Assembly: GCA_043820025.1 (NCBI GenBank)
Contig: JBDRED010000025.1
Span: 1-56,621, forward strand
Direction of reading: 5' to 3'
Length of the DNA stretch: 56,621 nt
Source of the DNA: JBDRED01 sp043820025 [NCBI: Elusimicrobiota bacterium]
Lineage (GTDB): Bacteria > RUG730 > JBDRED01
Translations under genes and position numbers: made by a program
Shown: positions 1 to 56,621 of the stretch, piece after piece
Numbering within the stretch: the stretch's first letter is position 1
Layout of the letters: every line of letters starts with the position of its first letter
Notes under the pieces: model-generated
Databases searched by the model: none
What the model was told of the DNA's origin: nothing
The model's input: the letters and a program-made list of their open reading frames with translations, nothing else

Positions 1-1
1 T

Positions 2-3000
2 ATTATGGCAGATGGTGATGCTGTTAGATATGATTTAGGGCAGTCTCAAACAACTTATAATTGCGTAGAAAATAGTTTTGTTATGGTAAGCTCAGGAGCA
101 ACTTCTAATTATTATCAAGTAGGATTATTTGGGAAATCTATAGCGTCATTTGTGGGAACAGGACGAGTCGGTATTGGAGAAACAGCGCCGGAGTCTGCGA
201 TGGAAATAACCTCAGCTTCACCTATAATAACATTGCATAATTCAACAAATCAGGACACAAATAACGGGAGAGAATCAAGATTAGAATTTAAAGGTCAGCA
301 ATCCGGGGGAGAAGAAACTTCTCTTGCGAGATTAGCTGTTTCTCATTCCGGAACTTCAGATGATGAAAAAGGACAAATGGTATTTAGGGTTAATGATGGG
401 AATGACGGGGCTAGTCCTTCTGAAAAGATGAGAATAACTGATACGGGAAACGTAGGAATAGCAACTTCTATTCCAATTGGAAGATTACAAGTGTCGGGAG
501 ACACTGTGATAGGCGGTGGAACATCATTATTGCGAATGCTTGGAGCTGGCGGAGCATTATATATACAACCATCATCATCAACAGTTACAGGTTCTTCAGC
601 TGATTTATATTTTTCAAATTGGTATCAAGGCACCCCAAAACTTGTAATTAAAGCAGGCGGGAATATTGGAGTAGGCACATCAGAACCCGGCGAACCATTA
701 AATGTGATAGGAGATATTTCTTCCAGCACTACGATTTATGCGCCTATAGGAGATTTTTCTGATATATATGTTTCGACAATAAATACAAAGTCGCCGTTAT
801 ATATAAATAATACGGCAAATAATGTTTTAATAACAGGGACAGGTAATATGGGTATAGGGAATACAAATCCAAATGAGAAGTTGGATGTTATAGGAGATAT
901 TTCTTCCAGCACTACGATTTATGCGCCTATAGGCGATTTTACTAATGTATATGTGTCAACTATATACTCAAAATCTCCTTTGCAATTCGCGACTAACGGA
1001 ATAAATAGAATGACATTAAATGACAACGGTTATGTTGGAATAGGGTCAACAAATCCGGCAAGCCCATTAGATGTAATAGTCCCAAATGGCGGCGCGGCTA
1101 GGATTCAAACAAGTACACTTGGTAATGAAGAATCAGCATTTCTTAATTTTCAGGGAAGAGGGATTATTGGATACTCAAGTTTTACGGCAATGGGATTATC
1201 CGGTCTTGAAATGCGTACTCCGAGCAAACATATATTAATCAATACGAATGATACGATTTTAGATAATTACATATTTATAAATGGAACCAGCAGTGATTAT
1301 ATAAAATTTGGCACGTTTGGAACAGAGAGAGTGATAATTAGTTCCAGCGGTTATCTGGGAATAGGCACAACGAATCCCGGAGCGTTATTATCTTTAAATA
1401 ACAGTCTGGGAAATACCAAATTAGCATTATTTGATGGGGGAAGCACATTTTATGGCATGGGAATACAATCCAATCAATTTAGGCTTCATGTTGGAAATAA
1501 TAGCGGAAGATTTTCGTTTTTAGACGCGCCTAGCGGGAATGAATTGCTTACAATTAAGGGAACAGGCAATGTAGGAATAGGTACAACAGAGCCCAGCGTT
1601 TTGTTGCATTTAGAAAAAGATTATTCAGTTACAACGGTTATATCAAAGATATATGATCCGGCAATGAGCGCTGGCCATGCTTTAAGAATCAATTTGGGAA
1701 ATGCGGATTCAACAAATAATTCAGCTCAAATAAGTTATACTCATGTGGGTTTAGGATCAGCATCTAATTATTTAAGCCTTGGTATGTATGGAACTCTAGA
1801 TACTCTTAATGTAACCGGAAACAGCCGCGTAGGTTTAGGCACAACATCTCCGGCTGAAAGACTCGAGGTAAATGGAAATATTACATTCTCAGGCACTGAA
1901 GGAAATATAAAAAAGATAAACGAACTTGAAGGAGCAAATGATTTGAAATTGTCCGGAGATGCGACTAATGATGCAGATATATATATTCATGCAAATGGCA
2001 ATGTGGGAATAGCTACTACAAATCCTGCGGCAAAACTATACGTTAAGGGAGCAGGCGGCACAAATACAGGAGTTATCGTTGCTTATGAAACTACAGATAA
2101 TTGGGTGCACGGCGGGCCGTCTGCAAATCCGACTACCGCGCTAAAATTATACAGAGAAGGGCATACAAGCGAATCTTACGCAAATGCAGTTGATTTTAAT
2201 CTGCTGAGATATGAAGATTCATCCACTAATTCAAGGACCAGGATGGATATTAAATTAGCCAATGTCACTGCTGCTCCTGATACGAATGTTATGACCTTAT
2301 TATCTAATGGTAATGTGGGAATAGGAACAACAGCTCCAGCTCAAATACTCCAAATAAAGGGGACAACAAATACACCTGTGTTATTAATTGAACCATTATC
2401 ATGGTCTTCCGGAAATTCCAGCGAGGTAAGGCTTGGTGACACAGCTCATTATCTAAAAGCTACACATTCAGGCGGTATGATAATTTATGATTTAGATAAG
2501 ATTAATTTAGAAGGATCCAATGTTGGCATAGGAACTGCAAATCCGGCAAAAAAACTTCATGTAAACGGAGATATACAGATAGAAGGCGTGCTTATAAGTC
2601 ATAATATTGATTCAGGCGACGGCCCTTCTATGGTATGGAAGGATACGGTTCATACTATGGCGAAATACAGTTCTTCCGCTAGATATAAGGAAAATATTGA
2701 GGTTTTCAAGGATGATTTTTATAAAATTCTTACTCTTGAGCCTAAGATATATAACAGAAAGAACGATCCATTGAAGAAAAAAGAGATTGGATATATAGCA
2801 GAGGAGATGGATGCTGCAGGATTAAACTATCTTGTATTCTACGATGAACAAGGCAGGCCTGATTCAATTAATGATAAGAAAATTGCTGTGTATACCAATG
2901 AGATTGTTAAAGACAATATCAAAAAAATTGAAGATCAGAAAGATGAAATTGATATGTTGAAAGATGAAAATAAGGAACTCAGGGCTAGGGTAGAGGAGAT

Positions 3001-3022
3001 TGAGAGTTTGTTAAATAAATAA
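2..3022 (+). CDS. Large repetitive surface/fibre protein with C-terminal peptidase S74 self-cleaving chaperone domain (5' partial)
   Basis: The frame is open to the left edge and no signal peptide is visible, so the true start probably lies upstream; the first ATG is at 5. The visible part (1005 residues from that ATG) holds about eleven copies of a short module of the form G-N-V-G-I-G-T-T-x-P-x-x-x-L-x-V-x-G-D-I, separated by 40-90 residues of Ser/Thr/Asn/Gly-rich sequence that looks like beta-structured stalk. The last 115 residues match the peptidase S74 / endosialidase-chaperone family: S-A-R-Y-K-E-N-I starts at residue 891 (DNA 2675), giving the Ser891/Lys895 pair of the S-x-R-x-K-x-x-I motif, followed by a coiled coil to the C-terminus. 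Known S74 domains trimerise, fold a beta-helical fibre and then cleave just before the Ser. The role here (surface fibre, adhesin or phage-tail-like) is inferred. Confidence 0.8.
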   Translation: MMADGDAVRYDLGQSQTTYNCVENSFVMVSSGATSNYYQVGLFGKSIASFVGTGRVGIGETAPESAMEITSASPIITLHNSTNQDTNNGRESRLEFKGQQSGGEETSLARLAVSHSGTSDDEKGQMVFRVNDGNDGASPSEKMRITDTGNVGIATSIPIGRLQVSGDTVIGGGTSLLRMLGAGGALYIQPSSSTVTGSSADLYFSNWYQGTPKLVIKAGGNIGVGTSEPGEPLNVIGDISSSTTIYAPIGDFSDIYVSTINTKSPLYINNTANNVLITGTGNMGIGNTNPNEKLDVIGDISSSTTIYAPIGDFTNVYVSTIYSKSPLQFATNGINRMTLNDNGYVGIGSTNPASPLDVIVPNGGAARIQTSTLGNEESAFLNFQGRGIIGYSSFTAMGLSGLEMRTPSKHILINTNDTILDNYIFINGTSSDYIKFGTFGTERVIISSSGYLGIGTTNPGALLSLNNSLGNTKLALFDGGSTFYGMGIQSNQFRLHVGNNSGRFSFLDAPSGNELLTIKGTGNVGIGTTEPSVLLHLEKDYSVTTVISKIYDPAMSAGHALRINLGNADSTNNSAQISYTHVGLGSASNYLSLGMYGTLDTLNVTGNSRVGLGTTSPAERLEVNGNITFSGTEGNIKKINELEGANDLKLSGDATNDADIYIHANGNVGIATTNPAAKLYVKGAGGTNTGVIVAYETTDNWVHGGPSANPTTALKLYREGHTSESYANAVDFNLLRYEDSSTNSRTRMDIKLANVTAAPDTNVMTLLSNGNVGIGTTAPAQILQIKGTTNTPVLLIEPLSWSSGNSSEVRLGDTAHYLKATHSGGMIIYDLDKINLEGSNVGIGTANPAKKLHVNGDIQIEGVLISHNIDSGDGPSMVWKDTVHTMAKYSSSARYKENIEVFKDDFYKILTLEPKIYNRKNDPLKKKEIGYIAEEMDAAGLNYLVFYDEQGRPDSINDKKIAVYTNEIVKDNIKKIEDQKDEIDMLKDENKELRARVEEIESLLNK
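707..933 (+). repeat. 44-nt exact direct repeat, two copies 183 bp apart
   Basis: Bases 707-750 and 890-933 are identical over 44 nt. They encode the same I-G-D-I-S-S-S-T-T-I-Y-A-P-I-G stretch in two neighbouring modules of the S74 protein. The offset is exactly 61 codons, so this is a recent in-frame duplication of one stalk module. Confidence 0.9.
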
Positions 3023-3036
3023 AATTTATTAAAATC

Positions 3037-3120
3037 TGCCCGAGGTGAGATTTGAACTCACAAGGCCCAGAGGCCAGCGGTGTTTGAGACCGCCGCGTAT
3101 ACCAATTCCGCCACTCGGGC
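3037..3120 (-). tRNA. tRNA-Leu (anticodon CAA)
   Basis: On the minus strand the acceptor arm GCCCGAG (3120-3114) pairs with CTCGGGC (3044-3038), with discriminator A at 3037. The 84-nt length includes a long class II variable arm. The anticodon stem GCGGT/ACCGC encloses loop CTCAAAC, giving anticodon CAA (UUG codons). The T-arm has GTTCAAATC. CCA is not encoded. It lies between two plus-strand genes and has its own promoter. Confidence 0.95.
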
Positions 3121-3153
3121 ATAAAAAAGCAATAATCATTTCTTATGAAAATC

Positions 3154-3182
3154 AATATATCGTATATGCCGGCCAAAGTCAA
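3154..3182 (-). promoter_or_regulatory. Sigma-70 promoter for tRNA-Leu
   Basis: On the minus strand TTGACT (3182-3177) and TATATT (3159-3154) are separated by exactly 17 bp, about 34 bp upstream of the mature tRNA 5' end. Spacing, strand and position fit the consensus. Confidence 0.7.
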
Positions 3183-3246
3183 GAAATATGGAGTTTAAAG
3201 TAACCGAATTTTGGGGTCTGTCCCTCAAGTTCGGAAATTATTCTCC

Positions 3247-3275
3247 TTGTCTTGCTTTCTTGGAATAGATATAAT
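3247..3275 (+). promoter_or_regulatory. Sigma-70 promoter upstream of lpxB
   Basis: TTGTCT (3247-3252), a 17-bp spacer and a perfect TATAAT (3270-3275) lie just before lpxB. Transcription would start near 3282, within a few bases of the GAGG ribosome-binding site. The leader would be very short. Confidence 0.55.
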
Positions 3276-3293
3276 ATTTTTGAGGTTGTTATT

Positions 3294-4394
3294 ATGAATA
3301 AAAAAATATTTATTTCCTGCGGAGATGTTTCAGGGGATTTACACGCGTCTTATTTGGTGAAAAAACTCTTGAGCAAGCGTTCTGACATTAGTATTTCAGC
3401 GATTGGCGGAGACAGCTTAAAATCATGTAATGTGGAATTTCTTAAGGATATAGTTAATGCCGAAGGCTTTGGATTTAGCGGGATAATAAAAAAATATAGA
3501 TTTTTTAAAAATATTTTAAATAGCATTATAATTCCTTTATTTATAAATAATAAGCCAAATTTAGTGATATTGGTTGATTTTTATGGTTTTAATATTCACG
3601 TCGCTAAAACAGCAAAAATGTTTCGCATTCCGGTAGTTTATTACATTAGCCCGCAGGTTTGGGCGTCAAGAAGATGGAGAATAAAGAAGCTTGAGAAGTA
3701 TGTTGATCATATGATTCTTATATTTCCATTTGAAACAAAAGTCTATAAAGGTTCAAAGATTAAAACAACTTATGTCGGGCATCCGTTTATTGATATATTG
3801 GAAAAATACTCAGTTAATAATCAGCCTGAGGAAATTATAGGTATTTTTCCCGGAAGCAGAAAACAAGAGGTGCTAAGGCTTTTGCCTGTTATGTGCAGTA
3901 TTTTTGAAGATATGGATATAGGAAAGCATAGGCTTGCTGTATTTGCCGCTCCAAATATTGATTTGGAATATATTAAAACAATAATAAAAAAATACAAATT
4001 GGAAGATAAAACAGAAATAATCAACGGGTCTGATTACGATAAGAGAAGCAGGCTCAAAATGTGTTTAATTAGTTCCGGAAGCGCTACGGTAGAAACAATG
4101 ATTATGGGCGTGCCTATGATAATAATGTATAAACTGCCGAGCATATCTTACTTTATTGCTAAGCTTATTGTTAAAGTAAAATATATTGGAATGCCAAATA
4201 TTTTAGCGAATAAGATGATAGTTCCGGAATTTATTCAAAATATTAATATAGAGTCTGTAAGAGCGCTTTTAAAAATGTGGTTTTTTAGCTATGAACTTAG
4301 TAAAATAAAAAATAATCTTTCAAAAACAACACAATTGTTGGGCGAGCAGGGCGTAATTGAAAGAGCTGTTGAAGTTATTGAAAATTATTTATAG
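3294..4394 (+). CDS. lpxB: Lipid-A-disaccharide synthase
   Basis: LpxB (GT19) joins UDP-2,3-diacylglucosamine and lipid X into the tetra-acyl disaccharide at the inner membrane. The 366-residue product has G-D-V-S-G-D-L-H (residues 10-17), S-P-Q-V-W-A (about 118), G-S-R-K-Q-E-V (about 187) and S-S-G-S-A-T-V-E (about 260), all typical of the family. The ATG at 3294 is chosen over an upstream in-frame TTG-type start because GAGG at 3282-3285 is correctly spaced. LpxI, which makes one of its substrates, is encoded 14 kb away at 17991. Confidence 0.93.
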   Translation: MNKKIFISCGDVSGDLHASYLVKKLLSKRSDISISAIGGDSLKSCNVEFLKDIVNAEGFGFSGIIKKYRFFKNILNSIIIPLFINNKPNLVILVDFYGFNIHVAKTAKMFRIPVVYYISPQVWASRRWRIKKLEKYVDHMILIFPFETKVYKGSKIKTTYVGHPFIDILEKYSVNNQPEEIIGIFPGSRKQEVLRLLPVMCSIFEDMDIGKHRLAVFAAPNIDLEYIKTIIKKYKLEDKTEIINGSDYDKRSRLKMCLISSGSATVETMIMGVPMIIMYKLPSISYFIAKLIVKVKYIGMPNILANKMIVPEFIQNINIESVRALLKMWFFSYELSKIKNNLSKTTQLLGEQGVIERAVEVIENYL

Positions 4395-4447
4395 AGACAG
4401 TAAGTTATAATAATTGATTTTTATAAAGGAATAGAATATAATATAAT

Positions 4448-4696
4448 ATGGATAAGATAAATGTTTTGGAAGAAAAAGTAATTAAAGCGGTTAAAGCTAT
4501 AAAAAAGCTCAAGGAGGAAAATTCAAGGCTGATAGATCAGATGGAAAAGGCTGTTCTGGAAGCAAAAGCTAAAGATTTTGAGAATAAAAAATTACGCTAC
4601 AATAATAAGGAATACGAAAGGTTAAGAGATATACAAGGAGAATTAAAAAGAAGGTTAAAAAAGCTTTATGAAAAGCTTGTGAAATATCAGGCATAG
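4448..4696 (+). CDS. Small coiled-coil protein, ZapB-like
   Basis: The 82-residue product is almost entirely helical and charged, with heptad-like Leu/Ile/Val spacing and no Cys, signal peptide or membrane segment. Its size, composition and position directly upstream of zapA suggest a ZapB-like partner that would link ZapA-decorated FtsZ filaments. That role is inferred; coiled coils this short cannot be assigned by sequence alone. The zapA start follows within 10 bases of its stop, so the two are probably translationally coupled. Confidence 0.6.
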   Translation: MDKINVLEEKVIKAVKAIKKLKEENSRLIDQMEKAVLEAKAKDFENKKLRYNNKEYERLRDIQGELKRRLKKLYEKLVKYQA

Positions 4697-4705
4697 GTGA
4701 GAATA

Positions 4706-4987
4706 ATGGCAGATAAGATGTTAATTAAAATAATGAATAGAGATTATTACATAAACGACAACGGAGACCCATTATACATGAACGCTATTGCCAGATATGT
4801 TGAAAATAAAATGAAGGAAGCTGCTGAAAAGGATAATATCGTTGACACCAGCAGGCTGGCTGTGCACGCGGCATTAACGATTACGGGTGAATTATTTAAG
4901 TATAAAGATAAAGAAGACGAGCTAAAAGGAATCAATGAGTATAGAGTTGACAAATTATTACAAGAATTGGACGAGGTTTTAACTTAG
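4706..4987 (+). CDS. zapA: Cell division protein ZapA
   Basis: The 93-residue product matches ZapA, which binds and bundles FtsZ. The N-terminal half carries the short beta-strand domain (I-K-I-M-N-R-D-Y-Y-I), followed by Y-V-E-N-K-M-K-E and a helical region T-S-R-L-A-V-H-A-A-L that forms the dimer coiled coil. The ATG at 4706 is preferred over the GTG at 4697 because AGGTGA at 4695-4700 is then a properly spaced ribosome-binding site. A candidate 6S RNA follows. Confidence 0.85.
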   Translation: MADKMLIKIMNRDYYINDNGDPLYMNAIARYVENKMKEAAEKDNIVDTSRLAVHAALTITGELFKYKDKEDELKGINEYRVDKLLQELDEVLT

Positions 4988-5000
4988 TCTTAAATAATAT

Positions 5001-5158
5001 TACCCTGCGATGCGCGCGATGTACAGCTTTTGTTTTGCCTATGAGCAACAAAAAGGGAGTTCGGAGTCGCTTCTAGCCTTGGCTTTTAGCGCAGGACACC
5101 CACTTATTTTTTTGGTGCTTAACAAGGTTGTATACACGGCATATGCGGGGTTTTTTTA
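5001..5158 (+). ncRNA. ssrS: Candidate 6S RNA
   Basis: This gap has no convincing protein gene but folds as a long rod. ACCCTGC (5002-5008) pairs with GCGGGGT (5145-5151), ATGC (5010-5013) with GCAT (5139-5142) and TGTAC (5020-5024) with GTATA (5130-5134). A large interior loop follows, then an apical hairpin around a CTTG tetraloop near 5077. A T-run at 5151-5157 ends it like an intrinsic terminator. A possible promoter is TTGGAC at 4967 with TAAATA at 4991. Position is the strongest argument: in many proteobacteria 6S RNA lies between zapA and the 5-formyl-THF cyclo-ligase gene, and here only rarA intervenes. Other structured RNAs cannot be excluded. Confidence 0.6.
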
Positions 5159-5230
5159 TTTATATTCATTGAACCAGGCTCTCAATGGACTAACTCAGGA
5201 TGCAACTTAACAGAATAAAGGAAATAGAAT

Positions 5231-6550
5231 ATGAAAGACTTATTTATTAAGGAAAAAAATAAAAATATAGTCAGGCCGTTAGCGTATAGAATGAGGCCAT
5301 TAAAGCTTGAAGACTATTTTGGCCAGGAGCATTTAGTTGGAAAGGATAAGATACTCTATAACCTTATACAAAATGACGCGCTGTCCTCAATGATATTTTT
5401 TGGGCCGTCCGGAAGCGGGAAGACAGCTCTTGTTAAGATTATTTCTGAAGCGACAAATACTGCTGTAAAAGAAATAAACGCTGTAACGGCCGGCGTAGCT
5501 GATCTCAGGAAAACAATTGACTCTGCGAGCGAATATTTGGATATACATGGCAAGGGAATGCTTGTTATGATTGATGAGATTCATCATTTTAACAGAAGCC
5601 AGCAGGACGCTCTGCTTCCGGCAATGGAAAATGGCACTGTTATAGTTATTGGCCTTACTACCGAAAATCCTTATTTTTACATAAATAACGCTTTATTATC
5701 GCGCGCTACTGTCTGTGAATTTAAGCCTTTATCTGAAGATAATTTAAAAGGAATTATTAAGAATGCCATAAGCAATGAGGAGAACGGATTAGGCGGGTAT
5801 AATATTGAATATACAGACGAGGTTTTAAGTTTTATTGTAAGATTTGTTAATGGTGACGCGAGGTATGCTCTAAATATTATAGAGAATGTTGCGCAGTCAC
5901 AGCCCAAAAATTCAAAAATAATAATTAACAAGGAGCATATAGAGGAATGTGTTGGGAAAAGAGTAGTACAGTATGATAAAAACGGCGATCAGCATTATGA
6001 TGTTATTTCCGCTTTTATAAAAAGTATGAGGGGCAGCGATCCGGACGCTGCATTGTATTGGCTTGCTGTAATGCTAAGAGGCGGCGAAGATCCGAGGTTT
6101 ATAGCAAGACGAATTGCTATTCTTGCTGCTGAGGATGTTGGCAATGCGGCGCCTATGGCATTGTGTGTTGCGCAGTCTGCCTGGGATCTGGTAGAGCGTG
6201 TGGGAATGCCTGAGGCTAGAATAATTCTTGCGCAGGCTGTTACAATGGTAACATCCTGCCCAAAAAGTAATGCCAGTTATTTGGGTATTGACTCTGCGCT
6301 GGCTGATGTTGATAATAAGAAGATTGAAGCTGTGCCGAATCATTTAAAGGATGCGAATTTGGATAAGGACGCGCTGGGCCATGGTAAGGGATATAAATAT
6401 CCGCATGAATATCCTGATCATTTCGTAAAACAAAAATATCGCGGTAATTTCTTTTCCGGAGAATACTATAAACCTACTAATGTAGGCAAGGAAAAGATTT
6501 TTAGAGAAAGGCTTAACGCGATTTGGGGAATCTCAGATGAAGAAAAATGA
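5231..6550 (+). CDS. rarA: Replication-associated recombination protein RarA (MgsA), AAA+ ATPase
   Basis: RarA is a clamp-loader-like AAA+ ATPase that acts at stalled replication forks. The 439-residue product has Walker A G-P-S-G-S-G-K-T (58-65), Walker B M-L-V-M-I-D-E-I-H-H (about 108-117), the T-T-E-N-P sensor region (about 140) and the family C-terminal domain (R-G-S-D-P-D-A-A-L-Y-W-L, then R-R-I-A-I-L-A-A-E-D-V-G). Length is normal. An AAAGGA ribosome-binding site precedes the ATG. Its end overlaps fau by 14 nt. Confidence 0.95.
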   Translation: MKDLFIKEKNKNIVRPLAYRMRPLKLEDYFGQEHLVGKDKILYNLIQNDALSSMIFFGPSGSGKTALVKIISEATNTAVKEINAVTAGVADLRKTIDSASEYLDIHGKGMLVMIDEIHHFNRSQQDALLPAMENGTVIVIGLTTENPYFYINNALLSRATVCEFKPLSEDNLKGIIKNAISNEENGLGGYNIEYTDEVLSFIVRFVNGDARYALNIIENVAQSQPKNSKIIINKEHIEECVGKRVVQYDKNGDQHYDVISAFIKSMRGSDPDAALYWLAVMLRGGEDPRFIARRIAILAAEDVGNAAPMALCVAQSAWDLVERVGMPEARIILAQAVTMVTSCPKSNASYLGIDSALADVDNKKIEAVPNHLKDANLDKDALGHGKGYKYPHEYPDHFVKQKYRGNFFSGEYYKPTNVGKEKIFRERLNAIWGISDEEK

Positions 6551-7127
6551 ATTAAGAAATAAAATTTTAGAGAAAAGACGGCGTATGGATTCAAGAGAGC
6601 TTTCGGTAATTAGCGCGCGCGCAAATGAAGCGCTGAGTAGTTTGGATTTACTGCATGACGCCAGGTCAGTTATGGTATACTCGTCATTTGAAAATGAGGT
6701 GGATACTTGGAGTTTTATTGAACAGACAATAAGTTCAAAGGGTTATGTAGTATTACCAAAAATTAAAGGCTGCGCGGGCTTAGCGGCTTACAAAATTACT
6801 GATATAAGTCATCTGGTAATGAGCGGATTAGGGATTAAGGAACCGGACGAGTCTGTTTGTGAAACTGTTGAGATTAGTGATTTAGATCTTATTATTGTTC
6901 CGGGAGTTGTTTTTGGGAGATGCGGCGGCAGAATAGGAAGAGGGAAAGGGTATTACGATAATTTTTTAAAGGAAGCTGATGGCGTTATTTCTATTGTAGG
7001 TTTAGCATTTGATTTTCAAGTGTTTGATAAAGTCCCCCAGCATGAGAATGATGTTCGTATGGATAGAATTGTTACAGAAAAAGAAATTATAATGTGCAAA
7101 AAACACAGAAAGGAGAATAGAGAATGA
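6537..7127 (+). CDS. fau: 5-formyltetrahydrofolate cyclo-ligase
   Basis: This ATP-dependent enzyme converts 5-formyl-THF to 5,10-methenyl-THF. The 196-residue product has the N-terminal basic helix [10 protein letters not shown] and the family signature [17 protein letters not shown] (about 129-145). It overlaps rarA upstream and rny downstream (ATGA), so it belongs to one operon. folD, which acts on the product, is 2.5 kb downstream. Also known as ygfA. Confidence 0.92.
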
Positions 7128-8677
7128 ATAGTTTAATAGTCATAGGAGCAGTAGTTGTCGGTATTATACTTGGCTATATTGCCAGAGTATTAGCCGCAAA
7201 ATCAAGTTTAAGTTCTGCTGAACAGCAGGCGAAAACTATTTTAAGTAATGCTAAGAGAGACGCAGAAGCGCATAAGAAAGAGATGACTCTGGAAGTGAAA
7301 GACGAAATGTATAAAAATCGTCAGGAATTTGAAAGAGAAACAAAGGATAGGCGCGCAGAGCTGCAGCAGTATGAGAAAAGATTAGGCCAGAGAGAAGAAG
7401 GTATTAATAGTAAACAGGATTTATTGGAAAAGAAGGATAGAGAACTTAAAAATGCGGAAGCGTTACTTTTTAATAAGGATAGGCTGCTTAATGAGGAGAT
7501 CGAGAATGTTCGTAAAGAGAGAGAGGAACAGAAAAATGTTCTTCAGCGCGTTGCGAATATGAGCCCTGAAGAAGCAAAAAAAATATTAATGAAGAACATG
7601 GAAGATGAAGCGCGGCATGAAGCTATGGGGACTTTTAAAAAGATTGAACAGGAACTCAAGGATAACGCTGATAAAAAAGCTAAAGAGATTATTTCGCTCG
7701 CGATTCAGCGCTGCGCAGCTGATTATACGGCCGAAATTACAGTTACCGCTGTTACAATACCAAGCGATGAAATGAAAGGAAGGATAATAGGCAGGGAAGG
7801 CCGCAATATCCGCGCTTTTGAAGTAGCGACAGGAGTTGACTTAGTTGTTGATGATACGCCTGAAGCGATTACTATAAGCTCATTTGACGGAATAAGGCGC
7901 GAGGTTGCGCGCGTTTCTCTTGAGCGTCTTATTGCCGACGGGCGTATCCATCCGGCGCGTATCGAAGAGGTTGTTGAGCGTGTTAAAAAGGAGATGGAAG
8001 TATATCTTAAAGATGTTGGAGAGCAGGCGGCGCTTGAGGCCGGAGTATCAGGACTGCCGCAGGAAGTTATTAAATTATTAGGTAGATTAAAATATAGAAC
8101 CAGTTATGGCCAAAATGTGCTTCAGCACTCGCTTGAGGTAGCGCATTTAGCAAAGGTAATGTCCGAAGAGCTTGGCCTTGACACAGCTTTGTGCGTAAAG
8201 GCCGGTTTATTGCATGATATAGGAAAGTCAATGGACCATGATGTTGAGGGAACACATACTCAGATTGGAGCAGACATACTTAAAAAACATAATTTCCATC
8301 CTAAGCTGATCAACGCAGTGCTTGCGCATCACGAGGGCGAGGTAAAGCCTGAGACGCCTGAGGCTGTAATTATTGCCGCTGCTGACGCTATATCAGCTGC
8401 TCGGCCCGGAGCTCGACGCGAATCATTGGAATTCTATCTTAAACGAATGGATAAGCTTGAGACAATAGCTGACGGGTTTAAGGGCGTTGAGAAGGCTTAT
8501 GCTATACAGGCCGGTAGAGAAGTGAGAATTATTGTGCGTCCTGACGTTATAAATGATGACGGAGCATTGATTTTGGCAAAGGATATAGCTAAGAAGATTG
8601 AGGGAGAGGTAGAGTATCCTGGACAGATAAAGGTTACGGTTATAAGAGAGACACGCGCTACAGGCGTAGCAAAGTAA
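7124..8677 (+). CDS. rny: Ribonuclease Y
   Basis: RNase Y is a membrane-anchored endoribonuclease that starts mRNA decay. The 517-residue product has one N-terminal membrane helix (1-22), a long charged coiled coil (about 25-170), a KH domain with [12 protein letters not shown] (about 220) and an HD domain with [12 protein letters not shown] (about 363-374). Length matches the family. An ATGA overlap couples it to fau. The rny-ymdB order is the same as in Bacillus and many candidate phyla. Confidence 0.96.
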
Positions 8678-8679
8678 TT

Positions 8680-8707
8680 GAAGATAGAAGTCAGAATACA
8701 GAAGAAT
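8680..8707 (+). repeat. Imperfect 7-bp tandem repeat
   Basis: After the rny stop the sequence runs in period-7 units close to AAGTCAG (AAGATAG, AAGTCAG, AATACAG, AAGAATT). A perfect three-copy version of a related heptamer occurs at 37579-37599. No coding role is seen. Confidence 0.5.
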
Positions 8708-8727
8708 TATAATAGGAAATGAAAATG

Positions 8728-8752
8728 CGGACAGGGTTACAAACCCAGTCCG
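8728..8752. repeat. 25-bp palindromic hairpin in the rny-ymdB gap
   Basis: CGGAC-a-GGGTT-aca-AACCC-a-GTCCG forms a near-perfect hairpin with a 3-base loop and one A/A mismatch. No T-run follows, so it is not a normal intrinsic terminator. It resembles REP-type dispersed palindromes or an RNA-stability stem. Confidence 0.55.
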
Positions 8753-8810
8753 GCAAAGGTACGGCAAAGAGTTTATTGGGTTTTAACTCATTAACTTTAA
8801 GGATGTTATA

Positions 8811-9605
8811 ATGAAAATTATTTTTATTGCGGATATTATTGGAAAACCGGGCAGAGCAGTACTGAGTAAAGAATTGCCTCTATTGATTCATGAAGAATGC
8901 CCTGACCTTGTTATTGCAAACGGCGAGAATGCTGCTGCCGGATTTGGCATTACGCCCGATGTCGCAAAGGAACTTTTTGAAAACAAGATAGATGTAATTA
9001 CTCTTGGCAACCATACATGGGATAAAAAAGAAGTTGCTTCATTGCTTGATGATCCCGGAATCGTGCGTCCTGCAAATTATCCTGAAGGCGTCAAAGGAAA
9101 AGGTTATACTATTGTTGAGACAAAGAAAGGCCAAAAGGTTGGGGTGTTAAACTTAATGGGGCGCGTATTCATGAACAGTATTGATTGCCCGTTTAAAAAG
9201 GCAGACGCTGTTATTGAAGAAATTAAGAAGGAAACGCAGTATATTATTGTGGATGTTCATGCTGAGGCTACCTCAGAAAAAAACGCGCTTGGCTGGTATT
9301 TAGACGGAAGAGTAAGCGCTGTTTTGGGCACGCATACGCATGTGCAAACTTCCGACGATAAAATACTTCCGCGAGGGACCGCTTATATAACGGATGTCGG
9401 AATGACCGGTTCGCAGGATTCAGTAATTGGAATAAAAAAAGAAATCATAATAGAAAAATTTCTAAAGCAGGTGCCGATAAAGTATGAAGTAAATGATAAA
9501 AAACTTGTTTTAGAGGGTGTAATTGTTAATATTGATGATAAGTCCGGCAAAGCTGTTTCAATAAAAAGATTACGAAAAGGGGATATGTATGGAAATTCAA
9601 GATAA
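8811..9605 (+). CDS. ymdB: YmdB-family metallophosphoesterase (2',3'-cyclic nucleotide phosphodiesterase type)
   Basis: The 264-residue product starts with the metal-binding motif I-A-D-I-I-G-K-P-G-R (6-15), followed by N-G-E-N-A (about 37-41), T-L-G-N-H-T-W-D (about 64-71), V-D-V-H-A-E (about 148) and G-T-H-T-H-V-Q-T (about 173). These are the metal ligands of the YmdB family, characterised as a cyclic-nucleotide phosphodiesterase that affects RNA turnover and development in Bacillus. An AAGGATG ribosome-binding site precedes it. It overlaps folD by 17 nt. Confidence 0.9.
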   Translation: MKIIFIADIIGKPGRAVLSKELPLLIHEECPDLVIANGENAAAGFGITPDVAKELFENKIDVITLGNHTWDKKEVASLLDDPGIVRPANYPEGVKGKGYTIVETKKGQKVGVLNLMGRVFMNSIDCPFKKADAVIEEIKKETQYIIVDVHAEATSEKNALGWYLDGRVSAVLGTHTHVQTSDDKILPRGTAYITDVGMTGSQDSVIGIKKEIIIEKFLKQVPIKYEVNDKKLVLEGVIVNIDDKSGKAVSIKRLRKGDMYGNSR

Positions 9606-10452
9606 GATCATTAATGGAAATGACCTTGCGGAAAATATTAAGAGTATTCTTGGCGATGAAATTTCAAAAATATCCTCGAAGGCAGGACGTGCTCCGGGCC
9701 TGGCTGTGATTATTGTTGGAAATAATCCTGCTTCAGAAATCTATGTGCGGTTGAAGAAAAAGGACTGTGATGTTTTAGGAATTTACAGCGAGGTATTCGC
9801 GCTTCCGGAAAATACTGCTGAGAAAGATCTCTTAAAATTAATCAGTGATTTAAATATGAATAATAGTATAGACGGTATACTTGTACAGCTTCCATTGCCA
9901 AAACATATAAACACAGATAATGTGCTCGATGCTATTGATCCAATGAAAGATGTAGATTGTTTTCACCCATATAACTTAGGGCTTCTATTCGCAGGCAAGC
10001 CAAGATTTCTTCCTTGTACTCCTGCCGGAGTAATGGAACTTTTAAAATCAAAAAAAATCAATGTGTCAGGCAAGCATGCTGTTGTGATTGGCAGAAGTAA
10101 TATTGTAGGAAAACCATGCGCTTTGCTTCTTCTGAGTGAAAATGCCACAGTCACGATCTGCCATTCAAAAACAAAAAATATAGAAGAAATAGTAAAAAAA
10201 TCCGATATTGTAGTTGCCGCTATTGGAAAGCCCAAATTTATTAACGCTGATATGATTAAGGATGGAGCAGTGGTAATTGATGTGGGAATTAATCGGGTCA
10301 ATGGAAGTGTCGTTGGAGATGTGGATTTTGATTCTGTGATTTCTAAGGCTTCATATATTACTCCGGTGCCAAAAGGCGTTGGCCCTATGACGCGCGCAAT
10401 GCTTATGCAGAACGCTGTTAAAGCGTATAAGACTAGAAATAATATATCATAA
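9589..10452 (+). CDS. folD: Bifunctional methylene-THF dehydrogenase / methenyl-THF cyclohydrolase
   Basis: FolD interconverts 5,10-methylene-, methenyl- and 10-formyl-THF. The 287-residue product has Y-V-R-L-K-K-K (52-58, catalytic Lys56), V-Q-L-P-L-P-K-H (about 101-108), P-C-T-P-A-G-V-M-E-L-L (about 140) and V-V-I-G-R-S-N-I-V-G-K-P (about 165-176) for the nucleotide fold. Length is typical. The start lies inside the end of ymdB. Confidence 0.96.
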   Translation: MEIQDKIINGNDLAENIKSILGDEISKISSKAGRAPGLAVIIVGNNPASEIYVRLKKKDCDVLGIYSEVFALPENTAEKDLLKLISDLNMNNSIDGILVQLPLPKHINTDNVLDAIDPMKDVDCFHPYNLGLLFAGKPRFLPCTPAGVMELLKSKKINVSGKHAVVIGRSNIVGKPCALLLLSENATVTICHSKTKNIEEIVKKSDIVVAAIGKPKFINADMIKDGAVVIDVGINRVNGSVVGDVDFDSVISKASYITPVPKGVGPMTRAMLMQNAVKAYKTRNNIS

Positions 10453-10535
10453 TAAAAAGCGCGTTGAGCGCAGCGCTGACTTAAAGCGAATTAAAAAAAC
10501 GGATATGATCATAATGCGTTATTATTTGAGGTTTT

Positions 10536-11738
10536 ATGTCTGATATTTCGTCTCCAAAGATATTTACAGTATCTGAAATAAATAATATTATTAAAGATTT
10601 TTTAGAAAAGGAATATGGGTCTATCTGGATAGAAGGCGAGCTTTCTAATACAAAGATCTATTCGTCAGGCCATTTATATTTTACTCTTAAAGACAAAGAC
10701 GCGCAAATTAAAGGCGTAATGTTTGGTTTCCATAATAAAAAGCTTCGTTTTAAACCGGATGATGGATTGCGCGTTCTTATTAAAGGAAAGCTGACATGCT
10801 ATGTTGTGGGCGGGCAGTATCAGATAATTTGTGAATACATGGAGCCAAAGGGCGTAGGCGCGCTTCAGCTTGCGTTCGAACAATTGAAGAAAAAACTTAA
10901 GGACGAAGGTTTGTTTGATGCTGAAAGAAAGCAGGCAATACCAATGCTCCCACAGCGGGTAGGTATTGTCACATCGCCTACAGGCGCTGCCATAAGGGAT
11001 ATATTATCAATTATTAACAGGCGTTATGCTAATCTTGAAATAATAATTTATCCTGTGAGGGTGCAGGGCGAGACAGCAAGGTATGAAATTTCTGAAGCAA
11101 TAAAATATTTAAATGAATTTCACTCTAATTTGGATGTGCTTCTCGTTGGAAGAGGAGGCGGCTCTATTGAAGATTTATGGGCATTTAATGAAGAGTTGGT
11201 TGCCAGAGCAATTGCTGATTCAAGGATACCCGTAATTTCGTGCGTAGGGCATGAGGTTGATTTTGTGATATCGGATTTTGTGGCTGATCTTAGGGCATCG
11301 ACACCATCAGCCGCTGCTGAGATGCTGGTAAGCACAAAAGAAGAGCTTGAAGAAAAGATAGCGCATTATTTTAAACGTATCACAAAAGATATGTTATATA
11401 TTTGGCAGCAGGCTGAATCCGAGCTAAATAAGGTTAAATCAAGCAGGATACTTTCAGATCCATACTCGCTGATTACAGAGCTTACTCAAACAAGAGATTA
11501 TTTGTCCGAAAAACTCCACGATCGAATTAATTTGATAATGAAAGATTGCGAACATAAATTACTAATTCTTAAAGAAAAACTTTATGCTATGTCGCCAAAG
11601 GAAATTCTAAAAAAAGGGTATTCAATAGTGGAAAAAATCAAAACAAAGAGAGTTGTAGTTAATAGTGTTGACTTAGAAAAAGATGACGAGATTTTAATAC
11701 AATTTTATAAAGGCGCCGTAATAGGTAAAGTTAAATGA
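10536..11738 (+). CDS. xseA: Exodeoxyribonuclease VII large subunit
   Basis: XseA is the catalytic subunit of ExoVII, which degrades single-stranded DNA. The 400-residue product has the N-terminal OB domain (S-S-G-H-L-Y-F-T-L-K-D), the T-S-P-T-G-A-A-I-R-D-I motif (about 149) and R-G-G-G-S-I-E-D-L-W-A-F-N (about 205-217) of the catalytic domain, then a coiled coil and the C-terminal segment L-K-K-G-Y-S-I-V. GAGG precedes the ATG. A strong stem-loop separates it from xseB. Confidence 0.95.
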   Translation: MSDISSPKIFTVSEINNIIKDFLEKEYGSIWIEGELSNTKIYSSGHLYFTLKDKDAQIKGVMFGFHNKKLRFKPDDGLRVLIKGKLTCYVVGGQYQIICEYMEPKGVGALQLAFEQLKKKLKDEGLFDAERKQAIPMLPQRVGIVTSPTGAAIRDILSIINRRYANLEIIIYPVRVQGETARYEISEAIKYLNEFHSNLDVLLVGRGGGSIEDLWAFNEELVARAIADSRIPVISCVGHEVDFVISDFVADLRASTPSAAAEMLVSTKEELEEKIAHYFKRITKDMLYIWQQAESELNKVKSSRILSDPYSLITELTQTRDYLSEKLHDRINLIMKDCEHKLLILKEKLYAMSPKEILKKGYSIVEKIKTKRVVVNSVDLEKDDEILIQFYKGAVIGKVK

Positions 11739-11739
11739 G

Positions 11740-11775
11740 TTAATGAGTTACTATAATAAACTCATTAAACTTTTT
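11740..11775 (+). terminator. Stem-loop with T-run between xseA and xseB
   Basis: TTAATGAGTT (11740-11749) pairs perfectly with AACTCATTAA (11759-11768) around a 9-base loop, and TTTTT follows at 11771-11775. It begins two bases after the xseA stop. The stem is AT-rich, so it could be an attenuator rather than a full terminator. Confidence 0.5.
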
Positions 11776-11797
11776 AAACTTACTTTCAGGGGGTAAT

Positions 11798-12064
11798 ATG
11801 GTTAAGCAAAAAGATTCAGAAACATTTGAGCAGTCAATAAAGAAATTAGAGGAGATTGTAAATAAACTCGATGCGGGCAATGTAGAACTTGAAAAAGCCG
11901 TAGGCCTCTATGAAGAAGGCGCAAAGCTTTCTGAAAATTGTGTTTCGAAGTTAAATGAAGTTAAGAAGAGAATTGATATTCTTGTGAAGAAACATGGAAA
12001 ATATAGGCTTGAGCCGTTTGATGGAAAAGAAATTTTAGACGAAGAAGAGGAAGATGATGAATAA
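11798..12064 (+). CDS. xseB: Exodeoxyribonuclease VII small subunit
   Basis: The 88-residue product matches XseB: F-E-Q-S-I-K-K-L-E-E-I-V-N-K-L-D-A-G-N-V-E-L (about 9-30) and Y-E-E-G-A-K-L-S-E-N-C, the helical hairpin that binds the XseA coiled coil. An acidic Glu/Asp tail ends it. CAGGGGG upstream is a strong ribosome-binding site. It overlaps ispA by 11 nt, an arrangement common in bacteria. Confidence 0.92.
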   Translation: MVKQKDSETFEQSIKKLEEIVNKLDAGNVELEKAVGLYEEGAKLSENCVSKLNEVKKRIDILVKKHGKYRLEPFDGKEILDEEEEDDE

Positions 12065-12950
12065 TAAATTAAAAACTTTCTTCAAGACAAAGATATCCGT
12101 AATTGACGCGCAGTTGGACAGGTATCTTCCGGGACTTAATACAAAGCCGGCAGCGCTTTCTAAGGCAATACGATATAGCGTATTTAACGGCGGAAAAAGA
12201 TTAAGGCCGATTCTTGTTTTGTTAGGGAATAATATTACAGGCGGAAAAGAGAAAGACGCTTATCCGTGCGCAGTCGCGGTTGAGTTGGTACACGCGTACT
12301 CATTGGTGCATGACGATTTGCCGGCACTTGATAATGACGATTTGCGAAGAGGAAAAGCAACTACGCACAAAAAGTTTGGCGAGGCGGCCGCAATACTTGT
12401 CGGCGACGCGCTATTGACTCGCGCTTTTGAAGTAATATCTGATACTAAGGATCCGAAGGTCTTAAAAAAACTATTGAAAATCCTGTCTTCTGCCGCAGGA
12501 GTTATTGGTATGGTTGGCGGGCAGTTTGTTGATCTTGAATCCGAAGGAAAAGGAGCAAAGTCTGAAGACGCTAAAAATATTTTAAATTATATACACGCAA
12601 ATAAAACAGGCGCTCTGATAAGAGCAAGCCTTATTATGGGCGCGCAGTCATCTAATGCAGATACGAAAAGTATTAACGCTCTTGATAATTATGGTAAATA
12701 TCTTGGACTGATTTTCCAGATAACCGACGACATTTTAGATATAATAGGCAATAAAAAAAAGCTGGGTAAAAGGGGCAGTGACGCTGATAATCAAAAGCTG
12801 ACATATCCTGCTCTACATGGATTAGAGGAATCAAAAAATATGGTTAAGGTATTACAAAAAAAGGCTGACAAGGCATTAGATATATTCCCAAAAATTAAAG
12901 CAGTATTATTAAGAGAACTATTAGACTATGTTGCGAATAGGGAATGTTAA
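12054..12950 (+). CDS. ispA: Farnesyl / short-chain polyprenyl diphosphate synthase
   Basis: This trans-prenyltransferase condenses IPP with allylic diphosphates, probably giving FPP or GPP. The 298-residue product has G-G-K-R-L-R-P (47-53), the first Asp-rich motif D-D-L-P-A-L-D-N-D-D (87-96) followed by L-R-R-G-K, and the second motif D-D-I-L-D (about 225). Chain length cannot be fixed by eye. The second Met (12057) is an equally possible start. Confidence 0.9.
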   Translation: MMNNKLKTFFKTKISVIDAQLDRYLPGLNTKPAALSKAIRYSVFNGGKRLRPILVLLGNNITGGKEKDAYPCAVAVELVHAYSLVHDDLPALDNDDLRRGKATTHKKFGEAAAILVGDALLTRAFEVISDTKDPKVLKKLLKILSSAAGVIGMVGGQFVDLESEGKGAKSEDAKNILNYIHANKTGALIRASLIMGAQSSNADTKSINALDNYGKYLGLIFQITDDILDIIGNKKKLGKRGSDADNQKLTYPALHGLEESKNMVKVLQKKADKALDIFPKIKAVLLRELLDYVANREC

Positions 12951-13055
12951 ATTTTAACGAAGTCTTTTTTTAATGAATTACGCATTTCCGGATAAAGGTG
13001 CGATATTGTATGGAAATGAATTTTAGGTATTTAAAAATATTTTAGGAGGGAATAG

Positions 13056-14381
13056 ATGCTGGAAAGAATTTTTAGAATTAAAGAGCGTGGAAGCGATTTA
13101 AAAACTGAAATATTGGCAGGGTTTACCACATTTGCGACTATGGCGTACATTTTATTTGTGAATCCTGAACTGCTTTCAAAGGGCGGCATGAGTTTTGAAG
13201 GGGTTGTATTAGCAACTGCTCTTTCAGCAATGATAGCCTGCGTAACTATGGGTATATGGGCAAATCTGCCTTTTGCTCTTGCTGCAGGTATGGGTTACAA
13301 TGCTTTTTTTGCGTTTACTGTTTGCGGAGTGATGGGTATATCTTGGCAGACCGCGCTTGGCGCAGTTTTAATCGACGGTGTAATATTTTTAATCATAGCG
13401 CTTCTTCCTATAAGAGATTCAATATTTAAAGGAATACCAATGACAATTAAGCTCGCTGCCAGCGTTGGTATAGGTATTTTTATTGCTTTTATTGGGCTTG
13501 AGCAGTCAAAGGTGATTGTCTCAAATCCGGCTGTATTTGTTGGATTGGGTAATGTAACGTCTCCGGAGGTAATATTAACGATTGCGGGTATTATACTGAT
13601 AGCTGTTTTAGCAGCGAAGAGAATACATGGAGCGTTCTTAATGGGTATTATAATTATTACAATTACAGGCATGTTTTTTAAGTCTTCCGGGGGCAATGCA
13701 ATTACGGCAATGCCAAAAGATATTATCGCTTTGCCGTCATTTAAAGAATTTATGGCTATACTTATGCAGATTGATATTAAAGGAGCGCTGGCATGGAGTA
13801 TGGTGCCTGTGATATTTACATTTACATTCATGGATATATTCGACACAATTGGATCCGTTGCCGGTTTATCGTCTAAGCTGGGTATAATAGATGAAAAAGG
13901 AACCTTCCCAAAAGCAGGCAAGGTGTTAATTATAGACGCGATAGGAACAATAGAGGGAGCTTTATGCGGCACAACGACTGTAACAACATATATTGAAAGC
14001 GCGTCCGGAATATCTGAGGGCGGTAAGACAGGTTTAACAGCGGTTGTAGTGGGAATATTATTTTTAGCGGGTATTTTCTTTATACCGTTTATTAAAATAG
14101 TTCCTCCTCAAGCGACCGGCGCAGTGCTTGTTATTGTCGGGTTTTTGATGATGGAGCCAATATTAAAAATTAATTTTACTGACGTAACTGAAGCTCTTCC
14201 TGCGTTCCTTACTATAATTCTTATGCCGCTCACATATAATATTTCGTACGGATTAATCTTTGGTATGATCTCATACACATTGTTAAAGGTGTTAACAGGA
14301 AGACGTAAAGAGGTTAGCGTGGTTATGTATATTGTGACCATTGTTGCGGCAATGTATTTTGTTATAGGAAAAGGTATGTAA
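13056..14381 (+). CDS. NCS2-family purine (guanine/hypoxanthine or adenine) permease
   Basis: The 441-residue product is a polytopic membrane protein of the AzgA/PbuG branch of NCS2: an N-terminal cytoplasmic stretch, then F-A-T-M-A-Y-I-L-F-V-N-P (about 26-37), G-M-G-Y-N-A-F-F-A-F (about 79) and F-M-D-I-F-D-T-I-G (about 254). These are conserved purine-site segments. Substrate cannot be decided by eye. AGGAGGG lies before the ATG. I looked for a purine riboswitch in 12951-13055 and saw none. apt at 25788 is a possible metabolic partner. Confidence 0.88.
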   Translation: MLERIFRIKERGSDLKTEILAGFTTFATMAYILFVNPELLSKGGMSFEGVVLATALSAMIACVTMGIWANLPFALAAGMGYNAFFAFTVCGVMGISWQTALGAVLIDGVIFLIIALLPIRDSIFKGIPMTIKLAASVGIGIFIAFIGLEQSKVIVSNPAVFVGLGNVTSPEVILTIAGIILIAVLAAKRIHGAFLMGIIIITITGMFFKSSGGNAITAMPKDIIALPSFKEFMAILMQIDIKGALAWSMVPVIFTFTFMDIFDTIGSVAGLSSKLGIIDEKGTFPKAGKVLIIDAIGTIEGALCGTTTVTTYIESASGISEGGKTGLTAVVVGILFLAGIFFIPFIKIVPPQATGAVLVIVGFLMMEPILKINFTDVTEALPAFLTIILMPLTYNISYGLIFGMISYTLLKVLTGRRKEVSVVMYIVTIVAAMYFVIGKGM

Positions 14382-14404
14382 CACGTTATTAGAGGAGGGA
14401 AGAT

Positions 14405-15121
14405 TTGAATATAATAATTGAGAGAATCGTAAATGGTTTTATTTTGGATTTAAATAAACTCAACCGGGGTAACATACATTCAGTGTATGTTTACGGCAGC
14501 GCTGTTGGCAGGGGATATATTCATAAAAGGTCAGATATTAATGTGCTGGTAATTTTAAAGGATATTAACAGCAGTTTTTTAGAAAATAATTCTAAGCTGG
14601 TTAAGAAGTATGCAAAAAAATATAAACTTATTCCTTTGTTTTTGACAGATAGGCATATACAAACATCCCAGGACGTGTTTCCCATGGAATTTACCGAGAT
14701 AAAGGATGCTTACATACTTCTTCATGGAGACGATATTTTAAAAGATTTAAAAATAGATATGGCAAATATCAGACTGCAATGCGAACAATTAATAAAAGGA
14801 CAGCTCATTAGAATTTACCAGATACTGCTCGAGATAGGCAGCAACAAAAGGAAAAAACTGAAATTATTAATAAATTCCATAGGTAATATTGCGCCTGCTT
14901 TACGGGCTATGTTAAGGATTACAGGCAAGACTCCTCCGTCTATAAAAAAGGATATGTTTGATCAGTTTGCAAAGGAATACAATATTGATGCAGGCGCATT
15001 TTTAGAGGTATTGAAAATAAAGGAGTCAAAAGGAAAAGCTGAGGATGTTAATGCGCTTATTACAAATTATATAAAGGCTTTGCAGGATATTGCGGGGGTT
15101 GTTGACGGGCTGCAGGTATGA
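14405..15121 (+). CDS. Nucleotidyltransferase-fold protein
   Basis: The TTG start at 14405 is supported by the strong AGAGGAGGGAAG site just before it. The 238-residue product has the nucleotidyltransferase motif V-Y-G-S-A-V-G-R-G-Y-I-H-K-R-S-D-I-N-V-L-V (about 26-46); the second Asp of the usual D-x-D is replaced by Asn, so activity is uncertain. The C-terminal part is helical, like substrate-binding or HEPN-like regions. The substrate is unknown. ATGA overlap with the next gene implies coupling. Confidence 0.65.
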   Translation: MNIIIERIVNGFILDLNKLNRGNIHSVYVYGSAVGRGYIHKRSDINVLVILKDINSSFLENNSKLVKKYAKKYKLIPLFLTDRHIQTSQDVFPMEFTEIKDAYILLHGDDILKDLKIDMANIRLQCEQLIKGQLIRIYQILLEIGSNKRKKLKLLINSIGNIAPALRAMLRITGKTPPSIKKDMFDQFAKEYNIDAGAFLEVLKIKESKGKAEDVNALITNYIKALQDIAGVVDGLQV

Positions 15122-15861
15122 TTAAAAAAATACTTTTATCACTATTGCTGAGTTTTGGGATTTTCTCAGGCGCGCTTTATACTGCGCCTAATCCGGATAG
15201 CTATATAGTTGATGACGCCGGGTTAATAAACAGCGAGGATAAGATTTTTTTGAATCAATTAATAACGGAGCTAAAAACAAAAAGCGGCGCTGAGGCTGCT
15301 GTAGTTACAATAAATTCGCTGGAAGGCAATTCTATTGAGGGTTATACTGTAGATCTTTTTGAAAAATGGGGTATTGGTAAGAAAGGCGAGGATAATGGGA
15401 TACTTTTGCTTATTGCTCTACAGGAGAGACGTATACGCATTGAGGTTGGTTATGGCCTGGAGGGTGTGATAACTGACGGAACTGCAGGCGAGATTATCAG
15501 AGATATTATATCGCCGCTTTTCAGGTCAGGAGAAACTTCTAAAGGTGTGGTTTATGGCGTAATTGCTATTGTGGATAAAATCGCAAAGTATTATAATATA
15601 GAACTACAGAGTTTATCCGGCGTTGATGTTCAAAAGGTTGGGGCAGATAATAAAGGGAATAGTATAGGGTCATTTATTTTTATAATACTGTTCTTTTTGT
15701 TTTTTGGTTTTAGGATATTTTTTATTCCATTTCTGTTTGGCGGCCGCGGATTTTGGGGTGGCGGCGGAGGAGGTTTCGGAGGGGGAGGATTTGGCGGAGG
15801 AGGTTTCGGAGGATTTGGCGGCGGGTCCGGCGGCGGCGGCGGCGCTAGCGGCGGCTGGTAA
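15118..15861 (+). CDS. TPM-domain protein (YgcG family) with Gly-rich tail
   Basis: The 247-residue product has a signal peptide (1-22), a TPM domain (about 28-165: Y-I-V-D-D-A-G-L-I-N, then W-G-I-G-K-K-G-E-D-N-G-I-L-L-L, and R-I-E-V-G-Y-G-L-E-G), one membrane segment (about 183-205) and a tail almost wholly Gly/Phe/Ser ending in G-G-W. TPM domains bind phosphate or metal and are implicated in membrane or photosystem maintenance. It is followed by a LemA protein; TPM and LemA genes commonly neighbour each other, suggesting a shared envelope role. Confidence 0.85.
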   Translation: MIKKILLSLLLSFGIFSGALYTAPNPDSYIVDDAGLINSEDKIFLNQLITELKTKSGAEAAVVTINSLEGNSIEGYTVDLFEKWGIGKKGEDNGILLLIALQERRIRIEVGYGLEGVITDGTAGEIIRDIISPLFRSGETSKGVVYGVIAIVDKIAKYYNIELQSLSGVDVQKVGADNKGNSIGSFIFIILFFLFFGFRIFFIPFLFGGRGFWGGGGGGFGGGGFGGGGFGGFGGGSGGGGGASGGW

Positions 15862-15913
15862 ATAGTAAAATAGAGAAAATATTTTCAAATAAAATTTTCG
15901 TAGGAGGAAAAGT

Positions 15914-16480
15914 ATGAAAAAATTAGTTATTATTTTGGCAGCTCTTCTGGTAGTTGGAATAATGTTTATAGGCTGGTATATTAATGGACTTAATAGGATT
16001 GTGCGAATGCACGAAACTGTTAAAGAGTCATGGGCAGAGATTGATAATCAATTAAAAAGGCGGTCAGATCTTATTCCAAATCTTGTTAATACCGTAAAAG
16101 GTTATGCCGGCCACGAAAAAGAAGTTTTTACTCATATTGCTGACGCAAGAGCGAAATTAGCAGGCGCGCAGACCATTAAACAGAAGATTGACGCGTCTAA
16201 CCGGCTTGAAAGCGCGTTATCAAGGCTTTTAGTTATAGTTGAAAGGTATCCTGATTTAAAGGCGAATATATCTTTTCAGCGTTTAATGGATGAACTTTCC
16301 GGAACCGAGAACAGAATTGCTGTTGCTCGTATGCGTTATAACAGGGAAGTAAAAACTTTTAATGCGCATATACGCGAGGTAATTGGAGGGTTCTTTGCCA
16401 GAAGGCGTGGACTGACTGAACCTTTTGAATATTTCGAAATTGCAGAATCTGATAAGGCTGTTCCTGAGGTTAAGTTTTAA
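15914..16480 (+). CDS. LemA family protein
   Basis: The 188-residue product has an N-terminal membrane helix (4-24) and the LemA core N-G-L-N-R-I-V-R-M-H-E, V-K-E-S-W-A-E-I-D-N-Q-L-K-R-R-S-D-L-I-P-N-L-V-N (about 40-63) and L-M-D-E-L-S-G-T-E-N-R-I-A-V-A-R (about 119-134). The function is not established in bacteria. AGGAGGA precedes the ATG. An intrinsic terminator follows. Confidence 0.92.
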   Translation: MKKLVIILAALLVVGIMFIGWYINGLNRIVRMHETVKESWAEIDNQLKRRSDLIPNLVNTVKGYAGHEKEVFTHIADARAKLAGAQTIKQKIDASNRLESALSRLLVIVERYPDLKANISFQRLMDELSGTENRIAVARMRYNREVKTFNAHIREVIGGFFARRRGLTEPFEYFEIAESDKAVPEVKF

Positions 16481-16507
16481 TAAATTATTTTACTTGCTGA
16501 GTTGCGC

Positions 16508-16535
16508 AAAAACTATTGATATTAGTAGTTTTTTT
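16508..16535 (+). terminator. Rho-independent terminator after lemA
   Basis: AAAAACTA (16508-16515) pairs with TAGTTTTT (16526-16533), and the T-run continues to 16535. The stem is AT-rich but well placed, 28 bp after the stop and just before the next promoter. Confidence 0.55.
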
Positions 16536-16541
16536 GATTTC

Positions 16542-16570
16542 TTGACCCGTATAGTTATTTTTAGTAAAAT
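16542..16570 (+). promoter_or_regulatory. Strong sigma-70 promoter for tRNA-Arg(ACG)-tadA
   Basis: TTGACC (16542-16547), a 17-bp spacer and TAAAAT (16565-16570) precede the tRNA. The expected start near 16577 leaves a leader of about 13 nt before the mature 5' end. No terminator is visible between the tRNA and tadA. Confidence 0.75.
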
Positions 16571-16589
16571 CAAAAAATCTATTTTTTAT

Positions 16590-16663
16590 GCGCTCGTAGC
16601 TCAGCTGGATAGAGTAACTGACTACGAATCAGTAGGTCGGGCGTTCGAATCGCCCCGAGCGCA
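16590..16663 (+). tRNA. tRNA-Arg (anticodon ACG)
   Basis: Acceptor GCGCTCG (16590-16596) pairs with CGAGCGC (16656-16662), with discriminator A at 16663. The anticodon stem ACTGA/TCAGT encloses CTACGAA, giving ACG. The T-arm has GTTCGAATC. CCA is not encoded. In bacteria this is the substrate whose A34 is deaminated to inosine by TadA, whose gene follows. Confidence 0.96.
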
Positions 16664-16704
16664 TATTATTGTTGTGTGCTGCGCGTCGTGGGAATAGCGT
16701 GATT

Positions 16705-17160
16705 ATGGGAAATGATATGCATGAGTTTTTTATGAGGGAGGCTTTGAAGGAAGCCGAAAAGGCGTATAAAAAGGGAGAAGTCCCTATAGGCGCTGTTCTT
16801 GTGAAGGATGGACAAATTATTGCCAGAGCGCATAATGAGTCAATTTTAAAGAATGACCCGACAGCGCATGCTGAAATACAGGCGCTAAGAAAATCCGGAA
16901 AGAAACTGAAAAATTATCGTTTGAATGATGCGATTTTGTATGTTACAATTGAGCCATGTCCAATGTGCGCCGGCGCTTTGGTTTGGGCGCGGATAAAAAA
17001 AGTAGTTTTTGGCGCTGTTGATAAAAGGGCCGGAAGCTGTGGTACAATCTTTTCAATTGTAGATGATAAAAATCTTAATCATTGTGTAGAAGTAGTCAGC
17101 GGAGTTTGCGAGAGCGCATGCAAAGAGCTCATGCGAAAGTTTTTTAAAGAAAGAAGATAA
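16705..17160 (+). CDS. tadA: tRNA-specific adenosine deaminase
   Basis: TadA converts A34 to inosine in tRNA-Arg(ACG). The product (151 residues from 16705) has the cytidine-deaminase zinc site H-A-E (His55, Glu57) and P-C-P-M-C (Cys85, Cys88), plus A-R-I-K-K-V-V-F-G-A. The frame is open back into the region next to the tRNA, so the start must be the ATG at 16705 or, better spaced from GGGA, the ATG at 16717. Its substrate tRNA gene ends 41 bp upstream. Confidence 0.94.
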   Translation: MGNDMHEFFMREALKEAEKAYKKGEVPIGAVLVKDGQIIARAHNESILKNDPTAHAEIQALRKSGKKLKNYRLNDAILYVTIEPCPMCAGALVWARIKKVVFGAVDKRAGSCGTIFSIVDDKNLNHCVEVVSGVCESACKELMRKFFKERR

Positions 17161-17212
17161 TGTTACGTCTTATTGCCGGGTAAAAATACGAACTTTTATT
17201 TTGGGGGAAATA

Positions 17213-17986
17213 ATGATAATTCATAAAACAGCTTTAGTTCATCCTGACGCAGTGCTTGCTGACGATGTTGAGATAGGCCCTAATACAATTATTAGCGATA
17301 AAGCAAATATAGGGCCCGGTGTAAAAATTGGGGCTAATGTGATTGTTTCGGGCAGTGTTGAAATAGGCGACAAATGCCAAATTTTTACCGGAGCTGTTAT
17401 TGGCACAGAGCCGCAGGATCTAAAATATAAAGGTGAGGAAACAAGGGTTAGTATTGGAAAAAATACAACAATCAGAGAATATGTCACAATAAATAGGGGA
17501 ACAACGAGCACCGGCGAAACCAGGGTTGGCGATAATTGTCTTTTAATGGCATATGTGCATGTAGCTCATGACTGTATTGTCGGCAATAATGTTGTGCTCG
17601 CAAACTGCGCGACACTTGCCGGCCATGTTGTTGCTGAAGATAAATCAATAGTCGGCGGATTAAGCGCTGTTCATCAGTTTACACGTATAGGCACAATGTC
17701 AATAGTAGGCGGCGGATCGAGAGTTTCAAAGGATATTCCTCCGTTTTGTAAGGCTGCAGGCACGCCGATTCGTATGTTTGGTTTAAATACAGTCGGCCTT
17801 CAGAGAAGTAATTTCAGCTCTAGTGTCAGAGAACAGCTTAAACGAACTTATAAGACGATGTTTAGATCAAAGATGAATACTACGCAGGCAATCAAGTATC
17901 TTGAAAAAAATTCAGATTTATGTGATGAGGTAAAATATTTTATAGCTTTTATTAAGGAATCTGAGAGAGGAATATGTAAGGAGTAG
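17213..17986 (+). CDS. lpxA: UDP-N-acetylglucosamine (or UDP-GlcNAc3N) acyltransferase
   Basis: LpxA transfers a 3-hydroxyacyl chain from ACP to the sugar nucleotide, the first step of lipid A synthesis. The 257-residue product is a left-handed beta-helix of hexapeptide repeats with catalytic His119 and His116 (V-H-V-A-H-D), H-Q-F at 154-156, and Gly167 at the position of E. coli Gly173, the residue that lets long (about C14) chains fit. ATG at 17213 is preferred over the in-frame TTG at 17201 because GGGGGAAA lies between. The GnnA/GnnB-like genes downstream raise the possibility of an amino-sugar acceptor. Confidence 0.95.
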   Translation: MIIHKTALVHPDAVLADDVEIGPNTIISDKANIGPGVKIGANVIVSGSVEIGDKCQIFTGAVIGTEPQDLKYKGEETRVSIGKNTTIREYVTINRGTTSTGETRVGDNCLLMAYVHVAHDCIVGNNVVLANCATLAGHVVAEDKSIVGGLSAVHQFTRIGTMSIVGGGSRVSKDIPPFCKAAGTPIRMFGLNTVGLQRSNFSSSVREQLKRTYKTMFRSKMNTTQAIKYLEKNSDLCDEVKYFIAFIKESERGICKE

Positions 17987-17990
17987 TGAC

Positions 17991-18800
17991 TTGAATAATG
18001 AATTATTCGGCCTTATTGCAGGAAATGGCGATTTCCCTCTGGTATTCTTAAAAGAAGCTCATAGGCAAAACATTCCATGCGTTGTCATTGCGTTAAAGGG
18101 CGAGGCTGATCCCTCTATTGAATCATTATCATCATCTGTTTTTTGGGTTAATATTGGTCATTTGAATGAGTTAATTGGAATTTTAAAAACAGGTAATGTT
18201 ACAAAAGCAGTAATGTGCGGCCAGGTTGTGCATACAAGACTTTTTACTGAGGTTAAGCTTGATTGGAGAGCGATTAAGCTTTTAGGATACATAAAAGACA
18301 GAAAGACTGATTCAATACTTAGGGCTGTGGCAGATGAGCTTTCAAGCGAAGGTATTGAGCTGATATCATCCATTACACTGCTTGATAAATATGTTCCTAA
18401 TCAAAAAGGTCCCTTAACAAAAACCAAACCTTCAAAGAGTATTCTTCAAGATATAGAATTTGGAATGGATATAGCGAAAAAATTAGCAGGATTGGATATT
18501 GGCCAGACAGTTGTTGTTAAAGAACGAGTTGTTGTAGCAGTTGAATCATTGGAGGGCACTGATAAGTGTATACAGCGCGCTTATGAATTAGCAGGCGCAG
18601 GAATTGTGGTTGTAAAGGTTAACAAGCCCAACCAGGATTTGAGATTTGATGTGCCGGTTATTGGAGAGAGGACATTTACAACTCTGAAAAGCGTTAAGGC
18701 CGGCGCTATTGCTTTTGAATCAGGGAAGACACTTTTTCTCGACAGCGTCAGGTCTTTAGAGATTGCAGATGAAAGCAAAATAGTAGTTTATGGTATTTAA
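17991..18800 (+). CDS. lpxI: UDP-2,3-diacylglucosamine pyrophosphatase LpxI
   Basis: LpxI hydrolyses UDP-2,3-diacylglucosamine to lipid X by attack on the alpha-phosphate, and replaces LpxH in many diderms. The 269-residue product has the N-terminal G-L-I-A-G-N-G-D-F-P (4-13) and the C-terminal domain with V-V-V-K-E-R-V-V-V-A-V-E-S-L-E-G-T-D (about 173-190) and K-V-N-K-P-N-Q-D-L-R-F-D-V-P-V-I-G (about 205-221). The TTG start has AGGAG seven bases upstream. It lies 4 bp after lpxA. Confidence 0.92.
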   Translation: MNNELFGLIAGNGDFPLVFLKEAHRQNIPCVVIALKGEADPSIESLSSSVFWVNIGHLNELIGILKTGNVTKAVMCGQVVHTRLFTEVKLDWRAIKLLGYIKDRKTDSILRAVADELSSEGIELISSITLLDKYVPNQKGPLTKTKPSKSILQDIEFGMDIAKKLAGLDIGQTVVVKERVVVAVESLEGTDKCIQRAYELAGAGIVVVKVNKPNQDLRFDVPVIGERTFTTLKSVKAGAIAFESGKTLFLDSVRSLEIADESKIVVYGI

Positions 18801-18812
18801 AAGGAAAATAAT

Positions 18813-19904
18813 ATGAAACGTATAGGATTATCTTTGCCAATTATTTCAAATGACGAAAAAAAGGCAGTGCAGAAGGTATTAAACAGCGGGTTTTTAGCGA
18901 GCGGCAGTGATGTTGCTGAACTTGAAGAGGCATTTGCTCGTTATATAGGCACTCGTTACGCGATCGCTGTTTCTTCAGGCACTACAGCATTGCACGCAGC
19001 GCTTTTAGCGAATGGAATAGGGCATGGAGATAAGGTGATAACAACTCCATTTTCATTTATAGCCACAAGCAACTCAGTCTTATTTTGCGGAGCAAAGCCA
19101 ATTTTCTGCGATATTGATGAAAATACATTTAATCTTGATCCGGAAAAGGTTGAAGCATGTTTAAAAAAGACGAAAGGCGTTAAAGCAATTATCATTGTTC
19201 ATTTATACGGATTGTCGTGCGATATAGACAAATTCAGAAGAATTGCTAAAAAATACAATGTTTTATTGATTGAGGATTGCGCGCAGTCAGTTGGCGCGGC
19301 TTATAAATCAAAACTTACAGGCTCATTTGGCGATGCGGGATGTTTTAGTTTTTATGCTACAAAAAATATGATGACAGGCGAAGGCGGCATAATAACAACA
19401 AATAGTAAAAAGGTAAATGATTTATGCAGAAGCCTGATAAATCACGGCAGAAGCGCAAGGTTTGAGCATAATATTTTAGGGTTTAACTTTAGAATGACAA
19501 ATATAGCGGCTGCGTTAGGTAATGTTCAACTAAAGAAGATAGATAGTTTTAATAATGCAAGAATTAAAAACGCGGCTGAATACGATAAAATTTTAAGCGC
19601 AATTCCTTGGATTATTACGCCGGCTGTTCCAAAAGGATATAAACATGTTTATCATCAATATACGATTAAGGTGCCAAAAAGCAGAAGGGACGGCCTGATT
19701 AAATATTTGAATGAAAAGGGGATAGATGCAGCTCCAATTTATCCAATCTGTATACCGGAACAGCCATTGTATATTAAAAAAGGGTATAAGGCTTTAAAAA
19801 TAGCCCATGGAATGAGTAAAAGCGTGGTCTGTTTACCTGCGCATCCTAAGGTTACATTAAAGGATGTCAGGTATATTTGCGAATGTATTAAAACATTTAA
19901 ATAA
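18813..19904 (+). CDS. DegT/DnrJ/EryC1 sugar aminotransferase, possible GnnB
   Basis: This PLP-dependent enzyme aminates a keto-sugar nucleotide. The 363-residue product has S-S-G-T-T-A-L-H-A-A-L (about 53-63), I-E-D-C-A-Q-S-V-G-A (about 153) and the PLP lysine in Y-A-T-K-N-M-M-T-G-E-G-G (Lys184). It sits between lpxI and a Gfo/Idh dehydrogenase, the pair needed to make UDP-GlcNAc3N as GnnB and GnnA do in Acidithiobacillus and Leptospira. An O-antigen amino-sugar role is the main alternative. AAAGGAAA precedes the ATG. Confidence 0.85.
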   Translation: MKRIGLSLPIISNDEKKAVQKVLNSGFLASGSDVAELEEAFARYIGTRYAIAVSSGTTALHAALLANGIGHGDKVITTPFSFIATSNSVLFCGAKPIFCDIDENTFNLDPEKVEACLKKTKGVKAIIIVHLYGLSCDIDKFRRIAKKYNVLLIEDCAQSVGAAYKSKLTGSFGDAGCFSFYATKNMMTGEGGIITTNSKKVNDLCRSLINHGRSARFEHNILGFNFRMTNIAAALGNVQLKKIDSFNNARIKNAAEYDKILSAIPWIITPAVPKGYKHVYHQYTIKVPKSRRDGLIKYLNEKGIDAAPIYPICIPEQPLYIKKGYKALKIAHGMSKSVVCLPAHPKVTLKDVRYICECIKTFK

Positions 19905-19959
19905 AGAAATTAGACTATTTTGTGTAATTAAAAATTATAAATAATGATTTGGAGAAAGC

Positions 19960-20898
19960 ATGTCAAACATTAGAGCGGCTGTTATAGGCGTTGGTAAACT
20001 TGGTTTTCATCACGCTAGAATATATGCAGGCATGAAAGGGGTAGATCTTGTAGGTGTTGTTGATAGTGATGATAAAAAAGGTAAACAAACAGCAATTAAA
20101 TTTAATACTAATTATTATGCTGATTATAGAGATTTGATTGGTAAGGTAGACGCGGTAAACATAGTAGTCCCAACTTTGCTCCATTATGAAGCCGCATCAT
20201 TTTTTCTAAAGAACAAGATACATTGTTTAGTGGAAAAACCAATTACAACGGATCTCAAGGAAGCGCAGGAGTTAGCTGATATTGCCGGCGCTAATGGTGT
20301 TGTTTTACAGGTCGGGCATATTGAAAGGTTCAACCCTGCTGTTCTTGAAGCTCAAAAATATATTAAAGCCCCAAAGTTTATTGAAGTTAATAGGCTGGGG
20401 CCTTATGATCCGCGCGTTTCGCAGGTTGGAGTAGTTCTAGACCTAATGATACATGATTTAGACATACTTCTTTTTTTAACAGGTTCAAAGGTTAAAAGTA
20501 TTGACGCGGTTGGAACAAAGCTATTTTCAAACTTTGAGGATATTGCGAATGTAAGATTAAAATTTGAAAATAATTGCGTAGCAAATGTGTCAGCAAGCAG
20601 GGTTTCTATCAAGAAAACGCGTAAGATTCGCATTTTTCAGGATGATTCATATATCTCATTAAATTATCAGAAGCAGACTTTGGTTATATACAAAAAAAAG
20701 AAGGAAAAGGTTGATTCTTTTAAGGATATACAAATGCTAAAGCCAAGAATCAAAAAAAATGAACCGCTTCTTTTGGAAATTGAAGATTTCATAAGATGCG
20801 TAAAAGGTCAAATTGCGCCTGTTGTCAGTGGTATACATGCGATGAATGCTTTGGAGCTTGCGCTGGAAATCGGAAAAGAGATTGAATCTAATTATTAA
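19960..20898 (+). CDS. Gfo/Idh/MocA oxidoreductase, possible GnnA
   Basis: The 312-residue product has an N-terminal Rossmann motif G-V-G-K-L-G (9-14), the E-K-P motif (about 92-94), G-H-I-E-R-F-N-P-A-V (about 120-129) and the D-L-M-I-H-D-L-D-I-L (about 161-170) active-site helix with its His. It would oxidise C3 of a UDP-sugar using NAD. The length matches GnnA-type enzymes. Its position after the DegT aminotransferase and lpxA/lpxI supports a lipid A role, by inference. TTGGAGAAAG gives a good ribosome-binding site. Confidence 0.85.
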   Translation: MSNIRAAVIGVGKLGFHHARIYAGMKGVDLVGVVDSDDKKGKQTAIKFNTNYYADYRDLIGKVDAVNIVVPTLLHYEAASFFLKNKIHCLVEKPITTDLKEAQELADIAGANGVVLQVGHIERFNPAVLEAQKYIKAPKFIEVNRLGPYDPRVSQVGVVLDLMIHDLDILLFLTGSKVKSIDAVGTKLFSNFEDIANVRLKFENNCVANVSASRVSIKKTRKIRIFQDDSYISLNYQKQTLVIYKKKKEKVDSFKDIQMLKPRIKKNEPLLLEIEDFIRCVKGQIAPVVSGIHAMNALELALEIGKEIESNY

Positions 20899-20901
20899 AT
20901 C

Positions 20902-21303
20902 ATGAAACAATTCAAAATACTTATTTTATTTTATCTAATTTTATTAGCCGGTTGTTCGCCGCTTGAGATGTATAGGCTTGCGGCAGGCAATTCAATAACA
21001 TATCTTGAAAGGTGCGATAATGTTTATTCGGGAGAGTATAATAGAAAACAAAAAATGTGTTTTAACAGGGTAATTAATCTATTTTTTGATCTGGACATAG
21101 ATGTTTTTAATAAAAAAAAGTATGAACACATCGGCGCCAGAGGATTTAACAAAAAATACGCGAATAGTATAGACACAACAGATGTTGGAATTTTTTTTGA
21201 AGAACTGGACACAGAAAGAACCAGAGTTAAAGTTGTTTCAAATAATTATGACCTTGCGCAATACGCCTTTCAAATAATCAATGAAGAGATGAAAAGAGAA
21301 TAA
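20902..21303 (+). CDS. Small lipoprotein of unknown function
   Basis: The 133-residue product has a lipoprotein signal (residues 1-18, lipobox L-L-A-G-C). The rest is charged with two further Cys and no family I recognise. It starts 4 bp after the Gfo/Idh stop, so it is part of the lpxA operon and may act in the outer membrane. Its 3' end converges on the L,D-transpeptidase gene. Confidence 0.75.
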   Translation: MKQFKILILFYLILLAGCSPLEMYRLAAGNSITYLERCDNVYSGEYNRKQKMCFNRVINLFFDLDIDVFNKKKYEHIGARGFNKKYANSIDTTDVGIFFEELDTERTRVKVVSNNYDLAQYAFQIINEEMKRE

Positions 21304-21335
21304 GGTTTCGAAAACCGCTGACACTAGAGCTATTC

Positions 21336-21899
21336 TTATTCCCTAATCTCTACTATTGTGTATTCCGGAACTGTTTCAAATAATTCAATAATATCTTGAT
21401 TTTTCATGCGAATACAGCCATGCGACGCAGGTTTGCCTATAAGCCCTTCTTCATTGGTTCCGTGAATATAGATGCTGCGATTTTTGCTGTCAATATTTTC
21501 GCCCAAATTTTTGTTCTGTTCTAAGCCTGCGAGCCGGAGTATTCTTGTTGTTACAAAATCATCTTTCAAATCAGTGTTGTCTGTAAATATCTCCGCTATT
21601 TGACCTGTATTTTCTCTATTAATAAATATCGAGCCGAGAGGAGCATTCGCGCCTATTTTTTTACATATATAATGCAGTCCAAGAGGTGTTCTATTAGAGC
21701 CGGCATTACTGCCTGAGCCATACATCGAACTTGATATAGGATAGGATTTTAATAAAGATGAGTTTTTGTATATATAAAGTGTTTGATTTGAAATTTTTAC
21801 AGACAGTAGATAAGTATCCGGTACATTATTATTATCAACAAATGCGCTAACAAAAAATATTAATAGAAGCATGCCTGTAAAGAAGCGTAATATTCGCAT
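21336..21899 (-). CDS. L,D-transpeptidase (YkuD domain)
   Basis: This family forms 3-3 peptidoglycan cross-links or attaches lipoproteins to the wall. The 187-residue product has a signal/anchor segment (1-21) and the YkuD catalytic motif H-G-T-N (His146) then S-H-G-C-I-R-M (His160, Cys162). The ATG at 21899 is chosen because AAAAGGATG lies just upstream; an ATG at 21926 is possible but lacks such a site and would put charges before the signal. It is transcribed divergently from the 22101 gene. Confidence 0.9.
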
Positions 21900-21928
21900 A
21901 ATACATCCTTTTCTAAAGTTTGACATAT

Positions 21929-21957
21929 ATTCTAAATATTTATTGCCTATTCCTCAA
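21929..21957 (-). promoter_or_regulatory. Sigma-70 promoter for the L,D-transpeptidase
   Basis: On the minus strand TTGAGG (21957-21952) and TAGAAT (21934-21929) are separated by 17 bp, about 30 bp upstream of the chosen start. Confidence 0.5.
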
Positions 21958-22043
21958 GAAAAATAAAATTATTAATAAAAATGCCTGATTATAATAGGCT
22001 TTTGGTTGCCTGAAAAAATGTAAAATTGTATAATTATGCTTAA

Positions 22044-22072
22044 ATGACAATAATATATTAATATGCTATAAT
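22044..22072 (+). promoter_or_regulatory. Sigma-70 promoter with extended -10 for the 22101 gene
   Basis: ATGACA (22044-22049), a 17-bp spacer and a perfect TATAAT (22067-22072) preceded by TGC lie 28 bp upstream of the TTG start. This is one of the best promoter matches in the window. Confidence 0.65.
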
Positions 22073-22100
22073 TATAAAATTTTAATAAAGGAGCGTCAAA

Positions 22101-23216
22101 TTGAGGTTTTTTTTAAAGGTATTTTTAAGCATGGCTTTTATGTTTACCGCAAACAGCTACATATATCCGCTAATTACAGATAATGCAAAGATGGAAGCTG
22201 AGTTTATTGAATTTGAAACCGCTAAAGAGGAAGATTTACAGCCTGCCAAGATGCTTTTAAATCTTCCTAGAGAAATATTTTCCGAAACATTTATTAATCC
22301 TGCGCTGGAACCGGGTATTAATGAAAGTTTACCTGTCATTTCTATAGATTCAGAGTATTCTAAACTGAACATAAAGTTAATGGAAGATGAAAGCTGGCGC
22401 GCAGAATTAGATAGTTTAAAAAAATGGGTGCAAAAGGAAAAGAAGAGATCCTATAGCAAAATGCTCAAAAAAATCGAAGTATACGAAGAATCGTTTAATA
22501 TGCGTAAAATCAAACTCACCGACTATATTTCAAAAATAAAATATATTATTGATAAAACCCGGCAAAAAATAACAGCGCTCACAATCGATCCTATTGATTA
22601 TCCAAACCTGACTTTATACTTAGAGAATCGCGCTTTGCAGATTTATCTTAGCAGAGACAAAATAATTAAGGAAAGCATGGATTTTACTAACCGGATAAGG
22701 GGCTATGGATCGCCTGAAGAACAGAATCTTTTAAAAGATTTGCTTTGGAAACAAAAATCTGTGCCGTATTATAGCGCCTTAAAATCTATTTTTGAACAAA
22801 AGGATTCTAGAATACAAAGGCAATACAAAAATCTTGCGTTATATTTTAGATATTTAGAAAAATCTGAGAAGGTTAACGAGATAGAGCTTTTAGAAGAGAC
22901 TGCGAGGTATGTTTACAAAATTAAAGATGAAATTGCTGAAACACAGAGAGAAAAGGACATAATTTTTGTTGATAGATATGTAACTACTGTAGATATGTAT
23001 ATGGCAAGTCTAGTAAGCGAAACGCTTTTTGTGGAGTTTCAAGAGAACAGAGATAGGATGTTTGAGATTGTTGACTCATATTATAATGACGCTGATACTG
23101 AAAAAATAAAGGAAAGCTTAGGTATTATGGATGCTCTTTACAGGCTGACTCAAAAGAAAAGCGATCTGCTTTTTTATAATATCATCAAAGAAAAAAAACA
23201 GCCGCAAAAAAAATAA
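22101..23216 (+). CDS. Unknown exported helical protein
   Basis: I do not recognise this 371-residue protein. It starts with TTG, supported by AAAGGAGCG upstream. A signal peptide covers about residues 1-21 (F-F-L-K-V-F-L-S-M-A-F-M-F). The remainder is strongly helical and charged, with no Cys and many Lys/Glu pairs, suggesting a long periplasmic coiled-coil or repeat-helix protein. It has its own strong promoter and its stop overlaps the first possible start of the following HAD gene by one base. Confidence 0.75.
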   Translation: MRFFLKVFLSMAFMFTANSYIYPLITDNAKMEAEFIEFETAKEEDLQPAKMLLNLPREIFSETFINPALEPGINESLPVISIDSEYSKLNIKLMEDESWRAELDSLKKWVQKEKKRSYSKMLKKIEVYEESFNMRKIKLTDYISKIKYIIDKTRQKITALTIDPIDYPNLTLYLENRALQIYLSRDKIIKESMDFTNRIRGYGSPEEQNLLKDLLWKQKSVPYYSALKSIFEQKDSRIQRQYKNLALYFRYLEKSEKVNEIELLEETARYVYKIKDEIAETQREKDIIFVDRYVTTVDMYMASLVSETLFVEFQENRDRMFEIVDSYYNDADTEKIKESLGIMDALYRLTQKKSDLLFYNIIKEKKQPQKK

Positions 23217-24058
23217 TGCAGGAAAATTATATGCTAAGGAAAATGGTTATAACTGATCTGGATGGAACTCTCATAGGGCCGGACAATAAAATAAGTAGAA
23301 CGGATCTAGAAACATTAGCGGCATTAAGAGCCGAGGGCATAATCTGCGCAGCTGCGACAGGAAGGTCTTTGCATTATGTTAATAAGGTTGTTACTAATGA
23401 TATTCCGTTAGATTATTGTATTTTCTCAACCGGCGGAGGAATTATTGATTGGCCAACTAAAGAAATTCTTGTTTCTCACAGATTAAACTCATCAGAGATT
23501 TATGAGTCATTTCAAGTTTTATCCGAGTATAAATTGGATTTTATGATACATAATCCTATCCCGGATAATCATTATTTTCACTATTTTAAAAATAGCGTAA
23601 ACAATAAGGATTTTGATACGCGGGTTCATAGAAACAGCGAGTTTAAAAAAGAATTAGATGCCGGTAATATTCCTAAAAACGCGGCTCAGCTTATTGCGAT
23701 ACATTCTTCGCCGGGTTCTAGAGAGATATATTATGAAATTAAAAAACAACTACCGCGTTTAAATGTTATAATGACAACATCGCCGTTGGATGGATTTTCT
23801 ATATGGATAGAGATATTTCCTAAAGCGGTTTCAAAGAGCTGCGCTGCTATGTGGCTGGCAAAAAAGTGTAATGTTTCAGAAGATAATATTATGGCTGTTG
23901 GCAATGATTATAATGACGAAGATTTGTTAGTTTGGGCTAAAAAAAGTTTTGTTGTGGATAACGCGCCATTAGATTTAAAAGAAAAATTTAATGTAGTCAA
24001 AGGCTTTGATGATTCCGGATTTAGTGACGCGGTTAATAAATGGAAAAAGGGACAGTAG
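23216..24058 (+). CDS. HAD-IIB (Cof-type) phosphatase
   Basis: The 280-residue product has D-L-D-G-T-L-I (motif I, about 15-21), a C2-type cap domain in the middle and G-N-D-Y-N-D-E-D-L-L (motif IV, about 228-237). The family hydrolyses sugar phosphates or related metabolites; the substrate is not predictable by eye. ATG at 23216 overlaps the previous stop; ATG at 23231, with AGGAAA upstream, is the likely alternative start. It ends in a strong bidirectional terminator. Confidence 0.85.
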   Translation: MQENYMLRKMVITDLDGTLIGPDNKISRTDLETLAALRAEGIICAAATGRSLHYVNKVVTNDIPLDYCIFSTGGGIIDWPTKEILVSHRLNSSEIYESFQVLSEYKLDFMIHNPIPDNHYFHYFKNSVNNKDFDTRVHRNSEFKKELDAGNIPKNAAQLIAIHSSPGSREIYYEIKKQLPRLNVIMTTSPLDGFSIWIEIFPKAVSKSCAAMWLAKKCNVSEDNIMAVGNDYNDEDLLVWAKKSFVVDNAPLDLKEKFNVVKGFDDSGFSDAVNKWKKGQ

Positions 24059-24097
24059 TTAATTTTCTAAAATAAATTAAATACTGTCCCTTTTTTT
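24044..24097. terminator. Bidirectional Rho-independent terminator
   Basis: AAAAAGGGACAGTA (24044-24057) pairs with TACTGTCCCTTTTT (24082-24095), and the inner GTTAATTT/AAATTAAA arms extend the stem with one mismatch. A/T runs on both sides make it work for the HAD gene (plus) and the ferredoxin (minus). It begins inside the last codons of the HAD gene. Confidence 0.9.
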
Positions 24098-24099
24098 AA

Positions 24100-24387
<288 letters not shown>

Positions 24388-24403
24388 TTAAATTCATTCT
24401 ATT

Positions 24404-24514
24404 AAGCTGAGTAAAGAAAATATTCGCGGGATGTTGAAAATTCGAGCGGCCATGGTCTCCCGACTTTAGGCGGGGATTTCAAGCGGTCCTGAGAATATTA
24501 TCTCTACTCAGTTT
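24404..24514. other. Structured element with 22-bp inverted-repeat ends (candidate ncRNA or small mobile element)
   Basis: The 24271-24578 gap has no gene but contains a long inverted repeat: 24404-24425 pairs with 24493-24514 over 22 positions with two mismatches (A/C, A/A) and one G-T. Inside, TTGAAA (24434-24439) pairs with TTTCAA, and TCCCG...CGGGGA (about 24458-24476) forms a hairpin. It begins about 75 bp past the ferredoxin promoter and ends 30 bp before the acylphosphatase promoter. I do not recognise a known RNA family, and no clear target-site duplication flanks it. Confidence 0.5.
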
Positions 24515-24543
24515 GGTTATGTTTCCGGAGTTTTTATTCTATA

Positions 24544-24572
24544 TTGACCATTAGTTATAAATTTTGTATTAT
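24544..24572 (+). promoter_or_regulatory. Promoter immediately upstream of the acylphosphatase start
   Basis: TTGACC (24544-24549), a 17-bp spacer and TATTAT (24567-24572) place the transcription start at about 24578-24580, which is the ATG itself. No ribosome-binding site is visible, so the mRNA may be leaderless. Confidence 0.6.
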
Positions 24573-24578
24573 TTTATA

Positions 24579-24854
24579 ATGATAGAACGTGTTGAGTTAA
24601 AAATATCAGGAATGGTACAGGGTGTTTGTTATAGGTATTTTGCTATTGATAAGGCAAAGCCTCTAGGCATTAAAGGGTATGTAAGAAACTCAAGCGACGG
24701 CGCAGTATATATTGTAGCTGAAGCGGACACAAAAGTCTTGAAAGACTTTATTAAAATCTTAAAAAAAGGACCGTATCCGGCTCGTGTTGACAATGTCCAA
24801 GAGAATTGGCAGTCAGCGCTAAATGAGTTTAGCTCATTTGAGATACGTTATTAA
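24579..24854 (+). CDS. acyP: Acylphosphatase
   Basis: This small enzyme hydrolyses acyl phosphates. The 91-residue product has G-M-V-Q-G-V-C-Y-R-Y-F, with the phosphate-binding loop and catalytic Arg, then G-Y-V-R-N-S-S-D-G-A-V with the catalytic Asn. Length is typical. The ATG at 24579 is chosen because an in-frame TTG at 24564 overlaps the promoter spacer. The sigma factor gene follows after 6 bp. Confidence 0.93.
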   Translation: MIERVELKISGMVQGVCYRYFAIDKAKPLGIKGYVRNSSDGAVYIVAEADTKVLKDFIKILKKGPYPARVDNVQENWQSALNEFSSFEIRY

Positions 24855-24860
24855 AAAATT

Positions 24861-25694
24861 ATGAAATACTCTCGAGAACATGTTAGTCTCTATTTTCGGC
24901 ATCTTGAAAAAATTCCAACCATCTCTCCGGATGAGTTTAAAATGCTTTATAAACGGATTAGAAAAGGTGACGAAAAGGCTACGAAAAGATTAGTTGAAGG
25001 AAATTTGAGGCTGGTCGTTTCTATTGCAGCTAAGTATCAGTATATGGGACTTTCTTTCCTTGACCTGATTGAAGAAGGCAATATGGGGCTTATGAAAGCG
25101 GTTGACCATTACAGGCTTCAGAAAGGTTCAGGATTTAGCACATATGCAACATGGTGGATAAAGCAGTCAATAAGAAGATCTATTGATAACCAGGCAAAAA
25201 CTATTAGAATACCGAGCTATGCTTTAGAAAACATAAAGAAATGGGTAAAAAACTGCGAGCGCGTGCAGGCAAAACTCGGGCATAATCCAACTATCACTGA
25301 AGTCGCGGCTAATATGAATTTGTCGAGCAAAGAAATAAAAAATCTTATTTACGCTACAGAGGTAATGAAAGGTGAAACCTCTCTTGATCAGATGATTACT
25401 GACGATGAAAACTTGAGCATGGGGGACGTTGTAGCAGACAAAAATAAAGACGCAAGCCCCGAGCAGGTTTTCATGCTCTTGAAACAAAAAGAAGGGCTTG
25501 AAGAGCTGTTGACTATGCTCAATGAAAAGGAAAAAAGAATCATTAGCGAGAGATTTGGTCTTTCAGGCGGAGAGATCATGACGCTTAAGGAACTTGGCGA
25601 AGAATTAGGCGTTTCTCGCGAAAGAGTAAGGCAGATTGAGGAAACAGCGATAAATAAGATGAGAATTTTTGCTAAACAAAAGAATATATTATAA
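24861..25694 (+). CDS. RNA polymerase sigma-70 factor (short RpoD/RpoS-like)
   Basis: The 277-residue product has region 1.2 (Y-F-R-H-L-E-K-I-P), region 2 (L-V-V-S-I-A-A-K-Y, D-L-I-E-E-G-N-M-G-L-M-K-A, F-S-T-Y-A-T-W-W-I-K-Q-S-I-R-R), region 3 and region 4.2 (L-K-E-L-G-E-E-L-G-V-S-R-E-R-V-R-Q-I-E). Region 1.1 and the long non-conserved insert of housekeeping RpoD are missing, so it could be a group 2 (stationary-phase-like) factor or a compact primary sigma. Its regions 2.4 and 4.2 fit the TTGACA/TATAAT promoters seen throughout the window. Confidence 0.92.
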   Translation: MKYSREHVSLYFRHLEKIPTISPDEFKMLYKRIRKGDEKATKRLVEGNLRLVVSIAAKYQYMGLSFLDLIEEGNMGLMKAVDHYRLQKGSGFSTYATWWIKQSIRRSIDNQAKTIRIPSYALENIKKWVKNCERVQAKLGHNPTITEVAANMNLSSKEIKNLIYATEVMKGETSLDQMITDDENLSMGDVVADKNKDASPEQVFMLLKQKEGLEELLTMLNEKEKRIISERFGLSGGEIMTLKELGEELGVSRERVRQIEETAINKMRIFAKQKNIL

Positions 25695-25714
25695 ATACAG
25701 AAAACATAAAACTC

Positions 25715-25761
25715 TGTCATTGCGAGGCCGGCTGCTGTGTGCAGTGGCAACGAAAATTGCC
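25715..25761. repeat. REP-like palindromic element
   Basis: The sequence begins TGTCATTGCGAGG and carries two small hairpins: CTGC-tgtgt-GCAG and GGCAA-cgaaaa-TTGCC (25746-25761). It resembles the widespread intergenic element with consensus ends TGTCATTGCGAG and GGCAACGAAGCAATC, here degraded. It lies between the sigma factor gene and apt. Confidence 0.55.
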
Positions 25762-25787
25762 GCGTATTAAACTTATTTGGAGGAGAA

Positions 25788-26303
25788 ATGGAAGATATTA
25801 AAAAAGCGGTAAGGGATGTTCCGGATTTTCCAAAGAAAGGCATTATCTTTAAAGATATTACAACGGTTTTAAAGGATGCGGCGCTTTTTAAAAAGCTTAT
25901 TGATGTTTTTGTTGAGAAATATAAAAATAAAGATATAAAATATGTGATTGGTATAGAGGCTAGAGGATTTATAATAGGCAGCGCTTTGGCGTATAAGCTT
26001 GGCGCAGGGTTTGTTCCTGTTCGTAAGAAGGGGAAGCTTCCTGCTGAAACTATTCAAGCTGAATATGAACTTGAATATGGAACCGATATAATTGAGATGC
26101 ATAAAGATGCTCTCAAAGAAGGAGATAATGTTTTAGTAATAGATGATCTTTTGGCAACAGGCGGGACGTTAAATGCCGCGTGCTCTTTGGTTGATAAATT
26201 AAAGGGAAATATTGTGGCTGTCGCATGCGTTATAGAATTAAGTTTTTTAAATGGCAGAGAAAAGTTGAAAGGCAGAAATATTTTTTCATTAATTCAATAT
26301 TAA
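25788..26303 (+). CDS. apt: Adenine phosphoribosyltransferase
   Basis: Apt salvages adenine to AMP using PRPP. The 171-residue product has V-P-D-F-P-K-K-G-I-I-F-K-D (about 9-21), G-I-E-A-R-G-F-I-I-G (about 56-65) and the PRPP-binding V-L-V-I-D-D-L-L-A-T-G-G-T (about 115-127). ATG at 25788 is chosen because GGAGGAG lies directly upstream; a longer GTG-started frame would run through the REP-like element. Confidence 0.95.
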   Translation: MEDIKKAVRDVPDFPKKGIIFKDITTVLKDAALFKKLIDVFVEKYKNKDIKYVIGIEARGFIIGSALAYKLGAGFVPVRKKGKLPAETIQAEYELEYGTDIIEMHKDALKEGDNVLVIDDLLATGGTLNAACSLVDKLKGNIVAVACVIELSFLNGREKLKGRNIFSLIQY

Positions 26304-26338
26304 CGCATAACACAATTACTAACTACTCATCACGACAT

Positions 26339-26412
26339 GCCCCCGTAGCTCAGCAGGATAGAGCGACGGTTTCCTAAACCGCAGGTCGGACGTTCGAATC
26401 GTCTCGGGGGTA
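26339..26412 (+). tRNA. tRNA-Arg (anticodon CCT)
   Basis: Acceptor GCCCCCG (26339-26345) pairs with CGGGGGT (26405-26411) with a terminal G-T pair; discriminator A is at 26412 and CCA is not encoded. The anticodon stem is ACGGT/ACCGC with one A-C mismatch, and loop TTCCTAA gives CCT (AGG codons). The T-arm has GTTCGAATC. Confidence 0.94.
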
Positions 26413-26443
26413 ATATTATCATAAGAGGTAGAGGAAAAATTAA

Positions 26444-27106
26444 ATGATAGATTTACATACTCATACGTTTTTAAGCGATGGCGTTCTAGGTGTGTCCGAA
26501 CTTGTGTATAGGGCAAAGCTTGCCGGCTATGACGCTATTGCGATTACTGACCACGCGGATGAATCAAATATTGAGTTTGTGTTAAAGGCTCTAAAAAAGG
26601 CTGCGCCAAATTTATCAAAGGCGTACGGCATTGATGTTTATTATGGAGTAGAGCTGACGTATGTGCCTCCTGTTATGATTGGTAAATTAGTTAAAAAAGC
26701 GAGAGCGAATGGCGCGCAGTTAGTTGTTGTTCATGGCGAGACCGTTGCAGAGAATGTTCCGCCCGGAACAAATGAATCGGCTATTAAGGCCAAAGTTGAT
26801 ATACTCGCGCATCCGGGTAATATAACCAAAGAATTAGTCGAATATGCGAAAAAGAATGGCGTATGTTTGGAAATAACCACGAGGCGCGGGCATAAAGAAA
26901 CTAACAAACGCGTATTTGAACTGGCAAAGGCAGTGGGCGCTAAGCTCGTCATGAATAATGACGCGCATGGCCCTGCTGATATATTGAATAAGGATGGAAT
27001 AAAAAAGGTTTTAATTGATACGGGTATTTCAATTAAGGATTATGAAGAGATGGTAAATAACGCTAAAGAAATATTAAGCAATATTAATAAAAGGAGAAAA
27101 AGGTGA
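26444..27106 (+). CDS. PHP-domain phosphoesterase (histidinol-phosphatase-like)
   Basis: The 220-residue product has the PHP metal motifs D-L-H-T-H-T (3-8), T-D-H-A-D (about 37-41), G-V-E-L-T-Y (about 67), A-H-P-G-N-I (about 123) and N-N-D-A-H-G-P (about 169). PHP proteins include histidinol phosphatases, polymerase-associated and nucleotide phosphoesterases; no his genes are near, so the substrate is open. GTG of the next gene overlaps its stop. Confidence 0.87.
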   Translation: MIDLHTHTFLSDGVLGVSELVYRAKLAGYDAIAITDHADESNIEFVLKALKKAAPNLSKAYGIDVYYGVELTYVPPVMIGKLVKKARANGAQLVVVHGETVAENVPPGTNESAIKAKVDILAHPGNITKELVEYAKKNGVCLEITTRRGHKETNKRVFELAKAVGAKLVMNNDAHGPADILNKDGIKKVLIDTGISIKDYEEMVNNAKEILSNINKRRKR

Positions 27107-27729
27107 GAACACACGAACAGTTTCTTGAAGATTTAATAATATGGGTCAGGGAAAATAAGGACCAGGTTGTGATTATTCTTGCGACATTTATATTTATTAT
27201 CGCGCTTATTCCAATTTTAATTAACTATAATGCTAAAGCTAAAAAAGAGTCCTGGAATATGTACGCTCAAATGCAGAGTAATTTTTATAAAGGCAATTTT
27301 AGCGAGGCTGTTAATCAGAGCGCAAATTTAATTAGTCAGCATGGAAAGACAAATGCAGCTAAATTTGCTTTTCTAACAAAAGCGAATGCGTTATTTTATT
27401 TAAGAGAGTATGATCAGGCAATAAGCGCTTATGATGGATTTATTAATAAATATAAAAAGGGCGAGCTTATCCCCATAGCGCTTTACGGAAAAGCTTACGC
27501 GCAGGAAATGTCAGGTAAATTTCAGGACGCAATTTTGAGTTACGACACAATTATTAATGATTATTCTGAGTCTTATTTACTGCCGGAATCATATTTTAAT
27601 AAAGCAAGATGTTTGGAACTTAAAGGCGATAGGCCTTATGCAGTTGAAGCATATCAGATGGTTTCTACTATGTTCCCGCAAACACCCTGGCAAACAATGG
27701 CTAAGGCAAGAATAGAGGCATTGAAATGA
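27103..27729 (+). CDS. Membrane-anchored TPR protein (YfgM/YbgF-like)
   Basis: The GTG-started, 208-residue product has one N-terminal membrane helix (about 20-45) and at least three tetratricopeptide-like repeats (about 65-205: Y-D-Q-A-I-S-A-Y-D-G-F, F-Q-D-A-I-L-S-Y-D-T-I, Y-A-V-E-A-Y-Q-M-V). This is the layout of periplasmic scaffolds such as YfgM, which works with PpiD at the translocon. It overlaps the PHP gene by 4 nt. Confidence 0.8.
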   Translation: MRTHEQFLEDLIIWVRENKDQVVIILATFIFIIALIPILINYNAKAKKESWNMYAQMQSNFYKGNFSEAVNQSANLISQHGKTNAAKFAFLTKANALFYLREYDQAISAYDGFINKYKKGELIPIALYGKAYAQEMSGKFQDAILSYDTIINDYSESYLLPESYFNKARCLELKGDRPYAVEAYQMVSTMFPQTPWQTMAKARIEALK

Positions 27730-27733
27730 TGAA

Positions 27734-29050
27734 ATGAGAGTCACAATCAGGCTTAGCGTAATAATCTTCCTTATTATTTTATATATAACAACCGCAAATA
27801 TAATTATAGCGCGCACATACGGCAATAAATCTTTTCTTGATTCCATTAATAATAAACGTATAGAAGTTACCGGCGAAGTAATATCGTTTCCAAGAATAAT
27901 TTCAGGCAGTAGAATCTCATTTCTGCTCAAAACAAAGACTATTCAGAATGATTATATAAATAAAAAAATTCAAGTTGTAATTTATGAAGACGAGGATAAA
28001 AAAATAAATTTTGGGAATTTTATAAGCGTAAGTGGGACATTGAAGAGTATTAGCGTTTCAGATGGGAGATATACGCCTAAAGAAATAAAATATCAATTAA
28101 AAGATTATTGCATAGGCAACTACAGCTTTGCCGGCAGGGGCAGTTTCTGGAGAATGTGCGTTCAAAAAACGCGGCAAGGAATAATCAATAAATTTATGAA
28201 GACTCATCGAGTTTTGCCTGCTCGTTTTCTTTCAGCTATTTTATTGGGCGAAAAAAATCTTCTAAAAAAAGAAGAGGTAAACGCGCTAAGAAACAGCGGC
28301 ATGAGCCATATTTTAGCCGTATCAGGACTGCATGTAGGCATTCTTATGGGCGCAATACTTTTATTGTTTGGCTTTAGAAAAAATAGGATTTCATGCAGTG
28401 TTATTATAATTGCATGCTGGCTGTATGTTTTTATTTCCGGGTTTTCACCTTCATGTGTCAGGGCGGCTGTGATGCTTAATTTTGCGCTATTAGCGTTTAT
28501 TTTTGACAGAGAATACAATGCGCTTTATTCGCTTATTTGCGCGGCTTGCATGATGCTTATTTTTAAACCAATCCTTATTTACAGCGTAGGATTTCAATTC
28601 TCATTTATCGCAACATTTGGAATAATTTATTATTTTCCGATTATATCCGGGTATTTAAATTTCCTTCCGGGATTTATTAGAAAAAGTTTAGCTGTAACTC
28701 TTGGCGCGCAGATAGCGCTATTTCCTTTAATTATTTTATATTTTCATGAATTGCCGATTTTGTCATTTATCAATAATATGATATTGGTTCCATTTGTGGG
28801 AATAATGCTTATTGTCGGCATAGCGTCAATAATTATTTCATTTGTCTCAATAAGCATTGCAGTATTGATTGCCGAATTAAATACTTTGATGGTAAAGATA
28901 TTTCTAAGCGGCGCGTTTTTATCGTCGTCAATATCATGGTGGAGTATTGAGATAGAAAACATATCAATTGCGGTTATTATTATTTATTATTTGTGTTTTC
29001 TTGCTCTGCCGTTTATTTCTTTTCCCGGCTTTCAAGCGAAGGAACATTGA
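27734..29050 (+). CDS. ComEC/Rec2-family membrane channel lacking the metallo-beta-lactamase domain
   Basis: ComEC carries single-stranded DNA across the inner membrane during transformation. The 438-residue product has the N-terminal OB-like DUF4131 region (about 20-150) and the Competence domain with L-L-G-E-K-N-L-L (about 171), S-G-M-S-H-I-L-A-V-S-G-L-H-V-G (about 188-202) and about eight membrane helices. The C-terminal nuclease-like domain of full ComEC (700-800 residues) is absent; the gene ends inside the convergent PBP1A gene (38-bp overlap). Confidence 0.88.
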   Translation: MRVTIRLSVIIFLIILYITTANIIIARTYGNKSFLDSINNKRIEVTGEVISFPRIISGSRISFLLKTKTIQNDYINKKIQVVIYEDEDKKINFGNFISVSGTLKSISVSDGRYTPKEIKYQLKDYCIGNYSFAGRGSFWRMCVQKTRQGIINKFMKTHRVLPARFLSAILLGEKNLLKKEEVNALRNSGMSHILAVSGLHVGILMGAILLLFGFRKNRISCSVIIIACWLYVFISGFSPSCVRAAVMLNFALLAFIFDREYNALYSLICAACMMLIFKPILIYSVGFQFSFIATFGIIYYFPIISGYLNFLPGFIRKSLAVTLGAQIALFPLIILYFHELPILSFINNMILVPFVGIMLIVGIASIIISFVSISIAVLIAELNTLMVKIFLSGAFLSSSISWWSIEIENISIAVIIIYYLCFLALPFISFPGFQAKEH

Positions 29051-31289
29051 TAGACGATGTTGATAGAGCAAGGTATTCTAATGTTGTTCCTTTAATTAGA
29101 TTTAATGTGATTTTTTGCAGTTTTTTCGCGTAATCAGGCAGGGCTTTGTTTTGAGAGTCCTCTTGTTTATTTGATTTATTAAATGAAAATTCACTCGGCT
29201 CGGTCCCTTTTAGAAATACTTCAAGATACGCGTTTTCTGTGTCGTCAAACGCGCGTAGTCCGGTTTTAGGATCAATTGGTATAAAGGTAATGTCCTGCGG
29301 CACAGGGAAGTCAAGGTCAGGCTTATTTTTTACCGCTTCTATCATAAAATCAGTCCATATTGGGCACGCAATAACACCTCCGGCCATTTTATCTCCAAGG
29401 CTTTGATAGTTGTCATAACCTATCCAGACTGACGCAACTAATTGAGGGGTAAAACCAATAAACCATGCGTCTGTAAAATCATTTGTTGTTCCGGTTTTTC
29501 CTGCGGCTATTCTTCTGAGCCTTCTTGCATAACCGCCGGTGCCATTCTGAATAACTCCTTTCAGAAGATTTGTCATTATATATGCGGTTTGAGCGGAAAT
29601 AACCTCTCTTTGAACAGAGAAGTGTTCTTCTAAAAGGGTGTTTTGATTATCAAAGACCTTTATCACTGCATATGGCTCTGTTTTTACGCCTTGGTTCGCT
29701 ATTGTGCAAAAAGCGTTTGTGATTTCTAAAGGCGTTACAACAAATGATCCAAGCGCCATAGAGAGATAGGGGTCAACCTTACTTTTTATTCCCATTTTTT
29801 TTGCGTAATACGCTGCAGTGCTTGGGCCTACCGCTTTTAATAATTGAATTGCGCAAAGATTAATAGAGCCCTCTAAAGCTCGTCTAAGAATAATCTTTCC
29901 CAGGTATTCGTTTGTATAATTATTTGGCGTCCATATTTTCATTGGATCGTCAAAGTCTATCATTTCTCTGAAAGCTGTGGGGATTTCATTATAATTGGTG
30001 GTGTGCGCTATAAGTTCCCAGTCATTGCCGTTATTATAATAAACGCATGGCAAGTCATCCAGCATATTTACCGCTGTCCATCCGTTATCAATCGCAGCAG
30101 TGTAAATAAAAGGTTTAAAAGCGGAACCGGGCTGTCTTTTTGCTTGTGTAACTCTGTTAAACTGGCTTTCTTCAAAATTTCTACCGCCAACCATTGTTCT
30201 AATCTGTCCATTTCTAGGGTCTATAGCAATTATCGCGCCCTGCGCTTTATGAAAAAAAGTTGTTTTTTCAAGAAGATCGTCCATCGTCTGAATATCGGCT
30301 TTTGTATAAGAGGTGGTGTATTTTTTTAGATTACGTATTATTTCTAAAGATTTTCTTTGGTCAAATTCCGCCAAATGGGTTTCAATCGTTTTTTCTGCGG
30401 CTTTTTGCATTGAAAGATCTAGAGTAGTATAAATTTTTAATCCGCCCATATACAGCGTACTTCCATAAGTTTGTTCTAATTGTTGTCTTATATACTCGAC
30501 AAAATATGATGCAGGTCGTGTTTTATCGAATTTCTCTATGACTCCGAGCGGAGACAAGAGCGCTCCCCGCGCTGTTTTATAATCTATAAAGCCCATTTCA
30601 AGCATACGGTTTATAACAAGATTGCGTCTATTTATACAATCATTTGGACGTTTAAGCGGAGAATAATAGGATGGGGCTTTAGGAAGGCCTGCAAGCATCG
30701 CGCATTCTTCGAGGTTTAATTTTTCGACCGGTTTATTAAAATATAGCTTTGCGGCCGAAGAAATTCCGTAAGAGCCGTGTCCAAAATAAATTTGGTTAAG
30801 ATACATTTGCAGTATTTCGTCTTTTGAGTAATTATACTCAAGCTGAAGAGCAAGGAGTATTTCCTTGAATTTTCGTTTAAATGTTTTTTCACGAGTTAAA
30901 AATATGCTTTTCGCGAGCTGCTGCGTGATTGTGCTGCCTCCCTGCGCGTATCGTCTTTGAAGGAAGTTAGAAAACGCTGCGCGCATAATGCCCACAGGAG
31001 ATATGCCCCAATGAGAATAAAACTTATCATCTTCAATAGCCAAAATCGCGGTCTTCATGTAATCAGGAATTTTAGACAGAGGAACCAATGTGCGGCGTTC
31101 TATAAAAAATTCATCAATCAATTCGCCGTTTATATCGTACAATTTTGTAACCAGATTAGGCGTATAATCTTCAAGTTTTGATATTGAAGGCAGACCTTTT
31201 ATCATGCTTGAAATAAATAAATATCCGGTGCTAAACAAAGAAATAACACTAATTAATATAATTAGAAAATTTTTAAAATGTCTGCTCAT
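29013..31289 (-). CDS. Penicillin-binding protein 1A (bifunctional transglycosylase/transpeptidase)
   Basis: Class A PBPs polymerise glycan chains and cross-link peptides. The 758-residue product has an N-terminal membrane anchor (about 8-29), the GT51 domain with E-D-D-K-F-Y-S-H (catalytic Glu86) and Q-G-G-S-T-I-T-Q-Q-L-A-K (about 116-127), and the transpeptidase domain with S-A-F-K (Ser389), S-I-N (about 470) and K-T-G-T-T-N (about 597). Length is normal. It converges on and overlaps the ComEC gene by 38 bp. Confidence 0.95.
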   Translation of the reverse strand: MSRHFKNFLIILISVISLFSTGYLFISSMIKGLPSISKLEDYTPNLVTKLYDINGELIDEFFIERRTLVPLSKIPDYMKTAILAIEDDKFYSHWGISPVGIMRAAFSNFLQRRYAQGGSTITQQLAKSIFLTREKTFKRKFKEILLALQLEYNYSKDEILQMYLNQIYFGHGSYGISSAAKLYFNKPVEKLNLEECAMLAGLPKAPSYYSPLKRPNDCINRRNLVINRMLEMGFIDYKTARGALLSPLGVIEKFDKTRPASYFVEYIRQQLEQTYGSTLYMGGLKIYTTLDLSMQKAAEKTIETHLAEFDQRKSLEIIRNLKKYTTSYTKADIQTMDDLLEKTTFFHKAQGAIIAIDPRNGQIRTMVGGRNFEESQFNRVTQAKRQPGSAFKPFIYTAAIDNGWTAVNMLDDLPCVYYNNGNDWELIAHTTNYNEIPTAFREMIDFDDPMKIWTPNNYTNEYLGKIILRRALEGSINLCAIQLLKAVGPSTAAYYAKKMGIKSKVDPYLSMALGSFVVTPLEITNAFCTIANQGVKTEPYAVIKVFDNQNTLLEEHFSVQREVISAQTAYIMTNLLKGVIQNGTGGYARRLRRIAAGKTGTTNDFTDAWFIGFTPQLVASVWIGYDNYQSLGDKMAGGVIACPIWTDFMIEAVKNKPDLDFPVPQDITFIPIDPKTGLRAFDDTENAYLEVFLKGTEPSEFSFNKSNKQEDSQNKALPDYAKKLQKITLNLIKGTTLEYLALSTSSINVPSLESREKK

Positions 31290-31499
31290 ATTATAGTTCC
31301 CTGCATAGAGGCTAATTTGATATTGAAATTATACACTTTGAAAAGTAATTGTAAAGTAAAAATTAGATTTGCGTAGACGCTCGGCAAATTAGCCATATTT
31401 CAAAGTAATGGCCGGGGTTTTTATTAAATAGGGGTTGTCCCTTGAAAAAAAGTGTGGATTTATTTTTAAAAAGTGTTATATACTAAAGAAAGTCAGAAG

Positions 31500-31512
31500 G
31501 GTTATAATAACC
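31500..31512. promoter_or_regulatory. Perfect palindrome GGTTATAATAACC in the RDD gene leader
   Basis: The 266-bp gap between PBP1A and the RDD gene (31290-31555) has no gene. The 13-bp palindrome lies 15 bp past a TATACT (31479-31484) that could be a -10, and 44 bp before the RDD start. It may be an operator, or the TTATAAT inside it a second -10. No good -35 is seen. Confidence 0.3.
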
Positions 31513-31555
31513 TTTGAAATTGAAAAGCCTTAAATTTTATTTTAGGAGGTAATTT

Positions 31556-31999
31556 ATGGCAGATGAATTAATTGAGAATGAAAATGCCGGGGTATCCGGA
31601 GAGATGGTGTATGCCGGATTTCTTAGAAGAGGGTTTGCAGTTGTTTTAGATGGCGTTGTTATGGCATTCGCCGGCGCTGTAATTATAACGATCATTGGAT
31701 TTGTGTTTGGCGCGCTTAGCGTAAATATTTTTAATAATATTGGAATAATAATATATATATTTTATTACATTTTTATGATCGGCAAATACGGACAGACATT
31801 CGGAAAGAAGTGGCTAAATGTTAAAGTAGTAAATGATGACGGATCTTCGGTAGGTTACGCAAAAGCAGCATTACGTTTAATATGTTCAGCTCTTTCAGGA
31901 TTTATTTTGTTTATGGGATACATAGTTTATTTCTTTAATCCGCGCAGGAAGACGTTACATGACTACATTTTAAAAACTGTAGTTTTATTTACAAAATAA
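31556..31999 (+). CDS. RDD-family membrane protein
   Basis: The 147-residue product has the RDD pattern: F-L-R-R-G-F-A-V-V-L-D (about 21-31) with its Arg and Asp, membrane helices at about 35-60 and 63-80, G-Q-T-F-G-K-K-W-L-N-V-K-V-V (about 85-98), and a third helix before the C-terminal L-H-D-Y-I. The role is unknown; some members are linked to transport or envelope quality control. AGGAGGTAA gives a strong ribosome-binding site. Confidence 0.87.
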   Translation: MADELIENENAGVSGEMVYAGFLRRGFAVVLDGVVMAFAGAVIITIIGFVFGALSVNIFNNIGIIIYIFYYIFMIGKYGQTFGKKWLNVKVVNDDGSSVGYAKAALRLICSALSGFILFMGYIVYFFNPRRKTLHDYILKTVVLFTK

Positions 32000-32011
32000 G
32001 GAGAGGTGATT

Positions 32012-33274
32012 ATGCGTAAAATATTATTTTTTGTCGTATTGGTTTTATTTTATTTAACAGGATCGTTGTTTGCGCAAAGAGACCCCGGAGTTTATGGAAG
32101 CATGGGAACAGCGGTGCTCACAGACGAACAGGGCAATAGGCGGTTATATAACCAGCTGAGTATTCAGCCTGAGTTCACATTAGGAAAAATCGGTATTGGT
32201 TTAAATCTTGTTCTTTATTTTGATGAAGAAGGTAATTTAAGAGAATCAGATTGGAATGATTGGAGCGATATACCTGAGAAAATACTATATATTAAATATG
32301 GCGAAAAAAGAGATCCTGTTTATGTTTATATCGGAGGAACATTTGGCATGACTCTTGGCCATGGCATTATTTTTGACGACTATTCTAACATGCTGCAGTA
32401 CCCGGATGTAAAAAATATAGCATTGGCATTTGATCTTGATTTTGGAATGACAGGATTTGAGACAATTACAACTAATATTAAAAGACTTGAGGTTGTAGGC
32501 GGCAGGGCGTATTATAGGCCGCTTTACAATTCCGATATGCCATTACTATCTAAGCTTGCTATTGGCGTTTCCGCAGGTATGGATGTTGATCCGGATAATG
32601 ATGAAACTACGAAAAATGACAAGGTTGCCGTAGTAGGCGCGGATGTGGATGTTCCTGTAATTGAGACTGACGCATTATCGGTTATTACATACTTTGATAT
32701 TGCTCAGATGGATCTTGGAAGCGTGTATACAAACGCCGGATCAAAAAATAATGGAATGGGATATGCTCCGGGCGTTATGGGTAAATTTCTCATATTTAAT
32801 TACCGCGCTGAATACAGGCGATTGCAGAATAACTTTTATTACGGATATTTTGACGTGTTTTACGAGGTAAATAGATCGAGCAAGCCGTGGTCCATTTCCT
32901 CGGCTGAAGAGCCATGGAGAGAAGGGCCGTATTTTGAATTAGGGTATAACTTATTAGGTAAAATTGATGTAATGGCTTCTTATGAAGACATTTCTCCTGA
33001 CACATATCAGGAAAATCCCAAAATTCACGCAGAGTTATCTATTGATAAATCTTTATTCTTGAATAAGATGTTTCTTAACTTCACTTATGACAAGAAAAAT
33101 GCTGAAACTTGGGATGATGTTATGAGTTTAGAAGGTCCAAACACAATAATGGTAACAGAATTAGGTTATAGTATGGGCGGTAATTTAATGCTTGTTATTA
33201 CAGAAAAGAAAACCTTTGACGCGTTTGGCAAGTCTTTAAAAACAACTACTATGGAGATGAGGTTTCAGTTTTAA
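32012..33274 (+). CDS. Probable outer-membrane beta-barrel protein
   Basis: The 420-residue product has a signal peptide (1-20, ending L-F-A-Q). The mature part alternates hydrophobic and polar residues in beta-strand fashion and ends in E-M-R-F-Q-F, the terminal aromatic residue typical of BAM-inserted barrels. I do not recognise the family. ATG at 32012 follows AAGGAGAGG; the GTG at 32006 is too close to it. A strong terminator follows. Confidence 0.75.
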   Translation: MRKILFFVVLVLFYLTGSLFAQRDPGVYGSMGTAVLTDEQGNRRLYNQLSIQPEFTLGKIGIGLNLVLYFDEEGNLRESDWNDWSDIPEKILYIKYGEKRDPVYVYIGGTFGMTLGHGIIFDDYSNMLQYPDVKNIALAFDLDFGMTGFETITTNIKRLEVVGGRAYYRPLYNSDMPLLSKLAIGVSAGMDVDPDNDETTKNDKVAVVGADVDVPVIETDALSVITYFDIAQMDLGSVYTNAGSKNNGMGYAPGVMGKFLIFNYRAEYRRLQNNFYYGYFDVFYEVNRSSKPWSISSAEEPWREGPYFELGYNLLGKIDVMASYEDISPDTYQENPKIHAELSIDKSLFLNKMFLNFTYDKKNAETWDDVMSLEGPNTIMVTELGYSMGGNLMLVITEKKTFDAFGKSLKTTTMEMRFQF

Positions 33275-33299
33275 ATAATATATTTGCCGAGTATTTATA

Positions 33300-33340
33300 T
33301 TCCGGGGACGTGCATTCGTTGTATGTCCCCGGAATTTTTT
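33300..33340 (+). terminator. Rho-independent terminator after the outer-membrane protein
   Basis: TTCCGGGGAC (33300-33309) pairs perfectly with GTCCCCGGAA (33325-33334), with a 15-base loop and TTTTTT at 33335-33340. The strong GC-rich stem makes this one of the clearest terminators in the window. Confidence 0.93.
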
Positions 33341-33392
33341 CAGCTTCATACTCAAATCAAATACGAATTTAAAAGATAATTGAGGGATTTAT

Positions 33393-34202
33393 ATGAATTT
33401 AAATAATACGGTTTCAGTTATGCGCGATGCTGCAAAGGATGCCGGCGAATATATTTTTAAGCGTGTTGGCAGGATTAAAAGGCTTGATTATAAGGGCGAT
33501 GTCAAGAATCTTGTTACGGATGTTGATAAAGGCGCTGAAAGGATTATTATTAAGCTGCTCAAAAAAAGTTTTCCTGAATATGGTTTCTTAGCTGAAGAAT
33601 CCGGATTAACAGAGTCTAAAAGCGATTATAGATGGGTAATTGATCCTTTAGACGGCACCACAAATTTTGCGCACGGTTTTCCTCATTTTTCTGTTTCAAT
33701 AGCGCTCGAACACAAGGGTAAGATAATAGCCGGAACGGTTTATGACCCTGTAAAGGACGAAATGTTTTACGCGTACAAAGGCGGGGGTGCGTACTTAAAT
33801 AAAAAAAGAATTACGGTCAGTAAAGAAAAGATGTTCGCAAAAAGTCTTCTTGCTACCGGATTTGCTTATGATATAAGAACGCACGCAAAATACACAGCTG
33901 AACTTTTAGTCAATTTATTATTGAATGCGCAAGAATTAAGGCGCGCCGGAAGCGCGGCGTTAGATTTGAGTTACATTGCCTGCGGCAGGTTTGAAGGATA
34001 TTGGGAGAGAGGTCTTTCGCCATGGGATACTGCGGCAGGATTTATTATTGTCGAAGAAGCGGGCGGAAAGGTAACAAACTTCAATAATCGAAAATATGAT
34101 CCATACCAGAAACAGATACTCGCGACAAATGGGAAAATTCATAAACAAATGCTAAAAATAATAAATAACAAGAGTCCAAAATCCGGAATTCATAATCTAT
34201 AA
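33393..34202 (+). CDS. suhB: Inositol-1-monophosphatase family protein
   Basis: The 269-residue product has the IMPase signature W-V-I-D-P-L-D-G-T-T-N-F-A-H-G (about 86-100), L-A-E-E-S-G (about 69-74) and the C-terminal S-P-W-D-T-A-A-G (about 210-217). These give the metal-binding Glu and Asp residues. It dephosphorylates inositol or related phosphates; SuhB homologues also act in rRNA antitermination. Symbol by family resemblance. Confidence 0.9.
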   Translation: MNLNNTVSVMRDAAKDAGEYIFKRVGRIKRLDYKGDVKNLVTDVDKGAERIIIKLLKKSFPEYGFLAEESGLTESKSDYRWVIDPLDGTTNFAHGFPHFSVSIALEHKGKIIAGTVYDPVKDEMFYAYKGGGAYLNKKRITVSKEKMFAKSLLATGFAYDIRTHAKYTAELLVNLLLNAQELRRAGSAALDLSYIACGRFEGYWERGLSPWDTAAGFIIVEEAGGKVTNFNNRKYDPYQKQILATNGKIHKQMLKIINNKSPKSGIHNL

Positions 34203-34297
34203 GAAATATATGAAGAAAAATAATAATTTTTATAACTATGAATGCGTTTTCTTGCTCTCGTTGTAATTTTTAACGGAATAATAGGGAGATATTTATC

Positions 34298-34906
34298 GTG
34301 AAAAAAATAATATTTTTTATTTCGGTATTTATGGTTATGAGTATGTGCGCTTTTACAAAACCTGAGAATGTAAAGGAGGCTGATATGGCGGACGTAAAAA
34401 AAATAATTCTTGTTATTGCTAATGAGGGTTTTAGAGACGAAGAATATTTAGAGCCTAAAAGGATATTAGAGGGAAAAGGAATTAAGGTTGTGACAGCCGC
34501 AAAGTTCAAACAAAACGCGCATGGCAAGCTTGGCGCAGTGGTTAACATAGATGAAGTATTGGATAATATTAAAATGGCAGATTATGACGGTATTTTCTTT
34601 ATAGGCGGGCCCGGGTGTAAAATCTATTGGAATGATCAGAAGGCGCATGCGCTTTTAAACGAGGCGGTTAATCAAGGCAAGGTAATCGGATCTATTTGCA
34701 GCGGCGGAGCAACACTTGCTTATGCAGGCGTTTTAGAGGGCAAAAACGCGAATTCCTTTAAAAGCGAGCAGCATATTTTAAGAGAGCATGGGGCAAATGT
34801 TCTGGAAAATCCTGTAGTTGTGGATGGAAAGATTGTGACAGCAAGTGGTCCTGCGGCAGCAAAGGAATTTGGCAAAAAAATATTGAAAATGATAATTATG
34901 GAATAA
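34298..34906 (+). CDS. Exported DJ-1/PfpI-family protein
   Basis: The GTG-started, 202-residue product has a hydrophobic N-terminal export segment (1-20), then a DJ-1/PfpI domain: I-I-L-V-I-A-N-E-G-F-R-D-E-E (about 36-49, the conserved Glu), F-F-I-G-G-P-G (about 101) and G-S-I-C-S-G-G-A-T-L-A (about 131-141), the nucleophile Cys. Members act as glyoxalases, chaperones or proteases, usually in the cytoplasm, so the export signal is unusual. The Cys in the signal (S-M-C-A) is a poor lipobox. Confidence 0.82.
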   Translation: MKKIIFFISVFMVMSMCAFTKPENVKEADMADVKKIILVIANEGFRDEEYLEPKRILEGKGIKVVTAAKFKQNAHGKLGAVVNIDEVLDNIKMADYDGIFFIGGPGCKIYWNDQKAHALLNEAVNQGKVIGSICSGGATLAYAGVLEGKNANSFKSEQHILREHGANVLENPVVVDGKIVTASGPAAAKEFGKKILKMIIME

Positions 34907-34999
34907 AAAAAGTTTGAGCTGACTGTGTGTTCAAAACAATAAAACGTATCCATAGTTTTTAAAGGATTTGATTGAATAGATAAAATTTAGGGGGGGAAT

Positions 35000-35794
35000 A
35001 TGATAAAGAAAAAAATTTTAGGAATTTTATTATTAATTTGCGCGCTTGTTGTTAGTAGCGCTATTGCCGGGAAGGTGGATAAAGACGCGGTTACGCAGAC
35101 ATCCGCAATAAACGCTCTATTAGAAGGCGTTTATGACGGAACTGTGAGCTTTAAAATGCTAAAAAAGTTCGGAGATTTGGGCCTAGGCACATTTGAAGCG
35201 ATTGACGGAGAGATGGTGATGCTTAATGGTATAGTATATCAAGTTAAGGCTGATGGCAATGTTTATAAGTCGGATGTAAATGCTATAACTCCGTTTTCTG
35301 TAGTTAAAAAATTTAATGCGGATCTTGTTGTAGATGTTCCGGCAGTTGCGGGTTATGATAAATTAAAACAATTCTTAGACGAGTTTATTGATTCAAATAA
35401 TATTTTTTATGCGTTTAAAATCCATGGCGAGTTTAAAAATGTTAAGACTAGAAGCGTGCCTCGTCAGTCAAAGCCTTATCCGGTATTAGCCGAGGTAATA
35501 AAAGAGCAGACAATATTTGAGTATAAGAATATTAAAGGTTATATTATTGGGTTTTGGTGCCCGAAATATATTAATGGAATAAATGTCCCGGGATATCATC
35601 TGCATTTTATATCAGATGATTATACAAAGGGCGGCCATCTCTTGGACTGCGAAGTGGAAAACGCTATAGCATCAATTGATAAGTCATATAGTTTTTATAT
35701 GATGTTGCCGCAGATTGAATCGTTTGAAAAAACTGATATTTCCGGTGAAAAAGAGAAATCGCTCATGCAAGTTGAAACAATGCCGGCCAAATAA
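35000..35794 (+). CDS. budA: Alpha-acetolactate decarboxylase with signal peptide
   Basis: ALDC converts 2-acetolactate to acetoin. The 264-residue product has a clear signal peptide (1-23, ending A-I-A-G), then the family signatures T-F-E-A-I-D-G-E-M-V (about 64-73), V-K-T-R-S-V-P-R-Q (about 150) and G-Y-H-L-H-F (198-203) with G-G-H-L-L-D. His200, His202 and His213 reproduce the H-x-H-x10-H zinc site. The ribosome-binding site AGGGGGG is strong. No acetolactate synthase gene lies nearby. Confidence 0.9.
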   Translation: MIKKKILGILLLICALVVSSAIAGKVDKDAVTQTSAINALLEGVYDGTVSFKMLKKFGDLGLGTFEAIDGEMVMLNGIVYQVKADGNVYKSDVNAITPFSVVKKFNADLVVDVPAVAGYDKLKQFLDEFIDSNNIFYAFKIHGEFKNVKTRSVPRQSKPYPVLAEVIKEQTIFEYKNIKGYIIGFWCPKYINGINVPGYHLHFISDDYTKGGHLLDCEVENAIASIDKSYSFYMMLPQIESFEKTDISGEKEKSLMQVETMPAK

Positions 35795-35841
35795 AAGGTC
35801 AGTTTAATTTGTTTTTTTGATGAAAACTGATGAAAATTTAA

Positions 35842-35869
35842 TTGACAAGAATCATTCTCAAAATATAAA
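35842..35869 (+). promoter_or_regulatory. Near-consensus promoter overlapped by a Fur-like box
   Basis: A perfect TTGACA (35842-35847), a 16-bp spacer and TATAAA (35864-35869). The 15-mer at 35846-35860, CAAGAATCATTCTCA, matches 10 of the 12 fixed positions of the 7-1-7 Fur consensus TGANAATNATTNTCA and contains the perfect dyad AGAATCATTCT. It covers the spacer and the -35 edge, where a repressor would block polymerase. Confidence 0.65.
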
Positions 35870-35955
35870 ATATGTTAAATTTAACCTATTGTCTGTGACG
35901 ACGATCAGGAAGAAGCCGGGTTTATTTGAATGCTTTTTAAAAGGAGGTGTTTTGT

Positions 35956-36036
35956 ATGGCCTGCAAGAAAAAAACAGCAAAAAAAACAGCGCCTAAGAAG
36001 AAATGCTGTTCTACAAAAAAAGCGAAATGTAAGTAG
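35956..36036 (+). CDS. 26-residue Lys/Cys-rich microprotein
   Basis: An AAGGAGGTG ribosome-binding site (35941-35949) precedes ATG at 35956. The product has 12 Lys and 4 Cys (positions 3, 17, 18, 25) in 26 residues and no hydrophobic segment. I recognise no family. The composition suggests binding of metal (Cys pair) and of polyanions (Lys). Support for a real gene comes from the strong promoter, Fur-like box and ideal Shine-Dalgarno; an 81-base frame alone would be weak evidence. Confidence 0.6.
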   Translation: MACKKKTAKKTAPKKKCCSTKKAKCK

Positions 36037-36171
36037 ACATAAAAAACGAGCGTTTAGGCGCGCGCGCGCTGAATCGAAGTTTGTGGATTGAAATGAATGA
36101 ACAATTTAGTTTCAAATTAGTACAACTGAGGCTAAAAATCTAAAAATAATTTTAATGGAAGATATGGGGCT

Positions 36172-36342
36172 ATGAAAGAATTTAACGATATTAATGTAGA
36201 TAGAAAAAGAAAGAAAGAAGGCGTTAATAAAAAAAGGAATAATGATTTTTTTGGAGAAAGGGCGCGGCTTAAAGATATTAAGCTTGCAAAAGAACTTAGA
36301 AAAAATAAGAAATACAAAAAAAATATGATAGATTTTGAATAA
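36172..36342 (+). CDS. Small basic protein, 56 residues
   Basis: The product is very rich in Lys, Arg and Asn and predicted helical or disordered, with no Cys or membrane segment. I do not recognise it. A six-codon frame starting at ATG 36155 ends in a TGA overlapping this ATG, so translation may be coupled. It ends 3 bp from the convergent metallophosphoesterase. A minus-strand frame also covers it, but its composition is what an antisense of Lys/Arg-rich codons gives. Confidence 0.5.
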   Translation: MKEFNDINVDRKRKKEGVNKKRNNDFFGERARLKDIKLAKELRKNKKYKKNMIDFE

Positions 36343-36344
36343 CG

Positions 36345-37472
36345 CTAAGACTTTCTTTTGAGAGTTATCAGCGCTATTTCAGGCGGAGAGAATAGGCGCA
36401 TGGGCGGGCCCCATGTGCCTGCGCCTCTATTTGTGTATATGTAACTATTCTTGTATTTATTCAAACCTTGCGGATACTCGAAAATCATCTTAATAATTAA
36501 ATTTCCCGGAAATATTTGTCCGTTGTGCGTATGTCCGGATAATTGCAGTAAGGCTCCCAAATCAGCGGCTTTTTTAAAATTTGCAGGCCTGTGCGTTAAA
36601 AATATAATCGGCCGTGAGCCTGAGCATTTTCCAAATAGTTCATCTATTGTATTTGACATTTTACCAATAAAGCTTGAGTGTTCTTCATCATCAAGCGCGA
36701 CAATATCAATTAGGTTATGGAATATTAGAACCTCATTTCTTAATAAAGGAATATTGGATTCTTTGAAAAGCTGTTCTATCTTATCAATCCCTGCGTAAAA
36801 TTCATGGTTTCCGGGCACAGCGTAAACAGGCGCAATTACTGAGAATTCTTTTAATATGTGTATTAAAGGCTTTGCCCGTCCCATGTCAGCGTCAACAAAA
36901 TCTCCGGTAATCACTATCAGGTCAGGATTTGTATTTTTGCAGAGAGCAATGATTTTTAAGAGTTCTTTTTCTCTAATCATTGTGCCTGCGTGCATATCTG
37001 ATAGGTGTAGTATTTTTAGTTCATCTGTGTTTAGTGTGGGCGCTTGTATTGTGATGTTGGTAATTGCCGGATGATGCGCTTCGTAAATCGCAAATACACT
37101 GAAACATAAAGTTAGTATTAAAAGCAGTACTGTTGAATAAAATATGAAAACAGAATTTTGGGTAATTGAGATTGAGAATATTTTGGAAAATAATAATAAA
37201 ATATAGAAAATACTGAATATGCTTATGCCAATAGTGGTAAATCCCAGCCATATTGAACCAATATATGTCAAGATAAATGGAATGGTATTAGGCGCGATCC
37301 TGTCCAATATTGCGCCTAATGGGTAAGAAACAGCTAAAACCGGCAATAAAACGCGTAGGTAAATTTTGACAGAAGGGATTCCTCTAATGATGAAAAAATA
37401 CATTAAAAGATTAAATCCAAAATAAGCGGATAAGAAAATCGTTAAAAATGTAAATATGGAAAGTATACGCAT
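36345..37472 (-). CDS. Membrane metallophosphoesterase (YkuE-like)
   Basis: The 375-residue product has four membrane helices in about residues 1-130, then a calcineurin-like phosphoesterase domain: H-L-S-D-M-H-A-G (about 156), I-T-G-D-F-V-D-A-D (about 187), V-P-G-N-H-E-F-Y (about 218), L-T-H-R-P (about 294) and L-S-G-H-T-H-N-G-Q (about 311). All metal ligands are present. Relatives with this layout include YkuE and related envelope phosphoesterases. It is transcribed divergently from gmhB; a minus-strand TGC-TATATT near 37540 may be its extended -10. Confidence 0.88.
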   Translation of the reverse strand: MRILSIFTFLTIFLSAYFGFNLLMYFFIIRGIPSVKIYLRVLLPVLAVSYPLGAILDRIAPNTIPFILTYIGSIWLGFTTIGISIFSIFYILLLFSKIFSISITQNSVFIFYSTVLLLILTLCFSVFAIYEAHHPAITNITIQAPTLNTDELKILHLSDMHAGTMIREKELLKIIALCKNTNPDLIVITGDFVDADMGRAKPLIHILKEFSVIAPVYAVPGNHEFYAGIDKIEQLFKESNIPLLRNEVLIFHNLIDIVALDDEEHSSFIGKMSNTIDELFGKCSGSRPIIFLTHRPANFKKAADLGALLQLSGHTHNGQIFPGNLIIKMIFEYPQGLNKYKNSYIYTNRGAGTWGPPMRLFSPPEIALITLKRKS

Positions 37473-37578
37473 TACTATTACTCCTTAGGATTTCTTGAAT
37501 TAAAAATTTTCAATATTGACTCTTTTATTATAAAAATATAGCATATTGCTTATTGTATATAAATAAAAAAGTGGTTTG

Positions 37579-37599
37579 TTCAGAATTCAGAATTCAGAA
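37579..37599 (+). repeat. Perfect tandem heptamer, three copies of TTCAGAA
   Basis: Three uninterrupted copies of TTCAGAA lie in the divergent gap upstream of gmhB (37473-37640). They are related to the imperfect period-7 units at 8680-8707. Copy number could vary by slippage. Confidence 0.75.
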
Positions 37600-37640
37600 A
37601 AATAATAATGTAAAATAAAACTTGGGATTAAAGGGATATT

Positions 37641-38234
37641 ATGAATAAAAAAAAGATTGCGGTTTTTATGGATAGGGATGGCACAATCAATGTTGAGGGC
37701 GGGTACATAAATCACGAAGACAGGTATGAACTTCTGCCAAATACCGCAAAAGCAATAAAAAGACTTAATGATAATAAGGTGCTTGCGATTGTATGCACAA
37801 ACCAGGCAGGTGTTGCAAGGGGTTATTTTAAGGAGAGTCTTGTAAAGATTGTGCACGCAAAGCTGAAAAGTTTATTGTCTGAAAAAGGCGCGCGGGTTGA
37901 TGATATTTTTTATTGCCCGCATCATCCTAATCTTGGCGGAAAATACCGGAAAAAATGCGATTGCAGAAAGCCCGGGCTGGGAATGATAAAAAAAGCTGAA
38001 AAAAAATATAATATTGATGTTAAATCCTCCTATGTTGTCGGCGACAAAATAAGCGATATTGTTTGGGGTCATAGAGCAGGAGCAAAAGGCGTGATGGTTT
38101 TGACCGGTTATGGAAGCGGCGAATATAAATATCAGAGAAGGGATTGGAAAGATTTGCCGGATTTTATTGCAAAGGATTTAAATGAAGCTGTAAAATGGAT
38201 TTTAAATGACATTAAAAAGCGGCCGGTTTCTTAG
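37641..38234 (+). CDS. gmhB: D-glycero-D-manno-heptose 1,7-bisphosphate 7-phosphatase
   Basis: GmhB makes heptose-1-phosphate for ADP-heptose. The 197-residue product is a HAD phosphatase with D-R-D-G-T-I-N (Asp11, Asp13), T-N-Q-A-G-V-A-R-G (about 54-62), the zinc loop C-P-H-H-P...C-D-C-R-K-P-G (about 93-115) typical of GmhB, and G-D-K-I-S-D-I (about 133). It leads the heptose/Kdo block; hldE1 and hldE2 genes follow within 3 kb. Confidence 0.93.
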   Translation: MNKKKIAVFMDRDGTINVEGGYINHEDRYELLPNTAKAIKRLNDNKVLAIVCTNQAGVARGYFKESLVKIVHAKLKSLLSEKGARVDDIFYCPHHPNLGGKYRKKCDCRKPGLGMIKKAEKKYNIDVKSSYVVGDKISDIVWGHRAGAKGVMVLTGYGSGEYKYQRRDWKDLPDFIAKDLNEAVKWILNDIKKRPVS

Positions 38235-38261
38235 ATGCGCGCCACACAGCGCGGGGATATT

Positions 38262-39380
38262 ATGAAAGTTCTGTTTATAAGTTCATCAATAGGCAATGGC
38301 GGCAGGGAAATAGCTGTTGTAAGATTAGCTTCGCTAATGAACGCCGGAGGCCATGATGTTTTTGTCGTAATAAAAAAAGGCACCTGGTTAGAACGGGAGA
38401 TAGCTTCTTTACATCTGCCTTACGCAGCGTTTTCCATTAGAAAATATTTTGATCCAATTTCTTTAATTAAAATCGGTTTAAAACTCAGGAGCTTTAAACC
38501 GCATATGGTTCAGCTTCATTTTATTAGCGATATATGGCATGTTTCGCCGGCTGTAAAGATGTTTTTTAATAAAACTAAGATTATTCTTTTTAGGCATATG
38601 CAGTCATCAAATATGAAGGATTGGGCCCGCGCCAAATTATTCAGCGCTGTTTATAAAGTTTGCGCTGTATCAGAATTTATTAAAAAAGATTTTTTATCAA
38701 AAACAAATGTTTCTCCTGATAAGGTTGATGTTGTATATCTGGGAGTTGACGTAGAAGATTACGCTAAATATGACAATATAAGAAAGCTAAGGTCTGAATA
38801 TAAGATTGATGACAATACTGTTTTAGTCGGCTTGGTTGGCAGGATAGACAGAGCAAAAGGCCAGGATAAACTGGTATTGGCTGCAGAAGAAATTTTGAAG
38901 TTTAAAAACAATGTTAAATTTGCTATCATTGGTAAATCTGAAATGATAAAGGAATCAGGGGTTGAAAAACCCTATGATCATATTATCAAAAATCTAATTA
39001 ATGAACACGGCCTTGAAGATTACTTTATTTTCACCGGATTTAGGCGTGATGTTCAGGAAATTTTAAGTTCCTTGGATGTGGCGGTTTGCGCGTCGCAAGA
39101 AGAGGCTTATGGGCTTGTTGTTGTTGAGGCTATGGCAGCAGCAAGACCAATAGTTGTTTTTGACAGAGGCGCTCTTCCTGAACTTGTTATTAATAATGAG
39201 ACAGGTAAGATAGTCCCGTATTCGGTTAAAGGCTTGGCTCGCGGCATAATGGACATAATCAGCGATCCTGTATTGGAACAAAAATACGGTCATAATGCTC
39301 GAGAACATGTAAAGATAAGGTTCAATATTAATACTACAATAAAACAAATAGAGGGTTATATTAATGAAGAAAGATTTTAA
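38262..39380 (+). CDS. Glycosyltransferase family 4 (LPS core type)
   Basis: The 372-residue product has a GT-B fold: N-terminal S-S-S-I-G-N-G-G-R-E-I-A (about 7-18), linker H-M-Q-S-S-N, G-L-V-G-R-I-D-R-A-K-G-Q-D (about 190-202) and the C-terminal E-E-A-Y-G-L-V-V-V-E-A-M-A-A (about 285-298), the nucleotide-sugar Glu motif. The sugar is unknown; its place between gmhB and hldE1 suggests heptose or core assembly. ATG at 38262 is preferred to ATG 38235 because the core domain starts immediately after it. It overlaps hldE1 by 17 nt. Confidence 0.87.
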   Translation: MKVLFISSSIGNGGREIAVVRLASLMNAGGHDVFVVIKKGTWLEREIASLHLPYAAFSIRKYFDPISLIKIGLKLRSFKPHMVQLHFISDIWHVSPAVKMFFNKTKIILFRHMQSSNMKDWARAKLFSAVYKVCAVSEFIKKDFLSKTNVSPDKVDVVYLGVDVEDYAKYDNIRKLRSEYKIDDNTVLVGLVGRIDRAKGQDKLVLAAEEILKFKNNVKFAIIGKSEMIKESGVEKPYDHIIKNLINEHGLEDYFIFTGFRRDVQEILSSLDVAVCASQEEAYGLVVVEAMAAARPIVVFDRGALPELVINNETGKIVPYSVKGLARGIMDIISDPVLEQKYGHNAREHVKIRFNINTTIKQIEGYINEERF

Positions 39381-40341
39381 TGGTATTATAGACAGTTTTA
39401 AAGGAAAGAAGGTTCTTGTAATAGGAGATCTGGTGTTAGATGAATACTGGCATGGAATAACAGGCCGCGTTTCCCGCGAAGCGCCTGTGCTTATTCTAGA
39501 CTATGAAGGAAAAACCTGCACATTGGGCGGAGCGGCGAATGCAATAAACAATGCCGCGTCGCTTGGCGCTAACGTAATACCGATCAGTGTTTTGGGTTCT
39601 GATCCGGCAGCTGACACAATAATTGATATGTTTAAAAGCAGCGGGATCAACTGCGATGGGATAATAAATGATAAGGATGTAATAACCCCTACAAAGGTTA
39701 GAGTTATGGCCGGATGTATGCACACGGCAAGACAGCAGGTGCTTAGAATTGATAAGCAGTTTAAAGATGATTTTTCAGAAAATTTAAAGAAAAGAATAAT
39801 TGAAACGATTAATAAATATTCAAAATGGGCTGATGTAATAATTGTGTCTGATTACGGTATTGGCGTGATTTCGCCCGTGGTTGTTGAGGCGATAAATGAG
39901 CTTGGAGGCAAAGGTATTCCTGTAATTGTGGATAGCAGATATAGTCTGAATAGTTTTAGAAATATCTTAATTGCTACTCCAAATGAGGATGAAGCAGGGG
40001 ATGCTCTGCAGAAAAATATCAATAATAACAATGCTGAGGAATCAGCGCGCAGTCTTGCGGCTGCTCTTAAATCAAAAGCTATGCTCATTACAATGGGCAG
40101 GGAAGGAATGGCTCTTTTCGACGGAAAGGATTATCATAAACTGCCTATTGTCGGGTCTAGTGATATTGTTGATGTTACAGGCGCCGGAGATACTGTTGTA
40201 GCTGTGATAAGTTTAGCGTATACTGCCGGAGTGCCATGGCTGGATGCCGCTAAACTCGCTAATGCCGCGGCTTCAATAGTAGTAATGCATAGGGGCTCAG
40301 CTGTGGTTTCGCCAATGGAACTAAAAAAAATAATGGCTTAG
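39364..40341 (+). CDS. PfkB-family heptose-7-phosphate kinase (HldE domain 1), copy 1
   Basis: This domain phosphorylates heptose-7-P at C1. The 325-residue product has V-I-G-D-L-V-L-D-E-Y-W (about 20-30), S-R-E-A-P-V (about 38), L-G-G-A-A-N-A-I-N-N-A (about 55) and D-V-T-G-A-G-D-T-V (about 263-271), with the catalytic Asp. It is separate from the adenylyltransferase (next gene), unlike the E. coli fusion. A second paralogue lies at 41473. Confidence 0.9.
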   Translation: MKKDFNGIIDSFKGKKVLVIGDLVLDEYWHGITGRVSREAPVLILDYEGKTCTLGGAANAINNAASLGANVIPISVLGSDPAADTIIDMFKSSGINCDGIINDKDVITPTKVRVMAGCMHTARQQVLRIDKQFKDDFSENLKKRIIETINKYSKWADVIIVSDYGIGVISPVVVEAINELGGKGIPVIVDSRYSLNSFRNILIATPNEDEAGDALQKNINNNNAEESARSLAAALKSKAMLITMGREGMALFDGKDYHKLPIVGSSDIVDVTGAGDTVVAVISLAYTAGVPWLDAAKLANAAASIVVMHRGSAVVSPMELKKIMA

Positions 40342-40352
40342 GAAGATTTATT

Positions 40353-40826
40353 ATGGCAAAGGTTCTAAAGAGGGAAGAATTAATAGAAAAAATAACAGAA
40401 CTAAAAAAATCCGGCAAACGTGTTGTATTCGCGAATGGTTGTTTTGATATTATTCATGTTGGGCATGTTAGGTATTTACGCGGCGCAAAAAAGGCAGGCG
40501 ATATATTGGTAGTCGGCATAAATAGCGATAAATCCGTGCGCAAATTAAAGGGCAAAGGAAGGCCTATTTTATCCGGACATGACAGGGCAATGCTTGTATC
40601 AGCTATGGAAATGGTTGATTATGTGAGTCTTTTTGACGAATTAACAGCAGAGGAATTGTTAAAAAAAATTAAGCCTCATGTGCACGCAAAAGGTAAAGAT
40701 TATAAAAAAAGTAATGTTCCTGAAAGGCACTTGATAGGAAAATATATTGAAGAAATTGCGATTGTCGGGGATAAAAAAAATCACTCAACAAGAGACATCT
40801 TAAAAGATATAAAAAGGAAAGGATGA
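40353..40826 (+). CDS. rfaE2: Heptose-1-phosphate adenylyltransferase (HldE domain 2, RfaE2)
   Basis: This enzyme makes ADP-heptose from heptose-1-phosphate and ATP. The 157-residue product has V-F-A-N-G-C-F-D-I-I-H-V-G-H-V-R-Y-L (about 25-42), whose H-x-G-H is the nucleotidyltransferase motif, then R-P-I-L-S-G-H-D-R (about 69) and a C-terminal H-S-T-R. Length fits a stand-alone RfaE2. It follows kinase copy 1 after 11 bp. Confidence 0.94.
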   Translation: MAKVLKREELIEKITELKKSGKRVVFANGCFDIIHVGHVRYLRGAKKAGDILVVGINSDKSVRKLKGKGRPILSGHDRAMLVSAMEMVDYVSLFDELTAEELLKKIKPHVHAKGKDYKKSNVPERHLIGKYIEEIAIVGDKKNHSTRDILKDIKRKG

Positions 40827-40828
40827 TT

Positions 40829-41398
40829 ATGAATTTTGTAGATAAATTATATAAAAAGCGCGTAACCTTAGGATTTATTTTTGGATTTATTTTTATTGTT
40901 TTCTCTATACCGGACAATTTAAACTTTTTAATTACAGGTATTGCTATTGGAATTTTAGGCGAGATTATTAGGCTTATTTCTTCAGGTTATATAATAAAAA
41001 CCGATAAACTTGCGACTTATGGGCCGTACGCTTTTGTAAGGCACCCGTTATATTTAGGAAGTTTTATAATGGGATTCGGTCTTTGTTTAAGCATATTTTC
41101 TGCCCGCTATTTATTTATCGGCAGTTTTATATCTTTAGCATTTTTGTTATTTTTCTTCGCGGTATATATTCCTGTCTTAAAAAAGGAAGAAGGTGTTTTG
41201 ATCGAAAAATATGGAGATGAATATTTAGATTATAAGAAACATGTGCCAATGTTAATACCCAGGATATTTCCTTATAAGAGTAAGGAAAAGGGAAAGTTTC
41301 AGAAAGAGGTATTTTTAAATAATAGAGAATATAGGGCTATAACAGGATTAGCGGCAATTATCGCCATACTTGTTATTAAATATTTGTTTATTAATTAG
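40829..41398 (+). CDS. Isoprenylcysteine methyltransferase (ICMT)-like membrane protein
   Basis: The 189-residue product has about five membrane helices and the ICMT/PEMT-like C-terminal motif Y-G-P-Y-A-F-V-R-H-P-L-Y-L-G (about 66-79), followed by E-E-G-V-L-I-E-K-Y-G-D-E-Y (about 123-135). Such proteins methylate lipids, quinones or thiols using SAM; the bacterial substrate is unknown. ATG at 40829 is preferred over the in-frame ATG at 40823, which overlaps the stop of rfaE2. Confidence 0.82.
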   Translation: MNFVDKLYKKRVTLGFIFGFIFIVFSIPDNLNFLITGIAIGILGEIIRLISSGYIIKTDKLATYGPYAFVRHPLYLGSFIMGFGLCLSIFSARYLFIGSFISLAFLLFFFAVYIPVLKKEEGVLIEKYGDEYLDYKKHVPMLIPRIFPYKSKEKGKFQKEVFLNNREYRAITGLAAIIAILVIKYLFIN

Positions 41399-41443
41399 CG
41401 GTCAAGCGTTTTATAATTGCTTTGTATAACGCGCTGTAAAAAA

Positions 41444-41452
41444 TGCTATAGT
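41444..41452 (+). promoter_or_regulatory. Extended -10 promoter for the second HldE1 gene
   Basis: TGC-TATAGT (41444-41452) is a good extended -10. The best -35 is TTGTAT (41422-41427), at a long spacing of 19 bp. The start would fall near 41459, a few bases before GGAGG at 41463-41467. Confidence 0.45.
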
Positions 41453-41472
41453 ATTTTTTCTTGGAGGTTTTT

Positions 41473-42459
41473 GTGCAAAGGGAAAAATTAATTAAAATAA
41501 TTAAGAATTTTTCAAAAACTGAGATATTAGTTATTGGCGATATTATGCTCGACAAGTTTATTTGGGGAAAGGTAACCAGGATTTCTCCCGAGGCTCCTGT
41601 TCCTGTTGTTGAGATAACAAAGGAAACCCTTATGCCCGGAGGCGCAGGGAATGTTGTAACAAACATAACAACATTAGGCGGGATTTCGCATATTATAGGT
41701 ATTGTTGGCAATGATTCAGCGGGGAACACTTTTGTGAGTGAGATGGAGAATAATGGCGTAGGAACAAAAGGTATTATTGTTACACAAAACAGGCCGACAA
41801 TTGTAAAAACTCGTATAATAGCGCATCATCAACAGGTAGTTCGAGTTGATAAAGAGGTTCGGTCGGCAATTGAGCCTGCTGAGATAAAGAAACTGATCAC
41901 TGCAATAGAGGATTTAACTCCAAAGGTTAAGGCTGTTGTTATTTCTGATTATGGAAAGGGTGTAATTACAAAACCGTTGTTAACTGCCGCAATAAAAATG
42001 GCAAAAAAATATAAAAAGCCGATACTTGTTGATCCAAAAATTGAGCACTTTAAAAATTATAAAAATGTAACGTGCATAACCCCGAATACTCTGGAGGCAA
42101 TGCAGGGAATGCATTGCCTCCATGTTGAATCCCAGAGCGATGTTGAAAAGCTGGGAGATAATATAATGAAACAATTAAATGTGGAATCGCTGATTATTAC
42201 TCAGGGCGAACATGGGATGACAATATTTGAAAAAAACGGTAAAAAGACGCATATACCTACAATGGCTCGAGAAGTCTATGATGTTACAGGCGCCGGAGAT
42301 ACTGTAATAAGCACTCTGGCAATGTGTTTAGCAAATAAAGGAAATATTCTCGAATCAGCCTATATTGCTAACTATGCCGCAGGAATTGTGGTAGGCAAAC
42401 TTGGAACAGCTACAGTAACATCTGACGAAATAATAAGTAGTATTAAGGATAAAGTATGA
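41473..42459 (+). CDS. PfkB-family HldE1-like sugar kinase, copy 2
   Basis: The 328-residue product has V-I-G-D-I-M-L-D-K-F-I-W (about 16-27), S-P-E-A-P-V-P (about 36), P-G-G-A-G-N-V-V (about 52) and D-V-T-G-A-G-D-T-V (about 266-274). The motifs match heptose-7-P kinases at least as well as copy 1. GTG at 41473 is chosen because GGAGG sits five bases upstream; the in-frame TTG at 41461 overlaps that site. The stop overlaps kdsB by 4 nt. Confidence 0.88.
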   Translation: MQREKLIKIIKNFSKTEILVIGDIMLDKFIWGKVTRISPEAPVPVVEITKETLMPGGAGNVVTNITTLGGISHIIGIVGNDSAGNTFVSEMENNGVGTKGIIVTQNRPTIVKTRIIAHHQQVVRVDKEVRSAIEPAEIKKLITAIEDLTPKVKAVVISDYGKGVITKPLLTAAIKMAKKYKKPILVDPKIEHFKNYKNVTCITPNTLEAMQGMHCLHVESQSDVEKLGDNIMKQLNVESLIITQGEHGMTIFEKNGKKTHIPTMAREVYDVTGAGDTVISTLAMCLANKGNILESAYIANYAAGIVVGKLGTATVTSDEIISSIKDKV

Positions 42460-43208
42460 AAGTTTTAGGATGTATTCCCGCAAGGTTTGGCGCAATGAGA
42501 TTCCCGGGTAAGCCTCTAAAGCTTATTATGGGCAAACCAATGATAGAGTGGGTTTATAAAAGAGCGGCAATCGCAAAAAATGTTGATAGAACAATAGTGC
42601 TGACTGATGATGATAGGATATATAATGCAGTGGTTGGTTTTGGAGGCGAGGCTTTAATAACGTCGCCTAACGCGGAGTCCGGAACTGAGAGAATATGTTC
42701 AATCATGGATAGCTTTAATGATTATGATATTTTTGTTAATATACAAGGAGATGAACCATTAGTTAATTCTGCAGATATTGATAAGACGGTTGCTCTTTTA
42801 AAGAATGATGACAAGGCTGAGGTAGCTACCATTGCTTCGCATTTTAAAGATATTGAAACAATAGATGATCCGAATCTGGTAAAAGCAGTGGTTGGAAATA
42901 ATGATAGAGTCTTGTATTTTTCCAGGTCGCGTATTCCATTTATTAGAGATCCAAAGGATGCGGTTTCATACAAATATTTAAAACACATAGGGCTGTATGT
43001 TTATACAAAGAACGCTTTAAGGAAATTTAGAACTTTTAAAAAGACCACTCTTGAACAGTTGGAAAAACTTGAACAGTTAAGATTTTTAGAGAATGGAATT
43101 GGTATTAAACTTACATATACCGAGAATGAGTTCATTGCGGTTGATTGCGCTGAGGATATAAAAAAAGTTGAGAAATATATTAAAAATAATCCGGATATAA
43201 AAATCTAG
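42456..43208 (+). CDS. kdsB: CMP-Kdo synthetase (3-deoxy-manno-octulosonate cytidylyltransferase)
   Basis: KdsB activates Kdo with CTP. The 250-residue product has the N-terminal I-P-A-R-F-G-A-M-R-F-P-G-K-P-L (about 6-20), S-G-T-E-R-I (about 74), N-I-Q-G-D-E-P-L (about 91-98) and Y-F-S-R-S-R-I-P-F (about 153-161). It is followed 24 bp later by pyrG, which supplies CTP. Confidence 0.96.
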   Translation: MKVLGCIPARFGAMRFPGKPLKLIMGKPMIEWVYKRAAIAKNVDRTIVLTDDDRIYNAVVGFGGEALITSPNAESGTERICSIMDSFNDYDIFVNIQGDEPLVNSADIDKTVALLKNDDKAEVATIASHFKDIETIDDPNLVKAVVGNNDRVLYFSRSRIPFIRDPKDAVSYKYLKHIGLYVYTKNALRKFRTFKKTTLEQLEKLEQLRFLENGIGIKLTYTENEFIAVDCAEDIKKVEKYIKNNPDIKI

Positions 43209-44825
<1,617 letters not shown>

Positions 44826-44840
44826 AGCGCAGGATACAGT

Positions 44841-44864
44841 CCCGCCCCTAAAGACGGGGCGTGG
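44841..44864. repeat. GC-rich hairpin between pyrG and kdsA
   Basis: CGCCCC (44843-44848) pairs with GGGGCG (44856-44861) around TAAAGAC, and CC/GG extends it past a one-base bulge. No T-run follows, so it is not a classical terminator. Its loop resembles that of the hairpin inside the 24404-24514 element (CTTTA there, TAAAG here), suggesting related dispersed palindromes. Confidence 0.45.
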
Positions 44865-44890
44865 AGACAGGTAAAAATACAGGAGTGTCT

Positions 44891-45724
44891 ATGAAAAGTA
44901 GTCAATGGGAAATACAACTTGGCAGTATAAAAATATCAAATAATGATCCTTTTATTCTGATTGCAGGGCCGTGTGTTATTGATAATGTTAAAGAAACACT
45001 GTATATCGCCGAGACGCTTAAAAAAATAGCGCAAAAACATAAAATTCCATTGATTTTTAAAGCGTCGTATGATAAAGCAAACAGGTCTAACATTAATTCA
45101 TATAGAGGCCCGGGAATTACCAAGGGACTTGAAATTTTAGATTATGTGAAAAGAAAAACCGGGGTGCATATTTTAACTGATGTGCATAATGTCTCAGATG
45201 TTAAAGAAGTTTCAAAGGTGGCTGATGTTGTTCAAGTGCCTGCGTTTTTATCCAGGCAGACGGATATGATAACTGAAACAGCAAAGTTATCAAAAATAAT
45301 AAATATTAAAAAGGGACAGTTTTTAGCGCCTGAGGATATGTTAAATGTTATCAGGAAGGCTGAAAAATCCGGAAATAAAAATATTATTTTGACTGAGAGA
45401 GGATCAAGTTTTGGATATCATAATTTGGTTGTTGATATGCGCGGCATTGAAACCATGAAAAGATTTGGTTATCCGGTAATCTTTGACGCTACGCATAGCG
45501 CGCAGCTGCCGGGCGCTTTAAAGGATATGTCAGGCGGCGATAGAGATTATATTATGCCTTTGGCAAGGGCAGCGGCAGCTATTGGGGTAGCGGGTATATT
45601 TATGGAAACGCATCCTGATCCAAAAAAATCAAAATCTGACAGCGCTGTGGTTTTTCCGTTAAATAAACTTGATGAAGCGCTTGGGATTCTGAAAAAGTTC
45701 GATAAAATAGCAAAGACGCTCTAA
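44891..45724 (+). CDS. kdsA: 3-deoxy-8-phosphooctulonate (Kdo-8-P) synthase
   Basis: KdsA condenses arabinose-5-P with PEP. The 277-residue product has I-A-G-P-C-V-I (about 23-29), F-K-A-S-Y-D-K-A-N-R-S (about 56-66), D-V-H, V-P-A-F-L-S-R-Q-T-D (about 116-125), T-E-R-G-S-S-F-G-Y (about 171) and D-A-T-H-S-A-Q (about 201). ATG at 44891 follows CAGGAG; an upstream in-frame GTG at 44861 lies in the hairpin. No arabinose-5-P isomerase (kdsD/kpsF) gene lies next to it. Confidence 0.96.
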   Translation: MKSSQWEIQLGSIKISNNDPFILIAGPCVIDNVKETLYIAETLKKIAQKHKIPLIFKASYDKANRSNINSYRGPGITKGLEILDYVKRKTGVHILTDVHNVSDVKEVSKVADVVQVPAFLSRQTDMITETAKLSKIINIKKGQFLAPEDMLNVIRKAEKSGNKNIILTERGSSFGYHNLVVDMRGIETMKRFGYPVIFDATHSAQLPGALKDMSGGDRDYIMPLARAAAAIGVAGIFMETHPDPKKSKSDSAVVFPLNKLDEALGILKKFDKIAKTL

Positions 45725-45771
45725 AGCGCAGATATTTGCGTTTGCGCGTGACGAACAAAGGAGTATTAATT

Positions 45772-45954
45772 ATGCAGTGCCAAAATTGCGGACAACAGAA
45801 TAAAGATGACGCTGTTAATTGTAAAAAATGCGGATTAAATCTTCTGGTTTCTCCTGAATGGAAACCTGCTTGGAAATGGCATATTAAGGCTTTGGCAGGG
45901 ATATATTTATGTTTAATCGTGTTATATGTTCTCCTTAGGTTGTTTTTAGGTTAA
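45772..45954 (+). CDS. Zinc-ribbon membrane microprotein
   Basis: The 60-residue product has an N-terminal zinc ribbon C-Q-N-C-G-Q-Q-N...C-K-K-C-G (four Cys, residues 3-20) and a C-terminal membrane helix (about 38-58). AAAGGAG precedes the ATG. It sits between kdsA and kdsC, where many genomes carry the arabinose-5-P isomerase gene. The function is unknown; it might be a membrane-tethered adaptor or redox/zinc sensor. Confidence 0.8.
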   Translation: MQCQNCGQQNKDDAVNCKKCGLNLLVSPEWKPAWKWHIKALAGIYLCLIVLYVLLRLFLG

Positions 45955-45991
45955 TAAAAAAATTACGGAGTAATAAATTACGGAGTAAAAA

Positions 45992-46534
45992 ATGAGTTCC
46001 AAATTATCAAAAAAAGATATTTATGAGCGCGCTAAAAATATTAAACTTATTGCCACAGATGTAGACGGAGTTCTGACTGAGGGAGAGGTAATTTTTACCG
46101 GCGAAGAAAAGGAGATAAAAGTCTGGACTGTACGCGATGGCTTAGGATTCACAATACTTCGGATGCTGGGTGGTATTAAGGTAGCGTGGGTTACAGGCCG
46201 CAGTTCAGAGAGCGTTGCTAACCGCGCTAAGGAGCTTAAGATTGATTATTTGGTTCAAGGCACTTTAACAAAAAAACAGGCGATTGATAAAATAATAAAA
46301 GAGGCAGGCATCTCATTAAATGAGCTGGCGTATATCGGCGATGATATAGTTGACCTTTCAGCGCTGGAGTCAGCAGGTTTGGCTTTTTGTCCCAACGACG
46401 CTGTAGCAGAGGTTCTTGATACAGCGCATCATGTTGTGCCTATTCCGGGCGGGAAAGGCGTTTTTAGATATGTTGTTGAACTCATACTAAAAGCTCAAGG
46501 CAGATGGCAGGATGCTTTGCAGTTATTTAGATGA
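45992..46534 (+). CDS. kdsC: Kdo-8-phosphate phosphatase
   Basis: KdsC removes the phosphate from Kdo-8-P. The 180-residue product is a capless HAD (C0) phosphatase with D-V-D-G-V-L-T (Asp23, Asp25), W-V-T-G-R-S-S (about 70), and G-D-D-I-V-D (about 116). The C-terminal V-P-I-P-G-G-K-G-V-F-R is typical of KdsC. It overlaps lpxL (ATGA). Confidence 0.94.
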   Translation: MSSKLSKKDIYERAKNIKLIATDVDGVLTEGEVIFTGEEKEIKVWTVRDGLGFTILRMLGGIKVAWVTGRSSESVANRAKELKIDYLVQGTLTKKQAIDKIIKEAGISLNELAYIGDDIVDLSALESAGLAFCPNDAVAEVLDTAHHVVPIPGGKGVFRYVVELILKAQGRWQDALQLFR

Positions 46535-47424
46535 TTAATATGAAAAAAAGATTTATTCGTTATTGTATTTACATAGGAGCAAAGTGGTTTTCTTATTTAG
46601 TTCTTTTAATACCATACGCGCTTGCTGTTAAATGCGGCGGGATTCTTGGCCGTTTGGTATATTGTTTGCTCCCGTCGGCAAGATATAAGGCAGTTCAAAA
46701 TCTCAAACCGGCATTTCCGGATAAATCGGATAAAGAAATAAATAAAATTACAAAGGATATGTTTTCTCATTTGGGAAAAAATCTATTTGAATTTCTTTCC
46801 TTCCCAAAACTAACAAAACGGAAATTAGAGAAATTAGTAACTGTTACAGGGAGCGAGTATCTTGAAGAAGCCATAAAAAATGGGAGAGGAATTATTTTTT
46901 GCACAGGACATATTGGTAATTGGGAAATATTCGCAGCGTATTACGCTATGCTGAATTATCCTGTGAATGTTTTAGCTAAACGTGTTTACGACGACAGATT
47001 AAATGATATGCTTTCAGCATACAGAATGTCAAAGGGCGTTAAACCTATTCTCAGATCTGAAGGCACTAAGGATCTAATCCGCGCTTTAAAAAATAATGAG
47101 TTCTTAGGCCTGCTTATTGACCAGGATACAAATGTTAAAAACTGTTTTGTTAAATTTTTTAACAGAGATGCTGCAACGCCTGTAGGCGCCGCAGCTTTGG
47201 CTTTAAAGTACAATACGCCGGTTCTTGTCGCGTATATACATAGGACATTGAATAATCATCATAAAATAACCGTTCTTCCCGTAACGTTAGATAAAACAGG
47301 CGACACGCAAAAGGATATAGAATATAATACGGGAATGCTTACAAAGATGCTGGAAGATGCGATAAGAAAGGAGCCGTCACAATGGGTATGGATACACGAA
47401 AGATGGAAAACAAAAAAGCGGTAA
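46531..47424 (+). CDS. lpxL: Lipid A late acyltransferase (LpxL/HtrB family)
   Basis: LpxL adds secondary acyl chains to lipid A at the inner membrane. The 297-residue product has an N-terminal membrane segment (about 17-33) and the H-x4-E catalytic motif in C-T-G-H-I-G-N-W-E (His127, Glu132), plus R-S-E-G and D-Q-D-T (about 170-195). The ATG overlapping the kdsC stop suggests coupling; ATG at 46540 is an alternative. It overlaps lptC by 43 nt. Confidence 0.92.
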   Translation: MINMKKRFIRYCIYIGAKWFSYLVLLIPYALAVKCGGILGRLVYCLLPSARYKAVQNLKPAFPDKSDKEINKITKDMFSHLGKNLFEFLSFPKLTKRKLEKLVTVTGSEYLEEAIKNGRGIIFCTGHIGNWEIFAAYYAMLNYPVNVLAKRVYDDRLNDMLSAYRMSKGVKPILRSEGTKDLIRALKNNEFLGLLIDQDTNVKNCFVKFFNRDAATPVGAAALALKYNTPVLVAYIHRTLNNHHKITVLPVTLDKTGDTQKDIEYNTGMLTKMLEDAIRKEPSQWVWIHERWKTKKR

Positions 47425-47939
47425 TACCGTTAATATTACTTTTTGCTATTGTTTTTTTTGGATGCGCAAAAGAGGATAACGAGCAAAAAAGCGTTCCAAA
47501 CAACGACGCTGCCGAATATATTGAAACATTTACGCTCCAAGAGGTGATTGGAGGCGAAGTTATATGGGAACTTAATTCAGATAGAGCTGATATGTATGAG
47601 AACAAGGATAAGGTAAATTTAACAGGTGTTTTTGTGAGTTTCTTTGAAAAAAAAGAAAAGGTTTCAACATTCAAGGCTGATAAAGGGATAGTTGATATGC
47701 GCACAAAGAACATGTTTTCTGAAGGAAATGTTATTATGCATTCAATTAAAGATAATGTAATTATAGAAACTAATGAAATGAATTTTGATAATGCAAAAAA
47801 ACGTTTTTTATCTGACAGCGCTGTGCGTATAATCAGCGATGGCTCTATCACAACAGGCGAGGGGTTTGAAGCAACGCCTGATCTTCAGAAGATTGATATA
47901 AAACGCAATGTAAATATTATGATGGAGGAAACAAAATAG
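47382..47939 (+). CDS. lptC: LPS export protein LptC-like, putative lipoprotein
   Basis: LptC is the single-span periplasmic component that passes LPS from LptB2FG to LptA. The 185-residue product has an N-terminal hydrophobic stretch ending F-F-G-C, a loose lipobox that suggests lipidation, then beta-strand-rich repeats (V-I-W-E-L-N-S-D-R-A-D-M-Y, V-F-V-S-F-F-E). AAAGGAG precedes the ATG at 47382, inside the end of lpxL. Sequence conservation is low, so the call rests partly on position before lptA and lptB. Confidence 0.82.
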   Translation: MGMDTRKMENKKAVIPLILLFAIVFFGCAKEDNEQKSVPNNDAAEYIETFTLQEVIGGEVIWELNSDRADMYENKDKVNLTGVFVSFFEKKEKVSTFKADKGIVDMRTKNMFSEGNVIMHSIKDNVIIETNEMNFDNAKKRFLSDSAVRIISDGSITTGEGFEATPDLQKIDIKRNVNIMMEETK

Positions 47940-48973
47940 TGCGGCGGTTAATCATCATTTTATTATTATTATCCAGTTCGTTTTTGTTTGCTTCCAGCGG
48001 CACGTTTTGGAAGGGAAAGGGACAGATTAGCGCGAATGGCGATAGTTTATCTATTTTAAATAAGGGAGAAAAAATCGTTCTCAAAGGAAATGTTAAGATT
48101 GAGAAGGACGGAATGAAAATTTACTCAAAAAAAGCAAATATATTCGAAAAAAAAGGGTACTTTGAAGCGTCCGGCAAGGTTAAAATTCAAAGAAAATACG
48201 CGCAGGGCGATTATCTTGAAGCCTATGCTGATGAACTACTGTATGATGTTAATAAAGAGATGGGCACACTAAAAGACGTTAAATCATTGGAATACACATT
48301 AGCAAAAGATTCAAATGTATTCACGATGAATGGCGACGAGGTTATATTCTTTGAAAAGGAAAAGATTGTCAGAGCTAAGGGCAATGTAACCATGGTAAGG
48401 GATTCAATGGAAATAAATGCCGAAGGCAGGTCGCCTCTTATTGTTACTGCGGATGAAGCAGCATTCTACGAAGATAAAAATTATTTTGAAGCGTTTGGAA
48501 ATGTTCATATAAATAGAGATTACGCAAATGGCGATTATGTGGACGGGTATTCGGATAGTTTTAATTTTAATAATGAATCGCAGATCGGTTATATGAAAAA
48601 GGTTTCAAATATTGACTATTTTGTCAAAAAAGATACTATGATAGTAAATATGGTGTCTGATGAACTTGAATTAAATGATAAATTAAAACTCCTGACCGCT
48701 ATAGGCAATGTTGAGGTTTCAAAGGATAAAGGCGAATTTACAATGGTTGGTTCGCAGGGTGTTTATAACGACGAGGGAGGATATGTTGTGTTTTCAGATA
48801 CGCCTGTTGTCACACAAATGCACGAAAAGGGCAAGGGTGTGTATAAAGGAGAAAAAATTTATTTCTATCCTGAAACAAATAAGCTGGTTATTGAAAAACA
48901 GGTTGAAATAAATTTTTATCCTACAAAAGAAACGATTAAGGAACAGAGCATTGACAATAATATGATGCAGTAG
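47939..48973 (+). CDS. lptA: LPS transport protein LptA/OstA family, extended
   Basis: LptA forms the periplasmic bridge for LPS. The GTG-started, 344-residue product has a signal peptide (1-20) and repeated OstA-like beta units (V-L-K-G-N-V-K-I, A-S-G-K-V-K-I-Q, A-K-G-N-V-T-M-V, A-F-G-N-V-H-I, A-I-G-N-V-E-V). It is nearly twice the length of E. coli LptA (185 residues), consistent with a longer bridge or two tandem OstA domains. It starts at the lptC stop. Confidence 0.88.
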   Translation: MRRLIIILLLLSSSFLFASSGTFWKGKGQISANGDSLSILNKGEKIVLKGNVKIEKDGMKIYSKKANIFEKKGYFEASGKVKIQRKYAQGDYLEAYADELLYDVNKEMGTLKDVKSLEYTLAKDSNVFTMNGDEVIFFEKEKIVRAKGNVTMVRDSMEINAEGRSPLIVTADEAAFYEDKNYFEAFGNVHINRDYANGDYVDGYSDSFNFNNESQIGYMKKVSNIDYFVKKDTMIVNMVSDELELNDKLKLLTAIGNVEVSKDKGEFTMVGSQGVYNDEGGYVVFSDTPVVTQMHEKGKGVYKGEKIYFYPETNKLVIEKQVEINFYPTKETIKEQSIDNNMMQ

Positions 48974-49033
48974 TATACAAAGTGGTATTTAAAAATAAAG
49001 GAGTTTACACGGAGCAATAGAGAGGAAATTAAT

Positions 49034-49753
49034 ATGAAACTTAGAGTTGATGATTTATATAAAAGTTATAATAAACGATTTGTTGTTAACGGAGTGCATT
49101 TAGAGGTTAACCAGGGCGAGATAGTCGGCCTTCTTGGCCCGAATGGCGCGGGTAAAACAACTACATTTTATTCAACTGTGGGGCTTATTACTCCGGATAA
49201 AGGCGAGATATATTTAGATGATATTCCGATCTCAAGCATGCCTATGTATAAAAGGGCTCAGCTTGGAATAGGGTATCTTTCCCAGGAGCCTTCAATATTT
49301 CGAAAGCTTACAGTAGAAGAAAATGTTATGGCTATTTTAGAATATCTGCCTATAAGTACTGAAGAGAAAAAAATTAAACTGGAGAAACTTCTCAATGACT
49401 TAGGCATCGCGTGGCTGCGCGGCAGAAAAGCGTATTCATTATCCGGCGGAGAAAAGAGAAGAGTGGAGATCTGCAGGGCGCTGGTTAATACTCCCAAGTT
49501 TATTTTATTGGATGAGCCGTTTGTCGGTATTGATCCGATCGCAGTAGATGATATTCAAAAGATAGTTTTTGATTTAAAGAAACGAGGATTTGGCGTATTA
49601 ATAACCGACCATAATGTGCGTGAAACACTTGAGGTTATTGATAGAGCTTATATTATGCATGACGGTAAAATTTTATTAGAAGGCACGGCTAATGAGTTAA
49701 TCAACAGCGAAGAGGCAAAGAAGGTGTATCTGGGCGAGTCCTTCACTATGTAA
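49034..49753 (+). CDS. lptB: LPS export ABC transporter ATPase
   Basis: LptB powers LPS extraction with LptF and LptG. The 239-residue product has Walker A G-P-N-G-A-G-K-T-T-T (35-44), the Q-loop near L-S-Q-E-P-S-I-F-R-K-L-T (about 84), signature L-S-G-G-E-K-R-R (about 136) and Walker B F-I-L-L-D-E-P-F-V-G-I-D-P (about 156-168), all characteristic of LptB. lptF and lptG are not in the window. Confidence 0.95.
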   Translation: MKLRVDDLYKSYNKRFVVNGVHLEVNQGEIVGLLGPNGAGKTTTFYSTVGLITPDKGEIYLDDIPISSMPMYKRAQLGIGYLSQEPSIFRKLTVEENVMAILEYLPISTEEKKIKLEKLLNDLGIAWLRGRKAYSLSGGEKRRVEICRALVNTPKFILLDEPFVGIDPIAVDDIQKIVFDLKKRGFGVLITDHNVRETLEVIDRAYIMHDGKILLEGTANELINSEEAKKVYLGESFTM

Positions 49754-49770
49754 CGCGTATCCAAATTATT

Positions 49771-50379
49771 ATGATCAAATCAATTATTTTCGATTTAGGA
49801 AATGTCCTGGTTAATGTAAATGAAGAGATTTTTTACAGTGGGTTAGGATTGAGCCGGGATGTTTACAAAGACAATAATTCCTCTTTAATGAGGGAAGTAA
49901 CGGCTCAAAAAAAACTTTATGAAACAGCGGTAATAACCGGCAGAGAATTTTACGAGCGTGTAAATAAAATTTCAAATGCCAAACTTACCGAATCCGATTT
50001 TCAGGTTTTGTGGAATAGCATTTTTACCATTAAAGACGGTATTTCTGAAATACTTTCCAATTTATCGAAAAACCATGATTTGTTTATGCTTTCAAACACA
50101 AACGAACTCCATTTCGCGGCAATAGAAAGAGACTATCCGGATCTGATTAAATTATTTAAAAAGTGTTTCCTCTCATACAAGATTGGTTTTATGAAGCCTG
50201 ACAGCGAGATATTTAAAAATGTGTTGGAAAATATTCCATATAAAGCTGAAGAATGTATTTATGTTGACGATATAAAAGATTTTACAGATGACGCGAAAAA
50301 ATTTGGATTTAATGTTATTGCGTTTAAATCAATAGATGAATTAAAGAAAGAATTGAAGAATAAAGGCGCGATATTATGA
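49771..50379 (+). CDS. HAD-IA hydrolase (YihX-like)
   Basis: The 202-residue product has F-D-L-G-N-V-L-V (motif I, about 6-13), a helical C1 cap, L-S-N-T-N (motif II, about 108), K-P-D (about 144) and Y-V-D-D-I-K-D (motif IV, about 167). The first motif has D-x-G rather than D-x-D, as in YihX and epoxide-hydrolase-like members. The substrate is unknown. It overlaps the next gene by 4 nt. Confidence 0.85.
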   Translation: MIKSIIFDLGNVLVNVNEEIFYSGLGLSRDVYKDNNSSLMREVTAQKKLYETAVITGREFYERVNKISNAKLTESDFQVLWNSIFTIKDGISEILSNLSKNHDLFMLSNTNELHFAAIERDYPDLIKLFKKCFLSYKIGFMKPDSEIFKNVLENIPYKAEECIYVDDIKDFTDDAKKFGFNVIAFKSIDELKKELKNKGAIL

Positions 50380-50897
50380 GAAAATACAGAAACAAAATAT
50401 TTTTTATTATTGCCGCTTTCATTGTTTTGGCGTCATTTCTATATGCGGCTTCGGCAGGCCGCGTTAAAATGAATCCTGCTGAAATAATATTCGACGACGG
50501 AGATTCATTTGGATATCATGGAGTTAATATAAGATTACTTGGAATAGATACTCCGGAAATAATTCATAAAGAGCATGGAATATATGAGAATCAACATTTA
50601 GGGCTTGAGGCCGCAGAGTTTACCAGAAAAGCGTTTTCCGAAGCAAAGGATGTATTTTACGAGCCTTTTACTAAAGATAGGTATGGCAGGACGCTGGCGC
50701 ATGTTATTATTGACGGCGAACTATTAGCAGTAAAGCTTATTGAGGCAGGCCTTGCGTATGAAACAATATCTCAATATGGCGATAATGGTTTTAAGGAGTA
50801 TGGCGATAAGATACTCAACGCTTGGAATAAAGTTCCAAGGCCGACATTTACAAATCCGTTTTATTGGAGAAAAAAACATCAGAAGAAGAGAGAATAA
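50376..50897 (+). CDS. Thermonuclease (SNase)-family protein 1, membrane-anchored or exported
   Basis: The 173-residue product has an N-terminal hydrophobic signal/anchor (about 8-26), then the SNase fold: D-D-G-D-S (about 45), I-R-L-L-G-I-D-T-P-E (about 58-67) and D-R-Y-G-R-T-L-A (about 105). These supply the catalytic Asp, Arg, Glu and second Arg of staphylococcal nuclease, so activity is likely. A paralogue follows immediately. Confidence 0.88.
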   Translation: MRKYRNKIFFIIAAFIVLASFLYAASAGRVKMNPAEIIFDDGDSFGYHGVNIRLLGIDTPEIIHKEHGIYENQHLGLEAAEFTRKAFSEAKDVFYEPFTKDRYGRTLAHVIIDGELLAVKLIEAGLAYETISQYGDNGFKEYGDKILNAWNKVPRPTFTNPFYWRKKHQKKRE

Positions 50898-50899
50898 AA

Positions 50900-51424
50900 A
50901 TGAGACAATGGATTAAAATAATTTTAGTATGCGTTTTCTGCGTTAATATTCTGCACGCAAAGCAGGCGCGCGTCACGCATGTTATTGACGGCGACACGAT
51001 TATAGTGGACGGTTTAGAACACATAAGATTGCTTGGAGTAAATACTCCGGAGGTTCAGAATCCGTACAGAAATGCGGAATACTTTGGCGCACAAGCCTCA
51101 AGTTTCACTAAAAGAATGCTAAATAATAAAAATGTTGTATTAGAATACGATGCGGCTGATAAAGCTTCCGGATACAAAGATAAATACGGAAGGACGCTGG
51201 CGTATGTGTATATAGCGCCTGACGATTTGTCATGGTGGTTTAAATGGAAATATAAATATAAAAAAATCAGCAAAAAAAATCTATGCGCGAATGAAGAGTT
51301 ATTAAAGAATGGTTTTGCTTATGCGATGAAATACTTTGATTACAAAGAAAAACCGCTTTATTTAAAGCTGGACGAAGACGCGCGCAATAAAAAACTGGGA
51401 TTCTGGAAAAAGAAGAGAAAGTAA
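50900..51424 (+). CDS. Thermonuclease (SNase)-family protein 2, exported
   Basis: The 174-residue product has a signal peptide (about 1-20, ending L-H-A), V-I-D-G-D-T-I (about 27), I-R-L-L-G-V-N-T-P-E (about 40-49) and K-Y-G-R-T-L-A-Y-V (about 95). Asn replaces the usual Asp before T-P-E, which may alter calcium binding. ATG at 50900 is chosen because the frame upstream of it overlaps the previous gene and the signal peptide starts there. Confidence 0.86.
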   Translation: MRQWIKIILVCVFCVNILHAKQARVTHVIDGDTIIVDGLEHIRLLGVNTPEVQNPYRNAEYFGAQASSFTKRMLNNKNVVLEYDAADKASGYKDKYGRTLAYVYIAPDDLSWWFKWKYKYKKISKKNLCANEELLKNGFAYAMKYFDYKEKPLYLKLDEDARNKKLGFWKKKRK

Positions 51425-51485
51425 GAAAAACGAAAAACATGAGTATTGTTTTTAATAGAAGATGCAAAAAAATAAAAAGATATTC

Positions 51486-51515
51486 TTGACTTTCATTGTA
51501 ATGATAATGTATATT
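51486..51515 (+). promoter_or_regulatory. Promoter for the giant SpvB/RHS gene
   Basis: TTGACT (51486-51491), an 18-bp spacer and TATATT (51510-51515). The spacer holds the dyad TCATT-gt-AATGA and a GATAAT hexamer, so an operator, possibly Fur-like, may overlap it, though the match is weaker than at 35846. A leader of about 110 nt follows. The 51425-51630 gap holds nothing else I can name. Confidence 0.5.
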
Positions 51516-51630
51516 TTAAAATAATTAAGTGAGATGCAAGCTAAAGTTAGTATGAATAAAATGTATTAATAAAAAATTTAATTGTTTATGAATATTAAAA
51601 TTCGTTATATAGGAGGGCCGGGTATGTAAT

Positions 51631-54600
51631 ATGAACATAAAAAAAATCTTTCAAACCGCATTTCATTTTCTATTAGTCTTTTCATTTTTCTCAATTCTTA
51701 ATATTTTATACGCAGCTGAATCTTCGGGACCAAATCCGGGTAATCTAAGTCCAACCGGCACATTCGATACAACATTCACAGGTGCATTTACCTATACCTA
51801 TCCAATAGAGGTAGTTCAAGGCAGACAGGGTATACAGCCTAATTTGGCATTTGTATATAATTCTCAGGCAGGTAATGGATGGCTGGGAGTTGGATGGGAC
51901 CTAAGTGTAGGCGCTATATTTCGAAGCACTAGATATGGTATCCCAAAATATGATGACACTAGTTCCGGAACAAGTGATATCTTTATATTTAGTATTGCAG
52001 GACAGGCTAGTGAACTTGTAAAGGTTGGACAGGGATCAGATTATTGGGAATTTAGATCCCAGGTTGAAGCTGGATTTATGCGATTTCAATATTATTATAA
52101 TTCGCGTCAATGGATAGTTTTAGATAAAACCGGGAAAAAATATGAATTGAACGGACTTGTTGAGGTTAATGGGAAATATACATATTGGGGATTAACGAAG
52201 GTAACAGATACTAATGGTAATTATATGCAAATTCAGTATCCTGCACCTAAGATTACCACATTTTCCGGAGGAGGAGCAGGAGTAATTAACTATTTACCAT
52301 CAAACATACTGTATACGGGAAAGGATGGGGATGCTCCTAAACAAGAGGTAGTATTCGAATATGAACCTCGTCCAGATATAATAACTAATTATAGGACAGG
52401 AGTTGAACAAAAACTTGATGAAAGGTTGAAGAGGATTATAGTTAAAAGTAATGGAGTCCTTATTCGAAAATATGAATGCAATTATATTACAAATATATCG
52501 GGGAATTCTCTATTAGAATATGTAAGGGTATATGGAAAAGATGGTATAAGTAGTTTGCCGGAAACAAAATTTAGTTATGATTCAGGTAATACCCTATTCA
52601 ATAGGGTTTGGAGTACAAACAATTTTGGTACTATAATAACAAATAATTTTACTGCCGCTGATTTTACAGGTGATGGTTTGTGTGATGCAAGTCTAAGTTA
52701 TTATGCTGATAATAAAACCAAATTTTATCGTGGAATAAATAATGGAAATAATCTAGATTACCAGTATTCCTTTGAAAAAGAAATCAGAATCCAGGATGGG
52801 AATACTATAAGGTATTATAAAACAAATGTAAGTAATGGGGATTTTGATGGTGATAATGAAGCAGATTTATGTTTGTTTTATACTGATTATGCCGGATTTG
52901 CGCATTTAATTCCTGAAATAGCCATAAATGGATACAATATCCAAAATTGGAGCGGGCTTACATTTAATAGCGATGACAAATTTATGCCGGATTGTTTGCT
53001 TGTGGGTGATTATAATGGAGATGGGAAGAGCGATATTTTTGTTAATAGATATCAGGATGGAGGATGGGTGGCAACCAGTAATGGCAGTGGCTTTAATTCT
53101 TCAAAGTGGGTAGCAAATGGTGATATGCTCTATTATGGTAATACATGGAAAACCGGCGATTTTAACGGAGATGGCTATAGTGATATTCTATATTATGATG
53201 GTTGGAATTATGGCGGCAATATTAAAGTTGGGCTAAGTAATGGAAGTAATGGATTTAATGTTAGTGTGTGGAGTGATATTAATTTTGGCCTGGATGGAAA
53301 TGATGAAAGGGGTAAATTTCAAATAGGCGATTTTAATGGAGATGGATTAAGTGATATATCTTTTTGGGATTGGGAAAATGGGAAAACTTGGATTGGTTTA
53401 AGCACAGGTAAAAGCTTTAATTTTAGTATTTGGAATAATGATTCTTGGCATGGAGAAGCTGTTTCAGATACTTTTTTAGCCGGCGATTTTAACTCTGATG
53501 GTTTAACGGATTTGTCTTTTTATAAGGAAGAATCATCAAATTTTTATGTTGGATACAGTAATGGCAGTAGTATTCCTTCTTGGCAGGTTATGGATACATT
53601 TAATTATGGGTCAAGGCCAAATAAAGCGCAGCGTCTAGGCGATTTTAATGGGGATGGTTTATTAGATGTTTGTTTCTATGACGGAGGGGAGACCACAGTA
53701 AGGGAAAATACAAGTAAGGTAAGCAATCTGGTAAATATTAAAAACATGCTCGGAGGGTCTATAAATATTGGTTATGGAACATATAGGCATAGTAATGTAT
53801 GGTATTTGCCTTTCCCTGTAAATGTGATTAAGAATATTAATACTTCAGATGGCATGGGTAATAATATTTCACTTACTTATTCATTTATTGATGGCTTGTT
53901 TGATAAGGAACCATATAGAAAACGTGAATTTTTAGGATTTAATACAGTTAGAACTGTAGATAGTATTGGGAATATATTAGAAGTCAAATATTTACAAACT
54001 CAAAATGCATTAAATGATATAAATATATTTAAAGGTCAAATATATGAAAAAGCATCCTATAATAGTAGTGGAAATCTTTTAACTAAAACAGTAAATACAT
54101 TCTCTTATAGCCGGCCTTTTTCAGGAGTATATTTTCCACAAATAATAAAAACTGATAATTACTTTTTTGATAAACATACTCAGACAGAGTTTTGCTATGA
54201 TGATTATGGCAACGTTACTCAAACATATTTTACAGGTGACGTAGATGTTTCGGGTGACGAGAATACAATTCAACTCGAATACGCTCGGAATACTGAAACT
54301 AATATGGTTAGTTATCCAAAACATGAAAAAATGTTAGACCATGAAGGAGATATTATAAAAGAGCTTTGGTATTATTATGATAATTCAAATGATTGGAATA
54401 CGCAGACACCTGTGAAAGGTAATATGTCAAGAACAGAAAAATGGAATAATAATGGTAATAAGCAAATAATAACTATGTCTTATGATCAATATGGCAATAT
54501 GACAGATACATATGATGCATTGTGGAACGAGACTAATGGTTTAGATGGAAATCACACACATATAGTATATGATGCTATTTTCCATCAGTATATTAGCGCA

Positions 54601-56621
54601 GCAAGTAATGGGCTTAATCATACAGAGCATTACACTTATAATGAAGCAGGTCAGGTTTTGACATATACTGATGCAAATAATAAAGTCACATCCAGTGAAT
54701 ACGATAATTATAGTAATATTATTAAGATAATTGGACATAAAGATTGTTCCGAGTATCCTACCACAACATATGAGTATTTTATTTATCAGGCTCCTCCTCA
54801 TAGAATAGTTACAACTCAGCGTGTAAACCATGGAGAAGCAGATATATTAAAAGTTTTTACATTTATTGATGGTTTGGGAAGAACCTGCCAGACGAAGGGG
54901 CCTGCATCGAGTAATAAACAGGTAATATCAGATATAGTAAAATACAATCTAAGAGGAGGGGTTGAAAGATCCTATGTGCCATATACTTCAGTTTATTCAG
55001 AAGAATATACTGCTCCGGATTATAATAAACCTTCTTCTTTAAATATTTATGACGAATTAGGAAGAATCATACAAATAACTCAGCCTGACGGCACGACTAT
55101 TAAGAAAATATATTCAAACTGGAATGAAACTATTCTTGACGGAAAAAACGTAGCCAAAGATTATATTAAAGATGTTTATGGGAGAATAAGAGAGGTTCAC
55201 GAACACAACACCGGAGAGGAATACATTACAAAATATGAGTACAATGCGCTTGGAAACTTAATAAAGCTGATAAATGATAAAGGAGATATTACAACAATTA
55301 ATTATGACAGTCTCGGCAGGAAGGTCAGTATGCAGGATTCTGTTATGGGCGATTGGCATTACGCATATAATATTAATAATAATTTAGTGGCTCAGACAGA
55401 TAATAAAAATCAAACTATAGAAATGAATTATGATAGATTAGGTAGAATTATTTTAAAAACATATCCGAATAATTCTAATATAGCATACGAATATGATAAT
55501 GGAAATAATGGTATTGGCAGGCTTACGCGTGTTACAGACCTATCAGGAACAACGGATTTTAGTTATGATGAATTAGGTAGGAATATTAGTAAAGCGCGTA
55601 CAATAAATGGTGTTGCAGGCACTAAAACTACGAGTAATGAATATGATGCTTTAGGCAGGCCTACAAAGCTGGTTTATCCTGATAATGATTTTATAAATTA
55701 TAAATATGAAACAGGAGTGCTGAAATCTATAAAAAATAGCGCGGATACTTTGTCTTACGCAGTATTAACTTATGATGAACAGGCTGTTGGAAAATTGTCA
55801 AGTATAGAATACGGAAATGGAATAGTAACTAACTATACATACAAACCAAATAATTTCCTCTTAGGTTCTTTAACAACAAGTAATAATGTGCAATATTATA
55901 GCTATGAGTATGATCCAATAGGAAATATTACACAGATAAATGAAAATGGGATCATAAAACAAAGATATACATATGATGATCTTTCAAGATTAACAAGGGC
56001 TGAAGGTGATTATGGCGCAAAGGAATACATTTATGATAGTATAGGGAATATTGAAAACACTGCGTCTGCAAATAATAGTTTTGTGGGATGCGATGATTTT
56101 GACGGACTTAGTGTAACGGGGGGAGTAAGCAGCTGCAGCGGCAGGTTAAGCGGAGGCATATATTTTAATGGCTGTGGATCATGTGAAATTGAAGGCTCGG
56201 ATAAGCTGGCACTTAATACATTAGGAATAGAGTTATGGATATTGCCAGAGGCTTCGGATAGCGGATATATTGTGTTAAAAGAAGGTTCTTATGGGATAAG
56301 AATAATTGATAATAATATTATGGGTAGTGTTATTATTGATAATATAGAATATAGCGTGACTGCTGAAAATTGTGTGAGGCTTAATGCCTGGCAGTATATT
56401 GTAATGACCCATGATGGAAATAATTTAAAAATATTTGTCAATGGTATTGAAAAAGGGAGTGTTCAAGTACAAGGATGCATAGATATTTCAGATAAAAAAG
56501 TGATAATAGGCAATTCAGATGGTAAGTATATACATAATTATCAAGGCAGAATAGATGAATTACATATTTCAAATAATGTTATGCCGCCTGCGTTTATATT
56601 TAATAATTATAAAGCTATGCC
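51631..56621 (+). CDS. Giant exported SpvB/TcB-like RHS protein with FG-GAP repeats and LamG domain (3' partial)
   Basis: One frame stays open from ATG 51631 to the window edge (1663 codons, no stop). Order: signal peptide (1-28, ending L-Y-A-A); SpvB N-terminal domain (about 40-340, with G-W-L-G-V-G-W-D-L); seven FG-GAP/VCBS repeats of D-F-N-G-D-G type at about 345, 403, 459, 509, 566, 617 and 669; a TcB-type middle domain (about 700-850, R-E-F-L-G-F-N-T-V near 765); RHS/YD repeats (about 855-1480, such as Y-D-E-L-G-R-I); and a LamG/jelly-roll domain from about 1488. In Tc toxins, TcB and TcC form a cocoon around a toxic C-terminus; that end is not visible here. AGGAGGG (51611-51617) is spaced for a start-stop ATG at 51624, not for 51631. 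Confidence 0.9.
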   Translation, partial: MNIKKIFQTAFHFLLVFSFFSILNILYAAESSGPNPGNLSPTGTFDTTFTGAFTYTYPIEVVQGRQGIQPNLAFVYNSQAGNGWLGVGWDLSVGAIFRSTRYGIPKYDDTSSGTSDIFIFSIAGQASELVKVGQGSDYWEFRSQVEAGFMRFQYYYNSRQWIVLDKTGKKYELNGLVEVNGKYTYWGLTKVTDTNGNYMQIQYPAPKITTFSGGGAGVINYLPSNILYTGKDGDAPKQEVVFEYEPRPDIITNYRTGVEQKLDERLKRIIVKSNGVLIRKYECNYITNISGNSLLEYVRVYGKDGISSLPETKFSYDSGNTLFNRVWSTNNFGTIITNNFTAADFTGDGLCDASLSYYADNKTKFYRGINNGNNLDYQYSFEKEIRIQDGNTIRYYKTNVSNGDFDGDNEADLCLFYTDYAGFAHLIPEIAINGYNIQNWSGLTFNSDDKFMPDCLLVGDYNGDGKSDIFVNRYQDGGWVATSNGSGFNSSKWVANGDMLYYGNTWKTGDFNGDGYSDILYYDGWNYGGNIKVGLSNGSNGFNVSVWSDINFGLDGNDERGKFQIGDFNGDGLSDISFWDWENGKTWIGLSTGKSFNFSIWNNDSWHGEAVSDTFLAGDFNSDGLTDLSFYKEESSNFYVGYSNGSSIPSWQVMDTFNYGSRPNKAQRLGDFNGDGLLDVCFYDGGETTVRENTSKVSNLVNIKNMLGGSINIGYGTYRHSNVWYLPFPVNVIKNINTSDGMGNNISLTYSFIDGLFDKEPYRKREFLGFNTVRTVDSIGNILEVKYLQTQNALNDINIFKGQIYEKASYNSSGNLLTKTVNTFSYSRPFSGVYFPQIIKTDNYFFDKHTQTEFCYDDYGNVTQTYFTGDVDVSGDENTIQLEYARNTETNMVSYPKHEKMLDHEGDIIKELWYYYDNSNDWNTQTPVKGNMSRTEKWNNNGNKQIITMSYDQYGNMTDTYDALWNETNGLDGNHTHIVYDAIFHQYISAASNGLNHTEHYTYNEAGQVLTYTDANNKVTSSEYDNYSNIIKIIGHKDCSEYPTTTYEYFIYQAPPHRIVTTQRVNHGEADILKVFTFIDGLGRTCQTKGPASSNKQVISDIVKYNLRGGVERSYVPYTSVYSEEYTAPDYNKPSSLNIYDELGRIIQITQPDGTTIKKIYSNWNETILDGKNVAKDYIKDVYGRIREVHEHNTGEEYITKYEYNALGNLIKLINDKGDITTINYDSLGRKVSMQDSVMGDWHYAYNINNNLVAQTDNKNQTIEMNYDRLGRIILKTYPNNSNIAYEYDNGNNGIGRLTRVTDLSGTTDFSYDELGRNISKARTINGVAGTKTTSNEYDALGRPTKLVYPDNDFINYKYETGVLKSIKNSADTLSYAVLTYDEQAVGKLSSIEYGNGIVTNYTYKPNNFLLGSLTTSNNVQYYSYEYDPIGNITQINENGIIKQRYTYDDLSRLTRAEGDYGAKEYIYDSIGNIENTASANNSFVGCDDFDGLSVTGGVSSCSGRLSGGIYFNGCGSCEIEGSDKLALNTLGIELWILPEASDSGYIVLKEGSYGIRIIDNNIMGSVIIDNIEYSVTAENCVRLNAWQYIVMTHDGNNLKIFVNGIEKGSVQVQGCIDISDKKVIIGNSDGKYIHNYQGRIDELHISNNVMPPAFIFNNYKAM

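What the first reader, a model, noticed from the sequence alone, without database searches (positions are those of the whole stretch)
35842..36036. Fur-box-like promoter driving a 26-residue Lys/Cys microprotein
A perfect TTGACA and TATAAA pair is overlapped by a 15-mer matching 10 of 12 fixed positions of the 7-1-7 Fur consensus. It drives an ideal Shine-Dalgarno and a tiny frame with 12 Lys and 4 Cys including a Cys-Cys pair. The promoter elements and the frame are seen directly; Fur binding is inference from the known consensus. A metal-regulated, metal-binding or nucleic-acid-binding microprotein of this kind is not one I can name.
Basis: partly seen in the sequence, partly recalled or inferred. 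Interest (0 to 1): 0.7.

Follow-up and report, generated by a model that had tools for sequence, protein, structure and literature searches.

The report
Tiny lysine-cysteine gene behind strong promoter
This is very probably a real, strongly translated gene for a 26-residue positively charged protein with four cysteines, perhaps switched on when metal is scarce, but no relative of it could be reached, so its control and job remain unproven.

Summary
Window 35956-36036 encodes MACKKKTAKKTAPKKKCCSTKKAKCK behind an exact TTGACA, a near-consensus -10 and a 10-base Shine-Dalgarno. It is not a chance frame: its Shine-Dalgarno is the longest among the start sites tested, and of 303 real 20-40-residue ATG frames only this one has over 45% lysine, against 0 of 15,332 in shuffled DNA. 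I take it as a real orphan microgene.

The Fur reading is weaker than written. "10 of 12" occurs 19 times in the window and about 10 times in shuffles; against the full 14-position consensus it is 10 of 14. On a matrix from 12 E. coli Fur promoters the site ranks 2nd of 56,607 positions, best outside genes, and is 13/15 identical to the best match upstream of ryhB. Chance would put about 0.15 such sites in the window's intergenic DNA. No Fur gene was found in the 50 of 56 window genes scanned; conservation could not be tested.

A by-product: ribosome-site-led MACKKK frames in viral contigs are nearly always 10-20-residue Lys-rich peptides (16 of 17; Ala control 3 of 120, Ser control 2 of 33).

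The parts
35842..35847 (+). -35 hexamer TTGACA, exact
   Evidence: sequence; only + strand promoter match in the window with exact -35 and at most one -10 mismatch
35864..35869 (+). -10 hexamer TATAAA (16-nt spacer); alternative TAAAAT 35866-35871 (18-nt spacer)
35846..35860 (+). Fur-box-like 15-mer CAAGAATCATTCTCA overlapping the -35 and the spacer; perfect 5-1-5 dyad AGAAT-C-ATTCT; possible operator
   Evidence: 10/14 of TGATAATNATTATCA, 10/12 of TGANAATNATTNTCA, rank 2 of 56,607 on an E. coli Fur matrix; 13/15 identical to the best match upstream of ryhB
35876..35955 (+). predicted 5' untranslated region (start site inferred from the -10)
   Evidence: inference; no unusually stable fold (z -0.76 and -0.93)
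35940..35949 (+). Shine-Dalgarno AAAGGAGGTG, 6 nt before the ATG
   Evidence: 10-nt match; the 29 ATG-started + strand genes tested have at most 7, shuffled frames at most 8
35956..36036 (+). 26-aa Lys/Cys microprotein MACKKKTAKKTAPKKKCCSTKKAKCK
36172..36342 (+). next small Lys-rich frame (56 aa) on the same strand, possibly co-transcribed; coding status uncertain
   Evidence: no Pfam or NCBIfam match; no terminator-like site found between the two frames

Best explanation
A real microgene, alone or with the 56-aa frame behind it. A strong sigma-70-type promoter and an optimal ribosome site make a 26-residue, strongly basic peptide with four cysteines. The promoter carries an operator-like dyad that fits a Fur-family repressor occluding RNA polymerase when iron (or another metal) is plentiful, so the peptide would be made under metal limitation. 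The polylysine body would bind nucleic acid, most likely RNA, and the cysteines would bind a metal or form disulfides. It would thus work like the small basic Fur-controlled proteins of the B. subtilis iron-sparing response (FbpA, FbpB, FbpC). Shown: the sequence elements and their departure from chance. Inferred: translation, Fur-family control, nucleic-acid and metal binding. My split: real translated gene about 0.85; Fur-family control about 0.4; RNA/DNA binding as the main activity about 0.5. The confidence below is for a real gene under Fur-type control; the binding steps are less certain.
For: Frame composition and Shine-Dalgarno far outside chance. Near-ideal promoter. Site ranks 2nd of 56,607 on the E. 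coli Fur matrix; the only higher site, 36905, lies inside the phosphoesterase gene; 6 of 12 E. coli sites score above its 13.1 when left out (range 3.9 to 19.4). 13/15 identity to the best match upstream of ryhB. Fur boxes of various bacteria are said to share only 50 to 80% with the consensus (PMC7536154, passages). Precedent of a 29-aa basic Fur-controlled protein, FbpC (PMC8464778, passages).
Against: No homologue found: Pfam to E 10, NCBIfam to E 1, PDB sequences to E 10, plasmids, phages, 57 genomes of one phylum and 371 of another (two weak hits at E 0.009 and 0.047, the first in an 84-aa Cys-rich frame with no wider likeness, the second not resolved). None of these genomes is known to be a relative, so conservation is untested. 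About 0.15 sites as good as this one are expected in the window's intergenic DNA, at the window's own rate, this site included. The site fits only 10 of 14 positions of the full consensus. No fur or iron-uptake gene in the 50 of 56 window genes scanned. RNA binding is unproven even for FbpA/B/C.
Confidence: 0.4

Rival explanations
1. Real microgene, but not metal-regulated: the dyad is chance or another repressor's site, and the peptide is a constitutively abundant basic cofactor of nucleoid or ribosome (protamine- or H1-tail-like), with cysteines for cross-linking.
For: Frame and Shine-Dalgarno statistics do not depend on Fur. 5-1-5 dyads are as frequent as chance (83 in the window, shuffles 85). 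No metal-uptake genes among the 50 of 56 window genes scanned.
Against: The dyad sits across the -35/spacer of the best + strand promoter and scores best of all intergenic sites.
Confidence: 0.35
2. Metal-handling peptide: a minimal Cys4 (C3, C17, C18, C25) thiolate ligand or metallochaperone for Fe, Zn or Cu, the lysines being secondary.
For: 4 Cys in 26 residues with a Cys-Cys pair; possible metal-type operator.
Against: No CxC or CxxC pattern, no match to any Pfam or NCBIfam model; a Fur-repressed storage peptide would be expected under excess, not limitation, of iron.
Confidence: 0.12
3. The product of value is the RNA: a Fur-repressed small RNA of the RyhB/FsrA type, the frame being incidental or dual-function.
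For: 13/15 identity of the site to the best match upstream of ryhB; strong promoter.
Against: 10-nt Shine-Dalgarno and extreme residue bias argue for translation; no unusually stable fold; no terminator-like site right after the frame; no Rfam match here at gathering scores.
Confidence: 0.08
4. Chance frame or decaying remnant without function.
For: No relatives found in anything searched.
Against: 0 of 15,332 shuffled frames as Lys-rich, none with so long a Shine-Dalgarno.
Confidence: 0.05

Closest known systems
FbpA/FbpB/FbpC (Bacillus subtilis Fur-regulated small basic proteins, 54/48/29 aa)
   Same: Tiny, strongly basic, Fur-type site (possible here), proposed nucleic-acid partner role (passages of PMC8464778).
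   Different: No Pfam model matches the window peptide. I had no Fbp sequence to align, so their Cys content and any likeness were not checked. Organism and Fur gene unknown.
RyhB-type Fur-repressed small RNA promoters (E. coli ryhB)
   Same: 15-mer 13/15 identical to the best Fur-consensus match between ryhB and yhhY, which I take as its Fur box.
   Different: Here a frame with an optimal ribosome site follows; no Rfam match and no unusual fold.
Ultra-short Cys3-Lys peptides in viral contigs, M[AGSP]CKKK...K
   Same: Ribosome-site-led start, Cys at position 3 followed by lysines, Lys-rich to the end. The shared MACKKK start is by construction of the query.
   Different: 8-20 aa and mostly one Cys; the window peptide has 26 aa and four Cys and lies among chromosomal genes; 0 of 6 viral matches to a Cys-Cys pattern resemble it.
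Lys-rich histone-H1-like bacterial proteins (recalled)
   Same: Lys/Ala/Thr/Pro repetitive basic sequence.
   Different: Far shorter, four Cys, no Pfam match.

Membership tests
FbpA/B/C-type Fur-regulated small basic proteins | Small (under 60 aa) and strongly basic | tested here: met
   26 aa, 12 Lys, no acidic residue, pI about 10.2
FbpA/B/C-type Fur-regulated small basic proteins | Repression by Fur through a promoter Fur box | tested here: inconclusive
   10/14 of the full consensus; rank 2 of 56,607 on the E. coli matrix; about 0.15 equally good sites expected in intergenic DNA
FbpA/B/C-type Fur-regulated small basic proteins | Sequence homology to the Fbp families in Pfam (that such models exist is recalled; FbpC may have none) | tested here: not met
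   No Pfam match up to E 10
FbpA/B/C-type Fur-regulated small basic proteins | Partner of a Fur-controlled small RNA such as FsrA | not testable with these tools
   Genome not held
Fur regulon member in its own organism | A Fur-family regulator in the genome | tested here: inconclusive
   None in the 50 of 56 window genes scanned; the rest of the genome is not held
Fur regulon member in its own organism | Operator conserved upstream of orthologues | not tested
   No relatives reached
Metallothionein-like peptide | CxC/CxxC clusters or a match to a metallothionein model | tested here: not met
   Cys at 3, 17, 18, 25 only; no model match
Viral M[AGSP]CKKK...K peptides | GGAGG-led frame, small residue 2, Cys3, Lys4-6, Lys-rich to a stop within about 20 codons | tested here: inconclusive
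   All but the length are met (26 aa), but the first six residues were the query itself; context is chromosomal, not viral

The most novel reading that the evidence does not exclude
Ultra-short peptides with a small second residue, Cys3 and a polylysine tail are an unnamed, recurrent class, often found among viral genes of head assembly and DNA packaging, and the window holds a chromosomal, four-cysteine version under a Fur-type switch: a thiol-bearing, protamine-like nucleic-acid binder deployed by viruses and by a bacterium under metal limitation.
Probability: 0.12. Interest if true: 0.75.

Novelty: new variant of a known kind. Interest (0 to 1): 0.42.

Why it matters
If the gene is Fur-controlled it would bring the B. 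subtilis-type arrangement of tiny basic iron-stress proteins, whose mechanism is still unsettled (papers seen in passages), into a lineage that I could not identify, in a cysteine-bearing form that could sense or bind the metal itself. The viral Cys3-Lys peptides, if confirmed, would be a class of genes shorter than most gene finders report (recalled), often in head and packaging modules.

Tried and rejected
Scan of genome contigs with the neighbouring kinase 39364-40341: 48 stretches matched a pattern, none confirmed. The second scan, with a degenerate motif of the window's sigma factor, gave two contigs with other sigma factors, titled Dadabacteria and Woesearchaeota. They served only as doors to 57 and 371 genomes of those contigs' phyla, whose kinship to the window is unknown. 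Viral contigs: two spaced Lys/Cys patterns of the peptide 0 hits; acetolactate decarboxylase 0 confirmed of 21 pattern matches.

Fur tests: the E. coli 19-mer gave nothing within 4 mismatches. PerR-type consensus has nothing at the promoter. Structured leader: folds not unusual. Terminator after the frame or between the decarboxylase gene and the promoter: none convincing.

Viral peptides: named relatives were sought for four contigs (L166, L018, L021, L030) and a fifth (L168), and found for three; five of the 25 matching phage records were examined and none has the peptide (the matches are distant and partial). Of the 34 frames of 30 aa or fewer, I dropped four that are not Lys-rich or only 6 aa (L171, L176, L181, L185) before looking at neighbours; of the 30 left, three lie inside a longer frame on the same strand (L027, L028, L033) and may be spurious. 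The wider pattern in 371 genomes gave one hit and its reversed control also one.

Papers: searches for Lys/Cys-rich small or Fur-linked bacterial proteins gave nothing relevant or one review on RNA chaperones, not read; the letters of the viral peptides gave no paper; a broader search listed two papers, not read. The original Fbp paper is not held.

Full report
What is there. An exact TTGACA (35842-35847) is followed after 16 nt by TATAAA (35864-35869), or after 18 nt by TAAAAT; both -10 readings have one mismatch. The 15-mer CAAGAATCATTCTCA (35846-35860) overlaps the -35 and the spacer. AAAGGAGGTG (35940-35949) lies 6 nt before the ATG at 35956. The frame encodes MACKKKTAKKTAPKKKCCSTKKAKCK: 12 Lys, 4 Cys, 4 Ala, 3 Thr, Pro, Ser, Met; no acidic and no large hydrophobic residue other than the start Met. 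Upstream lies acetolactate decarboxylase (35000-35794), downstream a 56-aa Lys-rich frame (36172-36342) and, convergent, a metallophosphoesterase (36345-37472).

Chance. In 60 single-strand shuffled windows none of 15,332 ATG frames of 20-40 aa reached 45% Lys, and none had a Shine-Dalgarno match longer than 8; in the real window 1 of 303 such frames (this one) passes on Lys, and its 10-nt Shine-Dalgarno beats the 29 ATG-started + strand genes tested, whose longest is 7. On the + strand it has the only promoter with an exact -35 and at most one -10 mismatch; the other strand has two such matches and shuffles average 0.62 per strand. The frame is therefore very probably a real gene. The test is on one sequence only, since no relative could be reached.

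The Fur claim. Against TGATAATNATTATCA the site has 10 of 14. As a yardstick I took the intergenic regions of 12 E. coli K-12 promoters that I know as Fur-controlled (recalled list) and 16 other intergenic regions from the same fetched pieces, not checked for Fur and some close to fur itself. The best 12-position match has 2 or fewer mismatches in 10 of 12 Fur regions and in 1 of 16 others; 3 or fewer in 12 of 12 and 5 of 16. On a matrix from the 12 sites the window's 15-mer scores 13.1, second of 56,607 positions; the one above it, 36905, is inside a gene. Left-one-out E. coli sites score 3.9-19.4, 6 of 12 above 13.1. It is 13/15 identical to the best match upstream of ryhB. At the window's own rate, this site included, chance gives 0.15 such sites in all 4,217 intergenic bases and 0.001 in one 30-base promoter. 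The motif is thus a fair but not a secure Fur-type operator. In B. subtilis two boxes matching 10 of 15 bases showed weak binding in vitro and no measurable Fur occupancy in vivo, while one with 13 of 15 worked (PMC6212828, passages); elsewhere identities of 50 to 80% are reported (PMC7536154, passages). No Fur-family gene was found among the 50 of 56 called window genes scanned; the six not scanned are 5-3022, 39364, 43212, 50376, 50864 and the open frame at 51632 (one search failed).

Relatives. The genome is not held. Two genome-collection scans failed to reach the lineage. No match in Pfam, NCBIfam, PDB, plasmids or phages, nor in 57 genomes of one phylum. In a second phylum 2 of 371 had weak hits; the better one lies in an 84-aa Cys-rich frame with no wider likeness, and the other was not resolved. 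The empty answers say nothing about close relatives.

A class met on the way. Searching viral contigs for GGAGG, a 4-9 nt gap and MACKKK gave 17 stretches; 16 of the 17 frames end after 10-20 residues and are almost purely Lys, Gly, Ser, Thr, Pro, Ala, Arg; one is 95 aa. These p values treat contigs as independent, which some are not. With any second residue, 49 stretches; 34 frames are 30 aa or shorter, 29 of them with Ala, Gly, Ser or Pro, residues that allow Met removal (recalled rule). Four MSCKKKGKGGRK and two MPCKKKKRKPRY copies are near-duplicates. I had 30 neighbour proteins of my choice from 21 of the 30 retained loci scanned: 12 proteins in 10 loci match PHROGs for portal, head-tail adaptor, minor head, scaffold, head assembly, major head or terminase; the others match PhoH, endolysin, tail or transglycosylase, HNH, protease or unknown families, or nothing. 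Two of those 10 loci have the small frame inside a longer one, and two carry the same peptide. Five named phages related to three of the contigs lack it. One genome of the Woesearchaeota contig's phylum holds a 33-aa MACKKKKESKEKKKKK... frame, but the reversed control pattern also hit once in the same 371 genomes. None has the window peptide's Cys-Cys (0 of 6 matches to such a pattern). I read this as a lead that short Cys3-Lys peptides are a real kind of gene, not as proof of kinship with the window peptide, whose first six residues were the query.

Mechanism. Most likely: a strong promoter held by a Fur-family repressor in metal-replete cells; on metal limitation a short mRNA with an optimal ribosome site makes a small basic Cys peptide that binds nucleic acid and, through thiols, metal or itself. 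The nearest precedent is FbpA/B/C of B. subtilis, 54, 48 and 29 aa, basic, Fur-controlled, proposed RNA chaperones for the small RNA FsrA, RNA binding not yet confirmed (PMC8464778 and PMC7430163, passages; PMC12871923, passages). Works-like is plausible; membership is not shown.

Verdict. Observation confirmed; microgene very likely real; Fur control possible; function inferred by analogy. It is a new variant of a known kind (tiny basic stress proteins), of moderate interest, raised somewhat by the viral peptides.

Noticed in passing
L017-L021, L023-L033, L157, L158, L160, L162, L166-L169, L172, L177, L178, L182, L184 (viral contigs): GGAGG-led M[AGSP]CKKK frames are mostly 8-20-aa Lys-rich peptides with one Cys, in 10 of 21 loci scanned beside portal, head, scaffold or terminase genes; Ala or Ser in place of Cys gives mostly longer frames.
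   Followed up: partly
L225 (genome G137, phylum of the Woesearchaeota contig): 33-aa MACKKKKESKEKKKKKFEEVESQEDPSLGDEVF frame about 50 nt downstream of a 357-aa membrane protein with an HEFSH motif (M50-protease-like by eye), an arrangement worth checking as a modified-peptide locus.
   Followed up: no
window 36172-36342: 56-aa Lys-rich frame with no family match between the microgene and the convergent phosphoesterase; may be co-transcribed.
   Followed up: partly
window 36058-36069: A GCGCGCGCGCGC run just after the frame, in DNA of about 36% GC.
   Followed up: no
window 4999-5155: 6S RNA (Rfam RF00013, 50 bits) between zapA and a RarA/MgsA-type ATPase gene.
   Followed up: no
window 51632-56621: Region cut by the window end whose reading resembles RHS/SpvB-like secreted repeat proteins by eye; not read through, and the one family search that named it failed.
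   Followed up: no
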